40,752 nucleotides of DNA. Source: Psychromonas algarum. GTDB taxonomy: Bacteria; Pseudomonadota; Gammaproteobacteria; Enterobacterales; Psychromonadaceae. Where the stretch lies: the NCBI RefSeq assembly GCF_004376845.1, contig NZ_SNUW01000016.1, positions 1-40,752 on the forward strand. The letters run 5' to 3'. The first letter of the stretch is position 1. Each line of letters begins with the position of its first letter. This document shows, one piece after another, positions 1 to 40,752 of this stretch. Made by a program: the position numbers and the translations under genes. The notes below the pieces were generated by a model. The model did not search any database, was not told where the DNA came from, and saw nothing but the letters and a program-made list of their open reading frames with translations.

Positions 1-122
1 ATGAAACACAAATCAACGTGTGTGTAAGCAATGCTGTAGGGGTAAATGAGGTAACCACCAGCGAAGTTACTATTAATGGTGAAACAATCACTTGGACTGG
101 CCCGGTTAACATTATTCGTTAA
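1..122 (+). CDS. 3' end of an unidentified protein gene (truncated by window edge)
   Basis: An open frame runs in from the left edge (first full codon at position 3) to a TAA at 120-122, giving about 39 residues that end in WTGPVNIIR. The tail is rich in Thr, Val, Asn and Ile, as in a beta-structured surface or secreted domain, but I recognise no family. A strong terminator starts about 20 bases after the stop, which supports this being a real gene end. Too little is visible to assign a function. Confidence 0.55.
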   Translation, partial: ETQINVCVSNAVGVNEVTTSEVTINGETITWTGPVNIIR

Positions 123-142
123 ATAAAGTTAATTTAAGCCAT

Positions 143-181
143 AAAAAATCCGGTTTAACAAAATGTTAAACCGGATTTTTT
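143..181. terminator. Bidirectional Rho-independent terminator
   Basis: A perfect 13-bp stem (148-160 with 164-176) and a 3-base loop are flanked by an A run (143-147) and a T run (177-181). It can therefore end transcription from both directions: the truncated plus-strand gene on the left and the minus-strand exonuclease gene on the right. Confidence 0.9.
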
Positions 182-216
182 ATTCTGCGTTTTATTTAAT
201 ATCAGATCAATTCAGT

Positions 217-942
217 TTAAATCGGTCTCGTATAATCAAAGTGCATGTGCCGGACACTTGAATCTGTCCCTTCAAAAAGTAACTTCAGCAACGCTAAATA
301 TAATTCACCTGTTGCTAATGAATCAACCAAGGCACCATGTGCAGAATATTCCGGTAAATTATGACGCTCACGGATTGATCCTAAACGAAAGTCTGCCGTC
401 TCTGAATTGTTTTTATACATATGCAGAGATTTCTCAATTTGTAGCGTATCCACCCATAACAATGGCAATGGTGGCAAACCATACTCTTGTTCGATGTAAT
501 AATTTAAAAAGCTTTTCTCAACAATACTGCCATGCACAAGGATCACTTTACCAACAAACTTCGCAAGTAATTCATCCATAACCACTTTTAGAGGTAATCC
601 TTGCTCGAGCATTTCAGGCACAATATGATTAATAACGGCTGTTTCTGCATTGATATGTTCAGCACAAAAGATAAAGGTTTCTTCAGCCTGACTTAATATC
701 AGTTGCTGTTTAATCAGAGGTAAATAACCAACACTTAATAAAGAATCTGTTTTAGGCTCAAAACCTGATGTTTCAAAATCTACCGATAAATAATCTAGCG
801 AAAATATATCATCATCTAATTCAGGTAAAGGTGCTAACAATAACGCTTTTAAGTTATCTGGTAGCTTATATTTTGCAAGATAAGCCTCACGCTCTCGCTT
901 CAACTTATTTAATGGATGAAAGTAACTAAAGATAGTACTCAT
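217..942 (-). CDS. DnaQ-like (DEDDh) 3'-5' exonuclease
   Basis: A 241-residue protein of the DNA polymerase III epsilon/RNase T exonuclease fold, predicted to remove nucleotides from DNA or RNA 3' ends using two metal ions. Motif I is visible as DFETSG (D55, E57) and motif III as H202-x4-D207 in HGALVDSLATGEL. In motif II (H137-G-S-I-V-E142) the usual Asp is a Glu, which may be normal for this subfamily. The N-terminal 50 residues are basic and helical and precede the nuclease domain. It lies 85 bases downstream of the CNB-CBS-nucleotidyltransferase gene on the same strand, a pairing I know from other marine gammaproteobacteria, so the two are probably co-transcribed. The start is supported by an AAGGGAAG ribosome-binding site. 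It is not the replicative epsilon subunit; the substrate is unknown. Confidence 0.85.
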   Translation of the reverse strand: MSTIFSYFHPLNKLKREREAYLAKYKLPDNLKALLLAPLPELDDDIFSLDYLSVDFETSGFEPKTDSLLSVGYLPLIKQQLILSQAEETFIFCAEHINAETAVINHIVPEMLEQGLPLKVVMDELLAKFVGKVILVHGSIVEKSFLNYYIEQEYGLPPLPLLWVDTLQIEKSLHMYKNNSETADFRLGSIRERHNLPEYSAHGALVDSLATGELYLALLKLLFEGTDSSVRHMHFDYTRPI

Positions 943-1026
943 AGCTTCCCTTTTAAACTTAATATTTATAGCAATTGCTTAATCGACGCATTATTTTTGA
1001 TAGCTCACTTTGCAGTGAGCAAACCA

Positions 1027-2892
1027 TTATTCGCGGGTAAATTTCAGTTTTGTGTATTCTTGTAAATCGGCAATAATTCTAAATGCATCTTTTAAATGCT
1101 TTCTTTCAAAGCTACCAAATGAATTAGGATCAATATTATTATCAGGCACTCTGCCCTCTTTTAATGCCATTAATTGCTGCGATAAACGTATCTGAGTTAA
1201 GAATTGGAATGCACCCTGTACATTCTTAAGCATATCTTCACTTAATAATTTATGTTCATAAGCATGGTTGTAACGCGCCATTGTTTCTGCGGTTTCTGAA
1301 CCCGACGACAGACCATAAATTCGCGCTAAATCAACTAATAAGTTAATAGCATAACGTTTGATATTTAATGTTTTAGAGTTTTCACCACTTTTTTCTAATA
1401 CAAGTGAATTAAAGATCCCTAAAGGTGGATTAACAGATACCGAGTCACGTACTAATGAAGATAAGAATACATGAGATTTCTGAATAGAATCAAACAAATG
1501 CTTTTGTAGTTCAGTATTAAAAGATTCTTTGCCGTGCAACCAGCGAGTTTCTAAGAATACCGTTACATTTAATAAACTGTCATATTCAGGATTAGAAACC
1601 CATTTGCTATAAGAGGCTTTCCACACTTTTAATGGCATACACCATTTAGGGTTCATCGCCATAAATTTACCCGTACATAATGGGAATGCACAAGCATCAA
1701 GTGCGTTACATACCCACTCGGCTAATTCTCTAAAATAAGCGCGATCTTCGGTAGTTGCATCATCAGATAAAATAATGGCATTGTCTTGATCTGACAGCAT
1801 GTGCACTTCATTACGAGCATGAGAACCCGCTACAATCCATGCATAATCACATGGCGGCTCACCAAAATGATCTTCAGCCATTTGTAGTAAGCGACGGTTA
1901 TATGAATCCATGATCATGGTCATTACATGACCAGTGATATCTGCACTTACTTGACCTTCTACTAACGCTTCGAAAATAGCTTGGCGCTCAGATGTTAATG
2001 CTGTTAGGTCGGAAATGGTGTTGGCATATTTTATTTTTTCAATTAAGAAAACAGCCTGAATTTTATTATTACGCACTAAATGAGTTGTGGTTATAACGCC
2101 CACAACATTACTACCATCAACAACAGGTAAGCTACGCACATTATTTTGCATCATCATTGATGACGCTTTTAAAACTAAATCAGAAGGTGCAACAGTTAAT
2201 GGATGAGGTGTCATGATTTCTTTGACTGGACGATTAATATCTAAACCCGCAACAATGACTCGTTTAGTCATATCACGGTCAGTCACTAAACCAATAATTT
2301 CACCATTTTCTTTTATTACCGCTGTTGGTGAACACACATCCATTATTTCTCTTGCTACTTCTCTAATGGGCGTACTAGAGTCAACAACCACAATTTTATT
2401 ACTAGCAACTTCAGATACTTTTTTAACAAAAACCCCTTTTTCACTATCTGACCAAACAACATCCAATGCAGAATGTAAACGTACTTGTACGTTACTCGCA
2501 AAGTGTTCAGCAAAATCAGGATATTCTTCAAGTAGGCTTAATAAATCAGAGTGAGGAATTAAATATAATAAGGTATTTTCAATGGCTGTCGCACTGTAAC
2601 CTTCTTGCAGTTCTGTTTGGCTTTCATCTAAAAAAGTGAAACCGAATAAGTCTTCAGCACCTAATTTAGCTCGCAACATACCGTTATGTTTACGCTGTTC
2701 CATAGATCCAGTACGAATAACATAAAGGTAACGAAGTTCATGCTCTCCGCCAAAGTGAACCTGCTCGCCTTTGGCTAAGTAAGTAATATTAATACAACAA
2801 GCAATTTTACGTTGTAACTCTTTAGGTAATTTATCAAAAGGGTCAATTGAGGCAAGAAAATCACGAATATTGGGAATTAATGTTTGAGACAT
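1027..2892 (-). CDS. CNB-CBS-DUF294 putative nucleotidyltransferase signalling protein
   Basis: A 621-residue cytoplasmic protein with four parts: a cyclic-nucleotide-binding-like domain (about 15-140), a pair of CBS domains (about 165-290), a GlnD-type nucleotidyltransferase core (DUF294; G356-S with D368-x-D370 in a GSHARNEV...SDQDNA motif) and a helical DUF294 C-terminal domain. CBS pairs usually bind adenine nucleotides, so a nucleotide-sensing transferase acting on a protein or small molecule is the natural guess; the target is unknown. I chose the ATG at 2892 over an in-frame one at 2913 because AAAGGA lies at the right distance before it and the sequence MSQTLIPNIRDFL begins the first domain. 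In other gammaproteobacteria this gene and the following exonuclease often lie beside acetate uptake or activation genes; none is present here. Confidence 0.88.
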   Translation of the reverse strand: MSQTLIPNIRDFLASIDPFDKLPKELQRKIACCINITYLAKGEQVHFGGEHELRYLYVIRTGSMEQRKHNGMLRAKLGAEDLFGFTFLDESQTELQEGYSATAIENTLLYLIPHSDLLSLLEEYPDFAEHFASNVQVRLHSALDVVWSDSEKGVFVKKVSEVASNKIVVVDSSTPIREVAREIMDVCSPTAVIKENGEIIGLVTDRDMTKRVIVAGLDINRPVKEIMTPHPLTVAPSDLVLKASSMMMQNNVRSLPVVDGSNVVGVITTTHLVRNNKIQAVFLIEKIKYANTISDLTALTSERQAIFEALVEGQVSADITGHVMTMIMDSYNRRLLQMAEDHFGEPPCDYAWIVAGSHARNEVHMLSDQDNAIILSDDATTEDRAYFRELAEWVCNALDACAFPLCTGKFMAMNPKWCMPLKVWKASYSKWVSNPEYDSLLNVTVFLETRWLHGKESFNTELQKHLFDSIQKSHVFLSSLVRDSVSVNPPLGIFNSLVLEKSGENSKTLNIKRYAINLLVDLARIYGLSSGSETAETMARYNHAYEHKLLSEDMLKNVQGAFQFLTQIRLSQQLMALKEGRVPDNNIDPNSFGSFERKHLKDAFRIIADLQEYTKLKFTRE

Positions 2893-3354
2893 AAACAATC
2901 CTTTAAAATACAACGAGGCATAATGAAAACCACTCTCTATTGATAGAGAATGGCTTAAATATTAACGCCTGTCTACACTCAGCTTATAGAGTCACTTTAA
3001 AGAGCCTAATAATTTCTGCTTTCGTGATTTGTTTAACATCATGGTTATATGATATTTTTATTAGTAAATCATCAGACTGTTAAAAGGCACACTATTAGCG
3101 GCCTTTTTATTGAACAATCTGCTAGTTAATATAGTCAGAAATCCACTCATTAAATCAAGCTTGTGTTAACTAGGTCACTATAATCGACGCAAATCAATTT
3201 GTCATACAATATAAAATAAAACATTGATCACAACATATTCTAAATAGTTGATATAAGAAGACACACAGAGTGAAAATCACAGGAATGAAAATATTAACTT
3301 AACAGAAGAATGATACTGCTAAGTTAACTATGGCAAATAATCGCTGAATAAAAC
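2893..3354. other. Spacer between the GntR gene and the CNB-CBS gene
   Basis: About 460 bases of AT-rich sequence without a credible ORF. It must hold the promoter of the minus-strand CNB-CBS gene. Visible structures are a small dyad close to that gene's start (CTCTAT-TG-ATAGAG, 2935-2948), a weak hairpin with an AAAAGGC/GCCTTTT stem (3082-3107), and the large hairpin at 3294-3327 described separately. No RNA gene was recognised. Confidence 0.6.
3294..3327 (-). terminator. Hairpin after the GntR gene, possible terminator
   Basis: A 12-bp stem (3294-3305 with 3316-3327) and a 10-base loop begin 28 bases past the GntR stop codon. One position is mismatched on one strand and a wobble pair on the other. 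The following minus-strand sequence is T-rich but broken (TAATATTTTC), so it is a weak intrinsic terminator at best. Confidence 0.45.
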
Positions 3355-4068
3355 TTAATGGCTTGAAGGAAGGCGACGTTTACTTTTATTCAGTAAGTCG
3401 ATATTTGCTTGGCGAGCTTTATTTGCATCACCCGCCATGATCGCTGAATAAATTGCTCTATGTTCATTAATACAAGTACTGCCCTTTACAGAGGAGTGGC
3501 TTATAAAACTTTTAAACATGGTGCACAAAACATTCGCAAACGGTAAATAAAAACTATTGCCTGTTGAAAGAAAAATTAAACGATGAAATTCCATGTCGGC
3601 ATCAGTCCAACTAGCAACATCAAAATCTTTAGCAATATCATCCATTTGCTGAAAAGTAGCCGATAAAGCAATACGCTGCTGTGCGGTGGCATTTTTAGCA
3701 GCTAATGCAGCCGCTTCTGGCTCTAATGCATTACGCAGTGATAAAAAATCACGATATACCGCATCATTATCACCTAAATCAGTTAACCAATCTAAAAGCT
3801 GTGAATCTAAAAAATTCCAGTTTTCTCGCGATGTTACACGAGTACCAACTTTAGGCTTTGATTCTAATAAACCTTTTGAAGTCAATAATTTAATTGCTTC
3901 TCTCAAGGAAGTACGACTTACTTTGAACTGTTCACATAGCGTCATTTCACCAGGAATAATTTCATTTTCTTCAACTTCACCTGAAAGAATTTTACGTGCG
4001 ATTTCACGCGCAACTTGCACATGTAAACTACGTTTTGCTCCTGCGATTTGTACGAATGCGTTCTGCAT
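3355..4068 (-). CDS. FadR-subfamily GntR transcriptional regulator
   Basis: A 237-residue DNA-binding regulator. An N-terminal winged helix-turn-helix (about 12-80; LCEQFKVSRTSLREAIKLL is the recognition region) is followed by an all-helical FCD ligand-binding domain (about 95-230) with the conserved DADMEFHRLIF and NEHRAIYSAI histidines that usually bind a metal and an organic acid. The motif WNFLDSQLLDWL between the domains resembles DgoR-type repressors of sugar-acid (galactonate-like) catabolism, but no such catabolic genes are nearby, so it may act in trans or on itself. The start at 4068 follows a clear AAGGAAGG ribosome-binding site; an upstream in-frame ATG at 4146 would add 26 unrelated residues. 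Confidence 0.88.
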   Translation of the reverse strand: MQNAFVQIAGAKRSLHVQVAREIARKILSGEVEENEIIPGEMTLCEQFKVSRTSLREAIKLLTSKGLLESKPKVGTRVTSRENWNFLDSQLLDWLTDLGDNDAVYRDFLSLRNALEPEAAALAAKNATAQQRIALSATFQQMDDIAKDFDVASWTDADMEFHRLIFLSTGNSFYLPFANVLCTMFKSFISHSSVKGSTCINEHRAIYSAIMAGDANKARQANIDLLNKSKRRLPSSH

Positions 4069-4264
4069 GGGGTTCCTTCCTTTCAATAAATCTTGTCCAA
4101 TAGTAATACAAATGCAAGGAGTTGGATAGAAATTCAAGTAAAGCAATTTTTCTTCTGTGATTTATATTTATAAATAGACCATCGGTATTAGCAATATCAA
4201 TAAAAGTCTTTCATTTTTAACTTGTGATTGGTTTAACTGAAATTATGATTTTTAAGACAGGCAT

Positions 4265-4295
4265 AAAAAAGCTCACCAAATAAAGTGAGCTTTTT
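4265..4295. terminator. Terminator downstream of thyA
   Basis: GCTCAC (4271-4276) pairs with GTGAGC (4285-4290), and the stem is extended by an A run on the left and a T run on the right. It lies 20 bases after the thyA stop and can work on either strand; it also insulates the GntR gene from lgt-thyA transcription. Confidence 0.85.
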
Positions 4296-4313
4296 GCGGT
4301 TAATATTGTTTAT

Positions 4314-5165
4314 TTATACTGCAAATGGATATTTGATTGGTTCATGGCATTGATAATCCACTACTTCAAAATCATCCATCGTTACCCATGTTTCTAAATC
4401 TTCAAGCGACTTAATATTAGGGTTTATTTTTAATTGTGGAGATGGAAAAGGCTCTCTCTTTAATTGTACATCTTGCATCAGTTGCAGTTGGTCTTCGTAA
4501 ATATGGGCATTCACTATTTTATGATAGGCTTTGCCTGCTTTTTTACCGGTAATTTGAGCCATTAAAGCTAAAAAAGCAAATACTTGAACTTGATTAAAAT
4601 TTAACCCTAATGGTACATCGCAAGAACGTTGGTAACTGGTTAAATATAAAGTATCACCTAACAATGAAAATGTATGAGTGTGCATACAAGGGCGCAAGCA
4701 TCCCATATCAAATTCACCTGGATTATAGAAAGTGAGAATTTCTGCCCGATCATCAATGCCATTTTTTAAATTATCTACAATTTTCTTTAACTGATCCAAA
4801 GTGCTGCCATCAGGTTTTGCCCATGCGCGCCCTTGCACACCATAGACTCTACCCATATCATCTTCACCTTTACGGTGTTGATTATTTAACCAAACTTCAT
4901 TCAGGTTAGCATTCGCATCCCATGTTTTAGTACCTAATACACGAAAATCAGCAGCATTATCATAGCCACGGATGTACCCTAAAAATTCAGCTATCGCAGA
5001 CTTATAATAACTTTTACGGGTTGTTATCATTGGAAATTGATTATTGCCAACATCATATTCTAGATCTGCATTAATCACAGTTAAACAACGTTTACCTGTA
5101 CGCTCATTCTCAATCCAAGTGCCTTGGTCAATGATACGTTGACATAAGTCTAAATATTGCTTCAT
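4314..5165 (-). CDS. thyA: Thymidylate synthase
   Basis: Converts dUMP and methylene-tetrahydrofolate to dTMP and dihydrofolate in the cytoplasm. The 283-residue protein contains the catalytic cysteine (C160 in GCLRPC), the dUMP-phosphate-binding RSCD stretch (R180-D183), the LGLNFNQVQ segment that orients dUMP, and the C-terminal YPFAV end typical of ThyA. It is about 20 residues longer than E. coli ThyA, mainly through an insert around residues 90-120, which I know as a variant in other marine gammaproteobacteria. Its ATG overlaps the lgt stop by 4 bases (ATGA), so the two are translationally coupled, as in the E. coli lgt-thyA pair. Confidence 0.97.
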
Positions 5166-5977
5166 GACTGTTCACCTTTAGTTGTTTCAACAGGATTATT
5201 TTTATAAGCATAAATCATTAATAATCCACCAATGATAATCATTGGCAACGAAAGAAGTTGTCCCATACTTAAATTCATAGTCAATAAACCTAATTGCGCA
5301 TCGGGCTCTCGTGCAAATTCAATAATAAAGCGGAATACACCGTAACCTAACAAAAATAACCCTGCGACCGAACCAGCCGGTTTAGGTTTACGAATAAAGA
5401 GTAATAGCATGATTAAGAGAACAACACCTTCTAATGCAAATTCATAAAGCTGTGAAGGATGACGCGCAAGAGGGCCTGCATTAGGGAAAATAATACCAAT
5501 AGGTAAATCAGTTACACGCCCCCATAATTCTGAATTAATAAAATTACCAATACGCCCTGCCCCTAATCCAACAGGTAATAGCGGCACAATAAAATCACCA
5601 ACAGATAAAATAGAGCGATTATGTCGTTTTGCATAAATAATAATGGCAGTGACAACACCTAGCACACCACCATGGAACGACATTCCACCTTCCCATATTC
5701 TAAAAATATACAAAGGATTCTCTAAGAAGGTTGGGAATTGATAAAACAATACGTAACCGATACGGCCACCTAAAATAACCCCCATAAATCCAGCAAACAA
5801 TAGATCACTTGCTTGTTCTCGAGTCCAAACACCGTTGGATTTATCACAAACACGGTTTGCCATCCAATATGCAAATGCAAAACCAACAAGGTACATCAGT
5901 CCGTACCAACGAATATCTAAGGGACCAATACTGATAGCGATAGGATCAATATAGGGTAATACATAATGAGATGACAT
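5162..5977 (-). CDS. lgt: Prolipoprotein diacylglyceryl transferase
   Basis: Transfers the diacylglyceryl group from phosphatidylglycerol to the lipobox cysteine of prolipoproteins, the first step of lipoprotein maturation at the inner membrane. The 271-residue polytopic protein has about seven hydrophobic segments and the family signatures: HGG near residue 103 ([11 protein letters not shown]), [14 protein letters not shown] near 142 and the RHPSQLYE motif near 165. Length matches the family. It heads a two-gene unit with thyA. In many relatives lgt directly follows ptsP; here sstT lies between them on the other strand, so lgt needs its own promoter in the spacer to its right. Confidence 0.97.
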
Positions 5978-6499
5978 ATTTTGCTCTGATTAAAAATTTA
6001 AGGGCTATATCATAACGTAATCAAGCAAGAGAGAAAATTGAGTTGGCAACAAATAGAGAAACAAAGTAGTACTTAACTAACCTTATTGTGGAGAAATTTA
6101 ACATGCTTAGCATATTAAATAATCAGCCAAATAAAATTAGGCCTTAAATAGGGATGAACTATGCGCCAAAAAATGATTTAATCCCGCCCAATGACACGAA
6201 ATCAATAAAAGTGCTTTAAATTTAAATAAACAACGAATTTTTAACCATTCATTGCTTATTTATTATTGCTCTTTACTGACAGTTAGATGCGTAATAATTT
6301 ATTCTAATTTTCACGATAAACTCTGATCCATGTTAATTTCAATATCATATTCATCATTACAATAGCGACATTATTATCCATGATGAAAAATCACAGATTT
6401 TTCTGTTATCCCATTGCTTTAACAAAAAGTTAAGCAACTAATTAGCAAACGATTAATAAAAGGTATTATTAACGTTGCAAATACAAATAGGACATATTT
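5978..6499. other. Divergent lgt/sstT spacer
   Basis: 522 bases, very AT-rich, without a credible gene. It must carry promoters for lgt (minus) and sstT (plus), but I cannot place either with confidence. The only clear structure is a perfect inverted repeat, GAAAAATC-ACA-GATTTTTC, at 6385-6403, about 100 bases before sstT; it could be an operator or a short hairpin. Confidence 0.6.
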
Positions 6500-7729
6500 A
6501 TGAGTGCCAACCCGACTCTTATCCAACGTATAATGAACGGTAGTTTAATACTGCAAATTGTTGTTGGTATTATTGCAGGTATCTGCCTTGCGACTTTTGC
6601 TCCAGCAAGTGTGCCATCAATCTCTTTTTTAGGTGGATTTTTTGTTAGTGCATTAAAAGCTGTCGCACCTATTTTAGTATTTATACTTGTTGCTTCTTCT
6701 ATTGCAAACCAAAAGAAAGGTGTTCAAACCAACGTTAAACCAGTATTAAATTTATACTTAATCGGTACCTTATTAGCTTCTATTAGTGCTGTATTGTTCA
6801 GTTACTTCTTCCCTACTTCACTAACTTTGGTAACAAGCAACATTACAGTGACTCCACCAGAAGGAATTGTAGAAGTTTTAAATACTTTATTATTTAAAGT
6901 GGTTGATAATCCAGTTAATGCATTAGTAACAGCAAACTTCATTGGTATTTTAGCTTGGGCTGTAGGTTTAGGTTTAGCGTTACAACATGCTAATGAATCA
7001 ACTAAAAATATGCTTCACGACCTTGCTGAAGCTATTTCTAAAATAGTACACCTAGTGATCCGTTTTGCACCTATTGGTATCTTTGGTTTAGTAGCATCAA
7101 CCGTTGCAAGCACAGGCCTATCATCATTACTAAGCTATTCTCATCTATTGATTGTATTACTTGGTTCAATGTTGTTTATTGCGTTAGTTGTTAACCCACT
7201 GATCGTTTATGTGAAATTAAAAACTAATCCTTACCCTCTTGTATTTAAATGTCTAAAAGAATCAGGTGTTACAGCTTTCTTTACTCGAAGTTCAGCTGCA
7301 AATATCCCTGTTAACATGGAATTATGTAAAAAATTAGATTTACATGAAGATACTTACTCTGTATCAATTCCATTAGGTGCAACGATTAATATGGCGGGTG
7401 CATCAATTACAATCACTGTATTAACATTAGCGGCAGTACATACATTAGGTATTGAGTTTGATATTTTAACTGCAATCTTATTAAGTGTTGTTGCTGCGAT
7501 TTCAGCTTGTGGTACATCAGGTGTTGCCGGTGGTTCATTATTACTGATCCCATTAGCATGTAGCCTATTTGGTATTCCAAATGAAGTAGCGATGCAAGTT
7601 GTTGCAATTGGTTTCATTATTGGTGTTGTACAAGATTCAGCAGAAACTGCATTAAACAGCTCAACAGATGTTATCTTCACTGCTGCAGCTTGTCGTGCAG
7701 AAGAAGTAAAAGCATTCTTAACTAAATAA
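6500..7729 (+). CDS. sstT: Na+/serine-threonine symporter
   Basis: A 409-residue inner-membrane transporter of the dicarboxylate/amino acid:cation symporter (DAACS) family that imports serine and threonine with sodium. Eight or more hydrophobic segments are present. The substrate-site hairpin and TM7 signatures are clear: [19 protein letters not shown], then [23 protein letters not shown] and the Gly/Ser-rich hairpin [17 protein letters not shown]. These match SstT rather than GltP or DctA. It is a single-gene unit on the plus strand, flanked by minus-strand genes and closed by a strong terminator. Confidence 0.95.
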
Positions 7730-7758
7730 CAATTTAGTTATTTATAAATACGAACAAT

Positions 7759-7792
7759 AAAAAAAACCGAGCTTATTTGCTCGGTTTTTTTA
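7759..7792. terminator. Bidirectional terminator between sstT and ptsP
   Basis: AACCGAGC (7765-7772) pairs with GCTCGGTT (7779-7786) around a 6-base loop, with A and T runs extending both sides. It sits between two converging genes and serves both. Confidence 0.93.
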
Positions 7793-7799
7793 TATGTGA

Positions 7800-10070
7800 T
7801 TATTTATTACCTGCACGCACAAAACCACCAAGCCCTTTTTCATCTAAGTAATCTACAAAGGTTTGTTTGATAAATGCACCATCATGAGCATTAAGAGCGA
7901 CTTTAGTACAAGCCTCTAGTTCAGAAATAGTGACATTATTTAATAGGTATTTAACCTTATTCATATTAAAAGCATTCATACTTAACTTGCGATAACCTAG
8001 CCCCAATAGGATCAGAACACCAATAGGATCTCCCGCAAGTTCACCACAAATGCTCACTTCTACATTATTTTTCTGACTCTGTTGTAGTATCAACTGCATT
8101 GCTTGTAATACCGCAGGATGATAACTATCAAAAAGATCGGCAACACGGCTATTATTACGGTCAACAGCTAATAGATATTGAGTTAAATCATTACTCCCAA
8201 TGGAGAAAAAATCCACCAGCGGTGCCAATTGGTCAATAATAAAAATAGCTGAAGGCACTTCAATCATTACACCAATATCTGGCAAAGGAAATTGTTCGCT
8301 GGAGAATTCTTGTTCAACGCAGATCTCTTGCCATGCTTGTATTATAAGACGTTTTGCTTCTTCTACTTCACCAACAGAACTTACCATAGGTAACATAATA
8401 CGTAGATTTTGAGTATCAATACTAGCGCGTAACATAGCCCGAATTTGTACAAGAAATATATCAGGATGATCTAATGTTAATCGAATGCCACGCCAACCCA
8501 AGAAAGGATTTTCTTCATTAATAGGGAAATAAGTTAGTTGCTTATCACCACCAATATCTAAAGTGCGCATAGTCACCGGTAGGTTTTTGCATTGTTCAAA
8601 CACTCGGCGGTAAGTATTAGCTTGTTGTTGTTCTGTAGGGAATGCATTACTTAACATAAAAGGTAATTCACTACGATATAAGCCAATACCAGAAAAATGC
8701 TGCTCATTAAAAACATCAGAATTGATATTTAGTCCAGTATTTAATAAGACTTCAACCTCACAACCATCTTTGGTCATCGCAGCCTGATTAGCCCCTAAAT
8801 CAACTAACTCTTTCAGTTCATTTTCTTCATCAAGCAATACTTGATATTGAGAAACCAAAGTATGCTCTGGTTCAACAATAATGGTGCCTGCATATCCATC
8901 AATAATAATATTTTTATAATGTATATTTTTGAGTCTTAATGGCGCCCCTAATACAGCAGGAATTCCTAAAGCGCGAGAGAGGATTGCAACATGAGAACTC
9001 AAGCCGCCACGTACAGATACAATTCCTTTCAGTTTTTCCGCCGGGATCATTGCAAGCATTGAAATGGTAACTTCTTCTGCCACCAGAATAAGGGGATCGG
9101 GAAAGTGCTGCTTTTCTTCATTACGGTTAGAAAGATGATATAACAAACGTTGCCCTACATCTCTCACTTCTACAGCACGCTCTTTTAAGTATGGATCATT
9201 CATACTTTCAAATTGTTTGATATAACCTTCCGCAACCTTTTTAATAGCACTTTTAGCCGTCAGGTTATGCTGAAAAATTTGCCCTTCAACGGCAGCTAAC
9301 AATGCTTTATCTTTTAATAAATGCCCATAAACATCAAACAGCATAAAAGCATCTTGTGAGACTTTTTCTTTTAATGTGATAGAAACATTAGAAAACTCAT
9401 CGGCACACATTTGCACGGCGTTATTAAATAATTTCATTTCATGATCAGCTTGATCAGTGACTTCAATTTCAATATCACTTAATAACAAATGAGTTTGTAA
9501 AACATGCGCTTTATTAATACAAATCCCAGGACTTGCAGGACTACCTTGTAATTGAATCGAGCGATTCTTTTTAATTTTTTTATCAGGTAAATCGAGGATT
9601 GTATTACTTAAAACACTGCCTAAATGTACTGCTAAAGTAACTAAAAAAGACTCTTCAAGTTTGTCAAATAAACGCGGTGAAGATTGTTGAGCAACTAACA
9701 CACCAAGCACTTGGCGTTTGTGGATAATAGGCGTGCCTAAAAAAGAATTAAATAACTCTTCATTGGAAGAAGGTAAATATTTAAATTGCGGATGTTCAGA
9801 AACATTAGCTAGATTAATTGGCTCACCTTTTTGATAAACCAAACCAACGATACCTTCATCGAAGTTAAAATGAGTTGCGCCAACCACTTGGCTTGCTAAT
9901 CCTTCGCTGGCCATTAATGTCAGCTTTTTTGTTTCTTTATTAGTGATAAAAATAGAACAACAATCCAAATTCATTGTTGCTTTAGTTTGTTGTACTAATA
10001 AATTCATAGCGTCAGGAAGTGTATTTGCCTCGCCGAATTGCTCTACGATTTGACGAAGTTGGCTTAACAT
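7800..10070 (-). CDS. ptsP: PEP-protein phosphotransferase, nitrogen PTS (Enzyme I-Ntr)
   Basis: Takes phosphate from PEP and passes it to NPr, starting the nitrogen-related PTS cascade that adjusts metabolism to the glutamine/oxoglutarate balance. The 756-residue protein has an N-terminal GAF domain (about 17-155), an Enzyme I N-terminal helical domain (about 170-320), the phosphohistidine swivel domain with H360 in RGGLSSHVAILSRALGIPAVLG, and the PEP-binding TIM barrel carrying the GIGLYRSE and ICGELAGDP motifs. Domain order and length match PtsP. The start has a GGAG ribosome-binding site. It lies 41 bases after rppH on the same strand, the conserved rppH-ptsP pair. Confidence 0.97.
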   Translation of the reverse strand: MLSQLRQIVEQFGEANTLPDAMNLLVQQTKATMNLDCCSIFITNKETKKLTLMASEGLASQVVGATHFNFDEGIVGLVYQKGEPINLANVSEHPQFKYLPSSNEELFNSFLGTPIIHKRQVLGVLVAQQSSPRLFDKLEESFLVTLAVHLGSVLSNTILDLPDKKIKKNRSIQLQGSPASPGICINKAHVLQTHLLLSDIEIEVTDQADHEMKLFNNAVQMCADEFSNVSITLKEKVSQDAFMLFDVYGHLLKDKALLAAVEGQIFQHNLTAKSAIKKVAEGYIKQFESMNDPYLKERAVEVRDVGQRLLYHLSNRNEEKQHFPDPLILVAEEVTISMLAMIPAEKLKGIVSVRGGLSSHVAILSRALGIPAVLGAPLRLKNIHYKNIIIDGYAGTIIVEPEHTLVSQYQVLLDEENELKELVDLGANQAAMTKDGCEVEVLLNTGLNINSDVFNEQHFSGIGLYRSELPFMLSNAFPTEQQQANTYRRVFEQCKNLPVTMRTLDIGGDKQLTYFPINEENPFLGWRGIRLTLDHPDIFLVQIRAMLRASIDTQNLRIMLPMVSSVGEVEEAKRLIIQAWQEICVEQEFSSEQFPLPDIGVMIEVPSAIFIIDQLAPLVDFFSIGSNDLTQYLLAVDRNNSRVADLFDSYHPAVLQAMQLILQQSQKNNVEVSICGELAGDPIGVLILLGLGYRKLSMNAFNMNKVKYLLNNVTISELEACTKVALNAHDGAFIKQTFVDYLDEKGLGGFVRAGNK

Positions 10071-10111
10071 AAAACACTCCTATCTAATAATGGATAATAA
10101 CCAGAAAGTAT

Positions 10112-10648
10112 TTAGCGCTTGAAAGAACCTCTACGAGGTCGTTTATTTCTTTTTTTATCTTTGTTATACATAAGAGCAAAAGCTGCATGACAAAATTCAG
10201 CTAAGGCTCGACGGTATACGTCACGTTTAAATGACACAACTTGACGAACAGGATACCAATAAGTAACCCATCGCCAATCATCAAATTCTGGATGGCCACA
10301 AGACTCAAACCCAATTTGCTCTTCTTCTGCAATCAATTGTAATAAAAACCAGCGTTGTTTTTGACCTATACATACAGGGGCGGGAGACTCCCAACGAACC
10401 AAACGTTTAGGTAATTTATAACGTAACCATTGGCGGCTACTAGCAACTATTTTTACATGTTCAGGCTTTAAGCCAACTTCTTCGTACAATTCTCGATACA
10501 TAGCTTGTTCAGGTGTTTCACCTTCTTTAATTCCACCTTGTGGAAATTGCCATGAGTGCTGTCCGAAACGTTTAGCCCACAATACTTGACCATTTTTATT
10601 ACAAATGATGATACCTACATTAGAACGGTAACCATCAACGTCAATCAT
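10112..10648 (-). CDS. rppH: RNA pyrophosphohydrolase
   Basis: Removes pyrophosphate from the 5' triphosphate end of mRNAs, which opens them to RNase E decay. The 178-residue protein begins [17 protein letters not shown], aligned with the E. coli start, so I use the ATG at 10648, preceded by AAGG; a TTG two codons earlier is unlikely. The Nudix box spans about residues 38-60, [23 protein letters not shown]-type, with the catalytic REL-EE residues. The C-terminal tail is strongly basic. It is the first gene of the rppH-ptsP unit and diverges from mutH. Confidence 0.96.
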
Positions 10649-10681
10649 TAACAACCTTAATAAGGTTAAGATCCATCCTAT

Positions 10682-10690
10682 TTATACACA
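10682..10690 (+). promoter_or_regulatory. DnaA box TTATACACA
   Basis: A perfect match to TTATNCACA on the plus strand, 34 bases upstream of the rppH start codon. It could affect rppH expression or be an outer box of the DARS2-like locus. Confidence 0.6.
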
Positions 10691-10836
10691 AGTAAATAAA
10701 CGACAAAGCAGAATGGACGAAATTATAATTATGCTGCATTCTTTCACAGAAAGCCCCTACCATCAAACTGATACACTATAAAAAAAGTAAGCTCTCCTAC
10801 TTAGGTCACGTTTATAGAAAATGCATTATTAAATAT

Positions 10837-10866
10837 ATCCACTAATTCTGTGCATAAGTATGTGTA
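10837..10866. promoter_or_regulatory. DnaA box cluster A (DARS-core-like)
   Basis: Contains TGTGCATAA (10849-10857), a perfect inverted DnaA box; a left box-like element ATATCCACT (10835-10843, two mismatches); and a right one TGTGTACAA (10861-10869, one mismatch when inverted). Spacing between the elements is the same as in cluster B. Confidence 0.55.
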
Positions 10867-11063
10867 CAATTAAACAGAAGTAAATAGTTAAGAATACATC
10901 ATAAACATCAAGATCTTTATTAAAATAATTAATTTAGAGTTATTTTAATAAAAAACAATAAGTTACATTAATTGAAAAGTGTAAAAAATTAGATCCCTGT
11001 TATTAGATCCAGTATTTTTAATTCACAATGCAATGTGCATATCTTCACTGTTCAAAAAGTATT

Positions 11064-11076
11064 CATCAACTATTTA
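11064..11076 (+). promoter_or_regulatory. IHF-like binding site
   Basis: CATCAACTATTTA matches the IHF consensus WATCAANNNNTTR at all specified positions but the first. It lies between the two DnaA box clusters, where a DNA-bending protein would be expected in a DARS2-type locus. Such a match is not rare in AT-rich DNA. Confidence 0.35.
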
Positions 11077-11177
11077 AAAGCAATTTATTGTTTAAAAAAC
11101 AGACATAAAAACAACTTATTAGGCTATTAAAAGTCATTTTTAAAAATTAAAATAAGAACTTATCCAATACTTCACTT

Positions 11178-11207
11178 ATCCACTAAAATTGTGCATAACT
11201 CTGTGTA
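11178..11207. promoter_or_regulatory. DnaA box cluster B (DARS-core-like)
   Basis: TTATCCACT (11176-11184, one mismatch to a DnaA box) faces a perfect inverted box TGTGCATAA (11190-11198), followed by TGTGTAA. It is 25/30 identical to cluster A and lies 86 bases before mutH. Confidence 0.6.
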
Positions 11208-11292
11208 AGTTCCTTTTAAAACTATGAATAACCTAAAATATGAAAAGCACGTACAATAAAAAATAGTTTATTTATGCCGATAGAGAATAACC

Positions 11293-11964
11293 ATGAAAGC
11301 AACTCCCACATCTGAAAGCCAGTTATTAGAATATTGTGAAGCAATTGCTGGTTATTCATTATCTGAATTAGCTGAAATAGCCAATATTCCTGTTCCTAGA
11401 GATCTACGTAAAAATAAAGGTTGGGTTGGACAACTCATCGAATGGCACCTTGGTGCAACCGCTGGCAGTAAACCTGAACAAGACTTCAAACATTTAGGGA
11501 TAGAATTAAAAACAATTCCTATTGATAGACAAGGTAAAGTTTTAGAAACCACCTTTGTTTGTAGCACACCTATTTTACATACAACACATTTAACCTGGCA
11601 CAACAGTAATATTCGTAACAAATTAAGCAAAGTCTTGTGGTTACCTGTACAAGGTGAGCGACAAATCTCTCTTGCTGAGCGGATTGTAGGTAATGGTTTT
11701 TTATGGACAGCTTCTCCAATACAAGAACAATTAATGCAGCAAGATTGGGATGAGTTAATGGAAAAAATTGCGCTTGGAAAAATAGAGCAGATTAGCGCAC
11801 GTGATGGCCAAGTATTACAACTTCGCCCTAAAGCTGCAAATGGTCAATCGCTTACCGATGCCTATGGTGATCAAGGACAGCTAATAAAAGTACGTCCTCG
11901 TGGTTTTTATCTCAAAAAAAGCTTCACTCAAGGAATTATTAACCAACAATTTAATCTGTATTAA
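11293..11964 (+). CDS. mutH: DNA mismatch repair endonuclease MutH
   Basis: Nicks the unmethylated strand at hemimethylated GATC sites when activated by MutS-MutL. The 223-residue protein has the type II restriction-like active site: E50 in GQLIEWHLG, then D64, E71 and K73 in the D-x6-E-x-K arrangement (FKHLGIELKTI), with the spacing seen in E. coli MutH. Its presence implies Dam-directed mismatch repair. It diverges from rppH, the conserved gammaproteobacterial arrangement, and is followed after 81 bases by a small plus-strand gene. Confidence 0.96.
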   Translation: MKATPTSESQLLEYCEAIAGYSLSELAEIANIPVPRDLRKNKGWVGQLIEWHLGATAGSKPEQDFKHLGIELKTIPIDRQGKVLETTFVCSTPILHTTHLTWHNSNIRNKLSKVLWLPVQGERQISLAERIVGNGFLWTASPIQEQLMQQDWDELMEKIALGKIEQISARDGQVLQLRPKAANGQSLTDAYGDQGQLIKVRPRGFYLKKSFTQGIINQQFNLY

Positions 11965-12045
11965 GTTTGCTGCAATTAAGTGACTAGAATTTGTACAAAA
12001 TTTACAGTAAATTAAACTTGGAGTTACTATTCGCAAGGAGCAGAC

Positions 12046-12372
12046 ATGAGCATTAAAAAGCAGTTATTAAAAAATAAACCCATCGTTAAAGTCACTTTTG
12101 AAATTACTAAAGAACAAGCAAATAATGCACAAAGCATTAGCCTGTTATCTGAACACAATGACTGGCAAGAAATAGAATTTAAAAAGTTTAAAAATGGCAA
12201 GTTTAAAGTTGCTGAAAATATTTCAACAATCGATCGTCAAGGTTTTCAGTTTATTTATAAAGTGATTTCTGAAGATGGTAGTGAATCAACATTATTGCCA
12301 GAAGATGCTGATAGCTATACCGATAATGGAATGAATGATGGTGGTAAAAATGCAGTATTAATTATTGCATAA
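12046..12372 (+). CDS. Isoamylase early-set (CBM48-like) domain protein
   Basis: A small 108-residue soluble protein that looks like a single immunoglobulin-like early-set domain, the glycogen-binding type found at the N-terminus of glycogen branching and debranching enzymes. It has the alternating beta-strand pattern, with SLLSEHNDWQEIEFKKFKNGKFKV in place of the usual GDFNDW...M-dG-W segment and FQFIYKV as the following strand. There is no catalytic domain and no signal peptide. AAGGAG lies at the right distance upstream. Stand-alone versions occur in other marine gammaproteobacteria; the role is unknown, possibly binding a polysaccharide or acting as a regulatory partner. The family call is from residue pattern only. 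Confidence 0.7.
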   Translation: MSIKKQLLKNKPIVKVTFEITKEQANNAQSISLLSEHNDWQEIEFKKFKNGKFKVAENISTIDRQGFQFIYKVISEDGSESTLLPEDADSYTDNGMNDGGKNAVLIIA

Positions 12373-12550
12373 TCATCAGCAAATAAAGATTTTAATACCG
12401 ATTAAATTAAATATGTTATCTACATTTTGTACTGAAAAAACAGTTCAATTCAAGGCGTAAATGGCTATTACCTTTACGGGCATTTACAGCAAAGAAGTGG
12501 GATGTTTTAACAAATAAAATAGATAAGCCATTTATTGTGTTTGCTATATA

Positions 12551-12580
12551 AACAAGTCGCATTAACGCGACTTGTTTTAT
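12551..12580 (+). terminator. Terminator after the early-set domain gene
   Basis: AACAAGTCGC (12551-12560) pairs fully with GCGACTTGTT (12567-12576) around a 6-base loop, followed by TTTTATTTT. It is 180 bases past the plus-strand gene and just before the end of the minus-strand membrane-protein gene. The T run favours the plus direction. Confidence 0.82.
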
Positions 12581-12599
12581 TTTAAAGTGTTAGATATTA

Positions 12600-13148
12600 C
12601 TAAACCTCATATTTACTTCTATCCCCCAGATCATGATGTAAAGGCATACGTATTTTTTTATAAGCCATATACCCCGTCAATATTGCACTTAATAGTGCCA
12701 AAATTGCTGCATATAAATGTAGGGATAAAATTAAACAACCAGCAAAAGCAATTAACAATAATGGGTTAACTTTTAAAATAGGTAATGAAAAGCAAAGGCT
12801 TTCTTTATAACTAATACCTGCACAACATATTAAAAGAGCCAATAAACTCAAATGCGCAATAACGATCCCACTACTAATTAAACTTAACGAAATTAACCAA
12901 ACACCAAGCCATGCACTGGTGACTAAAATATAACGAATATTTTTATTATAAATATGTAGATTAGCCGCTTGCAAAAATACCGAGAGCGCTAACCATACTA
13001 GCGCATATTTATACCAAAATGGATAATAAAGCTGCTGCAATGCCAAAGCAATTAATGCAAAAACAGTGACTACCATACCTGTGCGATAACTAATAATGCT
13101 AATAATATCTACTGGGGTTAATTTTTCTTTAACATGAAGATCTGCCAT
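12600..13148 (-). CDS. Multi-pass inner-membrane protein (DUF2301-like)
   Basis: A 182-residue protein with about five or six hydrophobic segments between residues 20 and 165 and a short charged N-terminus (MADLHVKEKLTPVDIISIISYR). It resembles the uncharacterised DUF2301 integral membrane family by length and layout, but I am not certain of this. No catalytic motif is visible. A GGAGAG ribosome-binding site supports the start. It is transcribed away from uvrA, and the LexA box in the shared upstream region lies about 100 bases before each start codon, so it could be SOS-responsive as well. Confidence 0.75.
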   Translation of the reverse strand: MADLHVKEKLTPVDIISIISYRTGMVVTVFALIALALQQLYYPFWYKYALVWLALSVFLQAANLHIYNKNIRYILVTSAWLGVWLISLSLISSGIVIAHLSLLALLICCAGISYKESLCFSLPILKVNPLLLIAFAGCLILSLHLYAAILALLSAILTGYMAYKKIRMPLHHDLGDRSKYEV

Positions 13149-13245
13149 TTTTCTCTCCTATTAAGTTATATTAATACATTAAAATAGAGACTTGACCAAT
13201 CTTCATTTAACATTTTTATCATGCAAGCTTAGCCCAACACTACCA

Positions 13246-13261
13246 CTGTAATAATTTACAG
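13246..13261. promoter_or_regulatory. LexA (SOS) box upstream of uvrA
   Basis: CTGT-N8-ACAG, with outer symmetry extending to CACTGTAA...TTACAGTG. This is a perfect match to the E. coli-type LexA consensus half-sites, 100 bases before uvrA. A TTGACT -35-like element follows at 13282-13287 and a TATAAT at 13322-13327, though the two are not optimally spaced as a pair. Confidence 0.88.
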
Positions 13262-13361
13262 TGTATTATCTCGGTCAATATTTGACTTTAAAACATCTCT
13301 ACAGGTAATAATTCAACAAGCTATAATAGCTGTCTTCAAAAGTATTAGTGAGTGAAAAATA

Positions 13362-16184
13362 ATGAATAATATTGAAATTCGCGGAGCAAAAACCCATAAC
13401 TTAAAAAATATAAGTTTATCCATTCCACGCGACAAACTCGTTGTGATCACCGGCCTTTCTGGCTCGGGAAAATCTTCATTAGCTTTTGATACTTTATACG
13501 CAGAAGGTCAACGCCGTTATGTTGAATCCTTATCTGCTTATGCTCGTCAATTTTTATCATTAATGGAAAAACCTGATGTGGAGCATATAGAAGGTTTATC
13601 TCCAGCAATTTCAATTGAACAAAAATCAACATCCCACAACCCTCGCTCAACTGTGGGCACTATTACTGAAATATACGATTACTTACGTTTATTGTTTGCT
13701 CGTATCGGCGATCCCCGTTGTCCGACACACGGAGTGACATTACATGCACAAACGGTAAGTCAGATGGTTGATGCTATTTTAGCGCATCCTGAAAGCAGTA
13801 AAATGATGCTGCTTGCGCCCATTGTAAAAGAGCGTAAAGGAGAACATGTTAAAACATTCGAAAGTTTAGCGGCGCAAGGTTTTTTACGTGCGCGAATTGA
13901 TGGTGATGTTTGTGATTTAAGCGATCCACCAAAATTAGCATTACATAAAAAACACACCATTGAAGTTGTGGTAGATCGATTTAAAGTACGTGATGACTTA
14001 AAGCAACGATTAGCAGAATCTGTAGAAACAACATTAGGTTTAAGCAATGGCTCTGCCATTTTAGCTTATATGGATGATAGCCAACCAGAACAACTTTTCT
14101 CTGCTAATTTTTCTTGTCCACACTGCGGTTACAGCATTTCTGAATTAGAACCTCGTATATTTTCCTTTAATAATCCCGCAGGCGCTTGTGAAACTTGCGA
14201 TGGTTTAGGCATTGAACAATATTTTGATGAAGCTCGCGTTGTCACAGATAGTTCATTAAGTTTAGCTGCGGGTGCAATTGAAGGTTGGAGTAGTAAATCT
14301 AACTACTATTTCCAAATGTTATTTGCAGTCGCAGAGCATTATAATTTTTCACTAACCACTCCATTTAAATCATTAACTAAAAAACAACAGCAAATTGTTT
14401 TAAATGGTTCAGGTACAGAAAGAGTCGCTTTTATTTATAGTAATGATAAAGGCGATCAAGTTTCTCGATTGCATGCTTTTGAAGGTGTTATACCTAATCG
14501 AGCACGTCGTTATAAAGAAACTGAATCACCAGCAATGCGTGAATATTTAAGTAAATACATGAACCGTCAATCTTGCTCAAGTTGTGGGGGTTCTCGATTA
14601 AAAGAATCATCTCGCCATGTTTTTATTAATGACGTTAATTTAGCTTATATTTCAGAGTTATCTATTGCAGATGCAGAGCAATTTTTCAAAAACATACAAC
14701 TGACTGGACAAAAAGCACAAATAGCCGAAAAAATCCTCAAAGAAATTTTAGAGCGACTTAGTTTCTTAGTTAACGTTGGGCTCAATTACCTTAGCTTAGA
14801 ACGTAGTGCTGAAACACTATCTGGCGGTGAAGCACAACGCATTCGATTAGCTAGTCAAATTGGAGCTGGGTTAATGGGGGTTATGTATGTGTTGGATGAA
14901 CCTTCTATTGGCTTGCATCAACGTGATAATGAACGCTTACTTAAAACACTCACGCATTTACGAGATTTAGGTAATACCGTCATTGTGGTTGAGCATGATG
15001 AAGATGCTATTCGTCAAGCTGATCATATTATTGATATTGGCCCTGGTGCAGGTATTCACGGTGGTGAAATTATTGCAGAAGGTAATTATAAAAAAATATT
15101 AAAAAGTAAAAACTCTCTGACAGCCGATTATTTGAGTGGACGAAAAGCAATTGAGATCCCAACCCAACGAACACCTTTAACAGGAAAGTGGATCAAACTA
15201 AATGCAGCGAGTGCAAACAATCTAAAATCTGTTGATTTAGCATTACCTATTGGAGTATTAACCTGTGTGACTGGTGTTTCAGGCTCAGGTAAATCAACTT
15301 TGATCAATGATACTTTATTCCCATTAGCACAAACTAAACTTAATAAAGCCACCACCATACAAGCAGCAAAACATAAAAGTATCAGTGGTTTATCACAACT
15401 AGATAAAGTAGTTGATATTAACCAAAGCCCAATTGGTCGAACGCCACGTTCAAACCCTGCAACTTACACTGGTATTTTCACTCCTATCCGCGAATTATTT
15501 GCCGCTACACCAGAATCACGCTCTCGCGGTTATAAACCAGGACGCTTTAGTTTTAATGTAAAAGGTGGGCGCTGTGAAGCATGTCAAGGTGATGGCATGA
15601 TCAAAGTGGAAATGCACTTTTTACCGGATGTTTATGTGCCTTGTGATGATTGTAAAGGGCAGCGTTACAACCGTGAAACTTTATCAGTAAAATACAAAGG
15701 AAAAAATATCCATGAAACATTGGATATGACAGTCGAAGATGCCTTTAAATTCTTTGAGCCTGTTCCTGTTATCGCTCGTAAATTACAAACATTAATGGAT
15801 GTCGGTTTATCTTATATTCGTTTAGGGCAAGCAGCGACAACATTGTCTGGCGGTGAAGCCCAGCGCGTGAAACTAGCAAAAGAGTTATCAAAACGTGATA
15901 CAGGTAAAACCTTATATATTCTTGATGAACCAACCACAGGTTTACACTTCCATGATATTGCTCAGTTACTAAAAGTCATTCATACTTTGCGCGATAAAGG
16001 TAATACGTTAGTTATTATCGAGCATAATTTAGATGTGATTAAAACAGCTGATTGGATCATTGATTTAGGTCCAGAAGGCGGTAATGGTGGTGGTGAAATT
16101 ATTGCCACAGGCACACCAGAAGAAGTGGTTAAAGTAAAAGGAAGTTACACAGGCCAATTCTTGAAACCGATATTAGAAAAATAA
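13362..16184 (+). CDS. uvrA: Excinuclease ABC subunit A
   Basis: The damage-recognition ATPase of nucleotide excision repair; it forms UvrA2-UvrB, scans DNA and loads UvrB at lesions. The 940-residue protein has the duplicated ABC architecture: Walker [10 protein letters not shown] at 31-39, a first zinc module with CPHCG near 253 and CETCDG, the signature [12 protein letters not shown], Walker [17 protein letters not shown], then a second Walker [10 protein letters not shown] near 643, a second zinc finger (CEACQGDG...CDDCKGQR) and a second LSGGEAQR and LDEPTTGLH. Length is standard. It stands alone on the plus strand under a LexA box; ssb, the usual divergent partner in E. coli, is not here. 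Confidence 0.98.
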
Positions 16185-16217
16185 CGGCAGAACAATACAA
16201 TAAGTAATGAGAGATAA

Positions 16218-17972
16218 ATGGACTTACAACAAAAATTAGCACGTGCGTTTTTAATTAGCTTTGCGCTTTTAATGGGGCTTGGTACGCACTATTTCCAGCA
16301 TAACCAAGGAGGTAGTGGATTAGAACTGGCAGTTAATAACGTTGTATGGATATTTTTCTCTATTCTTATTGGTTTAGGTTTATGGAAAATCACCGCTCAA
16401 CAAACTATTTTTTATTCAAAATATACCGCCATTATTTTTATTGCATTAGGGTTATTCTGCCTGCCTATTTTCTACCCTAATAATATTTTAGCAGATCAAA
16501 GCTATACCCGATTATTAGGGTTATTTGCAGGTATTCTCTTATTTCTCAGCCTACAGCAATTTAGCTTTACTCGTCAGCAAGTTAACAAGTTATTACTTTT
16601 AATTGTATTAGCAGGTTTTATACAAGCCTGTTATAGCTTGATGCAAGATTACCTATTACCCGCTAATAATATATTTGGTTATAACGTCGGTTATGGACGC
16701 CCTTATGGCATTTTCCAGCAGCCTAATGTATTAGCTAGTTTGATGGCAACCACATTGATTTTAAGTGGTTACTTATTACAAATAATTAATAATAAAAAAC
16801 TACAGGTATTTCTATTATTAACAGCAATGCTCAATATCTGGGTCATTACCATTGCGATGTCTCGCACTGGTTACTTAGGTAGTGCGATTGCATTAATTTT
16901 GTTATTACCTTGGGCTTGGCAAACTAATAAAAAACGTTTTTCTTTATTTGTCGTCGCAATTTTATTGGGATTAGGTTTTGCTTCAATGAAAGGTGATGCA
17001 CTTGGTGCTCGTAATGTTGATAGCCTCGCAGAAGGTGGACAACGATTAGTTTATTACAGCAATAGCTGGGATATGGTAAAAGAAAACCCTTTATTAGGTT
17101 ATGGTTACGGAAGTTTTGAAAAAGAATACTTATTCCATACAGCAGAAAGAGTTGCAAATGGAGAGTCAAAACCAGAAGTTTCAGTACTTACTCATCCACA
17201 TAACGATCTACTATTTTGGGCCGTTGAAGGTGGTATTGCCCCTATTTTAGGCATGTTGTTATTAGTGTTTGCGTTTCTGTTTTTATTACGTTCATTTAAG
17301 CTCAACAAAGCATTAGCATTACTTGCTTTAGTTACTCCTATTGCGCTACATACTCAAACTGAGTACCCCTTATACCACTCTGCATTACATTGGTTTGTTT
17401 TAATGGTATTAGTCTTTTATGTGGATTATGAATCAGAAACCGTTAATCAAAAACACTTTGCACCCACTTTCTTTTTACGTGTTGCAGGTGTATTAATTCC
17501 ACTTTTCACCGCTATATTCATGCTCACCAATTTATATACAATCGCCAAGGTCACAGAGTATGAACGCAGTAAGGATCGAGATATTCGTGTATTAATGGAT
17601 ATTGTAAATCCTTTAGTATTTGATAATAATTTTGCTTTCCACCTTTATAATTTCCGTTTAACTTTAGCAATACAAACTAAAAATACTGAGGCCATAGAGA
17701 AAATAATTGTTGAGTTAGAAAAAACCATTGAACGAACACCAAAGCCTTACTTTTTACACCTTTTATATATCGCTTATAAGTTTGACAAGCAAGCAGAAAA
17801 AGCAGCACAAACATTGGATTATGCTCGTTATTTATACCCAGGTGATAAAGGGTTAAAAAATGCAGATAAAAAACCGGCAGCAACCTCTGATGCATCTTCA
17901 ATAGGTATTGAAACAAAAGTATTAACGACAAACTCAGCAGCAGTAATGAGTAGCACTGCCGAGGAGCAATAA
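16218..17972 (+). CDS. PglL/WaaL-type O-oligosaccharyltransferase or O-antigen ligase
   Basis: A 584-residue inner-membrane protein with about 11-12 hydrophobic segments (residues 10-440) and a periplasmic C-terminal tail. The PglL_A-type motif GRPYGIFQQPNVLASLMAT lies near 160-178, the Wzy_C core contains SRTGYLG (215-221), and the large periplasmic loop has the catalytic-type LTHPHNDLLFWAVEGG (H326, H328). The C-terminal 150 residues fit the Wzy_C_2 domain. Such enzymes move lipid-linked glycans onto protein Ser/Thr (PglL, PilO-like) or lipid A core (WaaL). The PglL_A and Wzy_C_2 features favour protein O-glycosylation; no pilin or glycan-synthesis genes are near. It ends one base before the lytic transglycosylase start, so the two are co-translated. 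Confidence 0.85.
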   Translation: MDLQQKLARAFLISFALLMGLGTHYFQHNQGGSGLELAVNNVVWIFFSILIGLGLWKITAQQTIFYSKYTAIIFIALGLFCLPIFYPNNILADQSYTRLLGLFAGILLFLSLQQFSFTRQQVNKLLLLIVLAGFIQACYSLMQDYLLPANNIFGYNVGYGRPYGIFQQPNVLASLMATTLILSGYLLQIINNKKLQVFLLLTAMLNIWVITIAMSRTGYLGSAIALILLLPWAWQTNKKRFSLFVVAILLGLGFASMKGDALGARNVDSLAEGGQRLVYYSNSWDMVKENPLLGYGYGSFEKEYLFHTAERVANGESKPEVSVLTHPHNDLLFWAVEGGIAPILGMLLLVFAFLFLLRSFKLNKALALLALVTPIALHTQTEYPLYHSALHWFVLMVLVFYVDYESETVNQKHFAPTFFLRVAGVLIPLFTAIFMLTNLYTIAKVTEYERSKDRDIRVLMDIVNPLVFDNNFAFHLYNFRLTLAIQTKNTEAIEKIIVELEKTIERTPKPYFLHLLYIAYKFDKQAEKAAQTLDYARYLYPGDKGLKNADKKPAATSDASSIGIETKVLTTNSAAVMSSTAEEQ

Positions 17973-17973
17973 G

Positions 17974-18648
17974 ATGAAAGTAATATTGAAATTTTGTATT
18001 TTACTCAGTTTACTTAGCTTAATGGGCAATGTGTATGCAGATATTTATATGTATATTGATAGTAAAGGTAATCAGCATTTCTCAGAGAAAAAGGTAAATA
18101 AAAATTATAAATTATTATTACGTAGTGAAAGTAATAACCCACCGCCTAACTTTAAAAATTGGAAAGAAAAAAGTTATAGCGAAGTAAAATTACCACGTCG
18201 TAAAATATTACAAAATAAGTACCATTCGTTAATTGTGGCAGCTGCAAATAAACATCAATTAGAACCCGAATTTTTACATGCTGTTATTACGGCAGAGTCA
18301 AACTACCAACGTAAAGCAGTATCTTCTGCTGGAGCTCAAGGGTTAATGCAGTTAATGCCAGTGACAGCCAAACGATTTGGAGTTGATGACCCTTTTAATC
18401 CAGAGCAAAGTATTTTTGCAGGCGCACTGTATTTGAAAAAGTTATTAAAAGAGTTTCAGACTAAAGACTTGGCATTGGCTGCTTATAATTCAGGAGAAGG
18501 TACGGTAAGGCGTTATAAGCGTCAAATTCCACCTTATCCTGAAACACGAAAATATGTTGTGAAAGTCATGGCTTTTTACCACCATTATAAAGAGAACTTA
18601 AATCCTTCTCAGCTATCAACAGCAACTATCAGCTATTCTAGAAACTAA
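17974..18648 (+). CDS. Periplasmic lytic transglycosylase (SLT family, DUF4124 N-domain)
   Basis: A 224-residue secreted murein hydrolase. A signal peptide (about 1-22, ending VYA) is followed by a DUF4124-like stretch (IYMYIDSKGNQHFSEKK) and then an SLT goose-lysozyme-type domain (about 85-205). The catalytic glutamate is E108 in AVITAESNYQ, followed by SSAGAQGLMQLMP and AAYNSGEGTVRRY, the standard family motifs. It cleaves glycan strands of peptidoglycan to form anhydro-muropeptides. There is no lipobox, so it is probably soluble in the periplasm. It starts one base after the glycan ligase gene, and its last 11 bases overlap the converging S4-domain gene. Confidence 0.93.
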   Translation: MKVILKFCILLSLLSLMGNVYADIYMYIDSKGNQHFSEKKVNKNYKLLLRSESNNPPPNFKNWKEKSYSEVKLPRRKILQNKYHSLIVAAANKHQLEPEFLHAVITAESNYQRKAVSSAGAQGLMQLMPVTAKRFGVDDPFNPEQSIFAGALYLKKLLKEFQTKDLALAAYNSGEGTVRRYKRQIPPYPETRKYVVKVMAFYHHYKENLNPSQLSTATISYSRN

Positions 18649-19036
18649 TAGGCTTACGTTTTGTTGGCTTCTTTTGTTGCTTATTTTTAGCGCTTTCTTT
18701 AATACTTGCTTGGTTTTCTTTTTGAGGGGTCTCTGAGCTAAAATCAATTTCATCCATTGTACTTGTCTGTACAACCTCGTAGTCTTCTGTTTGTCCTTTT
18801 AAAGCAACTTGTAAGTATTCGCCATTAAAGCTAACAAGATCACCTGCATACACTTTTTTACGCTTACGCGTCTCTTCTTCACCATTCAAGAAAACATAAC
18901 CTTCACTGATCACTTGTTTCGCTTCACCACCACCAGAAACTAAGTTACCGATTTTTAGGATTTTGTATAACTCTGTAGGCTCTTGATTAACTTCTACTAA
19001 AGTTGCGTATATTTCTTGTTCTTCTTGCTCTGGCAT
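18638..19036 (-). CDS. S4-domain RNA-binding protein with basic tail
   Basis: A 132-residue protein with an S4 domain at about 20-75: ELYKILKIGNLVSGGGEAKQVISEGYVFLNGE matches the YbcJ-type S4_2 fold, which binds structured RNA, probably rRNA. An acidic linker (about 85-105) and a Lys/Gln-rich tail (KNKQQKKPTKRKPISF) follow; the compact E. coli YbcJ, about 70 residues, lacks these. The tail could add non-specific RNA affinity. The stop lies inside the 3' end of the plus-strand transglycosylase gene (11-base convergent overlap). Confidence 0.85.
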   Translation of the reverse strand: MPEQEEQEIYATLVEVNQEPTELYKILKIGNLVSGGGEAKQVISEGYVFLNGEEETRKRKKVYAGDLVSFNGEYLQVALKGQTEDYEVVQTSTMDEIDFSSETPQKENQASIKESAKNKQQKKPTKRKPISF

Positions 19037-19121
19037 TTTATTTCCACTGTGAAGGTAGCTTTTGCTAATAAGCTGATTGTAAACCGAAGTAATAAATAAA
19101 TGAAAGACTGTTTTATAGATA

Positions 19122-19149
19122 CAAAAAAGCCCTCGTTAAAACGAAGGCT
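19122..19149 (-). terminator. Terminator downstream of the porin gene
   Basis: Read on the minus strand, AGCCTTCGTT pairs with AACGAGGGCT (one T-G wobble), followed by a T run. The wobble works only on the minus strand, which matches the direction of the porin gene ending 27 bases before. Confidence 0.88.
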
Positions 19150-19176
19150 CAAATGGAGTTAAATGTGGTTTACTAA

Positions 19177-20214
19177 TTATAGTAAGATACGACCACCGAA
19201 CATCCATACGTTATTATCTTTATGAGCAGCTAAATCACTACCTAAGTCTACTTGGTAACCAACATAACCGATTACTTGTGGAGCAAAGTTGTATTCAGCT
19301 TGGATTGCAGATTGGCTAGCTAATTTACCATCGCTACCAGCTTCATCTTTAGCCATTTCATAGTTAAGGCTGATGTTTAGACTATTATCAAATGCGTATG
19401 CAACTAATGCTTCATAGTTATTTGTTTTTGCGTAAACGTTATCTGATTCATATGAAGTATCTAATACGTTTTTGTTCTGTGCAAATACTGCAGCTAAGTA
19501 TAAACCACTACCGTAGCTACCGTAGCTAGCAGATAATGCTTGAGTTGTTGCATCTTTATCACCAGTTGGTACGTCAACAGAACCTGTATTATATGCATAA
19601 CCTAATGTAGCGCCAAACATTGCTAACGTAGCACCTGCTTGGTAACGCGCACCATATTGAGTAGTTTGTGGAGATGAAGCATCACCAGCATGTGAACCTT
19701 GACCACCTAAACCAAAGCTTAGAGAGCTATCTTCACCAAACTCAAAGCTATTGCGGTAACTTACCATTTTGTCTGCACGAGCAGTACCAAGGTTACCGTG
19801 ATCAGCGTATAGGAAGTCATTGGCAAATGCGATAGGCATATCAGCAACACCCGCTACGTCGTAGTAAGGTGCCCATTGAGTACCTACATCAGCAGTACCA
19901 TATGTATCATGTGACACACCAACATAACCAAGACGAGTAGAAAGTGCGTTAGCACCGCCGTCTAAAAAGTTGATTGACCACTCAGCTTTTGCATGAGCAA
20001 CAAAGCCATCTCCTAAATCACGCTTAGCTTCAAAGTTAATACGTGGTGAAACAGAATTTACTTCTGTTTTTCCTTCATCTGAACCTGTGATACCAGCAGC
20101 TACATGACCACCAACAGAGAATGAGTTTCCATCTTGGTTGTATAGTTCAACGGCATTTACAGCATTAGCAAATAATGCAGCAGGAATTGCGATAGCTAAA
20201 AGAGTCTTTTTCAT
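19177..20214 (-). CDS. General outer-membrane porin (OmpC/OmpL-like)
   Basis: A 345-residue trimeric beta-barrel porin for diffusion of small hydrophilic solutes. The signal peptide MKKTLLAIAIPAALFANAVNA is followed by ELYNQDGNSFSVGGHVAAG, the usual first strand, then alternating amphipathic strands and an ending GRILL. The final residue is Leu rather than the common Phe, which may affect assembly efficiency. A GGAAG ribosome-binding site and strongly biased codons suggest high expression. The long upstream region is consistent with complex control. It resembles the major porins of Photobacterium and Shewanella; ion selectivity cannot be read from sequence. Confidence 0.92.
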   Translation of the reverse strand: MKKTLLAIAIPAALFANAVNAVELYNQDGNSFSVGGHVAAGITGSDEGKTEVNSVSPRINFEAKRDLGDGFVAHAKAEWSINFLDGGANALSTRLGYVGVSHDTYGTADVGTQWAPYYDVAGVADMPIAFANDFLYADHGNLGTARADKMVSYRNSFEFGEDSSLSFGLGGQGSHAGDASSPQTTQYGARYQAGATLAMFGATLGYAYNTGSVDVPTGDKDATTQALSASYGSYGSGLYLAAVFAQNKNVLDTSYESDNVYAKTNNYEALVAYAFDNSLNISLNYEMAKDEAGSDGKLASQSAIQAEYNFAPQVIGYVGYQVDLGSDLAAHKDNNVWMFGGRILL

Positions 20215-20649
20215 GGTTAGTTCTTCCTTAATTTTATTATTGGTTAGCTTTAATTCAAAAATCTATTGAACTTATTAAAAAAATTTATGTCGATTTATAT
20301 CGATATCTAGACACTAGCAGATGAATAAAAACATCGTTAGTCAAACAAAGGTCACAACGAAAACAAATAAAATGTGAACAATGTTATAACTATTATTCTG
20401 CGAGCATGATATTAGAAATAAAACTCAACTACAAACACATGATTTATAAGTAATTACATAAATCATCAGTTTTTTCATTATAGACATAAAAGACACAAAA
20501 AAATAAAAAACACTGTGCCTTTATTTAAGTAACTCAATCAATAAACGTTAACCAGATCACACTTAAACCATTAAATTGGTTATAAGGATATAGCTCCTTA
20601 TGAATTTATAGCCATAAAGTAATTAACTTTAAACCTCAAAAATACCTAA
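20215..20649. other. Porin upstream region / thiH downstream region
   Basis: 435 AT-rich bases without a gene. It holds the porin promoter and leader. Visible elements are a small dyad TCGAT-TTAT-ATCGA (20290-20303), a partial CRP-like site (20546-20561, 8 of 10 conserved bases) and a hairpin near the end of thiH (20582-20601). I cannot place the promoter with confidence. Confidence 0.55.
20582..20601 (-). terminator. Hairpin after thiH, weak terminator candidate
   Basis: ATAAGGA (20582-20588) pairs with TCCTTAT (20595-20601) around a 6-base loop, about 50 bases past the end of the thiamine operon. No T run follows, so intrinsic termination is doubtful. Confidence 0.3.
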
Positions 20650-21768
20650 TTATTTTCCAGTTAAGCTATGATCCCAGTCTTTCCAAACCACTTCATAACC
20701 TTGATTTTTTACTAATTCCGCCATTAAGGCAGGTGAACGTTCATCACTTATTTCAAATTGCTCCAAGGCTTGTTCTGCTTTTTCTGCATAACCACCTGGT
20801 TGCGTACTTGATCCTGCACTCAATGAAGTAATGCCTAATGGCAATACATGATTACGAAAATGCTCTGACTCACGAGTAGACAGTGACAACTCTACTTCTG
20901 GATTAAACAATCGATAAGCACAAATAAGTTGTACTAACTCTTTATCATTCATCTCGGATTTGATTTCCATCCCCCCTTCACAAGGGCGCAAACGAGGGAA
21001 TGAAATGGTATAACGGCTTTGCCAATACTTTTTCTCAAGGTAAGTTAGATGCGCCGCAACATAAAAACAATCTGTTCGCCACTCCTCCAACCCAATTAAT
21101 GAACCTAACCCCATTTTATGAATACCAGCTTCGCCTAAACGATCATGTGTATTTAAACGATAAATAAAATCAGATTTTTTACCTTTTAAATGATGCTCAG
21201 CGTAAGTCACTGGGTTATAGGTTTCTTGGTACACTAATACCGAATCAACACCATAATCAATTAACTCACTGTACTCATCTTTATCTAATGGCTGCACTTC
21301 AATGGTGATATGTGAGAAGTGTTTCTTAATCACAGGTAACGCTTGCTTGAAATAATCCATTCCTACTTTGCGTTCAGATTCTCCTGTCACCAGTAAGATA
21401 TGATCAAATCCCATCTTTTTAATGGCTAAACATTCATTTTCAATTTCTTGCATATCTAAGGTTTTACGACGCAACGCGTTATGCATTGAAAAACCGCAAT
21501 AAGTACAAATATTGCTGCACATATTAGAGAGATAAAGAGGGATATAAAACTGCTGGGTTTTACCAAAGCGTTGCAAAGTTAATTGTTGAGATTTCTGCGC
21601 CATTTGCTCTAAATAAGGTTCCGCAGCGGGGCTAATTAAAGCTTTAAAGTCTTCTAAATTTAAACGAGATTTGGATAATGCACGTTGTACGTCCGCATCT
21701 GTTTTTGCATAAATAGACATGCGAATATCATCCCACTGATATTCTTTTATTTTTTCACTAAAGGTCAC
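20650..21768 (-). CDS. thiH: 2-iminoacetate synthase (tyrosine lyase)
   Basis: A radical SAM enzyme that splits tyrosine to dehydroglycine and p-cresol, supplying the glycine-derived part of the thiazole ring. The 372-residue protein has the cluster-binding CSNICTYC motif (C84, C88, C91) and the usual TIM-barrel sequence, for example [16 protein letters not shown]. Having ThiH rather than the oxygen-dependent ThiO means the thiazole can be made without oxygen. It is the last gene of the thi operon and overlaps thiG by 4 bases (ATGA). Confidence 0.97.
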
Positions 21769-22565
21769 AGGCTTGCCTCAAGAAATGCAGTTAAAGGACT
21801 TGATGCAACTGCTTGTGTGCTTTGACCGCCTAATCCAGCTAAGTATGCTTGTCGCCCAGCTTGCACTGCTTTAGCAAAGGCTTCGCTCATTGCGACAGGA
21901 TTTCCAGATACTGCAATGGCAGTATTCACTAATACGGCATCGGCCCCCATTTCCATCGCTAAAGTCGCATGAGATGGGCTACCTAATCCTGCATCAACAA
22001 CCACAGGAATATTCGCTTGTTCAATAATAATTTCTAAAAAATCAGCCGTTTTAATACCTTTGTTAGAACCAATGGGAGCACCTAGCGGCATCACAGCGGC
22101 GCAACCTGCGGCTTCTAAATGTTTGCACAAAACAGGGTCAGCATGAATATAAGGCAAAACGATAAAACCTTTATTCGCTAACATTTCAGCCGCTTTTAAC
22201 GTTTCAATAGGGTCAGGCAGTAAATACTTAGGATCAGGATGTATTTCTAATTTAACCCAATTAGTTTGCAAAGCTTCACGTGCTAATTCGGCAGCAAAAA
22301 CTGCTTCTTTTGCATTACGTGCACCTGAAGTATTGGGTAATAAATTCATGCCATTTTTAATTAAAGGCGCCAGAATATCATCATCACGATGTTGCATATC
22401 AACACGTTTCAACGCCATGGTCACCAGTTCAGATTGCGACGCTTTTAATGCAGCTACCATAGTTTGTTGATCATTAAATTTACCCGTTCCGGTAAACAAG
22501 CGAGAAGAGAAACTTTTATCGCCAACAATCAATTGATCATTTGTTTTCATATCTTTAAACAACAT
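21765..22565 (-). CDS. thiG: Thiazole synthase
   Basis: Condenses deoxyxylulose 5-phosphate, dehydroglycine and ThiS thiocarboxylate into the thiazole phosphate. The 266-residue TIM barrel has the Schiff-base lysine K105 in [18 protein letters not shown], the [15 protein letters not shown] segment and the phosphate-binding [14 protein letters not shown] motif. An in-frame ATG five codons in is an alternative start. It sits between thiS (3 bases upstream) and thiH (overlapping), and ThiG and ThiH act as a complex. Confidence 0.97.
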
Positions 22566-22568
22566 GCT

Positions 22569-22769
22569 TTATCCACCTGCAATCGCTTGAAAAAGAGAGA
22601 TTTTATCTCCCTCATTAATAATTGTTTCAGTCCACTTAGTACGCGTGATGATGCTTTGATTTACTGCAACCGCACTGCCAATAAGAGGCTTGCCTAAGTG
22701 TATTAATAGCTGTTCAATAGTGATATTGTCAGTTAGTTCTAATGGTTGTTCATTGACTTGAATTTTCAT
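22569..22769 (-). CDS. thiS: Sulfur carrier protein ThiS
   Basis: A 66-residue ubiquitin-fold sulfur carrier ending in the required Gly-Gly (FQAIAGG). ThiF adenylates the C-terminus, which then becomes a thiocarboxylate and donates sulfur to the thiazole. Length and the internal pattern (VNEQPLEL, GSAVAVNQSII, DKISLFQAIAGG) are typical. Confidence 0.95.
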   Translation of the reverse strand: MKIQVNEQPLELTDNITIEQLLIHLGKPLIGSAVAVNQSIITRTKWTETIINEGDKISLFQAIAGG

Positions 22770-22796
22770 TGTTTCTTATTCCAAATAGCGTTTCGC

Positions 22797-23546
22797 TTAA
22801 CCTTTCCCACATACTGCACAGTTAGCATCTTTGTTGATGTTAAACGTTTGCCAATCTAGGGTTTTCCCATCAAATATTTTCAGTTTGTTTTTAATACCTG
22901 AAGGTAATCCCACAAAGTGTTTAATCGTCTCTAACGCTTGTAATGTACCAATAGTTCCTACCACCGGACCGATAATACCTGAGTTACTACAGTTTAATGT
23001 TTGCTCTTCAGAATCAGGAAATAAGCAGTGATAACAAGCTGAGTTTTCCTCTCGATGATCAAAGAACATCAACTGCCCTTCAAGACGAATAGCGGCACCA
23101 ACAATCAGTGGTGTTTTTGTATCAACACAGGCTTTATTGATCAGCTGCCGACTTTCCATATTATCAGTGCAGTCGAGCACTAAGTCCGCCATGGTTAATT
23201 CCATCGTGAGTTGTTCTGCCCCCATAGATTTATTGATACTACGGACTTTAATTTCTGGGTTAATCTGCTGTAGTTTACGTTTAGTCACTTCAACTTTAGC
23301 GTCGCCAATATCATCACTTTGATAAGTAATTTGACGCTGTAGATTACTCACTTCAATGCTATCAAAATCACTTAACACTATATGTCCAATACCAGCTGAT
23401 GCTAAGTACAAGGCAGCGGGAGAGCCTAATCCCCCCATACCAATGATTAATACACTGGCTTTTTTAAGGGCTTCTTGACCACTTTGTCCTACTTCTTCTA
23501 ATAAAAGGTGGCGACTGTATCGTAATAGCTCAGCATCACTCAGCAT
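22797..23546 (-). CDS. thiF: ThiS adenylyltransferase
   Basis: An E1-like enzyme that activates the ThiS C-terminus with ATP. The 249-residue protein has the nucleotide-binding GMGGLGSPAALYLASAG motif (about 36-52), the VLSDFDSIEVSNLQRQ segment with the ATP-contacting Asp and Arg, LDCTDN near 126, and two CxxC pairs (CYHC and CAVC) that bind zinc. It lies 12 bases after thiDE. Confidence 0.96.
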   Translation of the reverse strand: MLSDAELLRYSRHLLLEEVGQSGQEALKKASVLIIGMGGLGSPAALYLASAGIGHIVLSDFDSIEVSNLQRQITYQSDDIGDAKVEVTKRKLQQINPEIKVRSINKSMGAEQLTMELTMADLVLDCTDNMESRQLINKACVDTKTPLIVGAAIRLEGQLMFFDHREENSACYHCLFPDSEEQTLNCSNSGIIGPVVGTIGTLQALETIKHFVGLPSGIKNKLKIFDGKTLDWQTFNINKDANCAVCGKG

Positions 23547-23558
23547 GGTTTACTCTCT

Positions 23559-25067
23559 TTATTGCATTATATGATTAAAACGTTCGATAACCTGTTTAGG
23601 ATCCTCTGCTCGCGTAATTGCAGTAACAACAGCAATACTGCCAACACCACATTGCCATACGGCAGGAGCGCGTTCTAAGTTGATGCCACCAATCGCAACC
23701 GTTGCCATATCAGACATTAAATTCGCATACTTAGACAAGCGCGTTAACCCTTGTGGGTCAGAAGGCATATCTTTGGTTTGTGTCTCGAAAATATGTCCTA
23801 GGGCGATATAACTCGGTTTTAGTTGTCTTGCTCGCAACATTTCATAATAACCGTGTGTGCTTAATCCTAAACGTAATCCTGCATCGGCAATCATAGGTAA
23901 ATCAGCTACATCCATATCCTCTTGACCAAGATGGATGCCATAAGCATCATGTTTAATCGCCAATTCCCAATAATCATTGATAAATAAGCGCGCATTATAT
24001 TTTTTACCCAATGCTATCGCATCAATAATTTGCTGTTCAACTTGTTCAGGTTGTTTATCTTTAATGCGTAGCTGTAATGTTTTGACACCTAGTTTTAATA
24101 CACGCTCTAACCATTCAACAGAATCTAAAACAGGATATAAACCTAACTTAATTGTGTCGCACGGTTCAAATCCAGGGCCCGCTTCTAAACTGCCTTGTAA
24201 ATCCAACTCATAACCAATTTTCGACTCAGGTAATACCACTTCAGGGAAATCAGCACGATCTGTAGGCCAACCACAATGCGCTACAGAACCTTCGCCTACA
24301 CCTAAGGCTTTAGAATTTTTTAAACCTTGGTTGAGGTAGGATTTCGCTAGCACTAATGCATCTTCAATAAAGTAATCTAGTGCCATGGTTGCGGCGATCG
24401 CACTGGCTAACGTACAGCCTGTACCGTGCGTATGTACATTTTCTAAACGAGGACTAGTTAATGCGATTTCACGCACCCCATCACTCCAATAATCAAGTGC
24501 AACTTCGTCCACCAGCTCAAAATGACCACCTTTAATTAATACACTGCCACAGCCCATGCTGATCAGTTTTTCAGCAGCTGGTTTAAATGACTCACCGGAA
24601 ATCAATGCGTGTCCAGAGAGGCTTAATACTTCATTAGCATTGGGTGTTAATAGATCGATTTGTGGTAATAATTCCGTTTTAATAACTGCTGTTATGCCCT
24701 CTTCCGTCATATCATCGCCAGTAGAAGCAACTGCAACAGGATCATAAATAACAAACGGTTTATGTGTCCACGTTTGTTTATAAAGCGCTAATTGCTGTGC
24801 AAGAATTTTTACATGTTCCACACTTGCAATCAGCCCAATTTTAATCACTTTAGCGGGCATATCTTCCGCTAAACTGGCTAACTGCTGTGTGAACATTTTT
24901 TCAGAGACACTTTCGACTAACTTCACAGATAAAGAGTTTTGCGCAGTGACCGCGCTGATCACTGAACATCCATCGGCACCTAAATCATGAAAAGTTAAAA
25001 GATCGGCTTGAATACCTGCACCAGCACTGGAATCAGAACTAGCAATTGTCCACACTATGTTATTCAT
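23559..25067 (-). CDS. thiDE: Bifunctional HMP(-P) kinase / thiamine-phosphate synthase fusion
   Basis: A 502-residue fusion. Residues 1 to about 265 are ThiD, which phosphorylates hydroxymethylpyrimidine twice ([24 protein letters not shown]-binding [19 protein letters not shown]). Residues about 300-502 are ThiE, which joins HMP-PP and thiazole phosphate to thiamine phosphate ([45 protein letters not shown]). A linker of about 35 residues with no known fold connects them. Both active sites look intact. The fusion puts the last pyrimidine kinase step and the coupling step in one protein. It lies 117 bases after thiC, the widest gap in the operon. Confidence 0.95.
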
Positions 25068-25088
25068 ATTTAACCTTTAGTTATGCAT

Positions 25089-25177
25089 GGTTAGTGTTTA
25101 ATCACTAACCACTTATTTTATTCATTGTTTAATGAAGGTTAACACAAAGAGGTTTAGCACGAGTGGAACTAAACCTC
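25089..25177 (-). other. Two hairpins in the thiC-thiDE gap
   Basis: GAGGTTTAG (25149-25157) pairs with CTAAACCTC (25169-25177), and GGTTAGTG (25089-25096) pairs with CACTAACC (25103-25110). Neither is followed by a clean T run on the minus strand. They may slow decay of the thiC mRNA or partly terminate, lowering expression of the genes after thiC. Confidence 0.5.
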
Positions 25178-25184
25178 ACTGCAA

Positions 25185-27179
<1,995 letters not shown>

Positions 27180-27274
27180 CTAGTTTATTATAAAAAGATT
27201 TAAAAGAGTGCTTGTCGAATAAGTGTGGAAGTTAAAAAATATCCAAGAATGGAAAATAGATAGATATTTTCTAC

Positions 27275-27392
27275 TTGTTCCCTTCGTAGGTATTAACCCA
27301 ATCAGGTTCCACGGATCCCACGTTAACTATTTAAAATATGGTTAACTAATGTGGTCTCAGCCTTTGGGAAATCCCCATTAGCACTCCGACAA
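27275..27392 (-). promoter_or_regulatory. TPP riboswitch (THI element)
   Basis: On the minus strand the leader contains the conserved THI blocks in order: TCGGAGTGC, GGCTGAGA, then GGATCCGTGGAACCTGAT and TAATACCTACGAAGGGAAC. The CTGAGA and ACCTGAT segments form the pyrimidine-binding part, and the GCGAAGGGA-type segment (here ACGAAGGGA) binds the pyrophosphate. P3 carries an extended arm (GTTAAC repeats near 27320-27345). About 110 bases separate the aptamer from the thiC ATG. I see no clear terminator hairpin with a T run, so control of translation initiation, usual in gammaproteobacteria, is more likely. Confidence 0.95.
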
Positions 27393-27486
27393 GATGCGCG
27401 CAGTATAGAAGAATTAACCAGGAAATTAAACAAGTCTCATCAATAAATAAAAAATAGAGAGTTCAGTATCATATTTATAACAAAAA

Positions 27487-27516
27487 ATGTAGTTTTTGAA
27501 CTCCATAGAGAACTGA
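27487..27516 (-). pseudogene. Decayed fragment of the fusA 3' end
   Basis: Thirty bases are identical to 27692-27721 inside the fusA gene, in the same orientation, and encode QFSMEFKNY. On the minus strand the bases just before the match also resemble fusA (GTTCACT) if about 25 bases were deleted, and after it the reading drifts (I-F-C for M-P-C). It lies downstream of the fusA terminator. It is too short to function and looks like the relic of a duplicated or recombined fusA copy. Confidence 0.75.
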
Positions 27517-27557
27517 AGTGAACGCTCAAAAATTTTAGCTAACACAAACTAGCAGAT

Positions 27558-27593
27558 ACAAAAAAGCCCCGATAGTTTTCACCATCGGGGCTT
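27558..27593 (-). terminator. Terminator downstream of fusA
   Basis: AAGCCCCGAT (27564-27573) pairs with ATCGGGGCTT (27584-27593) around a 10-base loop. On the minus strand it is followed by a run of T, 26 bases past the fusA stop. Confidence 0.93.
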
Positions 27594-27618
27594 ATAAAAA
27601 AGTCTAACTAGTTAAGAA

Positions 27619-29715
27619 TTACTTCTTAGCAGCAGCTTTATCAGCTTTAACTTTTTCAATTACTGCTTCTGCTACGTTAGTAGGACAAGGCATGTAGTTT
27701 TTGAACTCCATAGAGAACTGACCACGACCTGAAGTCATTGTACGTAGTGAACCGATGTAACCAAACATTTCTGAAAGAGGTACGTCAGCTTTAATACGAA
27801 CACCCGTTGCGCCCGCTTCTTGACCAGCGATCATGCCACGACGACGGTTAAGGTCACCGATAACATCACCAACGTGATCATCAGGAGTAAATACGTCTAC
27901 AGACATTACTGGCTCTAGAAGTTGTGCACCTGCTTTAGGGATAGACTGACGGAACGCACCACGAGCTGCTAATTCAAATGCTACTGCAGATGAATCCACG
28001 GCATGGAAACCACCATCGTAAAGTTCAATTTCAACGTCTAGTACAGGGAAACCAGCTAGTACACCAGTATCCATCATGCCTTCGAAACCTTTTTCGATAG
28101 CAGGGAAGAATTCTTTAGGTACATTACCACCAACAACAGTTGATTTGAATGAGAAACCAGTACCTGGCTCAGCAGGTTTAATACGGTAATCAATTTTACC
28201 GAATTGACCAGAACCACCAGATTGTTTCTTATGCGTGTAAGAATCTTCAACAGCTTGTGTAATTGTTTCACGGTAAGCAACTTGAGGCTCACCTACAACT
28301 AGATCAACACCGTATGTACGCTTAAGGATATCTACTTTAATATCTAAGTGAAGCTCACCCATACCAGATAGGATTGTTTCACCTGAATCTTGGTCAGTTT
28401 CAACACGGAATGTTGGATCTTCTGCAACCATTTTACCGATAGCAATACCCATTTTCTCAGTTGAACCTTTATCTTTTGGTGTAACAGAGATAGAGATTAC
28501 TGGTTCAGGGAAAACCATTGCTTCTAGAATGATTGGATCTTTTGGATCACATAATGTGTGACCAGTTTGAACGTTAGTCTTCATACCAACGATAGCGATG
28601 ATATCACCCGCTTGTGCAGAAGTAAGTTCGTTACGATCATCAGCTTGCATTTCACACATACGACCAACACGCTCAGTTTTACCTGTAGCAGCGTTCATGA
28701 TTGTATCGCCTTTCTTCAGAGTACCTGAGTAGATACGTACGAAAGTTAATGAACCAAAACGGTCATCTGTGATTTTAAATGCTAAAGCTTTAAATGTTTC
28801 GTCAGCAGAAACAAGTGCAAATTTACCATTTGGCTCACCTTCTTCATCTGTAAGAGGTTGAGGATCAACGTCTGTAGGACAAGGTAAGTAATCAACAACA
28901 GCGTCAAGGATAAGTTGAACACCTTTGTTTTTGAATGCAGAACCACAGTAAGTTGGGAAGAAGTCCATTGTACGAGTACCAGCACGGATACAACGTTTAA
29001 GTTCTTCAATTGAAGGTTCAGTACCTTCTTCTAAGTATTCCATTAGAAGATCTTCGTCTTGCTCTAGAGCAGTTTCGATTAATTTTTCACGGTACTCTTC
29101 AACTTGATCAACCATGTCCGCAGGAACATCTTGGATAGAGTAGTTTTCAGGAAGACCAGTGTCATCCCAAACGTATGCTTGACGACTTAATAGGTCAACA
29201 ACACCACAGAAATCATCTTCGATACCGATTGGTAGAACCATAACTAGTGGGTTAGCACCAAGAATGTCTTCAGTTTGCTTAACAACACGGTAGAAATCAG
29301 CACCCATACGGTCTAATTTGTTTACGAAGATAATACGTGCAACTTCTGAGTCATTCGCATAACGCCAGTTAGTTTCTGATTGAGGTTCAACACCACCAGA
29401 ACCACAGAATACACCAACACCACCGTCTAGTACTTTAAGTGAACGATATACTTCAACTGTGAAGTCAACGTGTCCAGGAGTATCGATAACGTTAAAACGG
29501 TGATCTTTCCAGAAACAAGTTACAGCAGCAGACTGGATAGTAATACCGCGCTCAGCTTCCTGTTCCATGAAATCCGTTGTAGATTCGCCGTCATGTACTT
29601 CACCAGTTTTGTGGATCTGGCCAGTAAGTTTCAGGATACGTTCTGTAGTAGTGGTTTTACCCGCATCAACATGCGCGAAAATACCAATGTTTCTGTATTT
29701 ACTTAAATCTGTCAT
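27619..29715 (-). CDS. fusA: Elongation factor G, second type (FusB/EF-G2-like)
   Basis: A 698-residue translational GTPase that drives ribosome translocation or recycling. Domain I shows G1 AHVDAGKT, G3 DTPGH and G4 NKLD, followed by domains II-V ([36 protein letters not shown] region). The sequence resembles the second EF-G of Vibrio, Shewanella and Pseudomonas (stand-alone, about 695 residues), not the str-operon copy, and no rpsL, rpsG or tuf is adjacent. A full set of domain motifs suggests it is active. Codon choice is strongly biased, indicating high expression. It is alone between its own promoter and terminator. Confidence 0.93.
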
Positions 29716-29761
29716 TTTTTATACTCTGTATGTAAAAAATTAGGGGCTATATTCCCGCGGC

Positions 29762-29767
29762 ATTATA
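29762..29767 (-). promoter_or_regulatory. -10 element of the fusA promoter
   Basis: On the minus strand a perfect TATAAT is followed by a GC-rich discriminator, GCCGCGGG, unusual in this AT-rich spacer. A good -35 is not obvious. A GC-rich discriminator is typical of promoters repressed by ppGpp, which fits a translation-factor gene. About 45 bases of leader separate it from the ATG. Confidence 0.5.
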
Positions 29768-29864
29768 CAATTTTTGTAGTTAAACAGAACACAGAATTTG
29801 GAAAAAATGGCAAATATGTTGTTTTTTTCGGCTTTATTTCATCATTTTTTATAAAAAGGCAGGT

Positions 29865-29903
29865 AAAAACACTAACCACTGCAATTAAAAACAGTAGTCA
29901 GTG
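29865..29903 (-). terminator. Terminator downstream of menA
   Basis: On the minus strand CACTGACTACTG pairs with CAGTGGTTAGTG (two G-T wobbles) around a 10-base loop, followed by TTTTT. It begins 15 bases after the menA stop. Confidence 0.75.
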
Positions 29904-29918
29904 TAATATTTAAACGCT

Positions 29919-30833
29919 TTAAGCAATAAGTGCAATCGAGAATAATAATGAAAATACAAAGGTACTTATTGCTGTATTTTTGAGTTGTTCATTAAATACA
30001 GTCCCTTTTCGATCATCACCTTTAATCGCGTTAGAAATTTGTATGCAGCTTTTAATAAGTGGGCTAGCAATCAATAAAAACAGATATTGCCAGACTTGAC
30101 TATCTTCCAAGCTATAAATATATAAAAAACTACATAGCATCGCACCGGTCAATAATAATAAATGGTATTTAAATGCTTTTTCACGGCCTAATAATACAAC
30201 TAAGGTAATTTTATTAGCCGCTTTATCGTGGTAAACATCACGCATATTATTGATATTCAAAACCGCAGCACTTAATAAACCAACGCTAATAGCAGGTAAA
30301 ATAAGCACAGCAGGCAAAACCAAAGCTTGTAAGTAAAAACTTCCTAAAACACCTAATAAACCAAAGAAAATGAATACGGCAAGGTCTCCCATTGATCGGT
30401 AACCATAAGGTAGTCTTCCCATGGTATAAGTAATGGCAGCAATAATAGCGGCAATGCCTAACCCTAAAAAGGTTAACCAGCGAGCAATATCATTAGTAAA
30501 TGAAATGCTTAGCAGAGTGATCCCTGAAATCAAACAAGCAATGACCGCTATAATAATTGCTTTTTTCATCGCCACGGCGGTAATTAAACCACTTTGCATA
30601 GCCCTTTGTGGTCCAACTCGTTGCTCATCCGCTCCTGTCATTGCATCACCATAATCATTCGCTAAATTAGATAAAATTTGTAATAGCAAAGCAGTAGTTA
30701 GCGATAACAAAAAGATGCCAAGATTAAAAACTTGATATTGAACAGCTAAACCAGCAGCAACTATGATAGATGCAGCAGCTAATGGTAAGGTGCGTAAACG
30801 TAACGCTTCGATCCAGACGGTAAATAACTTCAC
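29919..30833 (-). CDS. menA: 1,4-dihydroxy-2-naphthoate polyprenyltransferase
   Basis: A UbiA-family inner-membrane prenyltransferase that attaches the polyprenyl tail to DHNA, giving demethylmenaquinone. The 304-residue protein has eight or nine hydrophobic segments and the aspartate-rich prenyl-diphosphate motif N-x3-D-x3-D (NLANDYGDAMTGAD, about 57-70), followed by RVGPQRAMQSG, which distinguishes MenA from UbiA. A second acidic motif, NNMRDVYHDKAANK, lies near 195-208. It diverges from menF across about 100 bases, so the menaquinone genes are grouped. Confidence 0.94.
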   Translation of the reverse strand: MKLFTVWIEALRLRTLPLAAASIIVAAGLAVQYQVFNLGIFLLSLTTALLLQILSNLANDYGDAMTGADEQRVGPQRAMQSGLITAVAMKKAIIIAVIACLISGITLLSISFTNDIARWLTFLGLGIAAIIAAITYTMGRLPYGYRSMGDLAVFIFFGLLGVLGSFYLQALVLPAVLILPAISVGLLSAAVLNINNMRDVYHDKAANKITLVVLLGREKAFKYHLLLLTGAMLCSFLYIYSLEDSQVWQYLFLLIASPLIKSCIQISNAIKGDDRKGTVFNEQLKNTAISTFVFSLLFSIALIA

Positions 30834-30934
30834 TAAAAATCCTATAAAATGATGATTGTTGTTAACAGTACTAGGAATAAGGTTAAGATCGCGTTACATT
30901 AACCAATATGGATGGATAAATATATAACCGACTT

Positions 30935-32281
30935 ATGCTCGAAAATATGCACCAATTTCAACAATTACAAAAAATATTAGTACAGCAATTACAATCATTT
31001 AGCCTTGATCATGGACTATTTCCAACAAAAAACTTAACGGTCACTATTGATTCCTTGCCATTGTTACCTTTATTAAAAGGACAAACAACAGCCCAGCCAA
31101 AAAATTGTTGTTTATTACCGACCATTTATTGGCAAAATAAAGAGCAAACGACAACCTTAGCAAGCTTTGGAGCAATTGAAACTTTAGAGCATATTCCAAA
31201 AGCAGATAATAATGCATTGTATTTAGGGGGGCTAGCTTTTCAACAGCAAGGCGAGCAATGGTCTGATTTTCCTGCGACTTTATTCATTCGTCCATTGCTT
31301 GTATTTCAACACATTCAATCATCGTCCTTATTCAATCAAACCGATAATACCAGTGAGCAATGGCAAGCAGTATTTCATTTTAATGGGACCAATTCAGTAG
31401 AAAAAAGTATCCATATAATACAAGCTCTGCAACCTCCTCAAGCTTTATCTGCATTTACACAGCAACAAATAAAACGCCATGACAGCCCAAATCAGACACA
31501 GTGGGCAAGTTTAGTTGAATTAGCGATAGAATATAAAGCCTTATTGCCAAAAGTTGTATTATCGAGAGAAACAGAGTTAACCTTTGATGGTCTTTTAAAT
31601 ACTTGGGATATTATGGCGTTATGGCAGCAAGCAAATCCTAATAGTTTCCATTATGTATTTCAGCTTTCTCAAGAACATAGTTTTATTAGCTGCTCTCCTG
31701 AGCGCCTGTATTCTCGCCGACAACAGCAATTAACAACAGAAGCATTAGCTGGCACAGTAAACAGAGGTCGTGATAAACGAGAAGATAATTTACTCTTACA
31801 AAGTTTGCTTAACGATAAAAAAATAGATCGTGAAAACTATCTTGTTCAAGAATTTATCATCGCTAATTTAAAACAACTTAAAGCTGAAGTCAGTTTTTCA
31901 CCTGCCCATGTATTACAGCTACAGCATGTACAACATTTATGCGTACCTATTACAGCTCAATTAACACAACAAACAAAAGACTCTGATTTATTATACAAAC
32001 TACACCCTACTCCTGCGGTTGGCGGCACCCCAAAACTACCTGCTTTACAATTCATCAATGATAATGAGCCCTATAATAGAGGCTGGTATGCAGGAGCAGT
32101 TGGTTGTATAAGTGAGCAAGAAAGTGATTTTAGCGTCGCAATAAGAAGTGCACTGGTCAGTAAAAACAATATTAAATTATTTGCTGGAGCAGGTATTGTC
32201 ACCGGCTCCATTGCAGAGCAAGAATGGCAAGAACTCGATAATAAAATACAAACTATATTAACTATTTTAGGCGCACGATAA
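30935..32281 (+). CDS. menF: Menaquinone-specific isochorismate synthase
   Basis: Converts chorismate to isochorismate, the entry to menaquinone synthesis. The 448-residue protein has a variable N-terminal half and a C-terminal chorismate-binding domain with TEALAGTVNRGRD, the ENYLVQEFI helix, LHPTPAVGGTPK and GWYAGAVGCI. The first ATG has only a weak ribosome-binding site, and another lies four codons later (MHQFQQL), so the exact start is uncertain. It is the first gene of menF-menD-menH-menB, and menD follows after 10 bases. Confidence 0.95.
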   Translation: MLENMHQFQQLQKILVQQLQSFSLDHGLFPTKNLTVTIDSLPLLPLLKGQTTAQPKNCCLLPTIYWQNKEQTTTLASFGAIETLEHIPKADNNALYLGGLAFQQQGEQWSDFPATLFIRPLLVFQHIQSSSLFNQTDNTSEQWQAVFHFNGTNSVEKSIHIIQALQPPQALSAFTQQQIKRHDSPNQTQWASLVELAIEYKALLPKVVLSRETELTFDGLLNTWDIMALWQQANPNSFHYVFQLSQEHSFISCSPERLYSRRQQQLTTEALAGTVNRGRDKREDNLLLQSLLNDKKIDRENYLVQEFIIANLKQLKAEVSFSPAHVLQLQHVQHLCVPITAQLTQQTKDSDLLYKLHPTPAVGGTPKLPALQFINDNEPYNRGWYAGAVGCISEQESDFSVAIRSALVSKNNIKLFAGAGIVTGSIAEQEWQELDNKIQTILTILGAR

Positions 32282-32291
32282 AGGATAATAA

Positions 32292-34028
32292 ATGACTCAG
32301 GTAGATAAACAATATGCCTTCCCTGATCAACACCATAATATTAATTTATTATGGGCAAACTTATTTATTGAAGAATTAATTCGTCATGATATAGATGATT
32401 TTTGTATCGCTCCTGGCTCTCGATCGACACCTTTTACGTTAGCTGCCGCTAATCATCCTAAAGCAAAAACACATATCCACTTTGATGAACGAGGATTAGG
32501 ATTTTTAGCACTCGGGTTAAGTAAAGCAAAATCAAAACCAGTTGTGATCATCACTACTTCCGGGACTGCTGTGGCTAATTTATATCCCGCAGTCATTGAA
32601 GCCAAACAAAGCCATATCCCATTAATTGTTATCTCTGCAGATAGACCGCCAGAATTAATTAATTGTGCCGCTAACCAAGCAATCGAACAATATAAAATTT
32701 TTGCAGATTATCCAGTGTTTTTTGCTCAGATACCTAGCCCAAGTATATCGGTCGAAAGTAATTTTTTATTAACAACACTTGACCAAGGTCTATTTCAACA
32801 ACAATCAAATATTGGACCGATCCATTTTAATATGGCGATACCAGAGCCATTTTATCCCGCAGCAGAAAAAACTAACTTCACAAATTATTTAAGCAGTTTA
32901 AAAGATTGGCTGATACAAGATACCCCTTTCACTATTTATCATTCAACAACAACGCAGCTGAATAATCAGCCAATAGACATAGCTGCAACCAAAGTATTAG
33001 TTATTGTCGGGCGTATTAAAGATAAAAAAGAAGCATTGGAAATTCAACAATTCTGCCAACAATTTCAACTTCCTTTATTTGCTGATGTGCAATCCCATTT
33101 ACAAGGTACAGAAGTAAATAGTCATGGTTATGACTTATTATTAGAAAACGAGCAATTTAAAAATCTGATCCAACAAGCTGATCTTATTTTACAATTTTCA
33201 GACCATTTAATTAGTAAACGGTTAAACCAGTTTATTAAAAAAAGTACGCGACCTGTTTGGTTAATATCTGAACATAAAAACAGAATAGATGCTTCACATT
33301 GCATCAAACAACGTTTTGTTTGTGGTGCAGCGACTTTTATCAAACAAGTGATTAATAGCAAAAAGATCTACAACGATTGGTTGCAAGCAATTCAAACTTA
33401 TCAAGCGACATTAGAAAAAGTAATAAAACCTTATTTAATAGATAACAAAATAAGTGAAATTAATAGTAGTACTTATTTACTTAATCAAAGTCAGGGTAAT
33501 ATCGTTTTAGGGAACAGTTTAGCGATCCGTTTAGCGGATATGTTCGCGCAATCAAATGCAACAATATTTAGCAACCGAGGAGCGAGCGGTATTGATGGTT
33601 TAATAGCAACGGCTGCTGGTATCGCAAAAAATAGTTCTGCGATAACCAATCTACTGATCGGTGACACATCCTTTTTATATGACCTAAATTCTTTAACCCT
33701 ACTGAATCAATTACAACAACCTTTTGTGATTGTATTACTTAATAATGATGGTGGCGGTATTTTCAATTTATTACCCGTTCCTGCAGCACATCAACAACAG
33801 TTCTATCAATTACCGCACGGCTTAAATTTTCAACAGATCTGCGATCAGTTTTCAATTAATTATTACCAACCTAAGACTTTTTCTGAATTTCAGAAACAAT
33901 ATCAAAATGCGATTATAAAAAATAAGCACAATAAAGTGACCTTGATTGAAGTGTGTGTAGACAATCAACTAACACCAATACAATTATCCAAGATAAAAGA
34001 TGAGGTAAAAAATGCCGCTATACAGTGA
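32292..34028 (+). CDS. menD: SEPHCHC synthase
   Basis: A thiamine-diphosphate enzyme that adds the succinic semialdehyde unit from 2-oxoglutarate to isochorismate. The 578-residue protein has the N-terminal pyrimidine-binding domain with the conserved glutamate in HFDERGLGFLALGLSKA, and the C-terminal cofactor domain with GDTSFLYDLNSL and LLNNDGGGIFNLLP, the usual GD-x...-NN metal and diphosphate motif. Start MTQVDKQYAF has an AAGGA ribosome-binding site. Its 3' end overlaps menH by 17 bases. The cofactor links this operon to the thiamine operon in the same window. Confidence 0.96.
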   Translation: MTQVDKQYAFPDQHHNINLLWANLFIEELIRHDIDDFCIAPGSRSTPFTLAAANHPKAKTHIHFDERGLGFLALGLSKAKSKPVVIITTSGTAVANLYPAVIEAKQSHIPLIVISADRPPELINCAANQAIEQYKIFADYPVFFAQIPSPSISVESNFLLTTLDQGLFQQQSNIGPIHFNMAIPEPFYPAAEKTNFTNYLSSLKDWLIQDTPFTIYHSTTTQLNNQPIDIAATKVLVIVGRIKDKKEALEIQQFCQQFQLPLFADVQSHLQGTEVNSHGYDLLLENEQFKNLIQQADLILQFSDHLISKRLNQFIKKSTRPVWLISEHKNRIDASHCIKQRFVCGAATFIKQVINSKKIYNDWLQAIQTYQATLEKVIKPYLIDNKISEINSSTYLLNQSQGNIVLGNSLAIRLADMFAQSNATIFSNRGASGIDGLIATAAGIAKNSSAITNLLIGDTSFLYDLNSLTLLNQLQQPFVIVLLNNDGGGIFNLLPVPAAHQQQFYQLPHGLNFQQICDQFSINYYQPKTFSEFQKQYQNAIIKNKHNKVTLIEVCVDNQLTPIQLSKIKDEVKNAAIQ

Positions 34029-34791
34029 ACAACAAGGTTCAAATGAAAATCCTACCCTTGTATTTTTACACGGTTTTCTAGGTAACCGTAAAGATTGGCA
34101 AACTACCATTGATCAGTTAAAAGACTCATTTCACTGTGTAACTATTGATTTACCCGGGCATGGCCGCTCTGTTGCAACAACTGCATCTATTACTAATGGT
34201 TTTGAAAATTGCCATAAATTAATAGCCTTCACTTTAGAACAACTAAATATTCAAGCATATAGTTTAATAGGTTACTCATTAGGTGGTCGTATCGCATTAG
34301 ATTATGCCCGTAGTCAAAACGACCCTCGTTTACAACATTTAATCCTAGAGTCATCTCATATTGGATTAGATAATGAAACAGATAAAACGAATCGTTACCA
34401 ATTTGATCTTGCTTGGGCTGAACGCTTTGCAACACAATCTGTAGAAGAAAGTTTATACCAATGGTATGAGCAAGCTATTTTTGATGACCTAAACTATGAA
34501 CGAAAAGATTTTATTATTGAACAACGAAGCCATAATTATGGAGTACCGCTTGCAAGTATGCTGCTCTCAACAAGTCTCGCACATCAAGTTTGTGCAAGTA
34601 CATTTTTAGCAGAAACCAAGTTGCCTATTACCTATTTTTATGGACAAAAGGATATAAAATTTAAGCAATTAGCAGAATCTATTCCTGCAACCGATACCTT
34701 AAATTTTCATTGTTTTAATGGATTAGGACACAATACGCATCAACATGCCCCAGTAAATTATGCGAATAACATTAAAAAAATATTTATTTAA
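34012..34791 (+). CDS. menH: SHCHC synthase
   Basis: An alpha/beta hydrolase-fold enzyme that eliminates pyruvate from SEPHCHC. The 259-residue protein has the oxyanion-region HGFLGNRKDW motif (H20), the nucleophile elbow GYSLGGR with S89, and the C-terminal histidine H240 in GLGHNTHQH; the acid residue lies near residue 212. It starts inside menD with its own GAGG ribosome-binding site, so the two are translationally coupled. Confidence 0.93.
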   Translation: MPLYSEQQGSNENPTLVFLHGFLGNRKDWQTTIDQLKDSFHCVTIDLPGHGRSVATTASITNGFENCHKLIAFTLEQLNIQAYSLIGYSLGGRIALDYARSQNDPRLQHLILESSHIGLDNETDKTNRYQFDLAWAERFATQSVEESLYQWYEQAIFDDLNYERKDFIIEQRSHNYGVPLASMLLSTSLAHQVCASTFLAETKLPITYFYGQKDIKFKQLAESIPATDTLNFHCFNGLGHNTHQHAPVNYANNIKKIFI

Positions 34792-34818
34792 TCAATATTA
34801 TTTAACACGAGAAATATT

Positions 34819-35661
34819 ATGAACCAAGCAGACTTATATTCAGCAATAGAATGGCAAAGCAGCAGCTTAGCATTTGAAGATATTTATTATCACAAAGCAG
34901 ATGGTATCGCTAAAATCACCATTAATCGTCCCCAAGTTCGCAATGCCTTCCGTCCACAAACAGTGAATGAAATGATGCAAGCACTGAATGATGCTCGTTA
35001 TGATCAAAAAATTGGTGTCATTATTTTAACAGGCGAAGGAGATCTTGCATTTTGTTCAGGTGGAGACCAGAGCGTACGTGGCGATTCAGGTTATAAAGAT
35101 GAAGAAGGTGGACATCATTTAAATGTACTAGATTTTCAACGTCAGATCAGAACTTGTCCAAAACCAGTGATTGCTATGGTTGCAGGTTATGCTGTTGGTG
35201 GTGGCCATGTTTTACACATGATGTGTGACCTCACTATCGCAGCTGATAATGCAAAATTTGGTCAAACAGGGCCTAAAGTTGGTTCATTTGATGGTGGTTG
35301 GGGTGCGAGTTATATGGCTCGTATTGTCGGACAGAAAAAAGCACGCGAAATTTGGTTTCTTTGCCGCATGTATGATGCACAGGAAGCTGTTGATATGGGA
35401 TTAGTAAATACTGTCGTACCATTACAAAATCTTGAAAAAGAAACAGTGAAATGGTGTCGTGAAATATTACAAAATAGCCCGATGGCATTACGTTGCCTTA
35501 AAGCTGCACTTAATGCAGATTGTGATGGACAAGCAGGTTTACAAGAACTGGCCGGCAATGCAACCATGCTATTTTATATGAGTGAAGAAGGTCAAGAAGG
35601 CCGTAACGCATTCAATGAAAAACGCAAACCAGACTTTAGTAAATACTCTAGAAATCCATAA
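34819..35661 (+). CDS. menB: 1,4-dihydroxy-2-naphthoyl-CoA synthase
   Basis: A crotonase-family enzyme that closes the second ring of menaquinone from succinylbenzoyl-CoA. The 280-residue protein has MenB signatures: [29 protein letters not shown], the oxyanion-hole [22 protein letters not shown], and [19 protein letters not shown]. Gly in GQTGPKVG marks the bicarbonate-dependent MenB type. The operon ends here; menC and menE, whose products make its substrate, do not follow and must lie elsewhere. Confidence 0.96.
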
Positions 35662-35759
35662 TAAAAAATTAACAGTATTGAATACTCAAAATAGAGCGTT
35701 GTTTGTTTACTAAATAGAATATTAAGGTTATGTTTTAGTAGATAAGATGCAACTTATTA

Positions 35760-35796
35760 ATAGCCTATGACTATCAATTTGATTGATATAAACAAT
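35760..35796. promoter_or_regulatory. OxyR-like binding site upstream of the peroxiredoxin gene
   Basis: ATAG-N7-CTAT-N7-ATTG-N7-CAAT spans 37 bases, the length and four-part layout of the OxyR recognition motif (ATAGntnnnanCTAT twice, 7 apart), with 16 of 20 specified bases matching. Each half is itself a dyad. A TATAAA -10-like element lies just downstream at 35800-35805, and the gene starts 99 bases after the site. Confidence 0.65.
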
Positions 35797-35895
35797 TCGT
35801 ATAAATAGGTAATTTAACGCATTCTGTCTTTGCTATTCTGAATGAAAAAGCAAACAATCGCAGTACTTAAACTAGATAAAATAAAGGAACATTAC

Positions 35896-36498
35896 ATGGT
35901 ATTAGTAGGCAAGCAAGCTCCCGACTTTACAGCAGCAGCAGTATTAGGAAACGGCGAAATTGTTGATAGCTTTAATTTAAAAGAATTCACTAATGGTAAA
36001 GAAACAGTTATTTTCTTCTACCCATTAGATTTTACTTTTGTATGCCCTTCTGAACTTATTGCTTTTGATAAGCGTTTTGGTGATTTTCAAGCACGTGGTG
36101 TTGAAGTAATCGGTGTTTCAATCGATTCACAATTCTCTCATAACGCATGGCGTAACACTGCGATCAATGATGGCGGTATCGGTGCAGTTCAATACCCACT
36201 AGTAGCTGATGTAAAACATGAAATTTGTAAAGCATATGATGTTGAACTAGAAGAAGCTGGCGTAGCATTACGTGGTTCTTTCTTAATCGACAAAAATGGT
36301 GTTGTACGTCATCAAGTAGTAAATGATCTACCTCTGGGTCGTAACATAGATGAGATGTTACGTATGGTTGACGCATTACAATTCCACGAAGAGCACGGTG
36401 AAGTTTGTCCAGCACAGTGGGCTAAAGATAAAGCAGGTATGGAAGCATCTCCTGAGGGTGTTGCTAAATACTTATCTGGTCATTCTGACGACCTATAA
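35896..36498 (+). CDS. Typical 2-Cys peroxiredoxin (AhpC/Prx1 type)
   Basis: A 200-residue cytoplasmic thiol peroxidase that reduces hydrogen peroxide and organic peroxides. The peroxidatic cysteine is C50 (PLDFTFVCPSE) and the resolving cysteine C171 (EVCPAQW). A GGIG loop (93-96) resembles the GGLG element of overoxidation-sensitive enzymes, but the C-terminal partner is YL rather than YF. I start at 35896, after AAAGGA, because MVLVGKQAPDFTA begins the fold; an upstream ATG at 35842 would add 18 residues lying in the leader. No ahpF is adjacent, so electrons probably come from thioredoxin. Expected to be OxyR-controlled. Confidence 0.94.
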   Translation: MVLVGKQAPDFTAAAVLGNGEIVDSFNLKEFTNGKETVIFFYPLDFTFVCPSELIAFDKRFGDFQARGVEVIGVSIDSQFSHNAWRNTAINDGGIGAVQYPLVADVKHEICKAYDVELEEAGVALRGSFLIDKNGVVRHQVVNDLPLGRNIDEMLRMVDALQFHEEHGEVCPAQWAKDKAGMEASPEGVAKYLSGHSDDL

Positions 36499-36547
36499 TT
36501 TTTTACTTTTAGAAGTAAAAATTGTAAATGGCCTCATTGAGGCCATT
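36498..36547. terminator. Hairpins between the peroxiredoxin and cytochrome c genes
   Basis: Two hairpins lie between converging genes: a T/A-rich one (TTTTACTT with AAGTAAAA, about 36501-36520) and AATGGCCTCA (36527-36536) with TGAGGCCATT (36538-36547). The second, read on the minus strand, is followed by a T-rich stretch, so it suits the cytochrome gene; together they probably end both transcripts. Confidence 0.7.
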
Positions 36548-36565
36548 CTTGATCTTATAGCTTTA

Positions 36566-36868
36566 TTATAAAGAAGAATAATAAGCAGCAAGATTAGCAA
36601 TATCTTCATCACTTAATGCGGCAGCTTGTGCATTCATAAGAGCAGCCATACCACCTTTTCGTTGTGATGCTTTATAAGCTTTTAACGAAGCATTAAGATA
36701 AGCTTCTTTCTGACCCTTTAAGTTAGGATAAATAGGTGCAGTACCAATACCATCAGCACCATGGCACATGGTACAAACAGCAGACTTAGCTTTACCAGCA
36801 GCAATATCACCAGCATTAGCCCATAATGGCATTCCTAACAATAAGAGCCCTATTAGTTTTTTATTCAT
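36566..36868 (-). CDS. Periplasmic monohaem cytochrome c (class I)
   Basis: A 100-residue secreted electron carrier. The signal peptide ([19 protein letters not shown]) is followed by a haem-binding CTMCHGADG (CxxCH), a PNLKGQ segment and a likely axial methionine in [10 protein letters not shown]. It belongs to the small c5/c553-like group that shuttles electrons to terminal oxidases or peroxidases. AAGGA precedes the start. It stands alone; its redox partner is not in this window. Confidence 0.92.
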
Positions 36869-36924
36869 TTTAATTCCTTTTAAGTATTAAATTTAAGTAA
36901 GATGATAGTCTAGTACAAGGTTAG

Positions 36925-37554
36925 CTAGCTAATATGATACAAATCATTAATATTATCTATATTGTTAAAATTAACCTTTAAGTCTTTTAAGCGGCCATTT
37001 TTTACTGAATAGATTAAACCATGTATCGTCAATTCTTGTCCTTTCCCCCATGCTTGTTGAACGCAGGTTGTATGACATACATTTTTAACTTGCTCTATAA
37101 CATTAAGCTCCGTTAAATAATCTAACTTCTCTTTTTCCGTCATTGATTCATTAAAATGGTCTAAATGATTTACATAAATATCTTTAATGTTTCTTAACCA
37201 ACCATCAATTAACTCAAATGACTGTTTTTGCATTGCAGCATTAATACCACCACAATCATAATGCCCCGTCACAATAATGTGTTTCACTTTTAAAACATCA
37301 ACGGCATATTTAATGACTGACATGCAATTTAAATCAGTATGTATTACTAAATTAGCGATATTACGATGTACAAAAACATCTCCAGGCATTAACCCCAGTA
37401 ATTGGTTAGCAGGAACGCGGCTATCAGAGCAACCTATCCACAAGTATTCAGGTGATTGTTGCTCTGCTAAATGAGCAAAAAAAGAAGGATCTTCTTTAAG
37501 AAGATCAGCTGCCCATTGTTCATTATTTTCTAATAAGTCTTCTAACAAACTCAT
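36925..37554 (-). CDS. can: Beta-carbonic anhydrase
   Basis: Interconverts CO2 and bicarbonate in the cytoplasm. The 209-residue protein has the zinc ligands C42, H98 and C101 and the D44-R46 dyad (GCSDSRVPANQ; TGHYDCGG), with the HRNIANLV segment. Numbering and length match E. coli Can. It supplies bicarbonate for carboxylases, and MenB of the bicarbonate-dependent type could also use it. It diverges from yheU. Confidence 0.96.
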   Translation of the reverse strand: MSLLEDLLENNEQWAADLLKEDPSFFAHLAEQQSPEYLWIGCSDSRVPANQLLGLMPGDVFVHRNIANLVIHTDLNCMSVIKYAVDVLKVKHIIVTGHYDCGGINAAMQKQSFELIDGWLRNIKDIYVNHLDHFNESMTEKEKLDYLTELNVIEQVKNVCHTTCVQQAWGKGQELTIHGLIYSVKNGRLKDLKVNFNNIDNINDLYHIS

Positions 37555-37607
37555 ACATCACCTATAAATTACTGTATCGTTAAATAAACTATTACATGGA
37601 ATTTTTT

Positions 37608-37838
37608 ATGATCATACCCTATCAAGAGCTCGACGAAATAACACTAAATAACATTATTGAGCAATATGCTTTGAGAGAAGGCACTGATTATGGTGAAGTT
37701 GAATATTCATTACAGCAAAAAACACAACAAATTTTACTACAATTACAAAATGAAGAAGTCTATATTATTTATTCAGAATTAACTGAAAGTGTCTCTTTAA
37801 TTAGTAAACACGAGTTTCAACAAAGAAAAGTTGAATAA
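37608..37838 (+). CDS. yheU: UPF0270 family protein YheU
   Basis: A 76-residue conserved protein of unknown function. It begins MIIPYQELDEITLNNIIEQ and has the family core ALREGTDYGEVEYSLQQK, closely similar in layout to E. coli YheU (MLIPWQDL..., LREGTDYG). I use the ATG at 37608 by that comparison; an in-frame ATG four codons earlier is the alternative. In E. coli yheU is also near crp, so the neighbourhood is conserved. Confidence 0.92.
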   Translation: MIIPYQELDEITLNNIIEQYALREGTDYGEVEYSLQQKTQQILLQLQNEEVYIIYSELTESVSLISKHEFQQRKVE

Positions 37839-37908
37839 GCATTTCTAATTTTATTTTTTAAAAAAATTTAGTACTTAAATAATCAACACAAATAGAATTA
37901 AAGCTTGT

Positions 37909-37925
37909 TTATGACCAAGGTCATA
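37909..37925. promoter_or_regulatory. Dyad operator candidate upstream of crp
   Basis: TATGACC-AA-GGTCATA (37910-37925) is a perfect inverted repeat with 7-base arms, about 60-75 bases before the crp promoter. It does not fit CRP (TGTGA-N6-TCACA) or FNR (TTGAT-N4-ATCAA). The regulator is unknown. Confidence 0.4.
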
Positions 37926-37972
37926 TTTATAACAGAACTATTGCCTATAAAGATTATAGATATGTTTGAAAA

Positions 37973-38010
37973 AGCGATACAATTCACATACAAAGTTTTA
38001 CTCGTATAAT
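37973..38010 (+). promoter_or_regulatory. crp promoter with overlapping CRP-like site
   Basis: TTCACA (37983-37988), 16 bases, then a perfect TATAAT (38005-38010). The -35 overlaps AGCGA-N6-TCACA (37973-37988), which keeps 8 of 10 conserved CRP-site bases; this suggests autoregulation, as in E. coli. Confidence 0.6.
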
Positions 38011-38059
38011 ATAGGAAAGTAATAGCGTCTAGCTATTCACTACAGATTAAGGGAAGTTT

Positions 38060-38698
38060 ATGATCATTACCAAACCTCAAACCGATCCAACGTTAGAATG
38101 GTTTTTATCACACTGCCATACACATAAGTACCCAGCAAAAAGTATGCTTATCCATGCAGGTGAAAAAGCCGATACGCTATATTTTATCGTTAAAGGTTCT
38201 GTTGCAGTTGTGATTAAAGATGAAGATGGTAAGGAGATGATTTTATCTTACCTGAACCAAGGTGATTTCATTGGTGAATTAGGTCTATTCGACAAAGAAG
38301 AAAACCCTATTCGTAGCGCATCTGTAAAAGCAAAATCAGCATGTGAAGTAGCTGAAATTTCATATAAAAAATTCACTCAATTAATCACAGTGAACCCAGA
38401 AATTTTAATGCGCCTTTCACGTCAAATGGCAAATAGATTACAAGTTACAAGCCAAAAAGTAGGTAACTTAGCATTTTTAGATGTAACAGGACGTATTGCT
38501 AATACATTATTAGATTTAGCAAAACAACCAGATGCAATGACTCACCCAGACGGTATGCAAATTAAAATTACTCGTCAGGAAATTGGACAGATTGTTGGTT
38601 GTTCACGTGAAACTGTTGGCCGAATTTTAAAAATGTTGGAAGAACAGGGTCTTATCTCTGCTCATGGTAAAACTATCGTAGTATTCGGTACTCGTTAA
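38060..38698 (+). CDS. crp: cAMP receptor protein (catabolite activator)
   Basis: The global cAMP-dependent regulator. The 212-residue protein is nearly the same as E. coli [28 protein letters not shown] at the N-terminus, the cAMP-binding [10 protein letters not shown] with R85-S86, the dimer helix [22 protein letters not shown], and an identical recognition helix region [25 protein letters not shown]. Two extra residues lie in the loop before R85 ([12 protein letters not shown] against FEEGQERSAW in E. coli). It should therefore read the same TGTGA-N6-TCACA sites. AAGGGA precedes the start. Confidence 0.99.
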
Positions 38699-38721
38699 AA
38701 TACCCCAAACAAAATTATTAA

Positions 38722-38752
38722 GTGCCGTTCAATGATGAGCGGCATTTTTTTA
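38722..38752 (+). terminator. Terminator downstream of crp
   Basis: GTGCCGTTCA (38722-38731) pairs with TGAGCGGCAT (38736-38745) with wobble pairs and a 4-base loop, followed by seven T. It lies 23 bases past the crp stop. Confidence 0.9.
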
Positions 38753-38771
38753 ACTAAAATTTACGAGCAGA

Positions 38772-40208
38772 TCATTCACTACCAAGAGAGATAATAGGTG
38801 CACGAGCAGCATTAATAGCACCTAACGCAGCAAAGATAGCCGCAACATAAAAACTAGTTTGAAATGCATCAATAATAGGCTCTTTTGGACCATTTAAAAG
38901 AGTTTCAATACTTGTATTATGATCAAAGTGAGGTAATAAACTATATATAAGCACACCAAATAAAGCCGTTCCTATCGCAGCCCCCAAATTACGACATAAA
39001 GACGCAAGCGCAGTAACCGTTCCCACATTGGCTTTCCCACCAACAGTTTGTATTACCAATTGAGTTGTTGGCATTACGGTACCAAAACCAATACCGCACA
39101 ACATACCTAGCACACTTATTAATACTGGAGATGGTGAGACACTACCTAAAGCAATAAAACCTATTGTTGATAAGGACATACCAACGACAGGTATCCATTT
39201 GGGAATACCTGTTTTTGCCATAATACGCCCACTACATAATGCACCAATTATATTCCCTGCAGTAACAGGTAATAATAATAAGCCAGAAGTTGCCGCATTA
39301 GTTTTTAAACCTAATTGTAAATAGATAGGTAGAAAAAATATCAAAGCAAACATACAAGCGGCAAATAACATTGAAGTCGTCAAAGGGATGTAAATAGCTC
39401 TATTGGTGAGTAATTTATTAGGCAAAAATGGTGATGAATGATGGCGTTGATTATAAAGAAAAATACCCCCTAATATCATAACAAGGAACACATAATAGCT
39501 ACTTGTTAAAGAGAACCAATCAAAACTTTGTCCGCCAACGGAAGCCCAATATAAAAATACAGTGCACAACATTGGAAAAACAATCAAGCCAATCCAATCT
39601 ATAGGCTTACTTCTGTTTTCAGCGGTTTGTGTAGAAGTTAGTTTTAATAAACGCAAAACTGCAATCAAAGCCAATGGAATATTCCCCCAAAATAACCAAT
39701 GCCACGAATAGTGAGTAACAACAAAACCACCAATCACAGGTCCACCTATACTTGCACAGGCAAACATAGCAGCAAAATAGCCTTGGTATTTAGCTCGCTC
39801 TCTAGGTGGGATCAACTCAGCAATTAAAGCCTGAGATAAACTCATTAACCCACCGCCGCCAAGACCTTGGATAACGCGTCCCATGATCATTTCAGGCATA
39901 GTATTAGCTAATGCACCTGCAATTGAACCAATACAAAAAATAATCAATGCCCAATTTAAAACATTACGTCGTCCATAACGGTCGCCTAACCAACCATAAA
40001 TAGGAACTGATGCAGCAGTGGCTAATAAATAACCTATCGCAATCCATGATGATAAATGTAATTGTCCAAGATCCCCAACGATACTTGGGGTAGCCGTTGC
40101 TAGAATAGTTTGATCCACAGCAGCTAAAAACATTGGTAAAAATACAGCAGAAAAGAAAATGAGAAAGGTCTGGCGAGTTAAAGCGCCGTTAGTGGCTTGC
40201 TTAGACAT
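38772..40208 (-). CDS. MFS drug:H+ antiporter, DHA2 (14-TM) family
   Basis: A proton-driven exporter of about 478 residues with around 14 hydrophobic segments. DHA2/EmrB-type motifs are clear: LDQT-like AAVDQTILATATPSIVGDL in TM1, GWLGDRYGRRNVL (loop 2-3, motif A), GRVIQGLGGGGLMSLSQALI in TM4 (motif B), and ASIGGPVIGGFV in TM5 (motif C, antiporters). Substrate cannot be read; amphiphilic drugs or dyes are typical. No EmrA-like adaptor or TetR/MarR regulator is adjacent. I use the ATG at 40208 (MSKQATNG) because GGAT lies before it; an in-frame ATG at 40232 would add eight residues. Confidence 0.9.
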   Translation of the reverse strand: MSKQATNGALTRQTFLIFFSAVFLPMFLAAVDQTILATATPSIVGDLGQLHLSSWIAIGYLLATAASVPIYGWLGDRYGRRNVLNWALIIFCIGSIAGALANTMPEMIMGRVIQGLGGGGLMSLSQALIAELIPPRERAKYQGYFAAMFACASIGGPVIGGFVVTHYSWHWLFWGNIPLALIAVLRLLKLTSTQTAENRSKPIDWIGLIVFPMLCTVFLYWASVGGQSFDWFSLTSSYYVFLVMILGGIFLYNQRHHSSPFLPNKLLTNRAIYIPLTTSMLFAACMFALIFFLPIYLQLGLKTNAATSGLLLLPVTAGNIIGALCSGRIMAKTGIPKWIPVVGMSLSTIGFIALGSVSPSPVLISVLGMLCGIGFGTVMPTTQLVIQTVGGKANVGTVTALASLCRNLGAAIGTALFGVLIYSLLPHFDHNTSIETLLNGPKEPIIDAFQTSFYVAAIFAALGAINAARAPIISLGSE

Positions 40209-40232
40209 AAAATATCCACATGAATGATTCAT

Positions 40233-40588
40233 TGGTGAGTAGAAAATATTAAATAATGCCTGAATATTAAATCACTGCAACTATATTTACATAAAGTAGA
40301 GGGTTCTAGCCTACAAGCTTCACCTACCGTATTCAGGCTATCATTTACGAAAAAAACCTGCAGACGGATTAATACCATCAGTATTGCTTGGTATGAGTTT
40401 GTAAGTGATGTTAAAAGAGTAAAGAAGATAGGCACTAGAGATTGGATGAACCTGATAAGATAATTAACGGAATTGGTATCATCAGGAATTGTTCTGAATA
40501 TATTGCAAGATTGCTGATTGAAAGGGTTCGCAGAGCTCCGCCGCTTATGAGACGATGCTAGCACATCACTAAATTTTAGATATAAAAA
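40233..40588. other. Spacer between the rRNA operon and the MFS gene
   Basis: About 350 bases without a gene I can support. Minus-strand reading is open across most of it (126 codons), but that frame begins in the rrn terminator and resembles no family. On the plus strand there are broken stretches with protein-like composition, such as TISIAWYEFVSDVKRVKK and, in another frame, NCSEYIARLLIERVRRAPP. The region may be a decayed gene or mobile-element remnant next to the rRNA operon. Confidence 0.4.
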
Positions 40589-40616
40589 AACCCTGTCGAT
40601 GTTAATCAACAGGGTT
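40582..40616 (-). terminator. rRNA operon terminator
   Basis: AACCCTGT (40589-40596) pairs with ACAGGGTT (40609-40616), with further pairing inside, and on the minus strand is followed by a run of seven T. It lies 12 bases after the 5S rRNA. Confidence 0.93.
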
Positions 40617-40627
40617 CATTTAATCAG

Positions 40628-40747
40628 GCGCTTGGCGATGACCTACTTTCACATGGGGAGACCCCACACTATCATCGGCGCAGCTGCGTTTCACTTCTGA
40701 GTTCGGCATGGGATCAGGTGGTACCACAGCGCTATTGTCGCCAAGCA
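40628..40747 (-). rRNA. rrf: 5S ribosomal RNA
   Basis: The reverse complement matches gammaproteobacterial 5S rRNA: it starts TGCTTGGCGACAATAGCGC, has the conserved CCCATGCCGAACTCAGAAGTG loop and GTGTGGGGTCTCCCCATG arm, and ends with GCCAAGC pairing to the 5' end. I set the ends by the terminal stem and the usual 120 bases, so they may be off by a few. The 23S and 16S genes should lie beyond the right edge. Confidence 0.97.
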
Positions 40748-40752
40748 TAAAA

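What the first reader, a model, noticed from the sequence alone, without database searches (positions are those of the whole stretch)
10649..11292. DARS2-like DnaA-box locus between rppH and mutH, with two core-like clusters
Three perfect DnaA boxes (TTATNCACA; 10682-10690, 10849-10857, 11190-11198) lie in 640 bases. Assuming about one third GC, I roughly expect far fewer than one by chance. Two sit in 30-base clusters (10837-10866 and 11178-11207) that are 25/30 identical, in the same orientation, each with a forward box-like element, an inverted perfect box and a third inverted element at the same spacing. From memory, E. coli DARS2, which regenerates ATP-DnaA, occupies this same mutH-rppH(ygdP) interval and has a three-box core. 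If so, this organism carries the locus at the conserved place but with a doubled core, which I have not seen described.
Basis: partly seen in the sequence, partly recalled or inferred. Interest (0 to 1): 0.75.

Follow-up and report, generated by a model that had tools for sequence, protein, structure and literature searches.

The report
Two-core DARS2 switch beside mutH
The DNA between rppH and mutH in this Psychromonas looks like the known DARS2 switch that recharges the replication starter DnaA, and its second core-like cluster is not peculiar to this organism but recurs at a similar distance in many related families.

Summary
Three perfect DnaA boxes lie in 644 bases (0 of 3000 shuffles). 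Two same-direction triads (10835-10869, 11176-11210) share the published DARS core layout: box I, 5 bp, inverted box II, 3 bp, inverted box III. The window is Psychromonas. At up to 2 mismatches its genome has this layout at three places: both triads and a DARS1-like site upstream of uvrB. An IHF-like and a Fis-like site lie between the triads near E. coli DARS2 positions. By sequence this is a DARS2 ortholog; no function was tested.

The doubling is not unique. Both triads occur in 58 of 89 order-wide mutH-upstream stretches in which rppH was found, and at least once in 13 of 20 sampled families (0 of 1110 shuffles). In four families their distance varies by 0-2 bp while the DNA between has diverged to about 56-61% identity. 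In E. coli the second triad is the mutH-proximal box with a degenerate partner: the strongest DARS2 ChIP-seq peak (PMC11317965), yet reported dispensable on a plasmid (PMC4245941).

Best reading: DARS2 is commonly a two-triad element, and Psychromonas keeps a sharp second triad. Whether that triad releases ADP is open.

The parts
10112..10648 (-). rppH, RNA pyrophosphohydrolase (ATG at 10648; the open frame allows a TTG at 10654)
   Evidence: NCBIfam NF001934, 304.6 bits against a cut-off of 241; frame
10682..10690 (+). Perfect DnaA box TTATACACA near rppH, outside both triads
   Evidence: perfect in 7 of 14 Psychromonas relatives
10835..10869 (+). Triad 1, at the place of the E. coli DARS2 core: box I 10835-10843 (+, ATATCCACT), box II 10849-10857 (-, TTATGCACA), box III 10861-10869 (-, TTGTACACA)
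   Evidence: layout score 21 of 24; one mismatch to the layout pattern; 23 of 35 identical to the E. coli core
10953..10965 (-). IHF-like site TAACTTATTGTTT, +104 from box II (E. coli IHF sites span +79 to +107)
   Evidence: one mismatch to the consensus; at this offset in 7 of 15 Psychromonas spacers; weak evidence
11019..11042 (.). Middle pair of one-mismatch DnaA boxes, TAATTCACA (+, 11019-11027) and ATATGCACA (-, 11034-11042), near the place of E. coli box V
   Evidence: at offset +170 in 11 of 15 and at +185 in 13 of 15 Psychromonas spacers
11050..11064 (.). Fis-like site GTTCAAAAAGTATTC, +201 from box II (E. coli Fis cluster at about +179 to +213)
   Evidence: 0 mismatches to the consensus; at this offset in 14 of 15 Psychromonas spacers, 8 exact and 6 with one mismatch
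11176..11210 (+). Triad 2, core-like: box I' 11176-11184 (+, TTATCCACT), box II' 11190-11198 (-, TTATGCACA), box III' 11202-11210 (-, ACTTACACA)
   Evidence: layout score 21 of 24; 0 mismatches to the layout pattern; 22 of 35 identical to the E. coli mutH-proximal site
11293..11964 (+). mutH, mismatch repair endonuclease
   Evidence: NCBIfam NF003458, 339.6 bits against a cut-off of 243

Best explanation
The spacer is the DARS2 ortholog of a Psychromonas. Shown by sequence: two triads of DnaA boxes with the DARS core layout, 341 bp apart in one direction, enclosing IHF-like and Fis-like sites; triad 1 sits where the E. coli core sits and triad 2 where E. coli has its mutH-proximal perfect box. 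Inferred from E. coli work: ADP-DnaA loads head-to-head on boxes I and II of triad 1, IHF and Fis bend the DNA, ADP leaves, and the emptied DnaA takes up ATP. Inferred here: triad 2 is a working part of the same folded complex, a second DnaA loading site and possibly (about 0.35) a second exchange core, because its layout equals the core and its distance to the core is nearly fixed while the DNA between diverges.
For: Gene order ptsP-rppH-mutH as in E. coli. DARS layout in both triads, the published core definition (PMC5742627 section 20). Genome-wide the layout occurs at up to 2 mismatches only at both triads and upstream of uvrB, the DARS1 place. E. coli DARS1 fits the same pattern with 0 mismatches, the E. 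coli DARS2 core with 1 and its mutH-proximal site with 3. Fis-like site at one offset in 14 of 15 Psychromonas spacers. DnaA, Hda, Fis and IhfA in the genome. Pair of triads in 18 of 21 Psychromonas genomes and in 60 of 111 stretches, 0 of 1110 shuffles. With the distance left free, 52 of 56 pairs at 18 or more fall at 300-359 bp; the same test on the other strand gives 2 of 111. Distance between triads within 0-2 bp in f1, f6, f12 and f18 at 0.56-0.61 median identity of the DNA between. Forward box of triad 2 peaks at gap 5 without Psychromonas: 5.32 of 8 against a null of 2.54, 0 of 100000.
Against: No binding or exchange was measured. In E. coli the right half of DARS2 and boxes IV-VI are reported dispensable on a plasmid (PMC4245941 section 12). 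Triad 2's forward box is weaker outside Psychromonas (5 of 8 in E. coli and f18) and inconsistent in f21. Gap 5 is the single best gap in only 6 of 12 families. The distance is looser in f16 (346-357) and f10 (301-339), and the distance from rppH to triad 1 is also steady in f6, f12, f18 and f21. 2 of 15 f1 stretches lack a pair at the threshold. The IHF-like site is kept in only 7 of 15.
Confidence: 0.72

Rival explanations
1. DARS2 has a single exchange core (triad 1). Triad 2 is only a control or titration site where DnaA collects, for example ATP-DnaA that shuts DARS2 off, as published for box V in E. coli.
For: E. coli box V works as an ATP-DnaA feedback site (PMC8682772, passages and section 3). 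The right half of E. coli DARS2 is dispensable for plasmid-driven over-initiation. The strongest DARS2 ChIP-seq peak in E. coli lies on triad 2 (PMC11317965 Table 1), which fits a binding site of any role.
Against: A titration or feedback site does not need a box I partner at 5 bp, yet that element is conserved; in Psychromonas and others triad 2 matches the core layout as well as triad 1 does.
Confidence: 0.35
2. The boxes of triad 2 are a DnaA operator that controls mutH transcription.
For: Triad 2 lies 83-117 bp before the mutH start codon; E. coli DARS2 is described as lying in the mutH promoter (PMC5835720, passages).
Against: The distance from triad 2 to mutH drifts by 186 bp in f6, 112 in f12 and 112 in f25 while its distance to triad 1 varies by 2, 0 and 5 bp. 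No promoter-like site above chance was found; that scan is crude.
Confidence: 0.06
3. A recent local duplication of the core in this lineage, without function.
For: 25 of 30 identical bases in one direction.
Against: Identity ends with the triad: 27 of 36 inside, then 20, 12, 14 and 15 of 50 in the four flanking blocks. The pair recurs at similar spacing in 13 of 20 families.
Confidence: 0.02
4. Chance clustering of DnaA-like words in AT-rich DNA.
For: The window as a whole has no excess of perfect boxes.
Against: 0 of 3000 shuffles of the spacer, conservation in the genus and 0 of 1110 shuffles in the survey.
Confidence: 0.01

Closest known systems
DARS2 of Escherichia coli K-12 (mutH-rppH spacer)
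   Same: Same gene neighbours, core at the rppH side in the same direction, an IHF-like site about 80-115 bp and a Fis-like site about 180-215 bp from box II, and a perfect inverted box with a third element at the mutH side, 316 bp away in E. coli and 341 here.
   Different: In E. coli the mutH-proximal forward element is degenerate (TTATCCCAG); here it is a one-mismatch box, so both triads fit the core layout. The middle boxes differ in sequence and spacing.
DARS1 of E. coli (upstream of uvrB)
   Same: Same I-II-III layout; E. coli DARS1 and triad 2 both fit the pattern with 0 mismatches. The window's genome has its own DARS1-like site about 530 bp upstream of uvrB.
   Different: A single triad beside uvrB; reported to work without IHF and Fis.
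datA of E. coli
   Same: DnaA boxes with an IHF site.
   Different: Promotes ATP hydrolysis on DnaA and lies at another locus; its minimal form has boxes 2, 3 and 7 (PMC5742627, passages). Not compared by sequence here.

Membership tests
DARS (DnaA-reactivating sequence) | Core of three DnaA boxes, I opposite to II and III, same spacing in DARS1 and DARS2 (PMC5742627 section 20) | tested here: met
   Both triads; E. coli DARS1 and the DARS2 core fit the same pattern
DARS (DnaA-reactivating sequence) | Stimulates ADP release from DnaA | not testable with these tools
   Needs purified proteins; inferred only
DARS2 | Lies between rppH and mutH | tested here: met
DARS2 | IHF sites between the core and the Fis sites | tested here: inconclusive
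   One-mismatch site at +104, in 7 of 15 Psychromonas spacers; only one of two sites, and chance matches are common in AT-rich DNA
DARS2 | Fis sites downstream of the IHF sites | tested here: met
   By sequence only: consensus site at +201 in 14 of 15 spacers; binding not tested; the E. coli cluster has several overlapping sites
DARS2 | Genome encodes DnaA, Fis and IHF | tested here: met
   DnaA, Fis and IhfA over cut-off; IhfB and DiaA not searched
DARS2 | Intermediate distance from oriC (E. coli: 64.0 against 84.6 min, PMC4585315) | tested here: inconclusive
   mutH about 15% of the genome from dnaA in two single-contig relatives, G011 and G089, with rounded genome sizes and dnaA standing in for oriC; E. 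coli 20.6%. The window's own assembly is in 38 contigs
DARS with two cores (proposed) | Second triad with the core layout at a nearly fixed distance | tested here: met
   layout only, not activity

The most novel reading that the evidence does not exclude
DARS2 is ancestrally a two-core device: IHF and Fis fold the DNA so that two head-to-head DnaA pairs about 300-360 bp apart work in one complex. The single-core DARS2 studied in E. coli is a derived form whose second core has decayed to a strong DnaA site with a degenerate partner, while Psychromonas and other families keep both.
Probability: 0.33. Interest if true: 0.75.

Novelty: new variant of a known kind. Interest (0 to 1): 0.55.

Why it matters
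DARS2 helps set how fast DnaA is recharged and so when replication starts. The mechanistic work that I read treats it as one core plus control sites in E. coli. A second core-like triad at a similar distance in 13 of 20 sampled families suggests that half of the element has been underestimated. It also makes sense of a strong DnaA peak on the mutH-proximal site in E. coli, a site reported dispensable on a plasmid. Both points can be tested with existing assays.

Tried and rejected
I first took the E. coli box at L001:1966-1974 for the published box V (notes). In the output the words 'box V module' therefore mean triad 2. That the mutH-proximal box is the published box VI is my assignment by order; the figures were not seen.

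Recent duplication was rejected because the flanks are not alike, a mutH operator as sole role because of distance drift. No Rfam family reaches its threshold in the spacer. There is no terminator-like site and no more promoter-like sites than in shuffles. Consensus scans for IHF and Fis alone are weak in this AT-rich DNA; only conservation at one offset was used.

Rows dropped or against. L022, a MAG contig on which my motif found no rppH start and no triad was seen, was left out of the Psychromonas spacer work (15 of 16 spacers used: L008-L021 and the window). The survey has 111 stretches: 109 of the 188 relatives with a MutH match, chosen by me to spread over families and not at random, plus the window and E. 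coli. rppH was sought with a simple protein motif (89 of 111) that can miss. The pair count allowed 240-380 bp; the free-distance check is. In the offset test, 70 of 111 stretches qualified, 10 with several equal boxes were dropped and 11 of f1 left out, leaving 49; L071 and L074 were anchored on what looks like a wrong box, and the two f2 rows probably too. The layout pattern used genome-wide was written after seeing both triads and the uvrB-upstream match, whose place was not yet known; so the fit to these is partly built in. E. coli DARS1 was not used to write it.

Full report
What was checked. The window as a whole has no excess of perfect boxes (4 found, 3.16 expected). In 3000 dinucleotide shuffles of the 644-bp spacer none had three perfect boxes and none had a same-direction pair of triads, even at 18 of 24. 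The flanking genes are rppH and mutH, with ptsP beyond rppH, in the order of E. coli.

Organism. All 15 loci that a scan with the window's MutH returned, a scan for close relatives only, are Psychromonas by title. The genome is 3.07 Mb in 38 contigs. DnaA, Fis, IhfA and Hda are found over the curated cut-offs; IhfB and DiaA were not searched.

Anatomy. Each triad is a forward box, a 5-bp gap, an inverted perfect box, a 3-bp gap and a third inverted box: 10835-10869 and 11176-11210. The published DARS core is the same: box I opposite to boxes II and III, with equal spacing in DARS1 and DARS2 (PMC5742627, section 20). A pattern of the layout meets the 3.07-Mb genome at up to 2 mismatches three times: triad 2 (0 mismatches), triad 1 (1) and a site about 530 bp upstream of the uvrB start (0). 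Two more appear at 3 mismatches, and the backward-read control gives one at up to 3. uvrB is the DARS1 place. E. coli DARS1 fits with 0 mismatches, the E. coli DARS2 core with 1 and the E. coli mutH-proximal site with 3. So here triad 2 fits the pattern better than triad 1. The pattern was written after seeing both triads, so this fit is partly built in.

Between the triads. E. coli IHF sites 1 and 2 can be recognised at L001:1729-1757, 3 bp apart as the paper states (PMC4245941, section 15), and Fis-like sites with a perfect DnaA box at about 1829-1863. Counted from the start of box II, E. coli has IHF sites at +79 to +107, Fis and box V at about +179 to +213 and the mutH-proximal box at +316. 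The window has an IHF-like site at +104, one-mismatch DnaA boxes at +170 and +185, a Fis consensus site at +201 and triad 2 at +341. Over 15 Psychromonas spacers, the window included, the Fis-like site is at that offset in 14 (8 exact, 6 with one mismatch), the IHF-like site in 7, the inverted middle box in 13 and the forward one in 11. An alignment of these 15 spacers, on average 65% identical to the window with the window counted, shows both triads, the middle pair, two GATC blocks and a few short blocks on the rppH side as conserved islands. Likeness of the triads to each other ends with the triad: 27 of 36 inside, and 20, 12, 14 and 15 of 50 in the flanking blocks.

Is the doubling special? 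In 18 of 21 Psychromonas genomes both triads occur 340-342 bp apart. G089 has only the first; G202 (51% complete) and G204 have none. The backward-read control finds nothing in any of the 21. A DARS1-like 30-mer with 0 mismatches and nearly the same letters occurs in 17 of 21; only in the window's genome did I check that it lies by uvrB. I then took 109 relatives from the same order plus the window and E. coli. A same-direction pair of triads 240-380 bp apart, both scoring 16 or more of 24, is in 60 of 111 stretches and in 58 of the 89 where rppH was found. At least one pair occurs in 13 of 20 families, E. coli not counted as one. Shuffles gave 0 of 1110. Outside Psychromonas and E. coli it is 46 of 95. 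With the distance left free and both triads at 18 or more, 56 of 111 stretches have a pair and 52 of these 56 fall at 300-359 bp; the same test on the other strand gives 2 of 111.

Families without a pair are f2, f3, f7, f14, f17, f26 and f27. In f9, f14, f26 and f27 my motif found no rppH beside mutH, though one of 9 f9 stretches has a pair. In f7 the two genes are head to head in 11 of 11 stretches but only 1 of 11 has a triad at 19 or more; six f7 genomes that I searched carry two or three layout matches elsewhere.

Evidence that triad 2 belongs to DARS2. Among stretches with a pair, the distance between triads varies by 2, 2, 0 and 0 bp in f1, f6, f12 and f18 (13, 6, 4 and 8 stretches), although the DNA between has a median pairwise identity of 0.61, 0.56, 0.58 and 0.59. 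The distance from triad 2 to mutH varies by 186 bp in f6, 112 in f12 and 112 in f25. Elsewhere the picture is less clean: f25 spans 333-338, f16 346-357 and f10 301-339, and the distance from rppH to triad 1 is also steady in f6, f12, f18 and f21. To test the forward element without using it for selection I anchored on the inverted box alone, in 49 genomes of 12 families without Psychromonas. At gap 5 the family mean is 5.32 of 8 informative bases; the null from other gaps is 2.54 (sd 0.32) and reached this 0 times in 100000. Gap 5 is the single best gap in 6 of 12 families. The commonest bases of the forward element are TTATCCAAG: the first six are kept better than the last three, so in most families it is a weaker box than in Psychromonas, where the mean is 7 of 8 in 13 pairs. 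In f21 the inverted box stands without a consistent partner. Outside f1 triad 2 scores at least as high as triad 1 in 23 of 47 pairs.

E. coli data in print. Kasho et al. 2014 (PMC4245941; sections 12 and 15 and passages seen) report that the right half of DARS2 and boxes IV-VI are dispensable for over-initiation from a plasmid, while the core, IHF sites 1-2 and Fis sites 2-3 are needed. The 2024 ChIP-seq table (PMC11317965; passages) lists three DARS2 regions with 78-, 199- and 213-fold coverage; the authors assign the strongest to CTTACACCA-tg-TTATCCACA, which are boxes III' and II' of triad 2. Its coordinates fit the NC_000913.3 record fetched here, though the paper names version 2. The 2021 paper (PMC8682772; section 3 and passages) describes box V with weak neighbours as a feedback site; its Figure 8 legend, which I saw without the figure, names eight species including Vibrio cholerae and Shewanella denitrificans. 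A 2017 review says that sequences and spacings of core, IHF and Fis sites are conserved among related species (PMC5742627, section 21). PMC4585315, PMC5835720, PMC10380432 and PMC5295017 were seen as passages. None of the text that I saw describes a core-like layout at the mutH-proximal box or a fixed distance between two cores. The literature searches were made; subscription papers, supplements and Fujimitsu et al. 2009 were not available.

Mechanism. Shown by sequence: the layout, the conservation, the spacing. Taken from E. coli work: ADP-DnaA on boxes I and II meets head-to-head and loses ADP, and DARS2 needs IHF and Fis. Inferred: the same happens at triad 1 here, and triad 2 takes part in the same folded complex. 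Whether triad 2 itself releases ADP, loads DnaA for triad 1, or senses ATP-DnaA and shuts the element off cannot be told from sequence.

Verdict. The locus is a DARS2 ortholog by sequence and the doubled core-like layout is real. It is not a peculiarity of this organism: it recurs across the order, and the E. coli form is a weak version of it. As a locus it is a new member of a known kind; the two-triad form at a nearly fixed distance is a variant that I did not find described in the papers that I could search.

Noticed in passing
window 10912-10917 and 11006-11012: GATC sites at +63 and +157 from box II lie in conserved blocks of the Psychromonas alignment; a role for Dam or SeqA is a guess.
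   Followed up: partly
window 10739-10748: TTCTTTCACA, which holds a one-mismatch DnaA box, is a conserved block on the rppH side of the Psychromonas spacers.
   Followed up: no
L141 (G000:C36:85930-85959, - strand): DARS1-like single triad about 530 bp upstream of uvrB; a nearly identical 30-mer is in 17 of 21 Psychromonas genomes.
   Followed up: partly
G196:C23:38274-38303 and G196:C29:29783-29812: One Psychromonas genome has two further, identical core-like 30-mers on two contigs; context not read.
   Followed up: no
L054-L056, L125 (family f2): No same-direction pair; besides a strong triad there is an oppositely directed weaker one about 100-120 bp away in several.
   Followed up: no
family f7, e.g. 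L093-L097: rppH and mutH are head-to-head but 10 of 11 spacers have no triad at 19 or more; six such genomes have two or three layout matches elsewhere, so DARS2 may have moved.
   Followed up: partly
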